The notes beneath the pieces are model-generated. The model saw only the letters and a list, made by a program, of their open reading frames with translations, had not been told where the DNA came from and made no database searches. A stretch of DNA of 42,048 nucleotides from a virus, in IMG/VR virus record IMGVR_UViG_3300005548_000004, positions 1 through 42,048 of that record, one strand, 5' to 3'. This document shows positions 1 to 42,048 of this stretch, in pieces. Both the position numbers and the translations under genes were made by a program. Within the stretch, counting starts at the first letter, position 1; the number at the start of each line of letters is the position of its first letter.

Positions 1-120
1 GGTCACTGACGACCCGGTCGGGGTCTGTTCCGATATGAGGACAGTCCCGGCACCGGCGGCGGGCGGCGAAACCCACAGCGGATTCGCGCCAGCGCCCTGC
101 GACTGCAAGACATAGGTCGC
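1..120. repeat. assembly end overlap, copy 1
   Basis: These 120 bases are identical to the last 120 bases of the window (41929-42048). They lie inside one continuous tail-fibre reading frame, which is what a circular molecule cut at an arbitrary point gives. A P22-type headful packager has circularly permuted ends, so a fixed biological terminal repeat is less likely than an assembly overlap. Confidence 0.93.
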
Positions 121-1323
121 GGTTCCCGGCGCGAGCGCCGCCCAGGCCGAGGCCCCCCTGTATAGGATTGAGCCCTGCGTCGAGCTGAACTCGCTATCGA
201 GGAAGGCGCTGACGGTAGTATTGGTGATCGAGGTCGAGCCGGAGAACTTGGCGAGGTTTCCGCTGGCCGGTGAGCCTGTCGTGGTGACCGTACCCGAAAT
301 CGTCGCGCTCAGCGTCCCCGTCGTGAAGCTGAGGCCGGTTCCCACGGTGACGCTGGAGAAACCGCCAGAGCCGTTGGCGTAGAGGATGGAACTACCGGAG
401 GTGGCTGGCGCATAGTCCGTGCCGGACACGGCGGCGGAGACCGTACCCGAGCCATTAGCCTTCAGAATGCCCGAGACGGACCCGGCGCCCCCATAGGCTG
501 AGCCGATAATCGTGGCGTTCCAAGTGCCCGCCGTGAGCGTTCCCACGCCGGTAATGCCGGTGTATGAGCCGGAAACCCGTGCGCCGGCCAGTGTGCCGGT
601 TAGGTTCGCCGCATCGGTCCCAGTCGCAAACGAACCGAAGCTCACACCACCCGTCTTCGTGACGGCAAGCGCGCCCGTCGAGGTGTTAAGCGTGCCATCG
701 CCGTTGACGGTCGGGACGCCTGCGAAGGAGCCGGAACTGTTGTACTGAAGCTGACCGCTGGAGCCTCCGGGCGCTGTACCCGCCGGCGTTGCCCACGTTC
801 CATCGCCGCGCCAGAACGTGGACGAAGACGCGCTGGTCCCCGAGTTGAACCGAGAGACCGAGAGGTTGCCGGTCAGGTTCGCGGCGCTTGTGCCCGAGTA
901 GAACGCTCCCGGCGTCACCCCGCCAATCGAGGCGACCGTGACAACGCCCGTTGACGCCACGAGCGTGGCATCTCCGGAGAACGTGAGCCCGTCGAAGCTC
1001 CCGGCGTTGTTCCACTGCACCTGACCCGAGGTTCCGCCAGGCGCGCTGGGTGGCGGCGCTCCGGTCGGTTGCAGGCCGGTGAAGTCCAGGGGCCGCTCGA
1101 ACAGCGCCGAGGCTTCCGCTCGGTCCAGCGCTGCGTCCGCCGAGGCCTGTGCAGCCGCCGCTGCGGCGGTCACAGCGGTCAGGTCGTCGCTCTGGCCCTC
1201 CGTGGTCGTGGAAACGTCGTAGAGGCCGTTCACGACGGCTTCCAAGGCGTCTACCGTGCCACGGTCGGCTCCGATCTTGTAGAGCCCGCGGCGGACGGGT
1301 CCGAAATCGACCTTGGTGACCAC
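1..1323 (-). CDS. tail fibre protein, N-terminal part (continues across the circle junction)
   Basis: The frame opens with GTG at 1323, sharing one base with the stop of the upstream gp10-like gene (TAGTG), runs off base 1 and resumes at the right end of the window to stop at 41470. The joined protein is 593 aa. The first 35 residues are compact and may bind the tail hub. An Ala-rich helical stretch follows, then a Gly/Ser/Thr-rich fibrous region with repeated units such as [12 protein letters not shown] and [12 protein letters not shown] and several AANLTG motifs, typical of trimeric phage fibres. Its position directly after gp10 is that of the P22 tail needle (gp26), so it may be a needle-fibre hybrid. 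No strong ribosome binding site is seen; translation is probably coupled. Confidence 0.85.
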
Positions 1324-2858
1324 TAGCCGAGGCTCACAGTGGCCCACCCGGCGGTGAGCGTGAACGGGATCGGCTCAGAACAGGACACCCGGACAACGAG
1401 GTCATAGCCCGAGCCCAGAGGGCCGAAGATCGCTCGCGTCTCGGGTTGACCTATCGCGCCCCAGCGCCGGGTGATCTCGTTGCTCCAGGGCTTGCCGTCC
1501 CAGGAATATTGCAGCGAGACAAGTGGATCGGAGCCTTGCACGCCGCCGTCACGCCCAACGCCCGTCTGACCCTGGATTTCCAGCTCTTCGACCGTGAAAA
1601 GCTGGCCTCCGAAGCTGAGGTGCGTACTCTCCCGCATCTTCACCAGCTCAAGGGTGTTCTCGCGGTAGTAGTCGAAGCTCATCTCGTAGATGTGGGCGAG
1701 GTTGTAAGCCCCGGTGTAGTGCCGCCCGCGGAACATCACGTGATGGTCGGACAGGATGCGCTCATAGAGTCCCGTCGCGGGGTTCGTGTAGGCGCGCTCC
1801 GTCCACGCCAGGGCCGCTGGCATAGTCGCATCGTGAACCCAGGTCTGCGACGGCCTGGCTGGGCTGTTGACTGTGCCCGGAACGGCCGGAAGGTTCAGGA
1901 CGTAGAACTTGCGGCCCGCGTCCTCGTAGGAAAAGGCCGTGATCTGCTCCGTCAGGTCCGCGCGGTCGATGGCCGAGAAGAACACCTTCTCCAGCGCCTT
2001 TTCCACGGCTGTGTTGGAGATCACCTGGGGCTCGGTTCCCGCGGTCCCAAGCAGTACGACCTTGCCCTGACCTTCTTGGTTGCGGCCCACCATGGCGATG
2101 CCGCCGGCGTGCTTGGCCGCGGTCCAGCGGGCGGCGCACCCGTACTCCACGAACCCGCCGGGGATGCGCGAGAAGGCGCTGTTGGCCCCGCCCGAGTTCT
2201 GATGCCACTCGGTGGAGTCCTTGCCGAGGATGATCACCTCGCGGTTGGAGACGATCCCGCGCAGGATCTTGTCGGGGTTTCCCTCGGCAGAGAAGAAATT
2301 CAGCCCATCGACGGTGAGCGGGTCGTTCAGCGCCGACCAATGGTACTTGCCGCTATCCCGCTCGAAATAGATCGTATAGCCGTCGAGCCAAGCGCTGTCG
2401 GTGCCGATGATTTGTTCCTCGCCCTCGTTGAGGACGGGAGACAGCACGCGGGTATCGAGGTCGAGGACGTAGAACCCCGTCCCGTCGCCCACGATCAGCT
2501 TGCCGTTGTTGTCGCTCATCGTCACCCGGCCGGAGAAGGTGGCGAGCGAGGCGAGTAGCGTCAGCGACGAGAACGAGGTCAGCTCGACGTTATAGTTCAC
2601 CTCGGCGATCTTCTCGGCGACGACGCAGAAGAAGCGGTCCCCCATCAGGTGGAAGGCGCGGATTTGCGGGCTTCCGGTGAATTGCCCGGTGAAGTCAGCC
2701 CAGCGGAAGAAACCCGGAGCGGAAATCAGCGCGACCGGCGCCTTGGCGTCCGGGTCGTTGGCCTCCGGGATCATGTTGACGGTGCGGGCCGATTGCTGTG
2801 CGTAGGACGCGGCTTTCGAGCTTCCCCCGACCAGCCCGACCGGAACCCGCTGGGACAT
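1323..2858 (-). CDS. packaged DNA stabilisation / tail hub protein, P22 gp10-like
   Basis: A 511 aa protein close in length to P22 gp10 (472 aa), the hub that plugs the portal after packaging. The N-terminal [15 protein letters not shown] stretch and the blade-like repeats ([21 protein letters not shown]) fit that family. I take ATG at 2858, which overlaps the gp4-like stop as TGATG, rather than GTG at 2867. Downstream it is coupled to the tail fibre. It acts in the virion: it seals the capsid after terminase leaves and anchors the fibre or needle. The family call rests on sequence pattern and gene order. Confidence 0.85.
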
Positions 2859-3466
2859 CAGTTGCACCAGCGTCCGAGGGTGCGCAGCAAGGGCGCGTCA
2901 ACGGGCACGAAGGGACGGGAACGGTAGAGCTGGCTGATCCGCCCTCTCGCCTGCCCGGAAAGCAGGCTGAGCGTCGGCGTGAGGTCGGACTTCTCCAGGA
3001 CCATCCGGGCCGCCAGCAGGATCGCCAGCGCCTCGTCACAGTCCTCGGAGAGCGGAACGTCATCGTCCAGCGTGAGGTCGGCTTCCTTGATCCAGTCGCC
3101 GAGGTCCTCGCGGTACATCCACGTCGTGCTTTCCGTCGTGGTGACGAACGACGCCGTTTCGATGGTGTCCTGGTAGGCGGTGACGGTCCTCACCCCAATG
3201 ACCCCGATGCGGTCGCCGTTGAAGGGCTGGACAGGCGTTGTGATGTCGGCCGAGTAGAGCCCGCCGGGGATCGAACCAGAACCGTCCGCGGCGTCCCACA
3301 CGCGCGCGAGCTTCTGGCCGATCTGCTGGCCACGCAGTTCCTTCATCATGGCGTTGAAGGCGATGACGCCGTTCTGCGCGATGTAGGCTACCGGCGCCGG
3401 CATACCTTCGCTGGACTGCTTGATGATGCGCGTCGAGCGGGTGAGGAGTTGGCGAAGCGTCGTCAT
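2858..3466 (-). CDS. tail accessory factor, P22 gp4-like
   Basis: A 202 aa protein located between the capsid genes and the gp10-like gene, as in P22. It starts MTTLRQLLTRSTRIIKQ and has the RWxAA-type mixed alpha/beta layout of head-to-tail adaptors that attach to the portal ring. It starts at ATG 3466, overlapping the upstream stop as ATGA. P22 gp4 is 166 aa and also has weak muramidase activity; I cannot point to an active site here. Role inferred from synteny and overall similarity. Confidence 0.75.
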   Translation of the reverse strand: MTTLRQLLTRSTRIIKQSSEGMPAPVAYIAQNGVIAFNAMMKELRGQQIGQKLARVWDAADGSGSIPGGLYSADITTPVQPFNGDRIGVIGVRTVTAYQDTIETASFVTTTESTTWMYREDLGDWIKEADLTLDDDVPLSEDCDEALAILLAARMVLEKSDLTPTLSLLSGQARGRISQLYRSRPFVPVDAPLLRTLGRWCN

Positions 3467-4152
3467 TGAGCCCTCGCCGGATCAAGTGAGCCGCCAGGTT
3501 GGCGCATGAGGAATTGATGCAGGTTGCCGGGATAGGCCCGGTCAGGCGCGTGGTGCGTCAGGTTGAGGTCGGGCAGCAGGTGGATTTCACCGCCGCACGC
3601 GAGCCAGCGCCGCGAAAAGGCGTAGTCCTCGCCCCACCACACGCCATCGTGGGCGCCATGGTTGAAAAGGTCCACGCTCGGACTGATCGGCGAGCCGTAG
3701 CAAAGATCTGGATAAGCCCGCATGAAGCGCTCGACGGCTTCTCGGGTGAGCTTCAGGTAGCCGGCCGAAACCCGCGTGGCGCGGATCGTGCCGTCATCGC
3801 GGACTAGCGGGCGGCCCTCGGGATCGGTGTCCCAGGCGCCCATGTACTCCTCGTCGTCCTTCTTGAAGCGGTAGAGGCCCGCCACGACTTCTCCGGGCGT
3901 TTCAAGCAGGGTGAGGAGGTCTTGCGGTTCCCAGGACAGGTCGTAGTCGAGGAACACGATGACATCGGCCCCGCCGTCGAGCGCCTTGCGGAGCATCGTG
4001 GCGCGGGCGGCGGATATGTACGGGTTGCCGACTTCCTGAACCAGGGCCTCGACCCACCCCGCACCCGTCACCAAGGGAATGGATTGCTCCATCGCCTTGA
4101 TGAACGGGGCCGTAGGGCCGGCTAGCGAAGGAACGCAGAAGACGACCTTCAC
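3463..4152 (-). CDS. GT-A fold glycosyltransferase in the capsid operon
   Basis: A 229 aa protein with the layout of a small nucleotide-sugar glycosyltransferase. A Rossmann-like start MKVVFCVPSLAG is followed by NPYISAARATMLRKAL and a metal-binding DxD in VFLDYDLSW (Asp69, Asp71). A late acidic motif WWGEDYAFSRR is followed by His residues (LTHHAPD) that could complete the metal site. It lies between the coat/decoration genes and the tail adaptor and overlaps the next gene by ATGA, so it is expressed late. It may glycosylate virion proteins or the host surface; the acceptor is unknown. Confidence 0.75.
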   Translation of the reverse strand: MKVVFCVPSLAGPTAPFIKAMEQSIPLVTGAGWVEALVQEVGNPYISAARATMLRKALDGGADVIVFLDYDLSWEPQDLLTLLETPGEVVAGLYRFKKDDEEYMGAWDTDPEGRPLVRDDGTIRATRVSAGYLKLTREAVERFMRAYPDLCYGSPISPSVDLFNHGAHDGVWWGEDYAFSRRWLACGGEIHLLPDLNLTHHAPDRAYPGNLHQFLMRQPGGSLDPARAQ

Positions 4153-4157
4153 GCGGT

Positions 4158-4391
4158 CTAGGCGGTCTTGTAGGCGCCCAGCGCGATCAGCGCGTTCGAG
4201 AGTTCGAGCATGATCGCCGCGGTGTTCGACGCCACGGAGACATAAGACGACGCCGAGAGGAGCGAGGTCGCAAGGACCGTGCTGGTGCGCTGGGCGACGG
4301 GGGTCACGCCGTAGAGGCTCACCTTGCTGGTGGCCGATGCGCCGATGTTGACGCCATCGGGACCGGAATCGCCGATTTGGGTAATAGCCAT
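4158..4391 (-). CDS. small capsid-associated (decoration or head-fibre-like) protein
   Basis: A 77 aa protein immediately after the coat gene. The segment TSKVSLYGVTPVAQRTS followed by a C-terminal LSNALIALGAY recalls small phage head-fibre or decoration proteins with a K-x-x-x-Y/F-G-x-T-P-V-x-Q motif. It starts at ATG 4391, with an AAGGG element about 12 bases upstream. I infer a structural role from position and motif; no enzymatic features are visible. Confidence 0.6.
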   Translation of the reverse strand: MAITQIGDSGPDGVNIGASATSKVSLYGVTPVAQRTSTVLATSLLSASSYVSVASNTAAIMLELSNALIALGAYKTA

Positions 4392-4408
4392 GGAAATGGC
4401 CCTTTCTG

Positions 4409-4454
4409 AAAGAAAACGCCCGCCCCGGTTAGGGAGCGAGCCAGTCAGCCGGGG
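4409..4454 (-). terminator. possible weak terminator or attenuator after the coat gene
   Basis: On the minus strand, directly after the coat stop, CCCCGG (4454-4449) can pair with CCGGGG (4428-4423) across a 20-base loop. A GC-rich linker and a T-rich run TTTTCTTT (4416-4409) follow. The loop is long and the T run is displaced, so any termination is probably partial. This could lower expression of genes below the abundant coat protein. Confidence 0.3.
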
Positions 4455-4459
4455 AGCGG

Positions 4460-5650
4460 CTAGTTGTTGTGGAGGCGGCAGGCGAACTGCGGGCGGATGG
4501 TCTTGTAGCCGTAGAGGACATCCAGTCGGGCGGGGAACTTGTCCGAGTTGATGTCGTACTGGCGCACGATCCGCATGGAGATGCCGTCCAGGACCTCGCG
4601 GGCCGAGAAGTCCACGCCCTTCGGCATCACCAGGTCCGCCGTCGCGAAGGCGAAGGCTTCCTTGTGATACAGCAGCGACGTGTCATCGAGGCCCGAAAGC
4701 GTGCCCGACCAAGTGAGCGCCTTGGACGCGCCGGCCGAGACGATGGTCACGTTCTGGGTGGCCCCGGAGGTGACCGGCGTCGGCGAGACGACGATCGAGG
4801 TGGCGCCCGAGGTGAACGCCGTGGTGACCACGAAGGATTGCAGGATGCCGGTGGACACCTTGCTTTCCGGGTGGACCTTGTAGACGCCCGCGATGGTGAA
4901 GCAGTCGCCCACGTTGCCCGCACCGGAACCGCCGGAAACCGTGATGGTCGCGGTGCCCGAGGTGATGCCCGTCGAGGTGTTGCAGACGTAGTTGGTGTCC
5001 TCGGCGCCGCGGGTGTGACCGGGCCACAGGGTGTTTTCCACAAAGTCGAAGCCGGCGGCCCGACCCATGTAGCCCTCCTTGTACTGCTTGGAGAGCTGCG
5101 CCTGGTCGTTGAACAGGGTCTTGGTGTCCGTCACCAGATCGACCATGGGCTGGGTGCTCATGTTCGCGGTGCGGGCGTTCATCGGGGTCAGGCCATCCTG
5201 CAAGATCTTGCGACCGGCGAGGACGTGGGCGTAGGTGGTGGCCGAACCCGAGTTCCAGACGTTGTTGTAAACGTCCTTGTACATGTTCATCGCGTCCGCC
5301 TCGATGTTGGCGGCCAGGACGGCCATGGCGGGTTCGAGGATGCGGCCGGTGAAGTCGTCCAGCGAAAGGGTCAGGTCCACGCTGGTGAAGTTCAGGTCAA
5401 CGCCCTTCTGGGTCGCGATCTGGAGCGTGGTGCTGGTTTCCGTGGTGTCCTGCGCGACCAGAGCAGCGCCCGTGCGGACGGTGTACTGGTTCGGCAGGCG
5501 GATCTTCAGCGAGTCGCCGATCTTGGCGCCGGTCTTGGCGAATTGGTCGTCATATTGGCGCTCGATGGTGCCGACGAAGTTCAGCTTCTGGTGGAGAACG
5601 CGCAAGGCTTCTCGCGTCACCGCCGTGGGGGTGAGGATCGTGTTAGACAT
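4460..5650 (-). CDS. major capsid protein, P22 coat (gp5)-like
   Basis: A 396 aa protein with the start MSNTILTPTAVTREALRVLH and early segments TVRTGAALVAQDTTETSTTLQ and DLTLSLDDFTGRIL typical of P22-type HK97-fold coat proteins. Residues about 225-320 are Gly/Ser/Thr/Val-rich (ITVSGGSGAGNVGD, TSGATSIVV) and probably form the inserted Ig-like or telokin-like domain of this family. The length is near P22 coat (430 aa). ATG at 5650 has AAGGA at a good distance. It follows the scaffold gene. Confidence 0.9.
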   Translation of the reverse strand: MSNTILTPTAVTREALRVLHQKLNFVGTIERQYDDQFAKTGAKIGDSLKIRLPNQYTVRTGAALVAQDTTETSTTLQIATQKGVDLNFTSVDLTLSLDDFTGRILEPAMAVLAANIEADAMNMYKDVYNNVWNSGSATTYAHVLAGRKILQDGLTPMNARTANMSTQPMVDLVTDTKTLFNDQAQLSKQYKEGYMGRAAGFDFVENTLWPGHTRGAEDTNYVCNTSTGITSGTATITVSGGSGAGNVGDCFTIAGVYKVHPESKVSTGILQSFVVTTAFTSGATSIVVSPTPVTSGATQNVTIVSAGASKALTWSGTLSGLDDTSLLYHKEAFAFATADLVMPKGVDFSAREVLDGISMRIVRQYDINSDKFPARLDVLYGYKTIRPQFACRLHNN

Positions 5651-5719
5651 TTCGGGGGTCCTTCGGGCGGCTCATGGCCGCGCTGGGAAAGGCGCGTCTC
5701 TCGACGGGCCGTGGCTGGG

Positions 5720-6517
5720 CTAGCGGCCTAGCTGGGCGTTACGTGCCGCCAGCCAGTCCTCTATCGGTTGGTCATCCCGCAGGCCCGGCACGAACCGACC
5801 GCCTGCGCCCCTGACCTGGGGCGTTGCGGGGGGGGCGTTGGTTGCGGGATTGGGCTTCGGCGGGGCCGAGAGCTTCTGTTCGAGTTGCGCGATCTGGCGG
5901 CCCTGGAGGTGCGGCGGCATGGCCGAAAGGGCTTGGAACTCGCGCGTATGCGTTCCGAGATAGTCGGCCAGCTTGGGGCCGATGTCGGAGGCGGTGATCA
6001 GGTCGAAGACCGTCTGGGGCAGGTTGGGAGCGCGCCGCAGCGCGGTGATGCCCTCGGGTTCTCCGTCCGGGTACTGTTCGGTGACCTTGTCCTCGAAGGA
6101 CTGGAGCGCCGTCTGGACCCGGGTTTGCGTCTCGCGTTCTGCAAAGCGCTTGGCGACGGCTTGATCAGCTTTCCAGTCGGTCAGGGCGTCGATGTAGGCC
6201 GGGTCGTAGACGCCGCCGTCGAACTTGTCGGGGTCGGGCCTTCCGCTGGCGTCGGCTTGGGGCGCCTGAGTGGGTTGCGCGGTCTGGGTCGCTTTGGAGC
6301 GCCAGTACTCGGCCTCCCGCTCGGCTTCGCGCCGGGCCGCTGTCAGCTCGTTGATGCGTTCTTGCGCGGACTTCTTAGGCTTGGGCTGTTCGCCCTCGCC
6401 GTCTGTCTCGGCTGCGGCTGCATCTTCGCCGGATTGGTTCGTTTCCACCGCTACCTGATCGGCAACGTCGGCGTCTTCGCTCACGCCTTCAGGCGCGGCT
6501 TCGTGGGGTTCTGACAT
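5720..6517 (-). CDS. scaffolding protein
   Basis: A 265 aa, highly acidic and charged, mostly helical protein located between portal and coat, the position of P22 gp8 scaffold. The N-terminus is disordered and acidic (SEDADVADQVAVETNQSGED). A coiled-coil stretch follows (AQERINELTAARREAEREAEYWRSK region, residues 50-75), and Pro/Ala-rich linkers lead to a C-terminal segment GGRFVPGLRDDQPIEDWLAARN that may contact coat. It would direct procapsid assembly and then exit. The call rests on composition and position. Confidence 0.75.
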   Translation of the reverse strand: MSEPHEAAPEGVSEDADVADQVAVETNQSGEDAAAAETDGEGEQPKPKKSAQERINELTAARREAEREAEYWRSKATQTAQPTQAPQADASGRPDPDKFDGGVYDPAYIDALTDWKADQAVAKRFAERETQTRVQTALQSFEDKVTEQYPDGEPEGITALRRAPNLPQTVFDLITASDIGPKLADYLGTHTREFQALSAMPPHLQGRQIAQLEQKLSAPPKPNPATNAPPATPQVRGAGGRFVPGLRDDQPIEDWLAARNAQLGR

Positions 6518-6579
6518 GAGCGCTTTCGCGAGGCTCTAGGCGCGGTGATCAGGGGCGAGCGAGGACCCTGCGCGGAAAG

Positions 6580-8775
6580 TCAGGCCTTGGGCTTGGCCGG
6601 TGTCTTCGGCGGCTCCTTGAGCGCCTTGACCGTGGTTGCGTGAGCCAGCGCCGTCTCGGTGGGCTTGGCCTGTAGATCCAGGAGCGCCGCAGCGTTGTCG
6701 ATGTGCGCCCCGAGCGCGTCGGCTTCGGCCTTCTGCGCCTCAGCCTCGGCTAGACGCGGATTGCCGGTCAGCTCGGCGAGGTTGAAATAGGCAATCCCGG
6801 CGTTGGCTTCGGCGGTGGCGGCCTCAGCGCTGGCCTTACGCAGCAGCAGCGCTTGCATGGCGGGGTCTTGCGGTTCGGGACCTGGCGCTGGCGCCTTGGC
6901 CTCGGCGTTGATCTTGTTGGCCTCGGCGTGCAGCTTCTCGATCTTGGCGGCCTGCTCGTTCAGGGCAAGTTCCGCAGCGTGGGCCTGCATAGCCTGCATC
7001 TGCTGGGCCTGTTGCGCGGCCTGCTGGCGAGCCTGTTGCTCCTCTGGCGTCAGCTTCTCGTCGGGGTCCTGCGCTAGCCCGGGCGGAAGGGCTTTCCTCA
7101 GTCTCTGTGCGAACTCGTCCGCCATCGGCCAGTCTTGGGACTTAGCTATCAGGTCCCCAGCATATTGCGCCGCCGCCGGCACGGCCTGCACGAACGCCAG
7201 CATCGACTCCGACGCCTCCTGGCGCTTGGTCGTATAGCTCGGGCCGGTGTCCACGATGATGTCGTACTTGCCCTTGGACAGGTCGATGCTGTTGGGGTCC
7301 ATCGGGTCGTTGACGCGCTGCACCCGCTGCTCGCCGTCCTCGCCCAGCAGGCGAACCGTGCGGGGCTTGTCGAAGACCTGAGGAATCCACTCGTTGACGA
7401 CGCGGCCACACTCGGCAATCGCCGACTTGAGGTTGTCTTGGTAGATGTAGGACGCGACGTCGCCTTCCTTCTGGCGCGCGAGAATGGCCTTGCCGCTCGT
7501 CTCGTTGGACTGAACGCCGAGGCTCGCGTCGTGCAGGCCGGTGACGTCCTTCATGTCCTGCGAGTTGAGCGCAGCTTCCTGAAGCACGGCCGCGTTGACC
7601 GGCGGCGGCTCCATGCGCTTGGGCTCGATCTGGCCTTGCCAGGTCAGGACCGTATCGCCCGAGGTTGCGGCGGCGCGGAAGTCGTCGGCGTTACCCGACT
7701 GCGTTTCGTGGATGAGCCACTGTTGACGCGGTGCGAGGGCCAGGACCTCAGCCGAGACCGAGCGCCAGTAGTTCAGCAGACGTTGCGGGTCCTTGGCGAA
7801 ACGGACCAGGCCAAAGCGGATCTTCTTCTTGCCGGTCTGGACTTCCCAGCCGGGGACGCGGAAGATCGGCAGGCGGCTGATGTCGTACTCGACCGGCCCC
7901 TCGAGGATCGCGTGGCCCGTCACCAGGTACATGCACGCGGTCTTCTTGGTGGTCTTGCGCCGCATGGGCTCGCCGCGGTCGTTGGTGGCGATCAGGGGCT
8001 CCAGCTGGGCGGCGTTCTCCTTGGTGATCCACTCGACCTTGCCGTCCTGCAACATGCAGATCTCGGCGGGCCGCTCCTTCATCGTCCAATACTCGGTGAC
8101 GCGGATCACGTCGCGCGACATCCAACCGCTGGCGGTGAGCCGTGAGCCGAGTTCGCCCAGGTCCGAGGCGGATTGCCCCGGATAGGCCTTCTCGAACTGC
8201 TTGCGGGGCAGCTCGTCGTCAATGAAGCAGTAGCGTGCGTCCTTGCCGGTGGGCTCGATCAGGTACGGGTCCCAGAGCGTGGCGAAGGGATTTTCAAGCC
8301 GCTTGATCACGATATCGCGGTCAAAGGCGTCGTTGGTGGCGTACTCCAGCACCACGCGGAAGTTGCCGATGCCGCAGCCGATCTGGCTTTGCGCGGCGTT
8401 GGTGTAGACCGCGCTCGCGCCTGACAGGTTCTCAATCGAGCGGATCTGGTCTTCGCGGATCGAAGCCAGGTCCTTGTCGGCGTCTTCGGCCGGGCGGACG
8501 CGAATGGCCGGCGGGCTCAGGCGGATATCGCCCACAACCTGCGCGATGAACTGCGGCAGGCGGTTGATCGTCAGGCAGGGTCGGCCCGCACGCGCGTCGA
8601 TGTCCGACTTGTTCCACTGCTCGCCAGCCAGGAACTCCAGGTCGGTGACGGCTTCCTCGCGGTTCTCCCGGTCGTAGTCCGCCGCTTCCTGGTAGCGGTC
8701 GCGCATCTCGGCCAGGAACTCGTCTTCGTCGGCGTAGCCTTCGGGGGCCTTGGTGGCGGCAGCGTCGTAAGCCAA
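6580..8775 (-). CDS. portal protein, P22 gp1-like
   Basis: A 731 aa protein similar in size to P22 portal (725 aa). Family-like features are EFLAGEQWNKSDIDARAGRP, the wing/stem segment NETSGKAILARQKEGD and the long Ala/Gln-rich helical C-terminus (residues about 590-730) that forms the barrel in P22. I choose TTG at 8775. It lies 4 bases after the terminase stop and has a strong GGGGAGG ribosome site 7 bases upstream, embedded in the end of terL; the other TTG at 8799 has no such site. It forms the dodecameric DNA entry ring. Confidence 0.9.
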   Translation of the reverse strand: MAYDAAATKAPEGYADEDEFLAEMRDRYQEAADYDRENREEAVTDLEFLAGEQWNKSDIDARAGRPCLTINRLPQFIAQVVGDIRLSPPAIRVRPAEDADKDLASIREDQIRSIENLSGASAVYTNAAQSQIGCGIGNFRVVLEYATNDAFDRDIVIKRLENPFATLWDPYLIEPTGKDARYCFIDDELPRKQFEKAYPGQSASDLGELGSRLTASGWMSRDVIRVTEYWTMKERPAEICMLQDGKVEWITKENAAQLEPLIATNDRGEPMRRKTTKKTACMYLVTGHAILEGPVEYDISRLPIFRVPGWEVQTGKKKIRFGLVRFAKDPQRLLNYWRSVSAEVLALAPRQQWLIHETQSGNADDFRAAATSGDTVLTWQGQIEPKRMEPPPVNAAVLQEAALNSQDMKDVTGLHDASLGVQSNETSGKAILARQKEGDVASYIYQDNLKSAIAECGRVVNEWIPQVFDKPRTVRLLGEDGEQRVQRVNDPMDPNSIDLSKGKYDIIVDTGPSYTTKRQEASESMLAFVQAVPAAAQYAGDLIAKSQDWPMADEFAQRLRKALPPGLAQDPDEKLTPEEQQARQQAAQQAQQMQAMQAHAAELALNEQAAKIEKLHAEANKINAEAKAPAPGPEPQDPAMQALLLRKASAEAATAEANAGIAYFNLAELTGNPRLAEAEAQKAEADALGAHIDNAAALLDLQAKPTETALAHATTVKALKEPPKTPAKPKA

Positions 8776-8779
8776 TCGA

Positions 8780-10048
8780 CTACCTCCCCATCCAGCCAAC
8801 CGGCTCTGCTCGTGACGTTGCGCGCTTGAGGGCCGGCTCTTCGTAGGCGACGCACATCAGCCCGAAAGCGTCTGCGCCGTGGCTGGCCCAATCGTGTTCA
8901 GGACCCAGGCCGATGTTGCGGGCCTCGTCCTTGCGTTCATGGTAGGCGCCAAGCGCGTCCCTGCCCGCTTCGGTCTTGGCCTCATCGAACCAGATCCGCG
9001 GAAAGAGCCGGCGGGCGGCCTCCACCCGTTGCATCGCAGCGCCCTTGCCCTGGTTTTGGACCGTCTCGGCGGCAAAGCCCGCCGCTCGGATGTGATCCTC
9101 GAACCTGATCGCCGTGATGTGGTTCTGGTTCGCGCCGTCATGCGGCAGGACGCAGAGGGCGTTGCCGTAGCCATTCGAGCGCAGCCAGTTGAGGTGCGTC
9201 GCCAAGGGCTGGCCGGACGCTTCGTAGTAGTCCACCACCCGGATTTCACGGCCGACGAACTGCGCTATCCAGATGGCTGTTGCGTCTCGCGTGCCTATGT
9301 CCCAGAAGGCGCGGTACTGCATCAGCGGGTCGGCGGCGACTTTGCCGATGCGGTTTTCTTTCTTCGCCTCGCCGAGCTGCGCTGCGTAGTACGCGCCCTC
9401 GAAAATCTTCACATAGTCCCCGCCCCAAACGTGGTCGTATTGGTCTGGGCGGTCGCGCTGATCGTCGGCTCGCTCCGTCTCAAGCTCGGCGGGGAACCAA
9501 GGGTTGTCGCGCCAGTTGGCCTCGATGACGACCGCGCCGCTCGGTGGCGTCTTCCCGCGTAGCAGTGCGTCAACCGCATCGGTCTTTCGGCGTGGGTTCC
9601 AACTGAACCACAGCTCGGAGCCTGGCTTTCGGATTGTCGGCCGAAGCAGCGTCAGGCTGAACGCGGAGAGCGATTGCGCCTCTTCCACCCAGGCAATGTC
9701 GTAGTCCTCCAGGGACTTGATCGACTCCGCAGTGTGATCCTGCATCCCTTGGAAGATGATCTGGCCGCCGTGCGGCGTGCGGATCTCGTTGTCTACGATA
9801 TCGAAGAGCGACGAGACGCCCATCGCCTCGATCTTGCCTTCGATCAGCTTCTTGGCCGACTTCTTGAGGTCCTTCTGAACCTCGCGGATGCAGACAACAT
9901 CGGTCTTCTTGGCAACACACCGTGCGATCAGCAGCTCGGCGAAGAAGTGGCTCTTTCCCGAACCCCGCCCCCCGTGCGCGCCCTTGTATCGAGCCGGCGC
10001 GAGAAGCGGGACAAACGCCCTAGGCGCTTGGGGCGTTAGGATCGACAA
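8780..10048 (-). CDS. terL: terminase large subunit
   Basis: A 422 aa packaging ATPase/nuclease of the Terminase_3 (PBSX-like) type. Walker A is GGRGSGKS (residues 26-33) and Walker B with the catalytic Glu is DIAWVEEA (117-124). The C-terminal RNase H-like nuclease has AFWDIGTRDATAIW (Asp250), LPHDGANQ (Asp304) and a final HDWASHGADAFG. It packages concatemeric DNA by headful. The start is uncertain: TTG 10048 lies 29 bases inside terS and no clear ribosome site decides it. Confidence 0.92.
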   Translation of the reverse strand: MSILTPQAPRAFVPLLAPARYKGAHGGRGSGKSHFFAELLIARCVAKKTDVVCIREVQKDLKKSAKKLIEGKIEAMGVSSLFDIVDNEIRTPHGGQIIFQGMQDHTAESIKSLEDYDIAWVEEAQSLSAFSLTLLRPTIRKPGSELWFSWNPRRKTDAVDALLRGKTPPSGAVVIEANWRDNPWFPAELETERADDQRDRPDQYDHVWGGDYVKIFEGAYYAAQLGEAKKENRIGKVAADPLMQYRAFWDIGTRDATAIWIAQFVGREIRVVDYYEASGQPLATHLNWLRSNGYGNALCVLPHDGANQNHITAIRFEDHIRAAGFAAETVQNQGKGAAMQRVEAARRLFPRIWFDEAKTEAGRDALGAYHERKDEARNIGLGPEHDWASHGADAFGLMCVAYEEPALKRATSRAEPVGWMGR

Positions 10049-10310
10049 CCCGCCACTCGATCTCAGTGATGCGCGTCGTGACGTCTGCTTCGACCTCGAC
10101 CGACTGCCTCGGCTTGCCGTGAGCCCGGTCCAGGATGCTGTTGGCAGCCGCCACGCGAGACGCCGCGCTGTCGCCCGTCTTCATCACCTCGGCGAGAACC
10201 GCCAAGGCTTCATCGCTGTATTGCTGGGCGGCTTCCCGAATATCCGCCGTCGCCTTGTTGACAGCGCCTTTGGGTCGGCCGGCGCCTTCGCGCTTACCGC
10301 CTCGGGCCAT
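10020..10310 (-). CDS. terS: terminase small subunit
   Basis: A 96 aa protein beginning MARGGKREGAGRPKGA, an N-terminal basic motif common in small terminases and related phage proteins, followed by a helical domain (TADIREAAQQYSDEALAVLAEVM). ATG 10310 has AAGGAA 8 bases upstream. It immediately precedes terL and should recognise the pac site, which in P22 lies within the small terminase gene. No functional residues can be assigned. Confidence 0.75.
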   Translation of the reverse strand: MARGGKREGAGRPKGAVNKATADIREAAQQYSDEALAVLAEVMKTGDSAASRVAAANSILDRAHGKPRQSVEVEADVTTRITEIEWRVVDPNAPSA

Positions 10311-10598
10311 GTTTGATTTCCTTGATAGGATTTCAGCGGGGTAGGGGTCGCCCGCGCGGTCACTGCCTATGCGCAATGGCTAGAGCCCGGCTATTGGAGC
10401 GCGGGATGCCTTGGGGTTCGATTGTGAGCAGTTGTTCGGCGGGCGAGATTGAGGCGAGCGCTCGGCATCGCCATTCGTTCGGACGCAAGGCGCCCGTTAC
10501 CGTTAACGACTACAGCACAGGTACTCGGGTGTCAACGGGTTGTGTGCATCACGAGTGTGTGACGCTAGATGTGGCCTTTCCGGAACACTGGATGGACC
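10311..10598. other. intergenic stretch upstream of terS
   Basis: I find no convincing gene on either strand in these 288 bases, the longest apparently non-coding interval in the genome. It holds a candidate minus-strand promoter (10507-10535) and a palindromic GTTAAC (10502-10507). It is a natural place for late-transcription control or part of the packaging signal; neither can be shown from sequence alone. Confidence 0.5.
10507..10535 (-). promoter_or_regulatory. candidate late promoter upstream of terS
   Basis: On the minus strand a perfect TTGACA (10535-10530) is followed after 17 bases by TAGTCG (10512-10507), a poor match to TATAAT. The location, about 200 bases before terS in the only sizeable gap of the minus-strand arm, suits a late promoter that may need an activator. 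Confidence 0.3.
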
Positions 10599-10715
10599 TT
10601 AGGTGTCTTCATGAAACTTCGCCCAGACAAACCACGCGACCGCGACCGAGGCTTGTCCGACAAGGAGCCCAGCGAGCAGATAGCCGAACGGATCGGTGAT
10701 GCAGCCGCCCGTCAT
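10599..10715 (-). CDS. 38-aa single-pass membrane peptide
   Basis: A very short frame, MTGGCITDPFGYLLAGLLVG and onward, with one hydrophobic segment (residues about 11-33) and a charged C-terminus KFHEDT. Its ATG overlaps the stop of the upstream 79 aa gene as ATGA, which argues that it is translated. Function unknown. It is one of several tiny membrane peptides in this operon. Confidence 0.6.
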   Translation of the reverse strand: MTGGCITDPFGYLLAGLLVGQASVAVAWFVWAKFHEDT

Positions 10716-10951
10716 GCTGGCGCTCTCAGGCGACCCTCGACGGCCCAGAAGGCCTGATCTTGGCGGCGTAGCTCTGCCGCGCGTGCTTCAAGCTCCAAGG
10801 GACTTGTCCCGTTCAGCATATAGGTCTGAAGCTGGGCCTCTATCTCGACGGCCCGTTGGGCGGGATAGAACGGCACGCCGCTTGGGTAAGTGTCCTTGAT
10901 CGCCGCTCGCATCTCGTCGATTTCCGCGAGAGTGTATTTGCGCCGTTCCAT
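10712..10951 (-). CDS. hypothetical 79-aa protein
   Basis: A helical, charged protein starting MERRKYTLAEIDEMRAAI. ATG 10951 is preferred over ATG 10963 because GAGG lies 6-8 bases upstream of it. It is coupled by ATGA to the 38 aa membrane peptide. No recognised domain; it sits at the end of the replication arm just before the packaging genes. Confidence 0.65.
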   Translation of the reverse strand: MERRKYTLAEIDEMRAAIKDTYPSGVPFYPAQRAVEIEAQLQTYMLNGTSPLELEARAAELRRQDQAFWAVEGRLRAPA

Positions 10952-10969
10952 GTCGATCCTCATAGCTTA

Positions 10970-11356
10970 TTAGAGTGGTAGCAGCTTTTGGTAGACATAC
11001 TCCGCGTCGCCGTCCGGTCCTTCTGGGTCAACGCATCCCATCGCTAGGCACGCCGCGTTATATTCCGCCACCAACCGCTCTCGCTCGGCCTCGCGGGCAT
11101 CGCCATCAGGACGGCGCGCCCAACTGGCCCGGTAACTGTTAACAGTCTCTCCATCGCACCAAGAGCCGTCTGGCATCTGCCAGCCCCAGGAATTCGCGAG
11201 TTTCGGGAACGCAGGTTTCGCCAGAGTCTTACCCTCTTCTAGCGCGCGCTCGCACGCCTCAATCGCCTCCCGCTCTGTCGTAACGTAGCGAATCGGATCG
11301 CGCCTGCGATCCTCATATTCGCCGGTATCGCGAATAATCACATATAGCGCGTTCAT
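10970..11356 (-). CDS. hypothetical 128-aa protein
   Basis: It begins MNALYVIIRDTGEYEDRRRD and contains YVTTEREAIEACERAL, which looks like a small alpha/beta protein. The start ATG 11356 overlaps the stop of the preceding gene as ATGA. I do not recognise a family. The context is the replication/early operon. Confidence 0.7.
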   Translation of the reverse strand: MNALYVIIRDTGEYEDRRRDPIRYVTTEREAIEACERALEEGKTLAKPAFPKLANSWGWQMPDGSWCDGETVNSYRASWARRPDGDAREAERERLVAEYNAACLAMGCVDPEGPDGDAEYVYQKLLPL

Positions 11357-12042
11357 GCCGCCCTCCTCTCCAGCGCCGTGTATGCGTCCCGCAGGTTCAC
11401 GCAGGCCGCGCGGACCACGGCGCCTTGCGCGTGGGGGTTCAGCTCTGCGGTGATGTAGGCCACGGCCTCGCGCCAGGTCGGGCGCTCGATCCTGGGGGCG
11501 ATCAGCTCCAGCAGCAGCCACCAGTCCCGCGGCGGTATGCGGTCCTGAACCTCGTCGCATCGGATACCCGCCTGCATCATGGCGTCCACCCTGCCCTTGG
11601 CGCAGTCTACACGCTCGCCGGTGGGCTGGCCGTGAGGTCCTAGGCCTAGGCGGGTGAGGATGTCGCGCTCGAGCCGCCGGGCTGCGTCGTAGGCTCCCGA
11701 GACCATGCCGTCCTTCAGGGCTTCGAAGGCGTCCAGCCTGCGGGCGGTGTTCTGCTCTACGACCTGGGCGCCTCTGCGTTCGGCTTTGCGGGTGACTTCG
11801 ATGTCAGATCCGCTGGGTAGAACCGCAAGGTCGGGTTGCAGGTTGACGGCTTCGAGGTCATGGCTTCGGCGGATCAGCTCCTCGGCTTCGAGCTGTTCAG
11901 GGGTCTTGCGGGGCTTTTTGGGTTTGGCCAATGCGATTCTCTCCTGATTGGCTCGGGTATTACGGGCGATGTCTAGGGCTGAGTTGAATAGGTAGTTGAT
12001 GAACCGGGTTCTTGTTTCTTGGTCCATCCCGGGATTAGTCAC
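11353..12042 (-). CDS. hypothetical 229-aa early protein
   Basis: A predominantly helical, charged protein (RANQERIALAKPKKPRKTPE, then KAERRGAQVVEQNTARRLDA) with the C-terminal region REAVAYITAELNPHAQGAVV. GTG 12042 overlaps the preceding gene by 8 bases; ATG 12027 is an alternative start. No catalytic motif recognised. It lies between the replication initiator-like gene and packaging, so a regulatory or replication role is possible but unproven. Confidence 0.7.
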   Translation of the reverse strand: MTNPGMDQETRTRFINYLFNSALDIARNTRANQERIALAKPKKPRKTPEQLEAEELIRRSHDLEAVNLQPDLAVLPSGSDIEVTRKAERRGAQVVEQNTARRLDAFEALKDGMVSGAYDAARRLERDILTRLGLGPHGQPTGERVDCAKGRVDAMMQAGIRCDEVQDRIPPRDWWLLLELIAPRIERPTWREAVAYITAELNPHAQGAVVRAACVNLRDAYTALERRAA

Positions 12043-12199
12043 GTTCTACCCGCGGTGTCTTCTGGCGCCACTCGTCGTAACCGGCGATGATCCGCGTGTT
12101 CTTGTCGCCGGCCTCGGGATAAGCCACCTCGATAGCCGCCAGCAGGCGCAGCGCCCAGATGTTCTCCCGCGTCAGTTCGGAGTAGCGGCGCGGCATCAT
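12035..12199 (-). CDS. hypothetical 54-aa protein
   Basis: A small basic protein starting MMPRRYSELTRENIWALRLL. The first ATG (12199) overlaps the stop of the DUF1376 gene as ATGA. No known domain. The tight coupling on both sides shows it is part of the same transcript. Confidence 0.65.
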   Translation of the reverse strand: MMPRRYSELTRENIWALRLLAAIEVAYPEAGDKNTRIIAGYDEWRQKTPRVERD

Positions 12200-13140
12200 G
12201 CGGCCAACTCCTCGATGGACGCCTTGCGAGCTTGCAGAACCCGAAGCACCTCGGAGCGCAGCTTCTGGGCGGCAAGGCCATTGCGGGGGATTATCAGGCG
12301 AGCGGTGGGCTCCCAGCCGCACGGATCGAGCCAGCTATTCGCCCAGCCCTCGCCTTTCGCCGAGATCACCGCGTTGCGGATTTCGGGGTCCGGGAACACC
12401 GTGACGATCCGCGGCGAGGCCTCCCCGGCGAGGAAGTGTTCCCAGCGGCCGGATTTGAGCCAGCGGTCGAAGGCCGGCGCTCCGCAGTCGCCCTTGTGGG
12501 TCTTGTCCTCGGCGACGTAGCGCTTGACCGCAGCCAGAAGCTTTTCGGGGCCGCCCGCTTGCTGCGCCGCGTCTCGCCACAGGGGCCAGAGCTTGACTCG
12601 GCTACAGGAACGCTCTCGGCCCAGCCGTGGGTAGGCTTCCCATGCCGCCGCGAACGTATCGTCCCAAACCAAAGTCCGCTCGCGGACAAGAGATGCTTTA
12701 GCATCTCCCTTCTTCTTTCTGATATCTGATATCTGATATGCTTCAGCCGGGCTTGGCGTTTGCTCTGGCAAAGGCAAAGCAATTGCTTCCACCGGCTCCT
12801 GTGTTTTCAACAACTTAGCTTCCGCGCCGCGCGTACCAGCTTCGCTGCGGGCCTCACTCGTCCGCTGAGACTTTTTCAGCTCAGAAGTGACGCGGGCGTG
12901 CGAAATCGTCGTTTCCCCGACCTGGAAAAACGCCAGCACATCGGGGCGGATCTTCGCCCAGCGGGAGGGTGTCAGGCCGGTCATACGGGCGAGCTTGGCC
13001 TGGTCGTTGGGTAGTTCGCCATTGGCCCGCCACATCGCCATGAGCAGCAACAGGTAGGCGCCATGCTGCTCCGTCGTCAGGTGGCGCGTGTCGCCTAGGT
13101 AATCGGCGACGTAGAGCTGCATGAAGGGAGGCGCGCTCAT
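12196..13140 (-). CDS. DUF1376-containing replication initiator-like protein
   Basis: 314 aa. Residues 1-85 carry the DUF1376 signature (MQLYVADYLGDTRHLTTEQH, GAYLLLLMAMW), a winged-helix-like domain frequent in phage replication proteins at the position of lambda O. A Pro/Lys-rich linker (residues about 110-160) follows, then a C-terminal helical domain with WDDTFAAAWEAYPR. The start ATG 13140 overlaps the DnaA-like gene stop by ATGA. The gene segment for the linker carries tandem 7-mers and hairpins (12674-12739) that look like a replication origin, as lambda O carries ori. Confidence 0.75.
   Translation of the reverse strand: MSAPPFMQLYVADYLGDTRHLTTEQHGAYLLLLMAMWRANGELPNDQAKLARMTGLTPSRWAKIRPDVLAFFQVGETTISHARVTSELKKSQRTSEARSEAGTRGAEAKLLKTQEPVEAIALPLPEQTPSPAEAYQISDIRKKKGDAKASLVRERTLVWDDTFAAAWEAYPRLGRERSCSRVKLWPLWRDAAQQAGGPEKLLAAVKRYVAEDKTHKGDCGAPAFDRWLKSGRWEHFLAGEASPRIVTVFPDPEIRNAVISAKGEGWANSWLDPCGWEPTARLIIPRNGLAAQKLRSEVLRVLQARKASIEELAA
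12674..12739. repeat. candidate replication origin: iterons and hairpins inside the initiator gene
   Basis: Three exact tandem copies of CTGATAT (12719-12739) lie next to a pyrimidine-rich stretch, a perfect hairpin GAGATGC-TTTA-GCATCTC (12690-12707) and a second inverted repeat GTCCGC-TC-GCGGAC (12674-12687). The AT-rich iterons stand out in this GC-rich genome and fall in the linker-coding part of the DUF1376 gene. Origin function is inference by analogy with lambda O. Confidence 0.5.
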
Positions 13141-13670
13141 TTTCCCGCCAGCCACTCTTCCCAAGTCTTCTTGGCCTTCAGCCGACGCTCATGCGCCTGG
13201 ACGCCGTGAATGATCGTGGAGTGATCGCGCCCGCCGAAGAAAGCGCCGATCTGGGGATAGGAGAACACCGGCTCACCAGCGGCGGTCTTGATCGATCGGA
13301 CGGCGTGATAGGCTTCGTGCCGGGCCAGGCAGACAGCGGCAGAGCCCCGGAACTGATGCGGTAGGGTCAACTCGCCATAGGTCAGCCCGTGGGCCGCTGC
13401 GACAGCCTGAATGGCCGCCCGAGCCTTCGGTGGCAACGACTGGCGCCATTGCGGTGGGGTTCTCGGAGCTGGCAGGACCAGGACCGGCGCGGGCGCGTCC
13501 TTCCGCGTTTGGATCTTGAGGGTTTCCATCAGCTTTTGCAGGCCGGGAAGCGACACGCCGGCCATGCGCGCGACGGCTGCAACGGAGTCCCCACGTTTCA
13601 GGCGCGCGGCCACGAAGCTGATGTCGATGTTCTCAAGCCCCCGGCGGGCGGTGGCGAACTGGCCCGTCAT
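13137..13670 (-). CDS. HTH protein with a DnaA domain IV-like C-terminus
   Basis: 177 aa. The N-terminal part has an HTH-like segment (GDSVAAVARMAGVSLPGLQK). The C-terminal part resembles the DnaA double-stranded DNA-binding domain: VCLARHEAYHAVRS, then FSYPQIGAFFGGRDHSTIIH, matching the DnaA signature around its RDHSTV-like motif. There is no AAA+ ATPase domain. It probably binds DnaA-box-like sites or competes with host DnaA. ATG 13670 overlaps the rusA stop by ATGA. Confidence 0.8.
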   Translation of the reverse strand: MTGQFATARRGLENIDISFVAARLKRGDSVAAVARMAGVSLPGLQKLMETLKIQTRKDAPAPVLVLPAPRTPPQWRQSLPPKARAAIQAVAAAHGLTYGELTLPHQFRGSAAVCLARHEAYHAVRSIKTAAGEPVFSYPQIGAFFGGRDHSTIIHGVQAHERRLKAKKTWEEWLAGK

Positions 13671-14050
13671 GCCGCCTTCCCCATCGCGAAGATCGGCGCG
13701 GTGACGGGTTCGACGGAGACGATGATCTGGCCGCCTGGAACGGTGCTTTCCATCGACCAGCCGGCGAAGACCGATTGAGCCTTGCTGTCGTTCGAGACGA
13801 CGCCGCATTGGGCCAGGAGGTCGCTGACGGGCTTGATGAGGTTGTCAATGTCGCGGGCGCGCTGGTCCGGCCGCGTGGCGATCACCATGAGGCGGTACTG
13901 GCCGGTGACGGAGGCGGGCTTCTGTAGGAACAGCACCTGCCCGGCCTCAATCAGCCATGCGCGGTAGACGGCGGATTTGAGCGTCTTGCCGCGGATGTTG
14001 CGCCAGAGGCGGTTTGCGCTAGGGGGATAGGGGAGCGTGAGGACGGTCAC
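13667..14050 (-). CDS. rusA: RusA-type Holliday junction resolvase
   Basis: 127 aa, the usual RusA length (120). It has the PYPPSANRLWR start and the catalytic Asp motif ARDIDNLIKPVSDLLAQ, followed by GVVSNDS (third Asp). The enzyme cleaves four-way junctions at recombination or replication intermediates. I choose GTG 14050 because it overlaps the stop of the 56 aa gene as GTGA and has a G-rich ribosome site just upstream; GTG 14062 is an alternative. Confidence 0.85.
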   Translation of the reverse strand: MTVLTLPYPPSANRLWRNIRGKTLKSAVYRAWLIEAGQVLFLQKPASVTGQYRLMVIATRPDQRARDIDNLIKPVSDLLAQCGVVSNDSKAQSVFAGWSMESTVPGGQIIVSVEPVTAPIFAMGKAA

Positions 14051-14217
14051 TTCGCCCCCCACAGCCGGAGGAACTCAGCCTTCGCCCACTCGGCGATCCA
14101 TAGGGAACCCGCGCCCAGCTTCTGGAAGATCCACGAGGCCGGGATCGTCAGGGCCAGGAGGACGCCAAGGCCAAGAATCCCCAATAAGCGCAGCGAGACG
14201 CTTGCCGTCGTTTTCAT
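14047..14217 (-). CDS. 56-aa membrane peptide
   Basis: It starts MKTTASVSLRLLGILGLGVL with one transmembrane segment (residues about 9-27), then an amphipathic tail ending LRLWGAK. Its stop overlaps the RusA GTG as GTGA, which supports translation. It lies wholly or largely inside the 3' part of the 150 aa frame on the same strand, in another frame. Function unknown. Confidence 0.6.
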   Translation of the reverse strand: MKTTASVSLRLLGILGLGVLLALTIPASWIFQKLGAGSLWIAEWAKAEFLRLWGAK

Positions 14218-14527
14218 GTGACGCCCTTAGTTCCATGAGATAGGCCGTGACCGTATGTCCCAGCACCCCCGCCCCGACTGCGAGGTAGGCTGACCAGCCA
14301 TCGACCTTGAAGATGCGCTCGATCGTGGTGAGCGACGCCCGGCCCGCAGCCGCCTCGCGAGCCCTGTCTAGGCTCAGCTCATAGCGGCGCGCAGCCTCCT
14401 TCGCCGTACCGCTCGGCCAGCGTCGGCGAAGGTGTTCGCTGATGGCTTCGCGGAACGATATGTCAAGCTCAAGCTTGCGGGACTTTTCCCGTTTGACGAT
14501 GGGGATTTCCAAGACGTTCGCCCTCAT
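14075..14527 (-). CDS. hypothetical early protein with HTH-like N-terminal half
   Basis: 150 aa. The first ~105 residues look like a genuine protein: a basic start MRANVLEIPIVKREKSRK and a helical segment SGTAKEAARRYELSLDRARE that could be a helix-turn-helix. VDGWSAYLAVGAGVLGH follows. After residue ~105 the sequence overlaps the 56 aa membrane peptide gene and becomes Pro/Gly-rich. ATG 14527 has GAGG 6-10 bases upstream. Possibly a regulator. Confidence 0.6.
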   Translation of the reverse strand: MRANVLEIPIVKREKSRKLELDISFREAISEHLRRRWPSGTAKEAARRYELSLDRAREAAAGRASLTTIERIFKVDGWSAYLAVGAGVLGHTVTAYLMELRASHENDGKRLAALIGDSWPWRPPGPDDPGLVDLPEAGRGFPMDRRVGEG

Positions 14528-14754
14528 GTTGCGCCTCGTTGGAGGGCGACATGGGAGAACGCACGGACGGATTGATCGCGGCGCGGCGTTGCTTGCAGGC
14601 CATGGCCGGACGCGATCTGGAAACTCGGATAAGCCTGTGGCGAGCCGCTAAGCGGTACGCCGCGAAGGATCGGGAGACGCCCGCGACTGGTGCGAGCGCC
14701 CCCCTGGCCGCGTCGGGGGCACGCGGATAGGAATGTGATGGGGGTCAGGGGCAT
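14524..14754 (-). CDS. possible 76-aa protein (doubtful)
   Basis: Position favours it: its ATG directly follows the stop of the 31 aa peptide (TGAATG), GGAGGGG lies 6 bases upstream, and its stop overlaps the next gene as ATGA. Its composition (Pro/Arg/Ser-rich, few hydrophobic core patterns) and lower third-position GC look non-coding. An opposite-strand frame competes for the same DNA. Confidence 0.35.
   Translation of the reverse strand: MPLTPITFLSACPRRGQGGARTSRGRLPILRGVPLSGSPQAYPSFQIASGHGLQATPRRDQSVRAFSHVALQRGAT
14551..14730 (+). CDS. possible 59-aa opposite-strand protein (doubtful)
   Basis: ATG 14551 has a strong GGAGGG 4 bases upstream. The sequence MGERTDGLIAARRCLQAMAG and the helix after it look protein-like (amphipathic), with somewhat better third-position GC than the minus-strand frame it overlaps. 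It would be an isolated plus-strand gene within a minus-strand operon. Only one of the pair may be real. Confidence 0.35.
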   Translation: MGERTDGLIAARRCLQAMAGRDLETRISLWRAAKRYAAKDRETPATGASAPLAASGARG

Positions 14755-14850
14755 TCAGTCCCCTCCCCGACCGATGTTCAGGAAGCGGCCCGCGAGAAGC
14801 CCCAGCGGAGCTTGAAGGGCCAGCCAGACGATGATCGCGCCCCACAGCAT
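14755..14850 (-). CDS. 31-aa membrane peptide
   Basis: MLWGAIIVWLALQAPLGLLA followed by a basic, Gly-rich tail. One transmembrane segment covers most of the peptide. It starts one base after the stop of the preceding 29 aa peptide, and the next candidate gene starts immediately after its stop. Function unknown. Confidence 0.5.
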   Translation of the reverse strand: MLWGAIIVWLALQAPLGLLAGRFLNIGRGGD

Positions 14851-14851
14851 G

Positions 14852-14941
14852 TCAGCGACTACCGTGCAGGGCGGCCATCATCAGCGCAGCGAGCGCGACG
14901 CCTACACCCACGCAAATGGAGAAAAGTTCGGCGCCGGTCAT
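14852..14941 (-). CDS. 29-aa membrane peptide
   Basis: MTGAELFSICVGVGVALAAL and onward: one transmembrane segment and a short basic tail (HGSR). ATG 14941 overlaps the stop of the 129 aa gene as ATGA. Function unknown; part of a run of tiny coupled membrane peptides. Confidence 0.5.
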   Translation of the reverse strand: MTGAELFSICVGVGVALAALMMAALHGSR

Positions 14942-15327
14942 GGGATCGGCGCCGCATGACAAATCGCCGCATGGTTGCGCGACGGGTAACCCTCAATTTT
15001 CAGGTGGCATTCATCCGTGTCCGCGCCCAAATGGTCGGTGGAACACGTCATGTCAGCGCCCGAAGAACTCCCCGCCCCGTCAGCCGAGATCGTCCTGATC
15101 CGCGTGTTCGTGCAGTCGTACCTCGCGACCGTCTCCAAACGACGCGGGGAGGCCTTCTTGCGCCATGCGGCGGACTTGTTGGCGACGGAGGAATCCTTGT
15201 CCGGCGTCTCGCCGATCCGGCCGCCGAAATCACAGCCAGCCGTCACTCGCGCGCGGATGCAGGCCTTGGCGTTGTTCCGCCAATACTTGCCGACGTTGAT
15301 TGCGAGCGTGGGGACGGAATAGGCCAT
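14938..15327 (-). CDS. hypothetical 129-aa protein downstream of cro
   Basis: It starts MAYSVPTLAINVGKYWRNNA at ATG 15327, touching the cro stop (TAGATG), and ends in an ATGA overlap with the 29 aa peptide. This argues for a cro-operon gene. It has five Cys residues spread along the chain, possibly metal-binding. A plus-strand frame at 15050-15322 is also protein-like and shares the same third-codon column, so the strand choice rests on gene coupling. Confidence 0.5.
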   Translation of the reverse strand: MAYSVPTLAINVGKYWRNNAKACIRARVTAGCDFGGRIGETPDKDSSVANKSAAWRKKASPRRLETVARYDCTNTRIRTISADGAGSSSGADMTCSTDHLGADTDECHLKIEGYPSRNHAAICHAAPIP

Positions 15328-15513
15328 CTAGGCGTCCTGCCGCGCGAGCGGGCCAAGGCGCTTGCCTGTTTTGTTGAGGATAAGGACAGCCAGCGACGGC
15401 CCGAGGGGCCGGTGACCCTTCACAATCCGGTTGAGGTACGACTTATCGCAGCCCAGGACCTTCGCCAGGGCGGCTTGCGAGCCATATTCCGATACCAGTT
15501 CCGATAGCTCCAT
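15328..15513 (-). CDS. Cro-like helix-turn-helix repressor
   Basis: 61 aa, the typical Cro size. The HTH is GSQAALAKVLGCDKSYLNRIVKG: the first helix contains QAALAKVLG and the recognition helix KSYLNRIVKG. ATG 15513 faces away from the CI-like gene across a 94-base control region with repeated motifs. It should start the lytic minus-strand operon and antagonise the repressor at shared operators. Confidence 0.8.
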   Translation of the reverse strand: MELSELVSEYGSQAALAKVLGCDKSYLNRIVKGHRPLGPSLAVLILNKTGKRLGPLARQDA

Positions 15514-15522
15514 GCCGCGAAT

Positions 15523-15588
15523 GTTGCCGCATGGTCTACTAAATAGCAAGCGTCAAGTTTCCCACGGAGACCTTAGGTCGGTTTCCCA
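15523..15588. promoter_or_regulatory. candidate right operator region between cro and cI
   Basis: Three half-site-like copies of GTTKCC occur here: GTTGCCGCATGGTCTACT (15523-15540), GTTTCCCACGG (15557-15567) and GTTTCCCATG (15581-15590). The first recurs with two changes at 16455-16472 and the last recurs exactly at 16420-16429. On the minus strand TTGACG (15556-15551) may be the -35 of the cro promoter. The layout matches a lambdoid operator. Confidence 0.6.
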
Positions 15589-15607
15589 TGTGTGCGACAT
15601 TTGGCGC

Positions 15608-15913
15608 ATGGCCACGCGGCACTTCATCAAGGAATGGCGCAAGCATCGGGGGCTGACTCAGGAGCAGCTCGCCGAGCGCATTGGGATCACCAAAAGCTAC
15701 GTGTCAAAAATCGAGGCCGGCAAGAAGCGCTACGACCAGCCCTTCTTAGAGGCGGCCGCGGAGGTGCTGCGTTGTGAGCCTGCCGATCTTATCATCCGCG
15801 ACCCCTCCGATCCTGACGGCATATGGTCCATCTGGGATCAACTCAGGCCGGTCGAGCGCGCCCAGGTCGTGGAGATAGCCAAGACCATCAAGCGCACGGG
15901 GACAAACGGCTAG
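15608..15913 (+). CDS. CI-like prophage repressor (short, HTH only)
   Basis: 101 aa XRE-family protein. The HTH is LTQEQLAERIGITKSYVSKIEAGKKR, residues about 15-40, followed by a helical region ending VVEIAKTIKRTGTNG. There is no peptidase S24/LexA-type C-terminal domain, so RecA-triggered self-cleavage is not expected and induction must work otherwise. ATG 15608 has only a weak ribosome site. It diverges from cro and is followed at once by a membrane-protein gene. Confidence 0.8.
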   Translation: MATRHFIKEWRKHRGLTQEQLAERIGITKSYVSKIEAGKKRYDQPFLEAAAEVLRCEPADLIIRDPSDPDGIWSIWDQLRPVERAQVVEIAKTIKRTGTNG

Positions 15914-16369
15914 GTGACGGTCGGCGAACTCGCTTCCGCCAAGCTGACGCGAACCCTCTGGGCGACACAGATCTGTCGATGGCTCATCGGCACCGCCTTT
16001 CTCTTCGCCGCCTTCAGCGAGTTTCCTGAACACAAGTGGTCAATCGGGCTCGGCGTCCTGGTGCTGGAGTTCGGCCTGGTCGCAATTATGGATCAGGCCG
16101 CAGCGTTACGTGTCGGCGAGATCAACCTAGCTGATCAAGCTGAGCGGAAGACGCGGCATACGATCATCGCGGCGGCTGAGTGGGGTAGCGACGACCCAAT
16201 GAAATCCGCAGCCTTCTGGCAGGAGGTCGATGACGCGGTTGCGAATGAGCGCGTGGACGAAGAAAAGCCTGGCTGGCTTGCCGTGACAGGCTTGATGATC
16301 GGCGGTATAGTCTACCGCCTAGCCGCCACACTCGGCGGTATCGCGCTCGTGGCGGCCCTCACCTCCTAG
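15914..16369 (+). CDS. membrane protein co-expressed with the repressor
   Basis: 151 aa. GTG 15914 abuts the repressor stop (TAGGTG). It has hydrophobic segments at about residues 22-40 and 44-61, a soluble acidic middle (SDDPMKSAAFWQEVDDAVAN) and a C-terminal pair at about 118-150. Being in the only operon expected to be active in a lysogen, it is a candidate superinfection-exclusion or conversion protein. No family recognised; function is inference from position. Confidence 0.7.
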   Translation: MTVGELASAKLTRTLWATQICRWLIGTAFLFAAFSEFPEHKWSIGLGVLVLEFGLVAIMDQAAALRVGEINLADQAERKTRHTIIAAAEWGSDDPMKSAAFWQEVDDAVANERVDEEKPGWLAVTGLMIGGIVYRLAATLGGIALVAALTS

Positions 16370-16402
16370 CGAATCCCTCCCCGGCAAAATCGCCCACTGC
16401 GC

Positions 16403-16423
16403 AACCCGCCGGCGCGCGGGTTT
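16403..16423 (+). terminator. possible terminator after the repressor operon
   Basis: A perfect 7-bp stem AACCCGC / GCGGGTT (16403-16409 with 16416-16422) with a 6-base loop lies 34 bases after the membrane-protein stop. It is followed by only a short T run. The downstream arm merges into the repeated GTTTCCCATG motif at 16420-16429. Confidence 0.4.
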
Positions 16424-16472
16424 CCCATGCTTCAACTTTTCGGTTGCAGGGTCGGTTGCCATATGGTCTACT
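16420..16472. promoter_or_regulatory. candidate left operator/promoter of the plus-strand early operon
   Basis: It contains GTTTCCCATG (16420-16429), identical to 15581-15590, and GTTGCCATATGGTCTACT (16455-16472), 16/18 identical to 15523-15540, with a CCATATGG palindrome at 16459-16466. TTGCAG (16444-16449) and TCTACT (16467-16472) are 17 bases apart and could form the promoter. Shared motifs at both control regions suggest common repression by the CI-like protein. Confidence 0.55.
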
Positions 16473-16534
16473 CTCCCCATCACCCGGAAGCAGGGCCTTG
16501 GTCTTGGTTCTGGGGGTTTTGGAGATGAGAATTT

Positions 16535-16873
16535 ATGTCCTCCCGGGACCTTTCACAGACGGCCAGCGGCGTCAGCCTCCCTGCTCATACGCCGGGGCCT
16601 TGGGGCACTGAGCCATACGGGCGTGTGGTCGCCACCTGTGGAAACGTCCAGCGAGGCACCGTGTGGGCCAGCTGCGACAAACTAAAGTCGGCTGACGAAT
16701 GTCGCGCCAACGCCCGCCTGATCGCTGCGGCTCCTGAGCTGCTTCAGGCGGCGCAGACCATGCTCGCCCTGGTGATGCTCAAGTACGGCAATCTGGACGC
16801 CGACGTGAACACCGCCACCGACGCCGCTCGCGCCGCCATCGCTAAGGCCCTCGGGACGGAGGCGCGGTCTTGA
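16535..16873 (+). CDS. conserved phage protein with HTPGPW / NARLIAAAPELL motif
   Basis: 112 aa. It carries the pair of motifs I know from many phage early proteins of unknown function: HTPGPW near residue 18, and ANARLIAAAPELLQAAQ (residues about 58-74), followed by a helical tail. It is the first gene of the plus-strand arm. ATG 16535 has GGAG about 10 bases upstream. Confidence 0.75.
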   Translation: MSSRDLSQTASGVSLPAHTPGPWGTEPYGRVVATCGNVQRGTVWASCDKLKSADECRANARLIAAAPELLQAAQTMLALVMLKYGNLDADVNTATDAARAAIAKALGTEARS

Positions 16874-17286
16874 CCTCCTTCACCTTGAATACGTCGGGTG
16901 CGGTACAGTTCGTAGACCTACCGAACGGTTCGCAGGACTTGGCCGTGACTTGGGGTCACCTCTCCCCCTTCGCCCAAGGGTACGTCGAGGCGATGCTGCG
17001 CGGCGTGCTGGTCGAGCGGGAACTCAATCGCAGAGGCGAGACGGTTCACGAGCAGGACGCGAGATTCTCCGACCTCGCCCCCTCCACCCTCGCGGCGATC
17101 CTGAAGGACTGCGAGGCGTTCGCTGCACTGTTCGGCAAGCGGTCCAGTCCTCTAACGGCGGGGGAAGGTGGCGCATTTTGGAGGCGCCGGCAGAAGCGCG
17201 GCAACAGCGTTCTGCAACTTCGCTTCCCGCCCCTCACCATCTCCCTCGGTGATGACGGGAACGTCTATGCGGAGGCGCGGTCTTGA
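16870..17286 (+). CDS. hypothetical 138-aa early protein
   Basis: It starts with TTG at 16870, overlapping the preceding stop as TTGA. The segments WGHLSPFAQGYVEAMLRG and FSDLAPSTLAAILKDCEAF are helical and likely the conserved core. I recognise no domain. The unusual TTGA coupling is repeated by the next gene. Confidence 0.65.
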   Translation: MTSFTLNTSGAVQFVDLPNGSQDLAVTWGHLSPFAQGYVEAMLRGVLVERELNRRGETVHEQDARFSDLAPSTLAAILKDCEAFAALFGKRSSPLTAGEGGAFWRRRQKRGNSVLQLRFPPLTISLGDDGNVYAEARS

Positions 17287-17609
17287 ACGCCCCCTGCAAC
17301 CCCTCCGACATCGCCATCCATCCCCGTTCTCCATGGGAGTTCGTTCCGGCTTCTGCTCGGAAGGTCAGTGTCAGCTTCTCAGCCTGCCGGTCTGGTGACG
17401 CCTGGGCGGTTTACCAGGATACCCGTTGGAAGGACTCCGAGGGTTGGGATGGGGACTGCACGCGGCTTGTCTCTGGCCTTACGGAGGCTTTGGCTAGGGA
17501 TGTTGTTGCTGAGTTGAGTGGTGAGGCTGGGTTTAGGGCCTCCCAATACCCACCCCGGATGCGCGGCTACTTGGCCGCAACTTCAACTCAACGCCAGTCG
17601 GAAAGGTAG
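17283..17609 (+). CDS. hypothetical 108-aa early protein
   Basis: TTG start at 17283 overlapping the upstream stop as TTGA. It contains WAVYQDTRWKDSEGWDGDCT and a C-terminal RASQYPPRMRGYLA. No family recognised. Part of the coupled plus-strand early cluster. Confidence 0.6.
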   Translation: MNAPCNPSDIAIHPRSPWEFVPASARKVSVSFSACRSGDAWAVYQDTRWKDSEGWDGDCTRLVSGLTEALARDVVAELSGEAGFRASQYPPRMRGYLAATSTQRQSER

Positions 17610-17612
17610 ATC

Positions 17613-17966
17613 ATGACCGACGTTGCTCTCAAGCCCTCCGAAGTCCTGGCGAAGGCCGCTGACCTGATCGAGCCGGAAGGCTGTTGGTGGCAAACGATGC
17701 GTGGCGCCACGGCCCAAAGGCAGTGGGTCGAGCCGTTTTCCCCCATGGCGGTCTGCTGGTGCGTGGTCGGGGCTGTCCAGGTCGCGGCCGAGCGCCGTGA
17801 CGATTTCTATGACCCCTACGAGCAACCCGAGTTGGCTTGGGTGAGGTCTGCCGTCGAGTACGACGGCGACATCGCCATGTGGAACGACGACCCCGGCCGC
17901 ACCCCGGCCGAAGTCGTCGCTGCTCTCCGTAAGGCCTCCGAACTCGCGCGGAGCGAAGGCCAATGA
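17613..17966 (+). CDS. DUF6197-like phage protein
   Basis: 117 aa. The pattern AADLIEPEGCWWQ, then CWCVVGAVQVAAE with a Trp-Cys pair, then WNDDPGRTPAEVVAALRKA recalls the small phage family DUF6197, of unknown role. ATG 17613 follows the previous stop by three bases. Its stop overlaps the next gene as ATGA. Confidence 0.65.
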   Translation: MTDVALKPSEVLAKAADLIEPEGCWWQTMRGATAQRQWVEPFSPMAVCWCVVGAVQVAAERRDDFYDPYEQPELAWVRSAVEYDGDIAMWNDDPGRTPAEVVAALRKASELARSEGQ

Positions 17967-18175
17967 GCCAGTCCTTCACCAGTCTAAACGGCCAAGTCTA
18001 CCTATCTGGATCAGCTCTTACAGATCATAGGGTTGAAGACCTTCTGACGTTCTTCGAGGAACGCGAGCGTGAAGCTGAAACGGCTGCACGTGAAGCCCGT
18101 AGAGCTTGGCTCGATCTTGAAGATGCTCGCTGTCAGGCGATGGACTTTCGGCAGGATAGGAGGACCGCGGCATGA
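17963..18175 (+). CDS. hypothetical 70-aa coiled-coil protein
   Basis: The N-terminal third is polar. Residues 27-60 form a strongly charged helix (FFEEREREAETAAREARRAW) suited to a coiled coil. Coupled by ATGA on both sides. Function unknown. Confidence 0.6.
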   Translation: MSQSFTSLNGQVYLSGSALTDHRVEDLLTFFEEREREAETAAREARRAWLDLEDARCQAMDFRQDRRTAA

Positions 18176-18492
18176 GCGCGCCTATCGGTCCGGGCGATTG
18201 GGTTGAGATCGCGCCAGTAGGGCTCGATGAGCCTGAGCGCGGCCTTGTCTGCCAAGTGGAGTCACTGATCTCCGGCGATAGCGATTGCGGTTATTGCGGC
18301 GGCGATGTTGGCGCGGTGTTGATCGGAGACGGCCTCGGCCTCCGCTTCGATTCCGAAGGCCCGTTCGCGCCCTGGTGCCTTTGCGAGCTGCGCCCGATCT
18401 ACCGCCCCCGCGCTGACTTCATCGAGGCGCTGAAAGCTCCTGTCACGCGGACACCTCAGGTCATCAGTGACAAATCCCGGGAGGACGCATGA
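18172..18492 (+). CDS. hypothetical 106-aa protein, SH3-like with Cys residues
   Basis: It starts MSAPIGPGDWVEIAPVGLDE; the GDWVEI opening resembles small beta-barrel domains. It contains DCGYCGGD and a later WCLCELRPIY, four Cys that could bind metal. No family assignment. Coupled to neighbours by ATGA overlaps. Confidence 0.6.
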   Translation: MSAPIGPGDWVEIAPVGLDEPERGLVCQVESLISGDSDCGYCGGDVGAVLIGDGLGLRFDSEGPFAPWCLCELRPIYRPRADFIEALKAPVTRTPQVISDKSREDA

Positions 18493-18578
18493 AAGTCTTC
18501 CTCCCTCTCTCCCTTCAATTCATCAGCACATGCGCGGTCATCGCGCTGGTCTGCTGCTTCATGTGGGTAGCGCTGTAA
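18489..18578 (+). CDS. 29-aa membrane peptide
   Basis: MKVFLPLSLQFISTCAVIAL and onward: a single hydrophobic segment with Cys residues. Its ATG overlaps the upstream stop as ATGA and its stop overlaps the next ATG as TAATG, so both junctions support translation. Function unknown. Confidence 0.6.
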   Translation: MKVFLPLSLQFISTCAVIALVCCFMWVAL

Positions 18579-18763
18579 TGACCACCATCGACTTCCACAT
18601 CGTCAACGGCGTCGGAACCGTCATCGCCACGGCTGAGACGGCCGACCTCGCGAAGGCTTTCGTCCTCCGCAACAAGCTCCGCTTTCCCAGCCTCCGCGTC
18701 GAGCAGGTGACCGTCACCACGACGCGCCAGGTGATCTATCAACCCCGAAAGGCCGCGGCATGA
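18578..18763 (+). CDS. hypothetical 61-aa protein
   Basis: It starts MTTIDFHIVNGVGTVIATAE with alternating hydrophobic residues typical of a beta sheet, then a basic segment and VTVTTTRQVIY. ATG 18578 overlaps the upstream stop as TAATG, and the stop overlaps the RecT gene as ATGA. Translational coupling to RecT suggests a shared early role. Confidence 0.6.
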   Translation: MTTIDFHIVNGVGTVIATAETADLAKAFVLRNKLRFPSLRVEQVTVTTTRQVIYQPRKAAA

Positions 18764-19617
18764 ACGCCATCGTCCCCGTCCAGACCTACCCCGTTTCCGA
18801 CATGGAGCGCATGGCCAAGGCCTTCGCCGCCTCCAAGTTGTTCGGGGTCCAGAACGTCGATCAGGCCCTTGCCCTGTGTCTGGTGGCCCAAGCCGAAGGT
18901 CGCCACCCGGCGAGCGCGGCGCAGGACTATCACATCATCCAGGGCCGACCAGCCAAGAAGGCCGACGCCATGCTGCGCGACTTCCTCAGCGCCGGCGGCA
19001 AGGTCGAGTGGCACACGCTGGACGACACGACTGCCGACGCCACGTTCAGCCATCCCTCGGGCGGCTCTGCCCGGATCGACTGGACGTTCAAGCGCGCCAC
19101 CCAGGCCGGGATCGCGAACCCGATGTGGAAGAAGTACCCGCGCCAGATGCTCCGCTCCCGCGTGGTGAGCGAGGGCGTCCGCACGGTCTGCCCGGGGGCC
19201 ACATCCGGCATGTACGTGCCCGAGGAAGTGCAGGACATCGTTCACGACCAATCCCGCACCCACGCGCCCCGGGAGGCCCCGCAGGAGCCGGTTCAGGACG
19301 CCGAGTACCTTCCGATCCAGGGCCGCAAATCCAGCGCCCAGGCCAAGCGCGACGGCGACCATACCCGCATCAACGGGATCATCGACGCGGCCGACGCGGG
19401 AACGCTGGACGAGTTCGAGGAGAACTTTGACGCGCTGACGGCGGACCTGCCGCTGAGCTGGCTCGATCCGCTTCGCAACCGGATCATCCTGCGCCGTGAG
19501 GAACTGACCGCCCCCATCGTGGAGGGCGCCGAAGACATGGACGAAGCCTTTCGCGCAACAATGGGTAGCGAGCGTCCTGGCCGCGTGGCCGGGAACGGAA
19601 GTGCGGTGGCGGCGTAG
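18760..19617 (+). CDS. recT: RecT-family single-strand annealing protein
   Basis: 285 aa. The RecT core runs over residues about 30-170: QALALCLVAQAEGRHPASAA, DYHIIQGRPAKKADAML, FSHPSGGSARIDWTFKRA, WKKYPRQMLRSRVVSEGVR and GMYVPEEVQDI. It anneals complementary single strands for recombination. The C-terminal 100 residues are acidic and helical and may contact partners. No exonuclease gene of the RecE/Exo type is adjacent; NinB follows instead. Confidence 0.85.
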   Translation: MNAIVPVQTYPVSDMERMAKAFAASKLFGVQNVDQALALCLVAQAEGRHPASAAQDYHIIQGRPAKKADAMLRDFLSAGGKVEWHTLDDTTADATFSHPSGGSARIDWTFKRATQAGIANPMWKKYPRQMLRSRVVSEGVRTVCPGATSGMYVPEEVQDIVHDQSRTHAPREAPQEPVQDAEYLPIQGRKSSAQAKRDGDHTRINGIIDAADAGTLDEFEENFDALTADLPLSWLDPLRNRIILRREELTAPIVEGAEDMDEAFRATMGSERPGRVAGNGSAVAA

Positions 19618-19619
19618 CA

Positions 19620-20078
19620 ATGAGCGACCGTCACACCCTCAAGCTGGTCGGGTCGAACCGCGCCAAAGCCTACAAGGGCATTGAGGCGGCTATCGCGAAG
19701 TCGAAGCAGCCGGGCGCGCAGCCGTGGATGTTGGAGCTGCGCGAGCGAACCCGCACAGATGAGCAGAACGACGCGCTTCACGGGTTGATCGACCAGATAC
19801 TCAAGCAGCGCCCGACGCTCTGCGGCATGAAGATGGACAAGGCCCGCTACAAGGCCGTGTTCATGCAGGCGCTGGGCCACGAGAGTGTCATGCTCCCCAC
19901 GCTGGCCGGCGATGGGTTCTTCCCGATGGGCCTCAGCACGTCAAAGCTGACGGTTGGGGAGTTCACGGCCCTGATCGAGTTCGCGCTGGCATGGTGCGCC
20001 GAGCAAGGGCTGACGATCAAGCATTTCGATGGCGCAGAGGACGGGGAGGCTTCGAAGGCCTCCCCGCGTGCGGCATGA
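19620..20078 (+). CDS. ninB: NinB-like recombination protein
   Basis: 152 aa. NinB family markers are RERTRTDEQNDALHGLIDQI and LSTSKLTVGEFTALIEFAL, ending AWCAEQGLTI. NinB of lambda (Orf) is a recombination mediator that binds single-stranded DNA and SSB. It lies directly after RecT, consistent with a RecT/NinB recombination set. ATG 19620 is two bases past the RecT stop. Confidence 0.85.
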   Translation: MSDRHTLKLVGSNRAKAYKGIEAAIAKSKQPGAQPWMLELRERTRTDEQNDALHGLIDQILKQRPTLCGMKMDKARYKAVFMQALGHESVMLPTLAGDGFFPMGLSTSKLTVGEFTALIEFALAWCAEQGLTIKHFDGAEDGEASKASPRAA

Positions 20079-20440
20079 GCCGCTCCGTCGAAAGCTGGGT
20101 AGGCGCCAACGACGACGCCAAGATCCCCGACCGGGTGAAGCTCCGTATCTGGCTTCGCGAGGATGGCCGCTGTTCGCTGACGGGCCGCAAGATCATGCCC
20201 GGCGAGGCTTTCGATTACGAGCACCGCATCGCGCTCTGCAATGGCGGGCGTCACGCGGAAGACAACATCGTCCTCGCGCTCCGGGGCAAGGTCCACCAGG
20301 CCAAGACGGCTCAGGACGTAGCCCAGCGCGCAAAGACAGACCGTATCGCCAAGAAGCACCTCGGCATCAAGCCAGCCAAGCGGTCGTTCTGGAATCCAAC
20401 CCGCAAGAGGACGGTCGATGGCCGTGTGGTGGAGAGATGA
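20075..20440 (+). CDS. HNH endonuclease
   Basis: 121 aa. The core is RCSLTGRKIMPGEAFDYEH followed by ALCNGGRHAEDNIVLALRGK, i.e. the DYEH..AL.NGG..N pattern of HNH nucleases, with a basic C-terminus. ATG 20075 overlaps the NinB stop as ATGA. Probably a recombination or packaging-linked nuclease rather than a homing enzyme, because it is embedded in the recombination operon. Confidence 0.75.
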   Translation: MSRSVESWVGANDDAKIPDRVKLRIWLREDGRCSLTGRKIMPGEAFDYEHRIALCNGGRHAEDNIVLALRGKVHQAKTAQDVAQRAKTDRIAKKHLGIKPAKRSFWNPTRKRTVDGRVVER

Positions 20441-20646
20441 GCGCTGAAATGAACCGGATCGTCGGGCGCATGGAACATATCCGAGAGGAGATGGAGGAGT
20501 GCGAAACCGCAGTGGAACGGAAGCGTCTCGGAGATGAGTACCGCCTGCTGTCGGCCATCCTGACCCGCGCTGTTTCAGGACGCACAGCGCCCGGTGATGC
20601 GACGGCGAAGCCTAGCAAGACGGGCAACTCTGGGATGAACTCATGA
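20437..20646 (+). CDS. hypothetical 69-aa helical protein
   Basis: It starts MSAEMNRIVGRMEHIREEME; a heptad-like charged helix covers residues 1-45, then a Ser/Thr-rich tail. ATG 20437 overlaps the HNH stop as ATGA. No family recognised. Confidence 0.6.
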   Translation: MSAEMNRIVGRMEHIREEMEECETAVERKRLGDEYRLLSAILTRAVSGRTAPGDATAKPSKTGNSGMNS

Positions 20647-21065
20647 CCGAACAACCCCGAGATCATCTCCCTCCCCCCGCTGTGGGAGAGGGTTCTGACA
20701 AGCTGGTCGAGCGGTTGCGTAGCCTAGCTTTCAAGGGGTTGTTCGGAACCATCCGAGAATTGGCCGCGGAAGCCGCCGACACCATCGATGAACTAAAAGC
20801 CCGAGCCGAACGCGCTGAAGCCGAACTCGCCGCGGCTTACCGAACGCATGTTGATTTGGACAACGCTCTTTCCGCCGCTGAAGCCGGGCTGAGGGAGATC
20901 GACCTTCGAGAGCTTCCGCTTCGGTACGCTGAGGAGGACGCCACCGACTATTTCCTCCGGGCGATCAGTTACCTCAAGGCCATCGCGAGGAACACGAGGG
21001 CATCCGTTGCCTCTCGTGGCGGTACGGCCCAAGGGCCGAAATCCGATAGCGCGGAGGGCCATTGA
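20643..21065 (+). CDS. hypothetical 140-aa coiled-coil protein
   Basis: A helical segment DELKARAERAEAELAAAYRT (residues about 50-70) is followed by SAAEAGLREIDLRELPLRYA and a polar tail. Such short coiled-coil proteins are common in phage early operons. ATGA-coupled to the previous gene; its stop overlaps the next ATG as TGATG. Function unknown. Confidence 0.6.
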   Translation: MTEQPRDHLPPPAVGEGSDKLVERLRSLAFKGLFGTIRELAAEAADTIDELKARAERAEAELAAAYRTHVDLDNALSAAEAGLREIDLRELPLRYAEEDATDYFLRAISYLKAIARNTRASVASRGGTAQGPKSDSAEGH

Positions 21066-21292
21066 TGGGCGCGGTCGAGTTCATCCCTCCTCCGCGAGGC
21101 CACTGCCTATGGAAGCGCCTCTTCGGTCACACCGGGATCCTGCTGTTCTGGACACCATGGGACTGGAGCATCGGATTTGAGATTTGGAGAAGCGGGGCGG
21201 CGGTCAATGTCGGCCCGCTGAGCCTGGGGTTCGCGCGCCTTCGTCCAGCGGAGAGCCCAAGCCCGCAGTCCGAGGCGAAAGACGATGCCTGA
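21065..21292 (+). CDS. hypothetical 75-aa Trp-rich protein
   Basis: It contains FIPPPRGHCLWKRLFGHTGI and FWTPWDWSIGFEIW, a Trp-rich hydrophobic stretch that might be membrane-associated, then a polar tail. ATG 21065 (TGATG) is preferred over the TTG three bases upstream. Function unknown. Confidence 0.55.
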   Translation: MGAVEFIPPPRGHCLWKRLFGHTGILLFWTPWDWSIGFEIWRSGAAVNVGPLSLGFARLRPAESPSPQSEAKDDA

Positions 21293-21842
21293 TCCATTTC
21301 CTCAGAACTTGGCCACCAAGCTTGCCGCCGACCCTGAAACGGGGTGCATGATCTTTACCCGCGCAAAGAACGCTAAGGGTTACGGTCGCCTCAAGGGTCC
21401 AGATCGACGCCTTCGACTGGCGCACCGCGTGGCTTACGAAGCAACCCGCGGGCCAATCCCGGCCGGCTTGGTTATTGATCACCTTTGTCGGAACCCGGCC
21501 TGCTGCAACCCAGCCCACCTTGAGGCCGTCACTACCCAGGAAAACACACGGCGCGCCAATTCCGGGCTGAAGGACGCGATCAAGACCCATTGCCCTCAGG
21601 GTCACCCCTACGACGAGGCGAACATCTATCGCGGACGACGGGGCGAGCGCCAGTGCAAGACATGCACGCTCGCGAGGGGCAAGAAGGGGGATTGGGCCGC
21701 TTACAAGCGCCTCCTCAAAGTCCGCCGGGCCCTCAATACTTCATCTTCCAACCCCACTGACGCACGTTTCTCCGAAACGGCGAAGGCGGCCGAGATGAAG
21801 TCGGAAGGGGGCGCTAGGCCTTCAGACGGGAGCGTCTCTTGA
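21285..21842 (+). CDS. HNH endonuclease with C-terminal zinc-finger motif
   Basis: 185 aa. The HNH_3-type core is LAHRVAYEATRGPIPAG, then VIDHLCRNPACCNPAHLE and TTQENTRR. A Cys/His motif CPQGHPYDEANIYRG and CKTCTLARG follows, typical of free-standing phage HNH/homing-type endonucleases. The last ~35 residues are low complexity. The 3' end overlaps by 29 bases an opposite-strand repressor gene. It may be a selfish insertion in the early operon. Confidence 0.85.
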   Translation: MPDPFPQNLATKLAADPETGCMIFTRAKNAKGYGRLKGPDRRLRLAHRVAYEATRGPIPAGLVIDHLCRNPACCNPAHLEAVTTQENTRRANSGLKDAIKTHCPQGHPYDEANIYRGRRGERQCKTCTLARGKKGDWAAYKRLLKVRRALNTSSSNPTDARFSETAKAAEMKSEGGARPSDGSVS

Positions 21843-21975
21843 TCTCCCGCTCCACGGCATCGCGGATGAAGGCCCTGCGATCCTCGCCGGGGCTCGCCGC
21901 TGCGTCAATGCGCGCCAGCGTGCCCTCGGCGAACGACATCAGCCACTTTTCCGGGAAGCGCAGGATTCGTCCCAA
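21814..21975 (-). CDS. ribbon-helix-helix repressor (divergent)
   Basis: 53 aa, the usual size of CopG/Arc-like regulators. The DNA-binding strand is around LMSFAEGTLARIDAA. Helix A then helix B read SPGEDRRAFIRDAVEREIKR, with the conserved FIRDAVEREI pattern. I choose TTG 21975, with GGAG 7 bases upstream; upstream ATGs (22023, 22047) would start inside the promoter/operator. It is the only minus-strand gene in the plus-strand arm and diverges from a strong promoter that it probably controls. Confidence 0.65.
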   Translation of the reverse strand: MGRILRFPEKWLMSFAEGTLARIDAAASPGEDRRAFIRDAVEREIKRRSRLKA

Positions 21976-21990
21976 CTTTTTCTCCGTTTC

Positions 21991-22040
21991 GCGTATTCGA
22001 TATGTTGACAGCCAGTGCAGCATATCGCATATTCGATACC
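21991..22040 (+). promoter_or_regulatory. sigma-70 promoter with repeated operators
   Basis: TTGACA (22005-22010) and CATATT (22028-22033) are exactly 17 bases apart. Two direct copies of TATTCGATA (21994-22002 and 22030-22038) bracket the promoter, and CGATATG / CATATCG (21998-22004 and 22021-22027) form an inverted repeat within it. This is the best promoter match in the window and fits an autoregulated divergent module with the RHH gene. Confidence 0.75.
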
Positions 22041-22058
22041 AGAACAAGGAGACGACGA

Positions 22059-22193
22059 ATGACCAGCCACCTGAACATGATCGCGCAACTGGAAACCTTC
22101 CTGGCGCGGGGCGAGGGGAATGCCGCCGCTATCGCCCAGCGCATCGGGTTTCATCGCCGCCAACTCGCCAAGAGGGGCGTCTTCGTCCTGTGA
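22059..22193 (+). CDS. 44-aa peptide, first gene of the RHH-controlled operon
   Basis: MTSHLNMIAQLETFLARGEG followed by an HTH-like piece IAQRIGFHRRQLAKRG. ATG 22059 has AAGGAG 8 bases upstream and lies about 20 bases after the predicted transcription start. Its stop overlaps the next GTG as GTGA. Possibly a small DNA-binding protein; function unknown. Confidence 0.65.
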   Translation: MTSHLNMIAQLETFLARGEGNAAAIAQRIGFHRRQLAKRGVFVL

Positions 22194-22399
22194 GGGCGGA
22201 CGACTTCTGGGTCACCCGCATCCGCGACAATCGGATGCGGGGGCTCTTCGCTGAACTAGCCGAGGCTATCGAGGCCTGCGACGACGCCGATCTGCTCCAC
22301 CTCGTGCGGAGCAGCCTTCGTCTGGGGCTCGCCACCCAAGCCGCTCTGAAAGAGGACGAACTTCGCAATGCTAAGCCAGGTCGCACGAAATCGCGTTGA
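22190..22399 (+). CDS. hypothetical 69-aa protein
   Basis: GTG 22190 (GTGA overlap). Sequence MRADDFWVTRIRDNRMRGLF (GTG read as Met) then helical EACDDADLLHLVRSSLRLG. No family recognised. Overlaps the following gene by 32 bases. Confidence 0.6.
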   Translation: MRADDFWVTRIRDNRMRGLFAELAEAIEACDDADLLHLVRSSLRLGLATQAALKEDELRNAKPGRTKSR

Positions 22400-22538
22400 G
22401 CGCGCCAAGGAAGCCCTCGCTGAGGCGCACGACGCCTGCGCGGGCGACGCCTACCGCGCCATGGAGCCGAAGACCGGACCATCTCGGAAGGCGGCTCTCA
22501 AGCTCAGCAGGGCGCTAGAGCTTTTGGAAAAGGTCTGA
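22368..22538 (+). CDS. hypothetical 56-aa helical protein
   Basis: MLSQVARNRVERAKEALAEA, then a basic segment and a final helix LKLSRALELLEKV. It fills the space before the next ATG, with one base between. No ribosome site is obvious; translation may be coupled. Function unknown. Confidence 0.5.
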   Translation: MLSQVARNRVERAKEALAEAHDACAGDAYRAMEPKTGPSRKAALKLSRALELLEKV

Positions 22539-22539
22539 A

Positions 22540-22920
22540 ATGGCGATCCGCGCGACAACCTCAGACAAGAACATGCGCGCAGCAGACGCCGGCCGTCGGC
22601 CCAACGCGATCACCGACGTCATGGCTGAACGGACGCGGCAGATTCAGGCTGAAGGCTGGACGCCGCAGCATGACGACGAGCACGCGGTGGGCGAAATGGC
22701 TATAGCGGCTGGCTGCTACGCCATCTTCGCGGCCGAGAGCGACGGCTTTCGCCGCTCCAGTGCTGACACGACATGCCCTGAAAACTGGCCGTGGCATCCC
22801 AAGTGGTGGAAGCCCAAGACCCGACGTCAAGACCTCGTGCGTGCCGCGGCCCTGATCATCGCCGAGATCGAACGGCTAGACCGCGCCAGCACCCTCATCA
22901 CCAAGACAAAGGGCCTTTGA
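22540..22920 (+). CDS. phage EGWTPxHDD-family protein, possible nucleotide hydrolase fold
   Basis: 126 aa with a motif set I know from many phages: ERTRQIQAEGWTPQHDDEH, GEMAIAAGCYAIFA, WPWHPKWWKPKTRRQDLV and ALIIAEIERLDR. The helical pattern with conserved Glu/Asp/His suggests a MazG-like all-alpha nucleotide pyrophosphohydrolase fold, but I cannot confirm it. Conserved acidic residues in EGW..HDD..H could bind metal. Confidence 0.7.
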   Translation: MAIRATTSDKNMRAADAGRRPNAITDVMAERTRQIQAEGWTPQHDDEHAVGEMAIAAGCYAIFAAESDGFRRSSADTTCPENWPWHPKWWKPKTRRQDLVRAAALIIAEIERLDRASTLITKTKGL

Positions 22921-23565
22921 ATGAAGAAGGAAGATGAGGTCGTCTCCCGGAGCCAGCCGTGCGGCGAGGCTTCCGCTGACGCGGAAGTATTCGCAGGCCT
23001 CACGGTGGAGACCGCTGCGGTGCGGATCGGTGACGCTGTGTTCACCCTTCCGCGTCCGAACCGGCATCACAACGTGATGTGGTGGCTGCACGTACTCGGG
23101 ATCGGCCCGACGCTCTTACACGATCAGGGTTTTGTGCTGAGCAACGGCGCCTACGCCGACCGGCAGCGGGCATTCGCGGTCGCGGAAGCGGCGGCCCAAA
23201 TCATCGCCCCGCCGCCCGTACCAGGCACACTCTTCTCCGAAGACCTGTGGGTTGGTGGAGCTGACTTGCCTAGCGTGTTCGATATCAAAGCCCTCACCAC
23301 CCCACCCGCAACCCCCGCCGAGGCCCACGTCGAGGAGAAGGCCTCCCGGAACCCGTCCTCGCCCTACATTCAGAGTGTTCTGGCCCAAGTCGAGCAGGCC
23401 CGCCACGTCATGCGCCAGATGGAGGGCGCGGTGAGGTTCTCCAACGGCGGCAAGGGCGGCGGCTTCCTGTCAGGTCAGGTTGCCGAGAACTACAGGTCGG
23501 TTGCGGTCGCGCTAGAGGCTGCATCCGAGGCCATCACCACCCCGCCCGCAACGGCGAGGCTGTGA
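22921..23565 (+). CDS. conserved phage protein with HHNV / QGFVLSNG motif
   Basis: 214 aa. Residues about 35-95 carry the pattern FTLPRPNRHHNVMWWLH, QGFVLSNGAYADRQRAF and VAEAAAQI, seen in many phage proteins of unknown function. The C-terminal half is a linker followed by a helical segment (QVEQARHVMRQMEGAVRFSN). It follows the EGWTP protein directly. No catalytic role assigned. Confidence 0.65.
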   Translation: MKKEDEVVSRSQPCGEASADAEVFAGLTVETAAVRIGDAVFTLPRPNRHHNVMWWLHVLGIGPTLLHDQGFVLSNGAYADRQRAFAVAEAAAQIIAPPPVPGTLFSEDLWVGGADLPSVFDIKALTTPPATPAEAHVEEKASRNPSSPYIQSVLAQVEQARHVMRQMEGAVRFSNGGKGGGFLSGQVAENYRSVAVALEAASEAITTPPATARL

Positions 23566-23867
23566 TGGACGCGCTTCCCCCGATGGCGACCCTCAATGGC
23601 AAGTTCAGCGCCTATTGCGGCGTATGCTGGCACCCGACGTTCAGCCTATGGGTCGCCGCGGAAACGCCAGACTACACCCGCTGCCCGCTCGGCGACTACA
23701 CGGCCCAGACGTGCCCAAACGCGGTCTCAGGCGCCCGGACCGCAGCGTTCTTTGCCGATCCGAAGAACGCCCACTTGTTCGCCGGGATGAGAGGCTTTCC
23801 AGCGGAGAACGGCGCCAGCAGTCCGAGCGCAGCGAGTGCAGGCAAGGAAGCGCGTGATGACCAATAA
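23565..23867 (+). CDS. hypothetical 100-aa protein with Cys pairs
   Basis: It contains AYCGVCWHPTFSLW (CxxC) and later RCPLGDYTAQTC, suggesting a zinc-binding fold. The C-terminus is low complexity. ATG 23565 overlaps the upstream stop as TGATG. Function unknown. Confidence 0.55.
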   Translation: MDALPPMATLNGKFSAYCGVCWHPTFSLWVAAETPDYTRCPLGDYTAQTCPNAVSGARTAAFFADPKNAHLFAGMRGFPAENGASSPSAASAGKEARDDQ

Positions 23868-24045
23868 ACCAGTCCCAACAACCCCCGCCGTACAGTCGGG
23901 ATGGCCGACAGAGGCGATTGAGCGGCTGAGGACCCTCCTGCGCTGCGTCGAGGAAAATCCTCCAGCGGCAAGTGCGGAACAGTTTTATGGCGACCTCCGC
24001 GCCATCCTCGCTCTTCTCCCTAGCCCTCTAGAGGGTTGTGAATGA
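23857..24045 (+). CDS. hypothetical 62-aa protein
   Basis: MTNKPVPTTPAVQSGWPTEA, then helical AIERLRTLLRCVEENP and FYGDLRAILALLPS. Overlaps the upstream gene by 11 bases and the methyltransferase start by ATGA. Function unknown. Confidence 0.55.
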   Translation: MTNKPVPTTPAVQSGWPTEAIERLRTLLRCVEENPPAASAEQFYGDLRAILALLPSPLEGCE

Positions 24046-24824
24046 AGGGCCTCCCGAGCCAATCGTGCGGCGCGCGGGAACCCATATCCCGCGCTGCCAC
24101 CAGCGCCGAGCCTGCTGCTCAGTTGCGCGTCCTATCGCTGTTCGCTGGCATCGGAGGCTTCGACCTCGGGCTTGAGCGGACCGGCGGCTTCCAGACGGTC
24201 GCCTTCTGCGAGATCGACCCTTTCTGCCGGCGCGTGCTGGCGAAGCATTGGCCAGAGGTCCCCTGTTACGATGACGTGCGAACCCTCACCGCCGAGCGCT
24301 TGGGCGCTGACCGCATCGCCGTTGACGCCATCACCGCCGGCTTTCCGTGCCAAGACCTCAGTCGTGCTGGCAAGCGTCATGGGATGGCAGGCGAGCACAG
24401 CGGACTATGGTCTGAGGTCGCCCGCCTTGTTGGCGAACTACGACCAGGCCTCGTCCTCTTGGAGAACGTCCCAGAACTCCTTGTTCGGGGGATGGGCCGA
24501 GTTCTCGGGGACCTGGCCACAATCGGGTATGATGCGGAATGGGACGGCATACCGGCGGCGGCCGTGGGCGCCCCGCAGTTACGAGCTCGACAGTGGATTT
24601 TGGCCTACCCCGCTGGCCTCGGAGACAGGCTATCGGCGGAAGCCATTCAAACAGGGTGGGATCACCCTAGCTTTCGCCGTGGGTGGGCCTGTGAACCCGG
24701 AATTTGCCGAGTGGGTCATGGGCTACCCGGCCAAGTGGACCGACTGCGAACCCTCGGAAACGCCGTCGTCCCCCAGATCCCCGAGCTGATCGGCCGCGCG
24801 ATCCTGACTGCGAGGGCCGCATGA
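24042..24824 (+). CDS. cytosine-C5 DNA methyltransferase
   Basis: 260 aa with the ordered C5 methyltransferase motifs: I VLSLFAGIGGFDLGLE (residues 30-45), IV AGFPCQDLSRAGKR with catalytic Cys103, VI ENVPEL (141-146), VIII-like QLRARQW (179-185) and X LGNAVVPQIPELIGRAI near the end. The target-recognition region is very short, so specificity cannot be predicted. It probably protects phage DNA from host restriction or affects gene control. From about base 24350 on, the +1 frame is also open and protein-like (see next entry). Confidence 0.9.
   Translation: MKGLPSQSCGAREPISRAATSAEPAAQLRVLSLFAGIGGFDLGLERTGGFQTVAFCEIDPFCRRVLAKHWPEVPCYDDVRTLTAERLGADRIAVDAITAGFPCQDLSRAGKRHGMAGEHSGLWSEVARLVGELRPGLVLLENVPELLVRGMGRVLGDLATIGYDAEWDGIPAAAVGAPQLRARQWILAYPAGLGDRLSAEAIQTGWDHPSFRRGWACEPGICRVGHGLPGQVDRLRTLGNAVVPQIPELIGRAILTARAA
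24379..24789 (+). CDS. candidate overprinted protein in the +1 frame of the methyltransferase gene
   Basis: This frame is open from before 24172 to a stop at 24789; ATG 24379 is a possible start (136 aa) but has no clear ribosome site. It reads as a phage protein type I recognise separately, often labelled DNA methylase or hypothetical: ADYGLRSPALLANYDQ, SSWRTSQNSLFGG, EFSGTWPQSGMMRNGTAY, GFWPTP and NPEFAEWVMGYPAKWTDCEP. The recognisable part begins near 24350 (FRAKTS). Both frames therefore look like conserved families over the same bases. Whether it is translated, and how (internal start or frameshift), is unknown. Confidence 0.45.
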   Translation: MGWQASTADYGLRSPALLANYDQASSSWRTSQNSLFGGWAEFSGTWPQSGMMRNGTAYRRRPWAPRSYELDSGFWPTPLASETGYRRKPFKQGGITLAFAVGGPVNPEFAEWVMGYPAKWTDCEPSETPSSPRSPS

Positions 24825-24958
24825 CCCTCACACGCGAAGCCGTGAGGCCCTTAGGAGGGGGAGGAAATAGGGTATCCGTTGCCGAGAGCGGCGGTAGTCC
24901 GCCTCTACGGGCGGCCAAATCCGATAGCCTATGCAAGTCGGAAGGTGGCACGCCGTGA
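24821..24958 (+). CDS. hypothetical 45-aa protein
   Basis: MTLTREAVRPLGGGGNRVSV and onward, polar and Gly/Ser-rich with no hydrophobic core. It is bounded by an ATGA overlap with the methyltransferase stop and a GTGA overlap with the next start, so it may serve mainly to couple translation. Confidence 0.5.
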   Translation: MTLTREAVRPLGGGGNRVSVAESGGSPPLRAAKSDSLCKSEGGTP

Positions 24959-25212
24959 AGTGGCTGCATCACACGGTCCGCGGCTGCGGCTATGTCGACG
25001 GCTACGGCGACCACCCTGGCACCATCGTGCTCTTGGCTTTCGTGCTGATGGGCGCCGCGGCCGGCGCTCAGGCTGGTTGGCGAGGGGCGGTCTTCGGCGC
25101 TGTCGCTATGCTTGTGGTGTTTGGCCCGATGTATCTGTGGGGAGCCTATGAGCGGTCGCGCGAAAGCGAGCGCGACGCTCAGCGAAGGTCGGAAGGAGCG
25201 CCAGAATGCTGA
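24955..25212 (+). CDS. 85-aa two-pass membrane protein
   Basis: GTG 24955 has GGAAGG upstream and overlaps the previous stop as GTGA; ATG 24931 is an alternative in the same frame. The N-terminal part is WLHHTVRGCGYVDGYGDHPG, then two hydrophobic segments (about residues 22-38 and 44-62) and a charged tail. Function unknown. Confidence 0.65.
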   Translation: MKWLHHTVRGCGYVDGYGDHPGTIVLLAFVLMGAAAGAQAGWRGAVFGAVAMLVVFGPMYLWGAYERSRESERDAQRRSEGAPEC

Positions 25213-25496
25213 CGCTCGTTCACTCAAGGCAGGTGGCGTGTTGGCCATGGTCGCTCGGCTGGATCGATCGCGAGGCCGTGCACTACGCCACCTGCCGGAC
25301 CTGCCAGCGCGACGTAGCCCAGCCGAAGGAGGCCGCGAAACTCGTCCCTGTCTGCCTCTATTGCGCCCTCGAAAGTGGGCTACTGCCCCTTGAGGACTCA
25401 CCGCTGGGCGAAGTGTCGCTAGCTGTCCAATGCGGGGCCATCGCGGACACCTCCGATGCCGAACTAGGCCCCGGGAAACCCTCAACCCTTCCATGA
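25206..25496 (+). CDS. small zinc-ribbon-like protein
   Basis: 96 aa with two CxxC pairs, CRTCQRD and CLYCALE (residues about 31-55), typical of a zinc ribbon. Overlaps the membrane-protein gene by 7 bases. It may bind nucleic acid or protein; no closer assignment possible. Confidence 0.6.
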   Translation: MLTLVHSRQVACWPWSLGWIDREAVHYATCRTCQRDVAQPKEAAKLVPVCLYCALESGLLPLEDSPLGEVSLAVQCGAIADTSDAELGPGKPSTLP

Positions 25497-25533
25497 CCCA
25501 AAGAGCCACCTTCAGACAGGCCGAGAGCCAAAC

Positions 25534-25809
25534 ATGTACATGACCGTGAAAGACGTTGCCGACCACTTCAAGGTCAACCCCCGCACCGTCGAGCGCTGGG
25601 TCGCAACCGGCGAGTTGCAGGCCGTGCGCCCCGGCCCGAAGATCATCCGCGTCCACCCTACAGCGCTAGAAGCCTTCGAGGCCAAGCTATGCCCGACTAC
25701 CGACTCGAACGACCCGTCATCAACGGCAAGCAATCCGCCAGATGGTACGTCATCTGGAGCGAGGCGGGACGCTCGCATCGTCAATCTACGGGCGCGACGG
25801 ACAGGGTAG
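25534..25809 (+). CDS. xis: excisionase-like HTH protein
   Basis: A MerR/HTH_17-type DNA-binding module in residues 1-50: TVKDVADHFKVNPRTVERWV, then ATGELQAVRPGPKIIRVHP with the winged-helix turn. The last 40 residues overlap the integrase start and are low complexity. Its location directly before the integrase supports a role as recombination directionality factor. Confidence 0.7.
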   Translation: MYMTVKDVADHFKVNPRTVERWVATGELQAVRPGPKIIRVHPTALEAFEAKLCPTTDSNDPSSTASNPPDGTSSGARRDARIVNLRARRTG

Positions 25810-26702
25810 AGGCCCGCAGATACCTCGCACGTATGGCGGCGATTCAGGACGAGCCGCCTGAGCGCTTCACCGTGGGTGACATGTGCGACGCCTACCTCAA
25901 GGATCGCGAGGAAGATCCGCGCGTCCACTACCCCAAGGCCATCAAGAACAGCCTCAACCACATCAAGGCCCACTTCGGGCTGCTCCCGCCCTCCATGGTC
26001 AGCGCCATGGGCGTGAAGACCTATACCGCCCAGCGCCGCAAGGCTGGCGTGATGGACGCCACGATCAGCAAGGAGCTGCGGTTTCTGCGCCAGGCCATGA
26101 AGTACGGCGTCCGCAACGGCTGGATGCCGACGGAGCCCGAGATAGCCCTACCCGGAGAGGGCGAGCCCCGCGACCGCTACCTCAGCCGTGAGGAGTTCGC
26201 CCGGCTTTACTTCCACGCCAGCCCCTTGCACCTGCGGGTGTTCCTCGCGCTGGCGATCAGCACGGCGGCCAGGGGAAAGCACATCCTCAAGCTCACCTGG
26301 GATCGCGTGGACTTCGACGCGGGCATGGTCAGGTACAAGCCCGGCCAGAGCGCCAACAAGAAGACGGCGCCCATACCGATGAACGACCCGCTGCGGGCGA
26401 TCCTGACGGCGGCCCGGAAGGTCGCGGGGCCATCGGGCTATGTGGTCGAGTGGGAGGGATTGCCCGTGCAGAGCGTGCGCAAGGCCTATGGAAGGGCTTG
26501 CCGGCTCGCAGGGCTGGATGACGCCCACCGCCACGACCTGCGGCGTACAGCGGCGTCCTGGGCGCTCCAGGGGGGCGCTAGCTTTGATGAGGTGGCGACG
26601 ATGCTCGGCGATACGGTGGAAACGACGCGCCGCCACTATGCTATGTTCGCGCCAGACTATCTGCGGGGCGCGGTGGACAATATCGCTGGGAGGCGAGGAT
26701 GA
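25689..26702 (+). CDS. int: tyrosine recombinase, phage integrase
   Basis: 337 aa. N-terminal arm-binding region about 1-55, SAM-like core-binding domain about 57-150, catalytic domain 160-330. Catalytic residues visible are Arg195 in STAARGKHIL, a Lys in the beta-hairpin (KKTAPIPM), His282 and Arg285 in HRHDLRRTAASW, and Tyr317 in RRHYAMF. The usual LGH is MLGD here (Asp308 in place of His/Trp), a noted but tolerated variation. It lies 250 bases from a tRNA-Thr attachment site. Confidence 0.92.
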   Translation: MPDYRLERPVINGKQSARWYVIWSEAGRSHRQSTGATDRVEARRYLARMAAIQDEPPERFTVGDMCDAYLKDREEDPRVHYPKAIKNSLNHIKAHFGLLPPSMVSAMGVKTYTAQRRKAGVMDATISKELRFLRQAMKYGVRNGWMPTEPEIALPGEGEPRDRYLSREEFARLYFHASPLHLRVFLALAISTAARGKHILKLTWDRVDFDAGMVRYKPGQSANKKTAPIPMNDPLRAILTAARKVAGPSGYVVEWEGLPVQSVRKAYGRACRLAGLDDAHRHDLRRTAASWALQGGASFDEVATMLGDTVETTRRHYAMFAPDYLRGAVDNIAGRRG

Positions 26703-26917
26703 GGGCGCAGTTCCTCGGGCTAACCGTAGGCCTCGTCTCCATCGCAGCGATGTGGGGAGCCTTTCAGGCTGGCGCTTGGCTGGGAGTCCTGCTTGCCGCT
26801 AGCCTTTGGGCCAGCGCAAATTATCTGGTCGGTCTGGCTACGGGCCGCGCGCATTATGCGCACCCTGGCGGGGGCGAAACCGGAACACCGTCGCCAGTGT
26901 CGCAAGATGTTGTGTGA
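26699..26917 (+). CDS. 72-aa membrane protein between int and attP
   Basis: It starts MRAQFLGLTVGLVSIAAMWG with two hydrophobic segments (about residues 5-24 and 26-45), then a polar tail. ATG overlaps the integrase stop as ATGA. The 3' end overlaps the repeats that may be integrase arm sites. Function unknown. Confidence 0.6.
   Translation: MRAQFLGLTVGLVSIAAMWGAFQAGAWLGVLLAASLWASANYLVGLATGRAHYAHPGGGETGTPSPVSQDVV
26849..26861. repeat. 13-bp palindrome, left of attP
   Basis: GCGCATTATGCGC. The reverse complement of this exact 13-mer occurs at 27090-27102 on the other side of the attachment core. A matched pair about 100 bases either side suggests a site for integrase, excisionase or a host bending factor. 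Confidence 0.5.
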
Positions 26918-26935
26918 GTGTCGCCAATGTCGCCA
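26889..26935 (+). repeat. TGTCGCMA repeats, candidate integrase arm sites
   Basis: Four near-identical copies: CGTCGCCA (26889-26896), TGTCGCAA (26898-26905), TGTCGCCA (26919-26926) and TGTCGCCA (26928-26935). They cluster just left of the attachment core, where arm-type integrase sites occur in lambda-like attP. A reverse copy, GGCGAC, is present near 27067. Confidence 0.5.
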
Positions 26936-26952
26936 CTAGCCGTTGTGGGACC

Positions 26953-27002
26953 CGTCCTTGGTAAGGCTGAGGTCCAGGGTTCGAATCCCTGTCGTGGCAC
27001 CA
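26953..27002 (+). other. attP: attP core: 3' end of tRNA-Thr(GGU)
   Basis: The sequence is the 3' half of a tRNA: anticodon loop TTGGTAA (anticodon GGU, Thr), 3' stem, AGGTC variable loop, a perfect T arm CAGGG-TTCGAAT-CCCTG, acceptor strand TCGTGGC, discriminator A and CCA. No D arm or matching 5' half precedes it, and one anticodon-stem pair fails, so the tRNA identity probably begins near 26956. Such tRNA ends next to an integrase gene are standard attachment cores. The host attB is predicted to be a tRNA-Thr(GGU) gene. Confidence 0.85.
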
Positions 27003-27007
27003 CTAAC

Positions 27008-27050
27008 GGCCCGGTTTTTCCTGCAATCAATCAGCAGGTTAAGCCGGGCC
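27008..27050. repeat. long imperfect hairpin right of attP
   Basis: GGCCCGG (27008-27014) pairs with CCGGGCC (27044-27050), and CCTGC (27020-27024) with GCAGG (27034-27038); partial pairing lies between and the loop is 9 bases. No T run follows, so it may be a structural element of attP or a host-derived tRNA processing/termination signal. Confidence 0.5.
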
Positions 27051-27089
27051 ACCCGGTTAGGCAAAGGCGACTTCTCTTATTTGGACGGT

Positions 27090-27102
27090 GCGCATAATGC
27101 GC
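27090..27102. repeat. 13-bp palindrome, right of attP
   Basis: GCGCATAATGCGC, reverse complement of the 13-mer at 26849-26861. See that entry for the proposed role. Confidence 0.5.
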
Positions 27103-27179
27103 GAGGCCTGTGGATAACTCGCCGCTTGGCTACGGCCTAGCCCTCCCCTCTCACCGCGAGAGACAGGAAAGGAAAAGAG

Positions 27180-27440
27180 ATGAGCGAGATGGTGGAGCGT
27201 GTGGCGAGGGCGCTTAGAGCGCTGCCCGTGCGCGACTACGCCCAGGTGGGCGGCGAATTGGACGAACTTCGCCTTCGTGAAGCCGCCCGAGCCGCTATCG
27301 AAGCCATGCGAGAGCCTACGGAGGGGATGGTCAAGGCTGGTGAAAACACCGTCTGCATCCACGGCGATCCCCAGTGTGGCGCAGCCTACGCATGGGCCGC
27401 CATGATCGACGCGGCTCTATCGGACACCACAGGTCGTTAG
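27180..27440 (+). CDS. conserved small phage protein, MREPTE motif
   Basis: 86 aa. The arrangement VERVARALRALPV, AARAAIEAMREPTEGMV and WAAMIDAALSD is common in phage and prophage proteins of unknown function. An AGGAAAGG ribosome site precedes ATG 27180. First gene on the far side of attP, so it would be at the prophage edge after integration. Confidence 0.7.
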   Translation: MSEMVERVARALRALPVRDYAQVGGELDELRLREAARAAIEAMREPTEGMVKAGENTVCIHGDPQCGAAYAWAAMIDAALSDTTGR

Positions 27441-27452
27441 CTAGGCCCCGGG

Positions 27453-27839
27453 ATGCCATATCGCCTCACCAGCGGCTCCCCCACCATGACCGTCGCCGAC
27501 GTGGCCGACCGCAACTGGATCACGATCATCGGCTGCGGGATCAGGGAGCACGCGGTCCGCTACACGGCCTCGGAGCTTGTCGAGAAGTTCCCGCCGGCCG
27601 CCACGCTGGGCCAACTGGCTGAGCGGCTGATCTGCCCGCACTGCGGATCACGCGACGGCCGCATCGGCTTCATCCAGGGCGCGGCGCCACCGCCTTCCGA
27701 CCCCAACGCCAAGCCCCCGACAGGCCTTGCGCGTTCCGATACGCTGAACATGGGCGAGGTGTGGGACCGGGTGAGCCCGCCTAGGCCGCAACCTGAACCG
27801 TCCCCCACGGGTTTCGGGCGACCGAGACGCAGGCGCTAG
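27453..27839 (+). CDS. hypothetical protein with CPHC motif
   Basis: 128 aa from ATG 27453, or 117 aa from ATG 27486; neither start has a strong ribosome site. The core ADVADRNWITIIGCGIREHA and AERLICPHCGSRDGRIGF suggests a small metal-binding fold. The Pro-rich C-terminus is probably disordered. Function unknown. Confidence 0.6.
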   Translation: MPYRLTSGSPTMTVADVADRNWITIIGCGIREHAVRYTASELVEKFPPAATLGQLAERLICPHCGSRDGRIGFIQGAAPPPSDPNAKPPTGLARSDTLNMGEVWDRVSPPRPQPEPSPTGFGRPRRRR

Positions 27840-27848
27840 GAGGACAGC

Positions 27849-28034
27849 ATGGCCAGCACCGACGAGATCACCTTCACGCTGACGAAGACCGAGGCGCTCG
27901 CGCTGTCCAAGGTCGCGGACCTGGGCCTGCGTGCGGCTGAGGCCTTCAACCTGATCCAGAACACGGCGACAGCGGAGCGGGCCTTGGTGAAGCTGCACGG
28001 AGCGCTGGCGGCGAAGCCAGCGAAGGGGAAGTAG
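27849..28034 (+). CDS. hypothetical 61-aa protein
   Basis: MASTDEITFTLTKTEALALS, then a helical, Ala-rich chain. An ideal AGGAGG ribosome site lies 5 bases upstream of ATG 27849, implying efficient translation. No family recognised. Confidence 0.65.
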   Translation: MASTDEITFTLTKTEALALSKVADLGLRAAEAFNLIQNTATAERALVKLHGALAAKPAKGK

Positions 28035-28037
28035 GCC

Positions 28038-28229
28038 GTGGCGATTATCGACATCCCCGACGACTGGACGCCGACCGCGGCCAACATCAACGCCCTGCCC
28101 TTGCCGCTACGGCGGTTCATCCACGACTTGGAGACTATGGCCGATCCGGCGGGCCTGGTGCAGGAAAACTATGAGCTCCGGGCGCAGGTGAAGGCGGTCG
28201 AGGCTATGGTGGCGAAGCTGAGGGATTAG
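28038..28229 (+). CDS. hypothetical 63-aa protein
   Basis: GTG 28038, three bases after the previous stop. MAIIDIPDDWTPTAANINAL then LPLRRFIHDLETM and a C-terminal helix. Last gene of the plus-strand arm; it converges with the spanin genes, only 7 bases apart, with no visible terminator between. Function unknown. Confidence 0.65.
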   Translation: MAIIDIPDDWTPTAANINALPLPLRRFIHDLETMADPAGLVQENYELRAQVKAVEAMVAKLRD

Positions 28230-28236
28230 ACGAAAG

Positions 28237-28542
28237 CTAGCGCCCGATCTTCCACCAGGGCTTCGCTGCCTTCGGGTTCGACCCGTCGATGATCTCCACC
28301 AAGGCCCCTCTGCGCTTGTCGCAATCGACGCGGGCGCTTTCCGTCTGGATCAGGAGCGCACCTTCATCACCGTGGCTGGCGAGGCTAGAAACCGGCGCCG
28401 GGCACGCTTCCCGCAGCATCGCCGGTATGGTGATCGTCGGTGCAGACGGGACTTCCGCGCACCCCTGCAAGCTGATCGCAGAGAGAAGCGCGATAGCTGG
28501 GATCGAGAGCGTCTTGAGCGGTTGGGGCCTTACGGATGGCAT
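28237..28542 (-). CDS. outer-membrane spanin lipoprotein (Rz1-like)
   Basis: 101 aa lipoprotein precursor. A hydrophobic signal (residues 11-27) ends in a lipobox SLQGC with Cys28. A Pro-containing mature part follows. Its first half is encoded within the i-spanin gene in another frame (158-base overlap), the classic Rz/Rz1 nesting. It would span the periplasm with the i-spanin and fuse the membranes at lysis. Confidence 0.85.
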   Translation of the reverse strand: MPSVRPQPLKTLSIPAIALLSAISLQGCAEVPSAPTITIPAMLREACPAPVSSLASHGDEGALLIQTESARVDCDKRRGALVEIIDGSNPKAAKPWWKIGR

Positions 28543-28771
28543 CTGAGGCTTTCTCCGTCCGGGCGTGCAAAATCGTCACGTCGTGGGTGTAGTGATCTGT
28601 CGCTTTGACTACGGCTTGGTCTGAGCGGTGCTGGGCGACCGCCGCGTGCTGCGCGACGTGGGCGTTGGCATCGTGCGCGCCGCGCCAGTAGAGCCAGCCC
28701 GCGGCCCCCAGGATGATCGCTGCAAGGCCGCCGTAGAGCCAGGGCGCGTAGGCCGCGAGGAGGGCTTTCAT
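28385..28771 (-). CDS. inner-membrane spanin (Rz-like)
   Basis: 128 aa. An N-terminal signal anchor (residues about 10-30, YGGLAAIILGAAGWLYW), then a His/Ala-rich helical periplasmic domain (AHVAQHAAVAQHRSDQAVV) and a short C-terminal region. ATG 28771 has AAGGGA upstream. Role inferred from topology and the overlapping lipoprotein gene. Confidence 0.85.
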   Translation of the reverse strand: MKALLAAYAPWLYGGLAAIILGAAGWLYWRGAHDANAHVAQHAAVAQHRSDQAVVKATDHYTHDVTILHARTEKASDAIRKAPTAQDALDPSYRASLCDQLAGVRGSPVCTDDHHTGDAAGSVPGAGF

Positions 28772-28833
28772 GGTATCGATTTCCCTTGCGGAGTCAACGA
28801 TGTTCTGGCATTGTTCGGGGGTTGCGACGGCGC

Positions 28834-28954
28834 ATCCGCCTTATGTCTTGGCGGATTGCCCCACCCCTTAGGCAAGGGGTCGCAGCCAGCGGGTTTAGCT
28901 ACCCCGCTGATTTCATGATCCGGGCTGCGAGGGGACCGGTTACCATCCCCTCGC
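28834..28954 (+). other. array of four hairpins next to tRNA-Gly
   Basis: Non-coding stretch with successive inverted repeats: ATCCGCC/GGCGGAT (28834-28840 with 28850-28856), ACCCCTT/AAGGGGT (28863-28880), AGCGGG/CCCGCT (28888-28908, extendable by GCAGCC/GGCTGC at 28882-28887 and 28923-28928) and GCGAGGGGA/TCCCCTCGC (28927-28954). The tRNA begins 6 bases later. It could be a structured RNA, a leader of the spanin genes on the other strand, or processing/termination signals. Confidence 0.55.
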
Positions 28955-28959
28955 TTCAT

Positions 28960-29034
28960 GCGCTCGTAGCTCAATGGTAGAGCCACAGCCTTCCAAGCTG
29001 AGGACGACGGGTTCGATTCCTGCCGGGCGCTCCA
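28960..29034 (+). tRNA. tRNA-Gly(UCC)
   Basis: Folds as a tRNA: acceptor GCGCTCG with CGGGCGC, D arm GCTC/GAGC, anticodon loop CTTCCAA (anticodon TCC, Gly), T arm with TTCGATT loop, discriminator T and encoded CCA at 29032-29034. One mismatch in the anticodon stem and one in the T stem. It lies on the plus strand between minus-strand lysis genes, so it needs its own transcription or read-through of the plus-strand arm. Confidence 0.9.
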
Positions 29035-29136
29035 TCACCACTTCCCGCTAAGCCAGTTCTTAGCCAGCACGACCATCAGGACCACAACAGACAGGACGCC
29101 CGCGACGTAGAACCCAAACGCCGCGAGCGCCCACAT
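29035..29136 (-). CDS. 33-aa membrane peptide in the lysis cluster
   Basis: MWALAAFGFYVAGVLSVVVL followed by a short basic tail (KNWLSGKW). One transmembrane segment. Starts 3 bases after the preceding gene and its stop abuts the tRNA 3' end on the other strand. In a lysis cluster such a peptide could be a small holin or holin regulator; that is inference. Confidence 0.55.
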   Translation of the reverse strand: MWALAAFGFYVAGVLSVVVLMVVLAKNWLSGKW

Positions 29137-29139
29137 CGA

Positions 29140-29499
29140 TCAGCCCTCGGGCGCGGGTTCAGGCGCCGGAGCCGGCGGCGACAGCGCGTCGATCTCCGCT
29201 TGGATCGCCGACACGCCCTCGTCGCTCTCGGCCTGCGCAGCTTCGGCCTTGGCGGCGTCCACTTCGGACTGATGGTTCGCCTTCTCGGCTTCCACAGCGG
29301 CGGCCTTGTCGGCGGCAAAAGCGGCCACGAGTTCCGCCAGCTTGTCTTTCACAGCTTGAGACATTTGATCCTCACTTGGTTGCGTCGGGGGTGTGCCGTC
29401 TCCAGCGGACGCGGTCTGGAGGGCGATGAAGAACACGAGCGCCCAGATCACCGGCTGGAGAGCCAGGGCGAGCGCGATCAGGCCGAGAGCTAGGGTCAA
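29140..29499 (-). CDS. membrane protein in lysis cluster, possible holin, with internal start
   Basis: 119 aa from TTG 29499, overlapping the endolysin stop as TTGA. Two hydrophobic stretches lie in residues 1-32, followed by a soluble, charged Ala-rich helix and a Pro-rich end. An internal ATG at 29364 (MSQAVKDKLAELVAAFAADK) has GAGG 5 bases upstream, so a shorter soluble 74 aa product may also be made. Dual starts are known for holin/antiholin pairs, but here the short form would lack the membrane part. Confidence 0.6.
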   Translation of the reverse strand: MTLALGLIALALALQPVIWALVFFIALQTASAGDGTPPTQPSEDQMSQAVKDKLAELVAAFAADKAAAVEAEKANHQSEVDAAKAEAAQAESDEGVSAIQAEIDALSPPAPAPEPAPEG

Positions 29500-30224
29500 C
29501 GCTTCTCCTCACGATGCTTGAGCCACGACAGGACGAGGCCCACGACCACGGCCGCCGCCCCCAGGAGCGCCATGACCGAGACGACCTTGGCGACGATGGG
29601 GCTCTTGTCGGCGTAGGGCTGGACGGCCGAGGAGACTTGCTGGGCAGCAACCCCGATGGAGGCGACCGCACCCGTCCCGTAGGCCACGCAGCGGCCCACA
29701 AGGCTACCTGAGGAGCCAGGAACCGGCGGTGTGGGGCAGTTGCGCGTCTGGGCGCTGGACAGCACTTCGTTGTCGGTCCCGGGCTCGCCGTTCGACCAGA
29801 GCTGCACTTCCGCGGCCCGGCGGTTGACGAGGCCTTGGACCTTCTTGCCGCCGGCGTTGACGAAGCGGGACATCTCGCCGGGGACCTGATCGTACTTGCG
29901 CGCGTTCAGGCGCTTCCAGATCGTCCACGCCGGATCGGCCCCGAGGTTGAAGACGAACGAGATCAGAGCGGCGTACTGGTTGTCGGTGAGGGAGAGGATC
30001 ACCGCCTCGTCCACCACGCCGTTGAGGCGCTTGGCGGCAATCCCCAGGTCCTCGTTGAGGTACAGGTCGGCGGCGGCTTGCGGGACGATCAGGCCCTTGT
30101 GGACCTCGGGTCCTACGTGGCCGTAGCCCACGGTCCACACGCCGCCGGAGTCCTGATAGGCCCTGAGGGAACAGCCTTCGTGAGCGCGCACGAATTTCGC
30201 GGCGATGTCTGGGACAGCTCGCAT
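29496..30224 (-). CDS. endolysin, GH24 lysozyme with C-terminal membrane segment
   Basis: 242 aa. The N-terminal lysozyme domain has the E-8-D-5-T catalytic triad: HEGCSLRAYQDSGGVWTVGYG with Glu16, Asp25 and Thr31. About 75 extra residues follow, including a clear transmembrane segment near residues 210-232 (VMALLGAAAVVVGLVLSWL) and a basic tail. There is no N-terminal signal or SAR anchor. GAGG lies 5-8 bases before ATG 30224. Membrane tethering at the C-terminus is unusual for this family. Confidence 0.88.
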   Translation of the reverse strand: MRAVPDIAAKFVRAHEGCSLRAYQDSGGVWTVGYGHVGPEVHKGLIVPQAAADLYLNEDLGIAAKRLNGVVDEAVILSLTDNQYAALISFVFNLGADPAWTIWKRLNARKYDQVPGEMSRFVNAGGKKVQGLVNRRAAEVQLWSNGEPGTDNEVLSSAQTRNCPTPPVPGSSGSLVGRCVAYGTGAVASIGVAAQQVSSAVQPYADKSPIVAKVVSVMALLGAAAVVVGLVLSWLKHREEKR

Positions 30225-30253
30225 GGAACCTCGGCAGATTGTGGAGGGGTCGG

Positions 30254-31312
30254 CTAGGCGGCTTTCGCCTTGCGCCGCAGGAACGCCAGGTAGTCGGCGG
30301 CCGGCGCGGGATCGTAGAAGTGCTTGACCAACTCGGGGTCGTTGTCGGCTCGTCGCGGGTCGATCACCAGGGCGACGGCGGGCGACAGGTTGCGGTCCAG
30401 AAAGCCCAGCGTGTCGGCGTAGTCGTCCACCAGCTTGAACGACGCGACCTGGTAGCAGAACGATATCTTGCCGTTCATCGGGTCGCGTTCAGTGCTTTCG
30501 CCCGAGACGTGGGTATGGCCGCCCACGAGGATTGTATCCCTGATCCCCATGCGGGCTGCGCGCTTGATCGAGTGGACCTCATTCCACATCGACCTCCCGG
30601 GCCAGGTGTGGCGGGCGTTGACGGTGATCTCGCGTCCGTTCGGGCAGCGGTAGGCGACGCGCAGGGAGTCGGCGCGGTGCATGACGCCATGTTGCTCCAT
30701 GAGCATCCCCAGCACGTCGTTCGCGCCGGCCCACTTGTCATGGTTCCCGGCCACGGAGCAGTCGAGGTCCGAGCCGATCTGGTCGAGGTAGTGTTGCAGC
30801 AAAATCCAGCCTTCCGGGGCGGGCGTCTCGGAGTTGGCGTAGAGGTGGGCGAGCGGCTTCAGCCATGAATCCAGCACGTCGCCCAGCGACCAGCCGGTGA
30901 TGTGCTTGGCGCGGTTCAAGTAACCGATCCAGCGTTCCCAGAGGTTGAGGTCGGTCCCTGGATTGTCGAGGTGTTCATCGCCCAGCATGATCAGCATGAA
31001 CGGCCCATCGTCCGGCCGGAAGATCACGTTGCCATCGCGGTTGGGGCCGGAGTTCTTGACTCGTTCGAACTCAGCCTTGCGGGCCGCGACGATCTCCGCG
31101 CCGGGGCGCCAGCGGGACGGGTTGGATTGCGTGCGCGGGACGGTATAGCCCGCCTTCTCCGCGATCTTGAGTTGATGTTGGAGGGTCGCTCGCGGTATCC
31201 CGAGCTTGCGGGCCGCAGCCGTGACGTTGCCCTCCTGCAGTACCGCCCTGGTCGCCGCGTCGAGTTCGCGGGGCTTGAGGCCAGTGGTCGATTGCCCTTT
31301 GCGAGCGGTCAT
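30254..31312 (-). CDS. HTH-metallophosphoesterase fusion
   Basis: 352 aa. Residues about 20-55 form an HTH (VTAAARKLGIPRATLQHQLK). Residues about 105-330 are a calcineurin-like phosphoesterase with all metal motifs: GDEHLDN (Asp112, His114), GDVLDSW (Asp145), GNHDKW (Asn190, His191), RHTWPGR (His235) and GGHTHVSG (His266, His268). It could be a DNA or nucleotide phosphoesterase. It lies between small late genes and the endolysin and overlaps the upstream gene by ATGA. Confidence 0.85.
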   Translation of the reverse strand: MTARKGQSTTGLKPRELDAATRAVLQEGNVTAAARKLGIPRATLQHQLKIAEKAGYTVPRTQSNPSRWRPGAEIVAARKAEFERVKNSGPNRDGNVIFRPDDGPFMLIMLGDEHLDNPGTDLNLWERWIGYLNRAKHITGWSLGDVLDSWLKPLAHLYANSETPAPEGWILLQHYLDQIGSDLDCSVAGNHDKWAGANDVLGMLMEQHGVMHRADSLRVAYRCPNGREITVNARHTWPGRSMWNEVHSIKRAARMGIRDTILVGGHTHVSGESTERDPMNGKISFCYQVASFKLVDDYADTLGFLDRNLSPAVALVIDPRRADNDPELVKHFYDPAPAADYLAFLRRKAKAA

Positions 31313-31485
31313 CCGTTCTCCGGGTCAACACCGTCAACGACGGCTGGGAGGGGCTTGTTGAGGTCTTCGGAATAGGAGCGGGCGGGGATGCGCCGGGTGC
31401 GATAGCGCTTCTGGCGCTCGGCGGAACTCAGGAGATCGAGGGCGGCGTGCAGGGCGTCGGCGGTTGGGTCGATGGGGTCGGTCAT
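31309..31485 (-). CDS. hypothetical 58-aa protein
   Basis: MTDPIDPTADALHAALDLLS, then a basic segment RQKRYRTRRIPARSYSEDL. GAGG about 9 bases before ATG 31485; the stop overlaps the phosphoesterase start by ATGA. Coupling suggests a partner or regulator of the phosphoesterase. No family recognised. Confidence 0.6.
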   Translation of the reverse strand: MTDPIDPTADALHAALDLLSSAERQKRYRTRRIPARSYSEDLNKPLPAVVDGVDPENG

Positions 31486-31523
31486 GGCGGACACCTCGGC
31501 GCTACGCCCTGCGCCGGGATGAA

Positions 31524-31682
31524 CTAGACAACCTGCCGTCCATCCGGCCCCGGCATCACATGTCCTTCCGGCCCTCGGACCCAGCGGTGATCGGTTCCCC
31601 AATTTCCGCTCATGGTCGTTCCTATTGTCGTGCAGGAACCCGCAACAAGGAGGAGGATGAGAACGCTAGCGATCCGGCACAT
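31524..31682 (-). CDS. small lipoprotein
   Basis: 52 aa. Signal MCRIASVLILLLVAGSC with a lipobox-like AGSC (Cys17), then a short mature part rich in Gly/Pro. ATG 31682 lies inside the 3' end of the 93 aa membrane gene. It could be a second o-spanin-like lipoprotein or a surface exclusion factor; no direct evidence. Confidence 0.6.
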   Translation of the reverse strand: MCRIASVLILLLVAGSCTTIGTTMSGNWGTDHRWVRGPEGHVMPGPDGRQVV

Positions 31683-31947
31683 GGAGCGGCGTCGTCTGGG
31701 TGTTCGTCGTGGTCTGGGTCTGCGTGCTGGTCTGGGTCGGCGGATGCACCACCTGGCCATTCCAGAGCTGCAACGCCATCCAGCCGAGCAGGGCCAGCAG
31801 CACGCTCACCATCAGCCGGTTTTGCGTCTTGGCGCCGTCCGTCAGTTCGCCCAGCTTCTCGTTGATGCGGTCGTAGCGCTCGACGCACAGTTCTTCGTGG
31901 CTCTCGATCTTCTGGTAAGCCCCGGCGACGGATTGACGCTCATTCAT
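31666..31947 (-). CDS. small membrane protein, coiled coil plus one transmembrane segment
   Basis: 93 aa. Residues 1-40 form a helical, charged segment (AYQKIESHEELCVERYDRIN). One transmembrane segment follows (about 46-62, VSVLLALLGWMALQLW), then a Thr/Gln-rich tail. The layout resembles XhlA-like and other small phage membrane proteins near lysis genes. Immediately downstream of the tailspike. Confidence 0.65.
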   Translation of the reverse strand: MNERQSVAGAYQKIESHEELCVERYDRINEKLGELTDGAKTQNRLMVSVLLALLGWMALQLWNGQVVHPPTQTSTQTQTTTNTQTTPLHVPDR

Positions 31948-31949
31948 CG

Positions 31950-33566
31950 CTAGGGCCGCGGGTTGTCAGGGTTGGCGGCGAGGAAGGTGAGCAGCGCGGC
32001 GGTGTCAGCGATGCCCGTCGCATCGGCCAGGAAGGTGTTTCCGTTGAAGCCGATCACGGTGTTGGCGGGGGCTCCGCTGGCGAGTGGGACCCCAACCGGC
32101 GTGACGTTCGTGCAGATCTCGGCGTTGGTCAGGTAGCCGATGGCGCCGGACTTGTTGTTGAGGAAGGTGATCGTGTCGGAGTTGCCGCGGGCGAGGATCT
32201 GGCTTCCGCTGCCCGCGTTGCCCTGGCCGTCCGCATCCGTCCGGCCCTGCACCTGGTTGCCCTCGACGGTCACCCGGTTGCAATCGCTGATGCTCATGCC
32301 GTTCGAGGCGCTTCCGTGATCGACGTTGAAGCGCAGGGAGAGGTCGTCGGTGCTTTCGATGAACCCGATGCCCTGGACGACGGAGAGTCCGCTGTCGCGG
32401 ATGTAGGTGTTGTTCTCGATCTGCACCCTCGCACTGCGGGTCGGGCCGCCCTCGTCCGGCGTACCTGCCGAAGCGCCCTGGATGGCGTCCCTGTGCTGCC
32501 CGTCGCTCGGGCCCCCGGGCCGCATCAGCAAATTCCGCAGGATCGCGAGATCAGTGCAGAGATTGTAGAAGATGAAGTTGTCGCCGATATCCGTTATGCG
32601 GTTGTCGGAGATCGTGACGTTGGTGCTCGATGCTGGCGCGACGGCGGTCCCGTAGAACGAGAAATCGCAGTTGGTGACGCTCACCGTATCGCTGTCGCGG
32701 ATCGAGACGCCCACGCCCGAGTAGGTCCCGCCCGGGTTGCCGGTGATGTGTTCGAGCGTCAGGCGGCTACCGCCCGAAACCTGGACGGCGAAGTTGCCCG
32801 AGACGCTGGAGACGTTGGCGTACTTGACCGCGATCCCATTGGCGCTGTTGAGGTAGAGCGAGGAGAAGCTGACGCCCGTCTGCCCGTACAGCGTCAGGGT
32901 CTTGCCGCTATCCATGTCCTTGGTGATCGTGACGGCGCCGTAGGAGCCGGGCTCAAGGGCCAGGACCAGATCGGCCGAAGTCGGCGCGGCGGCGGTGACA
33001 GAGGCCAGCGTGACGGGCGTTACGGTCGTCGCCCCGCCCGGGATCGAGCCCGACCCGTCGTTGCCATAAGTCGAGACGACCGGATCAGCTGGCGCCTCGG
33101 CGATGGTCAGCGAGAACGCCGTATCCCTGGGCGTGTTGGTCGCGCCCGTCAGCGTCTCCCGGATGGTGACGCCGAGCGTACCGGCGGACGAGGACGTAGA
33201 CCCGACAAGCAGGTTCGTGCCGACGATCTTGACGTGGGTGTCCGAGGGGTTGAGCGAGAGCGTAGAGCCCGTCGTCTTGCCGATGATCGCCCCGATGAAC
33301 GTCCCTTCCACGTCGCCCGCCGTGAACGATGACGCGCTGAGCGTCAGGGCGCCCAGCGTCACCGGAGGCGGTGGCGGGGGTGGCGGCGGAGGGGGAGGTG
33401 GAGGAGGCGGCGGGGGCGGTGGGGGTGGAGGCGGCGGTGGCGAGGGAGGAACCGGCGCGGGCGTGCCTCCGGTCCCACCACTTCCGCCATGACCCTGTTG
33501 GGTCTTCGGCGCATGGACTTTTCCGCCGCGCAGCACGAGCGCCAGCAAGAGGTCGATCAATCGCAT
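31950..33566 (-). CDS. tailspike, right-handed beta-helix with a poly-proline linker
   Basis: 538 aa. A short hydrophobic start (MRLIDLLLALVLRGG) and Gly-rich linker lead to 26 consecutive prolines (residues 43-68). A beta-sandwich-like domain follows (about 69-160). A parallel beta-helix then covers residues about 175-500, with repeated turns such as NVTISDNRITDIGDNF, IENNTYIRDS and NRVTVEGNQVQG, typical of pectate-lyase-fold spikes. It probably binds or cleaves host surface polysaccharide. The catalytic residues cannot be identified. Confidence 0.8.
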   Translation of the reverse strand: MRLIDLLLALVLRGGKVHAPKTQQGHGGSGGTGGTPAPVPPSPPPPPPPPPPPPPPPPPPPPPPPPPPVTLGALTLSASSFTAGDVEGTFIGAIIGKTTGSTLSLNPSDTHVKIVGTNLLVGSTSSSAGTLGVTIRETLTGATNTPRDTAFSLTIAEAPADPVVSTYGNDGSGSIPGGATTVTPVTLASVTAAAPTSADLVLALEPGSYGAVTITKDMDSGKTLTLYGQTGVSFSSLYLNSANGIAVKYANVSSVSGNFAVQVSGGSRLTLEHITGNPGGTYSGVGVSIRDSDTVSVTNCDFSFYGTAVAPASSTNVTISDNRITDIGDNFIFYNLCTDLAILRNLLMRPGGPSDGQHRDAIQGASAGTPDEGGPTRSARVQIENNTYIRDSGLSVVQGIGFIESTDDLSLRFNVDHGSASNGMSISDCNRVTVEGNQVQGRTDADGQGNAGSGSQILARGNSDTITFLNNKSGAIGYLTNAEICTNVTPVGVPLASGAPANTVIGFNGNTFLADATGIADTAALLTFLAANPDNPRP

Positions 33567-33581
33567 GTGGGGGCTTTCGGG

Positions 33582-33746
33582 CTAGGCCTGGCCGTAACGG
33601 ACGCGGACACGGGCCTTGGTGCGCGGGTTGACGACCGCGGTTGGATTGAACGCGATGAACAGCACCGATTTGGTCAGCGTGATCCCGCCCGACGCGGAGT
33701 TAACCGCGACGAACATCACGGACTTTGTGGTGGTGATCCCACTCAC
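33582..33746 (-). CDS. 54-aa virion-cluster protein with an internal repeat
   Basis: GTG 33746 overlaps the upstream stop as GTGA. The sequence has an internal duplication: TTKSVMFVAVNSASGG then LTKSVLFIAFNP, followed by a basic beta-rich end. Probably a small structural or assembly protein. Function unknown. Confidence 0.65.
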   Translation of the reverse strand: MSGITTTKSVMFVAVNSASGGITLTKSVLFIAFNPTAVVNPRTKARVRVRYGQA

Positions 33747-34726
33747 GTCAGCGACCTATGGCCGTACTGCATGGCCTCGATTTCGGCCTTGGTGAAGGCT
33801 GCGGAGGTGGCCGGGCTGACGGCGTACATGTGGCCGTCAGCGCCGAACCCGGCGTCAAGGACGTTGGCGGCCGACGCGTACGTCGTGGAGCCGATGCGGA
33901 GCGCACCCTTCTGGCCGGTCACCGTCCCGCCGGTCTTGGCGCGGGCCGCGATGTAGACGCCACGCACGGCAATCGTGGAGGGCAGTGTCGGGCCGGTGTG
34001 GGTGAAGAGTTCCGTATCGCCCGAGACAGTGGAGGTGATCGCGTCGGCGTCGGAATAGACGATCTCATCGACGTTGGCGTAGGAGCCGGTGTAGTCGCTG
34101 GAAGCCCCTGCGCCGTTCGGATAGCGGGTGTAGACGCTGACCCCGATGGTGCTGTCTTCTGACACCACGTTCTGGCTGACCTTGATGCCGCCGTCGTAGT
34201 TGCCGCGCCAGTCTACCCGCGTGATCGCGCCGAGGCTTTGCAGGGCGACGACGGCGGTTCCGCCAAGTGCGGTGACGAGGCTTCCCGAGGAGTAGAGGCG
34301 AAGCGTTCCGCTGGATTTCTCGAAGAACAGGTCGAAGGTCTGGCGCACGCCAAAGGTGGTGAAGGTCTGGCTTCCGCCGACCGTCGTCCACGTGCCGCCG
34401 CTGAAATACTCCAGGTAGAGGGTATCGTTGCCCTGCCCGGCCTGGGTCGAGGCGACGCGGATGATCGGCGTCGAACTCGCGACCAGCTCCACGATCCCCG
34501 ACTTGCGGTTGTCGAAGTGGGTATCGCTGTTGGTGTCCCAATGGACCCACAGCGTGTCCTTCGCGGCGAAGGTCGGGCTTGATGCGGAGCTGTTGCGGCT
34601 AAAGATATAGACCGCGCAACGGCACTTGGCCGTGTCGTAGACGTTGCCGGTGGCGGTAAGCTCTACGACCGTCCCGTCAGACGGGATCAGCGGGCCGATC
34701 TCCCCGCCGTACATGAGGTCAGCCAT
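33743..34726 (-). CDS. structural protein, lectin-like beta fold
   Basis: 327 aa, beta-rich with few helices. Segments TLYLEYFSGGTWTTVGGSQT and FDLFFEKSSGTLRLYSSGS are typical of concanavalin/LamG-like sandwich domains, and the end (VSPATSAAFTKAEIEAMQYG) is a short helix. ATG 34726 overlaps the upstream stop as TAATG. Likely a virion surface or fibre-associated protein; the ligand is unknown. Confidence 0.6.
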   Translation of the reverse strand: MADLMYGGEIGPLIPSDGTVVELTATGNVYDTAKCRCAVYIFSRNSSASSPTFAAKDTLWVHWDTNSDTHFDNRKSGIVELVASSTPIIRVASTQAGQGNDTLYLEYFSGGTWTTVGGSQTFTTFGVRQTFDLFFEKSSGTLRLYSSGSLVTALGGTAVVALQSLGAITRVDWRGNYDGGIKVSQNVVSEDSTIGVSVYTRYPNGAGASSDYTGSYANVDEIVYSDADAITSTVSGDTELFTHTGPTLPSTIAVRGVYIAARAKTGGTVTGQKGALRIGSTTYASAANVLDAGFGADGHMYAVSPATSAAFTKAEIEAMQYGHRSLT

Positions 34727-35370
34727 TACGCGAGGCTCCCGGCCAGGGTCAGGCCAAAGTCGGTGATGTTGGTGTCCGCGCTCGACGGGCCGTAGAAGTC
34801 GATCTCATCGCCCGCGAGGAAGTGCTGTTGCGCCCCGCCCGAGGTCGCGAAGGTCCAGACGCCGGACGTGTCGCAAGTGGCCGTGCCGACCGTGGAGTTG
34901 TTCTTCTTGATGGTGACTTCGAAGGAGGCGGCCGGAAGCGTCTTGGGGACCTTGCCGTAGGACCCAGCCCAATTGGCCAGGAAGTCCACATCGTGGGCGA
35001 AACGCTCGCCGCCAAGCCATTCCGAGGAGCCCGGAGGCCCACCCGGATAGGTCAGCAGGACATCGCAGAAGACCGAGCCCTCGACGGTCCCGCCGGTCGC
35101 CACGGTGACGTTGTTCTCGCTGTAGATCGTGACGTCTTCGGCGGTCGCGAAGACGAACTTGTAGGCCGATCCGACCGTCAGCCAGAGGTGGTAGTTTCCC
35201 GAGCTGTCCGCCACGATGGGGTTGGCGTTCGCCTGGAGGCCCGTCGCATCGGTATAGGTCGCGAGCGGCGTGGTGGTGCTGGCCGCATAGGTGTGGATCA
35301 GCCCGCCTGCGTTCAGGTGTCCATCGAGGTCGAAGTCGATGTTGCGCAGGTCGAGTTTCGCAACGGCCAT
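34726..35370 (-). CDS. tail appendage protein with fibre-type N-terminal domain
   Basis: 214 aa. Residues about 10-65 carry a motif I know from phage spike and fibre N-termini: LNAGGLIHTYAASTTTPLAT, then YTDATGLQANANPIVADSSG. The rest is beta-rich with a collar-like region. It may attach a spike or fibre to the tail. ATG 35370 follows a 120-base gap. Confidence 0.65.
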   Translation of the reverse strand: MAVAKLDLRNIDFDLDGHLNAGGLIHTYAASTTTPLATYTDATGLQANANPIVADSSGNYHLWLTVGSAYKFVFATAEDVTIYSENNVTVATGGTVEGSVFCDVLLTYPGGPPGSSEWLGGERFAHDVDFLANWAGSYGKVPKTLPAASFEVTIKKNNSTVGTATCDTSGVWTFATSGGAQQHFLAGDEIDFYGPSSADTNITDFGLTLAGSLA

Positions 35371-35493
35371 GCGGTCGCTCCGTGAAAACGTGCTAGGGTG
35401 TGGAGATGCAGAAGGCGCTTCCGCCGGAAGACGAGTTCGACCGGCTCTATCGTGAGGCCTGGGCGGTCCCGGGTTTCTTCATCGTGTGGGTGG

Positions 35494-37278
35494 CTATTGT
35501 CCGGGGTTTCCGCGGCCTGAAGCGGATTGCGAGCCGACCAGCCCCGCCGTCCGACCCAGCCGTTGCAAGGCTTCCCGGTAGAGTGCTCTTGCTGCCGGCT
35601 CCTTCGCAGCGATCCGTCCAAGCTGGCCCACGGCGCTTGCCGCCTCCCGCTGGCTGATGTTGCTGCGCAGCGCTGCGTTGAAGGCCGCCATCGCCTGGGG
35701 CGAGTAGGCGCGAGACGCCGCCGCAAGGCCGCCCGTCGTTGCCGCGAGGCCGGCCATGGCGCCCGGTCCACCGCCGGTCATGGCGCCAACCACGGCGCCC
35801 GGTGCGTGAGCGACAACGCTCATCATCGCCGCTCGGCCCGCCGTTCCGCTGTCCGGGACCTTGCTCGGCAACACCGCCTTGGCCGCTTGCGCCAGGTCTT
35901 GATTCAGGCCTTCGCCGCGCGCCATCCGACGATTGCGGCCCCCGACCTTGGTTTCGCTGGCGCTGACCGCCGAGTTGTACTGCGCCGGGGTGAAGATCCC
36001 GCCGTCTGCCCCCGCCCCGCCCGCTGCGCGCTCCACGCGGGCAAGGTTCGCCCAGCCGAGGTCGATCTTGTTCTTGGCCGTGGCGAACGTCGGGTTCTGG
36101 CGCATGGCGGCGGATTCGATGGCGTCCTTGGTGGCCCCGAGCGCCTGGCTCATCGCGACGTGATCGGGGTCTGCGGAGTTCGCGAAGCGCCCGATTTCAT
36201 AGTCCAGCCCTTGGACGATCTTCTGGAAGGTCTTTCCGTCCAGCAGGTTGTCATTGGCCTTGCTGACATCAGTCACGCGCTTGGCGAGGATGCCTTGCAG
36301 GGCGTCTTGGTTGTCCTTGCTCAGCGTCTCGGCGAGCGGCGTGACGTTCTTATTCACGTCGGCCACAAAGCGCGCATCCGGCCTCACTGTGCCTTCAGGC
36401 AGGGTCTTCTTGTAGGCTGCGGAGAGCGTGTCGCCTGCGTACTTCACGGCGTCCGTGCCCGTCTCGATGTGGTCGGGAAGCGCCTCGCCGATGGGCTTCA
36501 GAGCGCGGTTGACCACGGCGCGGTTGAAGCTTTGCAGGCCGGACTTGCGGGCTTCTTGGATCGCCGTCCCAAGGATGGGGGCGCTGGTGGCGATGTCTTC
36601 TGCGGTCTTGGCGAGGCCGCCGCGCGCCTGACCCGGCGTGAGGTTGACGCCTTCCTTCACAAGGGCCGCCACATCAGGCGATGGACCACGCCCAGCGCCG
36701 CGAGACGCCGCCGGGCCAAGCCCACCCCCCACGGCGCCCAGACCGAGCGCCAGGGGGTTCGTGGCGCCCTCCGAGGCCGCCTTCAGGCGTTCGCTGCCCG
36801 ACCCCGCATCCGCCGCGCCATAGGCCGCAGCAGTCAGCCCGCCCGTCACGGCCCCGCGCGCCATGTTGACCAGACGCGGGCTTTGGGCGAGCAGGTTGGC
36901 CGAGTTGCCCGCCGGGATCGCCGCCGTGGCCGCCATGCCCGTCCCGCGCGCCAGGGCCGCAGCGTTGGGGTGAGCCGAGGCGAAGCTGCTTTCCCGGTTG
37001 CGCTGGCCCGCGAGTTCGTCCTTGTAGGTCTGAACGAGGTCGGGGCCGGATTTGCCGGTCACCACGTCCCGGATGGTGTTCGCCCCGGCCGCCAGTTCGT
37101 CGCCGACGCCTAGCCCGCGGTTCACGTTCGCCATGAGGCCACTGATCGTGTCCGCGATGCCCTTGGGCGGGGCCTTGGACGCGGCGTAAGCCTTCATGGC
37201 GCCGTCGATGACAGCCGGGTTCGTGTTGTCGGGGAACTCGTGGATCACCCCATCGGCGGATTGGGCTTGGATGGTCAC
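35494..37278 (-). CDS. large internal (DNA ejection) protein
   Basis: 594 aa. GTG 37278 overlaps the upstream stop as GTGA. The chain is Ala/Gly-rich and helical, with hydrophobic glycine-rich regions in the middle (GLTAAAYGAADAGSGSERL, LALGLGAVGGGLGPAAS), as in ejection proteins gp16/gp20 of P22 that enter the host envelope. Placed last of three ejection genes, so the gp16 position. Confidence 0.7.
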   Translation of the reverse strand: MTIQAQSADGVIHEFPDNTNPAVIDGAMKAYAASKAPPKGIADTISGLMANVNRGLGVGDELAAGANTIRDVVTGKSGPDLVQTYKDELAGQRNRESSFASAHPNAAALARGTGMAATAAIPAGNSANLLAQSPRLVNMARGAVTGGLTAAAYGAADAGSGSERLKAASEGATNPLALGLGAVGGGLGPAASRGAGRGPSPDVAALVKEGVNLTPGQARGGLAKTAEDIATSAPILGTAIQEARKSGLQSFNRAVVNRALKPIGEALPDHIETGTDAVKYAGDTLSAAYKKTLPEGTVRPDARFVADVNKNVTPLAETLSKDNQDALQGILAKRVTDVSKANDNLLDGKTFQKIVQGLDYEIGRFANSADPDHVAMSQALGATKDAIESAAMRQNPTFATAKNKIDLGWANLARVERAAGGAGADGGIFTPAQYNSAVSASETKVGGRNRRMARGEGLNQDLAQAAKAVLPSKVPDSGTAGRAAMMSVVAHAPGAVVGAMTGGGPGAMAGLAATTGGLAAASRAYSPQAMAAFNAALRSNISQREAASAVGQLGRIAAKEPAARALYREALQRLGRTAGLVGSQSASGRGNPGQ

Positions 37279-39167
37279 TTGATGCGGTTTCCCTGAGCAT
37301 CGTAGCGAATGACGGTCGGACCCTTGGCGGTAGCGCCGGGCGTGGCGGCCGCTGCCGCGGAGCCGCCCTGCCCGCTCAGCCGTAGGAAGGCTTTTTGCTT
37401 GTCGGGCGTCAGGAGTTGGATCGGGTCTTTCGTGGTCCCCATGCCCTGGTTGTATTGCTCGCCGAGAGCCTCCATCCGCGAGTTGATCAGCTCGGCCATC
37501 TGGCGCACCGTCGAATGGAGCGCGCTGGGCGAGTTGGAGCTGTCGAGTTGCTTCTTCCACGCCTGGATGTCGGCTTCGGCCCCGCCCGTACCGCGGAACA
37601 CGCGCGTCAGTTCGTTGGCGACGGCTTCCTTGGCGGTTTCAAAGCTGCGGATGCGCTCATCGGTGCCGCTAGCCGCTGCGATCCCATGGGCCAGCTTGTT
37701 GTTCAGCGTCGAGCCCGGAAAGCCCCCGTAGTTCCCCAGCTTGTCGATGGAGCGATCCAGGCTGTCGAGGTGGCCCACGACGGTGTTCAGGGCCGTGATG
37801 TTGACCGCCGACTTGCCCGACGTGAAGTCCGCCCGGGTCTTGGCCCTGGCCTGGAAGTTCACGCCGTCAAAGGTCGGATCCTGCTGGGTCGCAGCCTGAA
37901 GCTGGGCCTGCCAGTAGTCGGTCGCGGCGGCCTTCTGCGTGGGAGGCGCGATCCGGCCCTCGATCAGGCCTTTGACGATGTTGGGATCGGCGGCGGTCGC
38001 TCCACCCTCGAACGTCGGGTCCTTCTTGCGGTCGCCGGTGCGGGTGTTGATCAGCGCGCCCTTGCCGTCCGGCTTCCAGACCTGTCCGCTGCCCTGCTGG
38101 ATCAGCTTGTAGCCGGGGATCTGAGGGGCCGTCTCGACAGTATCCGCGCCCGATCCGCCCGCGAGCGGCTGGCCGGCGCGGTTCATGACCTGTTGCACAT
38201 AGGCCGCCGTCTTGGGGCCATGCAACTTCATGTCGGGACCGCCGAAGTAGTAGGCCGCACCCCCAGCGAGGTCGCCGCCGGACTTCTCCACCCCCTCGTC
38301 AAAGTAGGCCCGGCCGAGCTTGTCCTGATAGGTGAGCGCTTGCGGGGTGTTCTCCCGCATCAGGGCCGGGTTCCACGGGATGCCGAGCTTGCGGGCCATG
38401 GCCTCGGCGGTCGCCGGAAGCATCTGGGTCGAGCCGAGCGCATTGCCGTAGGGCGTGTCGGGACCAACCGCCCTGCCCGGCTCCTTCTGGCCGCCCGATT
38501 CCTGCTGGTGGATCGAGGCCCATACGGCGTCCGCTGACGGAGAGGCGCCACCCGCGCTCGCCACGGTCGGCGCGGCGACTGGGGCAGCGCTGGCGGGTGT
38601 CGCGCCGCTGTCGGGCATGTAGTAGTTCTTGCCGGGATCGAGCGCGATGGGCTCGCCGGGCAGGGCTACCGATTGGGACACCTTGCCCGTCGTCTTGTCG
38701 CCCGCGTAGATGCCCTGCTTGGTCTGGAAGAACTGGAGTTCCTTCTTCGACTGCGCATCCACCAGATCGAGGAAGCCTTGAGGGTCCTTGTCGAAGGCCG
38801 GTCGCATCTTGGCGAGGTCTTGCGGGTTGATGCCAAGCTGCGGGGCGATCTGCTGGGCCATGTCGTAGGCGTCGCTGGGCGAGTGCCCGGCGGCCACGGC
38901 GGCGCGGATGCCCTGCGTAATGCGCTGGGCGGCCTCGGCGTGCTTGGCGCGGGTGGCGTCGTCGTATTGCGCCACCTTCAGGCCGGTTCCGATGTCGCCC
39001 GCCTTGTAGAGCGCGTTCGCGGCCCCAGGAATGTCCCCGCCAGCCAGCGCGTTGCCGGCGGTGATCGAGGCCTGATCCTGCTGGGCGTTGAGCGCGTTCT
39101 TGCGGATCGCCTCCTGTCGATTGACGAAGGCGTTCCGCGTCTGGTTGTAGGTGTCCTGGAACGACAT
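37275..39167 (-). CDS. ejection protein with lytic transglycosylase domain
   Basis: 630 aa. A helical N-terminal region (residues 1-170) is followed by an SLT-type domain at about 205-320: VWASIHQQESGGQ with catalytic Glu, PYGNALGSTQMLPATAEAMA and ALTYQDKLGRAYFDEGV. The C-terminal half is helical. It likely digests peptidoglycan while DNA is delivered, and sits at the gp20 position of the P22 ejection genes. Confidence 0.82.
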   Translation of the reverse strand: MSFQDTYNQTRNAFVNRQEAIRKNALNAQQDQASITAGNALAGGDIPGAANALYKAGDIGTGLKVAQYDDATRAKHAEAAQRITQGIRAAVAAGHSPSDAYDMAQQIAPQLGINPQDLAKMRPAFDKDPQGFLDLVDAQSKKELQFFQTKQGIYAGDKTTGKVSQSVALPGEPIALDPGKNYYMPDSGATPASAAPVAAPTVASAGGASPSADAVWASIHQQESGGQKEPGRAVGPDTPYGNALGSTQMLPATAEAMARKLGIPWNPALMRENTPQALTYQDKLGRAYFDEGVEKSGGDLAGGAAYYFGGPDMKLHGPKTAAYVQQVMNRAGQPLAGGSGADTVETAPQIPGYKLIQQGSGQVWKPDGKGALINTRTGDRKKDPTFEGGATAADPNIVKGLIEGRIAPPTQKAAATDYWQAQLQAATQQDPTFDGVNFQARAKTRADFTSGKSAVNITALNTVVGHLDSLDRSIDKLGNYGGFPGSTLNNKLAHGIAAASGTDERIRSFETAKEAVANELTRVFRGTGGAEADIQAWKKQLDSSNSPSALHSTVRQMAELINSRMEALGEQYNQGMGTTKDPIQLLTPDKQKAFLRLSGQGGSAAAAATPGATAKGPTVIRYDAQGNRIK

Positions 39168-39180
39168 TCAGATGCGCTCC

Positions 39181-39708
39181 CTAGAACCCGAAGAACTTGC
39201 CGACGCTGGTCACGAGATTGGCCCCGTCGCCCCACTGAGCTGCGGTCGCATCGCCCTGGTTGCCGCGGTATTTCGCCGTGCCGTTCGCGCCGTTGAACAG
39301 CGCGTTGCTTTCGCCGTTCGCCGCTTGCAGGCCGTAGTTGGCGAGGGTATTTTGGCGGTTGAATTGGTTGTTGAATTCCGTCGAGGCGAGGCCCTGGCCG
39401 TATTGCTGAAGCGCCTTCAACTGGCCGCCCGAGTTGAGCGATCCCGCCGCGCTCGCGCCAGCGTTCGCCGCGTCGAGGCCCTGCTGATAGCGCCAGGCAT
39501 AAGACGGGTCGCTGGAGTTGAACTGATACCCCGGCTGAAGCATGGCCTGAGCGCTGTTGAAGGCGTTCGTGCCGCCGGTGATGAACGGGCTGTAGTTCGC
39601 CGTCGCCGCATTGGTCGCGTTCTGGAAGTCGGAGACGCCCTTCTGGGCGTTGGTGGACTGCGATTGGTGACCAAACAGCCCGCCAATGGCGTCAATGATA
39701 GAGCCCAT
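39181..39708 (-). CDS. small ejection protein (DNA transfer, gp7-like)
   Basis: 175 aa. It begins with a hydrophobic, Gly-rich helix MGSIIDAIGGLFG. Asn/Gln/Ala-rich segments follow (FQNATNAATANYSPFITGG, NAGASAAGSLNSGGQLKALQ), typical of podovirus DNA-transfer proteins. ATG 39708 overlaps the upstream stop as TGATG. Position corresponds to P22 gene 7. Confidence 0.7.
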   Translation of the reverse strand: MGSIIDAIGGLFGHQSQSTNAQKGVSDFQNATNAATANYSPFITGGTNAFNSAQAMLQPGYQFNSSDPSYAWRYQQGLDAANAGASAAGSLNSGGQLKALQQYGQGLASTEFNNQFNRQNTLANYGLQAANGESNALFNGANGTAKYRGNQGDATAAQWGDGANLVTSVGKFFGF

Positions 39709-40160
39709 CAGACAGTCCTCGCGAATTGACGGCCGATGGGGGCGTAGCCCTTGCGGCGATACCAGTTGGAGATCCGCTCGACAGGCCCGGGCTCATGGGC
39801 GCCCATGACCAGCACGTCGGCGTGTTCGGAGGCCCAGGCCTCGGCGGCTTTGCGGAGTTCATCGCCCCGACCGTCAGGAGCCCAGAAGAACAGCTCCGAG
39901 CAGACGGTGAGGGCGTGGTTGTAGATCGAGGGCCCGACCGAGAGCCCGATCAGGCCTCGCTCGGTGATGAAGATGGCGCCCCGCTCGATCAGGAGTTCGC
40001 AGGTGCGCCGGAAGCTGGCGGGATCGAAGGTGAGGAGCCCGCCCCAGCGGTCCTCGGCGTGGAAAGCCTCGCCCAGCGAAACGAGGTGTGGAAGGTCGCT
40101 TCGGTCGGCTTTACGCAGCCGGAAATTCCCGGGCGGACAGGTTGAAGGCGACCACCCCAT
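39708..40160 (-). CDS. GNAT-family acetyltransferase-like protein in the virion cluster
   Basis: 150 aa from ATG 40160 (TTG 40178 is an alternative); the start lies inside the upstream gene. GNAT features are FRLRKADRSDLPHLVSL at the N-terminus, GLIGLSVGPSIYN, ELFFWAPDGRG and a final NWYRRKGYAPIG. Small GNAT proteins occur in the structural clusters of some podoviruses. Substrate unknown. Confidence 0.65.
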   Translation of the reverse strand: MGWSPSTCPPGNFRLRKADRSDLPHLVSLGEAFHAEDRWGGLLTFDPASFRRTCELLIERGAIFITERGLIGLSVGPSIYNHALTVCSELFFWAPDGRGDELRKAAEAWASEHADVLVMGAHEPGPVERISNWYRRKGYAPIGRQFARTV

Positions 40161-40449
40161 CGACCGAGGCCCGGCCAACGATGGTGTCGTCGGAGAGAAC
40201 CCATTGGCCGATCAGCTCCCCGATCTTCAGAGTTGCGCCGGCGTCGATTGAGGTCAGCGGCAGGATGGTGGCCGCGGTCGTGGTCGAGCCGCCCGCCAGC
40301 GTCCGCCAGATGGTCACGTCCACGGCTGCGGTGTGCGTGTTGGCGATCACGGCGCCGTCGATCCAGCCGTTGAAGCTGGAAACAGGCTGATAGGCCTGTT
40401 GCGTCCCGGTCAGCACAACGGCCGCCCGCGTTGGCGTCGGGTTGGTCAT
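40111..40449 (-). CDS. small beta-rich structural protein
   Basis: 112 aa: MTNPTPTRAAVVLTGTQQAY, then beta-rich segments VDVTIWRTLAGGSTT and KIGELIGQWVLSDD. No helices of note. Likely a virion or assembly protein. ATG 40449 lies 72 bases from the divergent acyltransferase. Confidence 0.55.
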   Translation of the reverse strand: MTNPTPTRAAVVLTGTQQAYQPVSSFNGWIDGAVIANTHTAAVDVTIWRTLAGGSTTTAATILPLTSIDAGATLKIGELIGQWVLSDDTIVGRASVDGVVAFNLSAREFPAA

Positions 40450-40467
40450 GGTGGACTTTCAGAGTTC

Positions 40468-40486
40468 GCCTGACGCGCGTTCAGGC
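40468..40486. promoter_or_regulatory. inverted repeat between divergent genes
   Basis: A perfect 6-bp inverted repeat GCCTGA-CGCGCGT-TCAGGC in the 72-base gap between the minus-strand structural gene and the plus-strand acyltransferase. It could be an operator for the acyltransferase promoter. No convincing -35/-10 pair was found. Confidence 0.35.
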
Positions 40487-40521
40487 TGTGCGATCTGGGA
40501 AATCGCCGTTACGGTTGCGGC

Positions 40522-41556
40522 GTGGGGCTGAAATACGAGCCAAGGTTGGACGGGCTGCGGGCGGTCGCCGTATCCGGCGTCTTGCTATTCCACGGACACA
40601 TGCTGCCGGGCGGCTTGGTGGGAGTGGATGTCTTCTTCGTGCTTTCCGGCTGGCTCATAACGAGCCTGCTGGTCGCCGAGGTCGAGCGTTCTGGGTCGGT
40701 GGATGCGCTAGGGTTCCTGGGTCGCCGGGCGCGACGCCTATTCCCGGCTCTCCTGCTGCTCGTTGCCGTCTATTTGCTGCTCGCGCCCGCTCTGATCCCG
40801 AACGCGGCGGCCTGGCGATGGGGTGACGGCGCGTTGGCGCTGGCCTACCTGACGAACTGGACGGAGGCCTTCGCGACGAACTATCGCCCGCTCTCACACA
40901 CATGGTCGCTCGGGATCGAGGCGCAGTTCTATCTCGCGTGGCCGTTCGTGCTGGTAGCCCTGCTCAAGTTCGGACGCGATAGTGCCGCCAAGATCCTAGC
41001 CGTGGCGTGGCTGGTCACGACCGCGGCCCGGTTCGGCTGGGCGTATTTCTGGCCCCACAGCGGGATGCCATACTATTCCCCACTGCACTCAACCGGCTTG
41101 CTGCTCGGCGCCGTCATAGCCCTCCAGCCCATACGGCTTCTAGTGCGCGGCGTATGGCCCGCGCTTGGCCTCCTCGGAGTTGCGCTGTTTGGCCGGGACA
41201 CTTGGGCAATCGCGCTGATCCCGGTCGCCGAGATCGCCGCCGCCATGCTGATCCTGAACCCGCCCGCTTGGCTCGGCTGGAAGCCGATGGTCTGGTTGGG
41301 GACCATTTCGTACGGCGTCTATCTCTGGCACGGCCCGGTCCTACAGGCGATGCTGGCGCAATTCGGACGGGCGAATATCTTCACGCTGTCCGGAGTCACC
41401 ATCACAGTCGCGGCGGCCTCGTACTGGCTGGTTGAGCGACCGTTTCTGAAGCGGCCAGCCGAGCGGAGATCAGAAGATACCGTAGAGGCTGATGACCGTT
41501 CCCGACACGAAGTTGCTGCCGCTACTGGACTGCACCTTGACGGAATTGATCGCTGA
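40522..41556 (+). CDS. acyltransferase 3 family membrane protein (O-antigen acetylase-like)
   Basis: 344 aa integral membrane protein with about nine to ten hydrophobic segments. The family start is RLDGLRAVAVSGVLLFHGHM, with GVDVFFVLSGWLIT, FLGRRARRLFPAL and SLGIEAQFYLAWPF, matching OafA-type sugar O-acyltransferases. GTG 40522 starts it. It is the only plus-strand gene inside the late region. Its last 87 bases overlap the tail-fibre 3' end on the other strand. It probably modifies surface polysaccharide in lysogens and so changes phage receptors. Confidence 0.88.
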   Translation: MGLKYEPRLDGLRAVAVSGVLLFHGHMLPGGLVGVDVFFVLSGWLITSLLVAEVERSGSVDALGFLGRRARRLFPALLLLVAVYLLLAPALIPNAAAWRWGDGALALAYLTNWTEAFATNYRPLSHTWSLGIEAQFYLAWPFVLVALLKFGRDSAAKILAVAWLVTTAARFGWAYFWPHSGMPYYSPLHSTGLLLGAVIALQPIRLLVRGVWPALGLLGVALFGRDTWAIALIPVAEIAAAMLILNPPAWLGWKPMVWLGTISYGVYLWHGPVLQAMLAQFGRANIFTLSGVTITVAAASYWLVERPFLKRPAERRSEDTVEADDRSRHEVAAATGLHLDGIDR

Positions 41557-42048
41557 TGTGTCCCGCCACCAGCCTCGGCCATATTTGCCGCGGATGTTTG
41601 TCGGCGTGATGTTAGTCTTCAGGCCGTTGAAGGTGGCGACGCTCTTGTGAAAGGTTGTGCCGCGATAGTCGTAGATCGTCACCTCTGCTGCATCGGCGAT
41701 GCCTGATCCAGAGGACGCGGCGGCGATGGACCCTAGGGGCATGAGCGAGGCGGCGAGCGTCTCGAACACCTGTGTAGTGGTGCTAGAGTAGTCCAACTCT
41801 TCATAGTCGTAGTGCGCGCCGGTGTCTGCATTGAACACCGCGCTGATGTCGTCGGCGGTGGCAACCTTGGCCGAGCGCCCGCGGATGACGATTTTAAGAT
41901 CGCGATAGGTGGCCGGTATAGATGAGAAGGTCACTGACGACCCGGTCGGGGTCTGTTCCGATATGAGGACAGTCCCGGCACCGGCGGCGGGCGGCGAAAC
42001 CCACAGCGGATTCGCGCCAGCGCCCTGCGACTGCAAGACATAGGTCGC
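41470..42048 (-). CDS. tail fibre protein, C-terminal part (other end at base 1)
   Basis: Continuation of the frame that starts at 1323; the last 120 bases duplicate 1-120. The C-terminal ~150 residues are a compact domain, SSVTFSSIPATYRDLKIVIR, then FNADTGAHYDYEELDY and ending VSGTVISLYGIF, typical of receptor-binding tips of phage fibres. Its stop at 41470 lies inside the opposite-strand acyltransferase gene. Confidence 0.85.
   Translation of the reverse strand, partial: ATYVLQSQGAGANPLWVSPPAAGAGTVLISEQTPTGSSVTFSSIPATYRDLKIVIRGRSAKVATADDISAVFNADTGAHYDYEELDYSSTTTQVFETLAASLMPLGSIAAASSGSGIADAAEVTIYDYRGTTFHKSVATFNGLKTNITPTNIRGKYGRGWWRDTSAINSVKVQSSSGSNFVSGTVISLYGIF
41929..42048. repeat. assembly end overlap, copy 2
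   Basis: Identical to bases 1-120. One copy should be removed when the circle is closed at 41,928 bp. Confidence 0.93.

Follow-up and report, generated by a model that had tools for sequence, protein, structure and literature searches.

A reading frame nested in a phage cytosine-C5 methyltransferase gene is conserved and probably encodes the second subunit of a two-chain enzyme

The DNA presented here contains a C5-cytosine methyltransferase gene (hereafter F0) in which a second frame, shifted by +1 on the same strand (hereafter F1), is also open. The question is whether F1 is a genuine coding frame and, if so, whether its product is an unrelated protein, an extension of the methyltransferase or a part of the enzyme itself. 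Our analysis makes it very likely that this one stretch of DNA encodes both subunits of a nested heterodimeric C5-cytosine methyltransferase with the motif layout of M.EcoHK31I, F0 being the alpha subunit and F1 the beta subunit.

The phage and its catalytic frame

The window, that is, the whole stretch of DNA analysed, is the IMG/VR virus record IMGVR_UViG_3300005548_000004 (42,048 bases). It contains terminase, portal, head and endolysin genes, and the methyltransferase locus is adjoined by NinB-like, HNH, excisionase-like and integrase genes; thus, the window represents a temperate phage. Upstream of the methyltransferase, among the early genes at 18760-20078 and 21285-21842, lie an HNH endonuclease, a gene of the NinB/Orf type and one with a weak match to RecT.

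F0 (24042-24824, plus strand) starts with the ATG at 24042, has a stop codon ending at 24824 and encodes 260 amino acids. It was matched by phrog_363 (1.3e-76) and by PF00145 (1.1e-39), the latter over residues 29-192 only. The C5-methyltransferase motifs I, IV (PCQ), VI (ENV), VIII (RxR) and X are all present and in order. Homologue alignments placed motif I (FAGIGG) at 24141-24158. Motif IV (GFPCQ, with the catalytic cysteine; 24339-24353) contains the invariant columns G100, P102, C103 and Q104, motif VI (24462-24470) the invariant E141 and N142, and motif VIII (24582-24590) the invariant R181 and R183; the same bases are read in F1 as parts of AFRAKTS, WRTSQ and PWAPRSYELDSGFWPTP, respectively. 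Motif X (GNAVVP, 24756-24773) was assigned by alignment.

When compared with M.HhaI, the F0 profile covered residues 9-184 and, weakly, 293-319 (motif X), and skipped residues 185-292, which comprise the recognition domain and motif IX and have no counterpart in F0. In their place F0 residues 191-238 (24612-24755) were predicted by AlphaFold2 (AF2) as a low-confidence linker (pLDDT mostly 45-68), between a confident catalytic core (mostly >90) and the motif X helix (about 93 over residues 241-260). Foldseek searches with this model returned M.HhaI first (best E-value about 1e-15). In a single-chain C5-methyltransferase the recognition domain and motif IX belong to the same chain as the catalytic motifs; here both appear to reside in F1.

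The nested frame is conserved and under selection

The +1 frame has no stop codons over 24046-24786 and contains the sequence stretches for which an earlier note on this DNA had singled it out. F1 is terminated by the TGA at 24787-24789. Its best candidate start is the ATG at 24271, which gives a 172-residue product (24271-24789, plus strand); TTG 24322 and CTG 24307 are possible alternatives. No good Shine-Dalgarno sequence precedes the ATG in the window. Among 118 representatives, 46 had a nested start with a Shine-Dalgarno-like element, about three times the 15.3 expected from synonymous shuffles. Internal initiation is thus the likely route of F1 expression, one of the two that the earlier note had put forward.

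To examine F1 across related loci, relatives were collected by F1 and, independently, by F0. In a leave-one-out test, each locus was evaluated with a profile built from the F1 sequences of the other loci, its real +1 frame being compared with 500 versions in which F0 codons were shuffled synonymously. The real frame exceeded all 500 shuffles in each of the 21 loci (z 6-11). For 55 homologues of F0 aligned by codon, the ratio of observed to expected synonymous-codon identity was 1.05 upstream of F1 and was raised over most of F1, at 1.48 in the core and 2.00 in the C-terminus, where single 30-base bins reached 2.6; past the F1 stop it returned to 1.00. The constraint is bounded by the ends of F1, which bears out the proposal of a second conserved protein in this frame. 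The feature had been placed from 24350; the conservation claimed there is present, but the conserved part begins further upstream, at about 24290-24310, with synonymous constraint rising at about 24288-24300.

Stop codons gave a further measure of selection. Over the overlap, 50 were found in the +1 frame versus 211 expected, a fourfold depletion, and 394 in the +2 frame versus 401 expected, that is, no depletion. Similarity in the +2 frame, analysed as a control for ancestry, was also elevated (median z 6.2), because F1 constraint on the third positions of F0 codons conserves all frames. Therefore, similarity alone does not prove which frame is selected, and only stop depletion and codon periodicity (see below) discriminate between the frames. 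As an outside control, we scored PF00145 genes from 10 bacterial genomes. None of 14 ordinary full-length single-chain C5-methyltransferases had an F1 signal (z -1.7 to 1.2), whereas all 10 methyltransferases matching only the N-terminal half of PF00145 did (z 2.3-12.7), the signal being weak in two of them (L542 and L551, z 2.3 and 2.9). Thus, F1 is a conserved, selected coding frame, and the suspicion that such an overlap exceeds chance was well founded.

The probable role of the nested frame

Profile searches with phrog_1008 matched F1 in the window (2.4e-26) and in all 62 homologues examined; no match was found among Pfam and NCBIfam profiles, and the N-terminal part of F1 has no known relatives. 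The AF2 model of F1 alone was poor (pLDDT 64.5, pTM 0.30) and gave no significant fold match in Foldseek; a subunit whose folding depends on its partner would likewise be expected to yield a poor model when predicted alone. Neither the F1 profile nor its 25-residue C-terminus picked up any methyltransferase in sequence searches of the PDB.

More informative was the comparison with methyltransferase profiles. A conserved block of 25 residues at the F1 C-terminus aligned with motif IX of ordinary C5-methyltransferases over 25 of 25 columns (profile-profile comparison, P 3.2e-4), and on this basis F1 motif IX was assigned to NPEFAEWVMGYPAKW (24694-24738, plus strand). The direct score of the F1 C-terminal profile on the HhaI motif IX peptide was weak, being reached by about 1% of shuffles. 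Immediately upstream lies a recognition-like cassette, ETGYRRKPFKQGGITLAFAVGGPV (24622-24693, plus strand), identified by its exchange between diverged genes and its F1-frame codon periodicity. For example, the recognition segments of L051 and L005 are 92% alike and their catalytic parts 41%, while those of L148 and L089 are 8% alike and their catalytic parts 89%; unrelated segments thus occur even at 89-90% likeness of the catalytic parts. Homologues sharing a cassette had an identity of about 0.75 in the F1 frame versus 0.38 in F0, distributed as 0.76/0.82/0.42 over the three F1 codon positions. It follows that selection acts on the F1 frame here and that F0 reads filler. These patterns suggest that the segment before motif IX behaves like a recognition domain exchanged between phages. 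The 'TL' dipeptide of known recognition domains is in modest excess in F1 and carries no weight as evidence.

Judging from these sequence comparisons, F1 is most likely the missing DNA-recognition half of the methyltransferase. In the mechanism that we propose, the alpha subunit would bind SAM, contribute the PCQ cysteine together with ENV and RxR, and be closed by the motif X helix. The beta subunit, presumably produced by internal initiation in the +1 frame of the alpha gene, would supply the target-recognition segment and the motif IX that alpha does not have. The two chains are expected to assemble into an active enzyme, whose most likely role is to shield phage (and host) DNA from restriction by methylating it; the complex, its methylation activity and the protection are all predictions.

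Among other explanations, we consider it very improbable that overprinting produced an independent protein in F1, such as a regulator or an anti-restriction factor, functionally unrelated to a methyltransferase that works alone. The absence of Pfam and NCBIfam matches and of known relatives of its N-terminal part would fit such a protein, as would the persistence of the upstream part of F1 in two loci (L025 and L157) in which motif IX is in alpha. However, F1 was never found apart from the methyltransferase in the loci examined, it carries the motif IX that alpha is without, it is absent from single-chain methyltransferases, and its cassette is exchanged like a recognition domain.

Programmed frameshifting from F0 could instead make F1 a C-terminal extension, giving a chimera of motifs I-IV and the recognition domain. 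F1 does lie in the +1 frame, within reach of a +1 shift, and the F0 N-terminus of three loci (L428, L441 and L485) already shares the frame of F1. On the other hand, the chimera would be devoid of motifs VI, VIII and X, constraint in the F1 frame starts in the middle of the gene, and nested starts supported by Shine-Dalgarno elements are enriched, which makes this explanation very improbable. Finally, the similarity among F1 sequences might stem from conserved F0 codons and common descent, with F1 left untranslated. F0 conservation does contribute to the F1 score by itself (the null means are tens of bits), and +2 similarity is elevated too, but this explanation is extremely improbable and hard to reconcile with constraint that begins and ends with F1, stop depletion in +1 only, a cassette with F1-type codon periodicity and identity, and ordinary methyltransferases without any signal.

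Occurrence, module layouts and known two-chain enzymes

At each of the roughly 450 loci examined, a partly redundant set since some loci recur between scans, F1 was in the +1 frame of a methyltransferase. This held for 160 of 160 viral loci (half of them chosen by F0), for 212 of 212 further loci, and for all 80 bacterial loci, which come from many phyla and three of which have the F0 N-terminus in another frame. Among 369 gammaproteobacterial genomes, 13 contained F1, always overlapping a methyltransferase, a divergent clade included. No stand-alone F1 gene was found in viral contigs, bacterial genomes, plasmids or phage records. The nested arrangement is therefore widespread in phages and far broader than the single published case suggests.

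The divergent gammaproteobacterial clade (L567, L570, L571 and L575; CHFFAGIGGW, VWTGSCPCQPFS) is likewise nested in +1, and its F1 terminates in a NPAHSRWLMGLP-like motif IX. One of its members, L570, was missed by the F0 profile, but inspection revealed the overlapping-frame methyltransferase. Paracoccus phage Pyei1_p05 was rejected as a family member since it had no F1 signal and is of another kind; its relatives have a relaxed specificity that has been tested (PMC3925955, PMC6536676).

Public annotation of these loci is inconsistent. In most inspected records F0 alone is named, while both frames are annotated in Paenibacillus phage Tadhana and others. In Stenotrophomonas phage SOVA965 (L005, 1405-1905) the F1 frame is annotated as a DNA-cytosine methyltransferase, and in Microcystis phage Mwe-JY08 (L002, 392-652) as a hypothetical fragment, F0 being unannotated in both. 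Annotation pipelines usually forbid long same-strand overlaps, and thus one subunit is missed, or filed as hypothetical or as a second 'methyltransferase'. The earlier idea that F1 belongs to a separate phage protein type did not hold: the 'separate' proteins are the same locus annotated in either frame, and members of the second family standing apart from a methyltransferase, which had been suggested as a check, did not turn up.

The modules are not divided in the same way everywhere. In the window and most other loci motif IX is in F1 and motif X in F0. In Streptomyces phage Samy (L523, 888-2229) and Gordonia phage Camerico (L524, 954-1800), F0 stops beyond motif VIII, and motifs IX and X are both read in the F1 frame. 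L025 (1825-2769) and L157 (2492-3544) are single-chain variants in which motifs IX and X have returned to the F0 frame; even so, the upstream part of F1 can still be recognised in them (z 4-5). The role of F1 may therefore extend beyond providing motif IX, since part of F1 is retained even where alpha has this motif. F0 is interrupted, with a part in another frame, in L428, L441 and L485 and also in L022 and L074, which may reflect an indel, a sequencing error or a real re-split.

We infer that F0 is the older frame over motifs IV-VIII, where F1 would have been overprinted, and that the order is reversed over motif IX, and probably over the recognition segment, F1 being the older of the two there. 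The earlier proposal of overprinting thus appears to apply to the N-terminal part of F1 and not to its C-terminal recognition segment and motif IX, since this part is ordinary methyltransferase sequence moved out of the catalytic frame, where F0 now reads filler. It is somewhat more probable than its opposite that these genes form a pan-phylum mobile class of phage methyltransferases shaped by reciprocal frame exchange, with catalysis in one frame and recognition in the other, in which cassettes are swapped in the nested frame and read as neutral filler in the catalytic one. If so, this would be among the largest conserved same-strand nested gene families, spanning phages and bacteria and mostly annotated in one frame in the records examined. 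The occurrence of the same modules in ordinary, AquI-like and nested layouts offers a large natural series for studying the evolution of overlapping genes. On the two-subunit reading, recoding of an alpha gene, as in codon optimisation, would destroy beta, and the resulting enzyme could be dead or unspecific.

A search of a limited library for literature on nested phage methyltransferases found no papers. PHROG 363 and PHROG 1008, catalogued as two families that are both named 'DNA methyltransferase', correspond here to the two frames of a single locus. The catalytic domain of F0 resembles that of M.HhaI, which, unlike F0, is a single chain with its own recognition domain and motif IX (185-292). 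M.AquI (CYCGRG), a two-polypeptide enzyme, also has motif IX on another chain than the catalytic motifs, but its motif X is on the small subunit and that of the window on the large one; the AquI layout, with motifs IX and X on the second chain, is shared by Samy and Camerico.

The closest likeness is to M.EcoHK31I, another two-polypeptide C5-methyltransferase, with the target YGGCCR. According to PMC3404938, its large polypeptide has motifs I-VIII and X and its small one motif IX; a paper in the reference list there (Lee et al. 1995) states in its title that both polypeptides are needed. The EcoHK31I sequence is cited in PMC6174562 under accession X82231. Similarly, at the sequence level, alpha in the window has motifs I-VIII and X without IX, which is on the second polypeptide. 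Given this motif split in M.EcoHK31I, the window arrangement would belong to a known kind. The likeness is one of motif layout, as compared through the published description only. Two differences are apparent: the predicted recognition domain of M.EcoHK31I is in the large subunit as published, whereas the window has an exchanged recognition-like cassette in the F1 frame; and EcoHK31I is a restriction-modification system, whereas no linked restriction enzyme was recognised in the searched part of the methyltransferase neighbourhood in the window. The small-subunit gene of the window lies inside the large-subunit gene in another frame. Lee, Kam and Shaw are said to have described in 1995 the same nesting for EcoHK31I, with a beta subunit of reportedly about 176 amino acids, close to the 172 of F1 from its best start. 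What is new beyond M.EcoHK31I is the breadth of the arrangement, its constant nesting and the exchanged recognition-like cassette in the nested frame.
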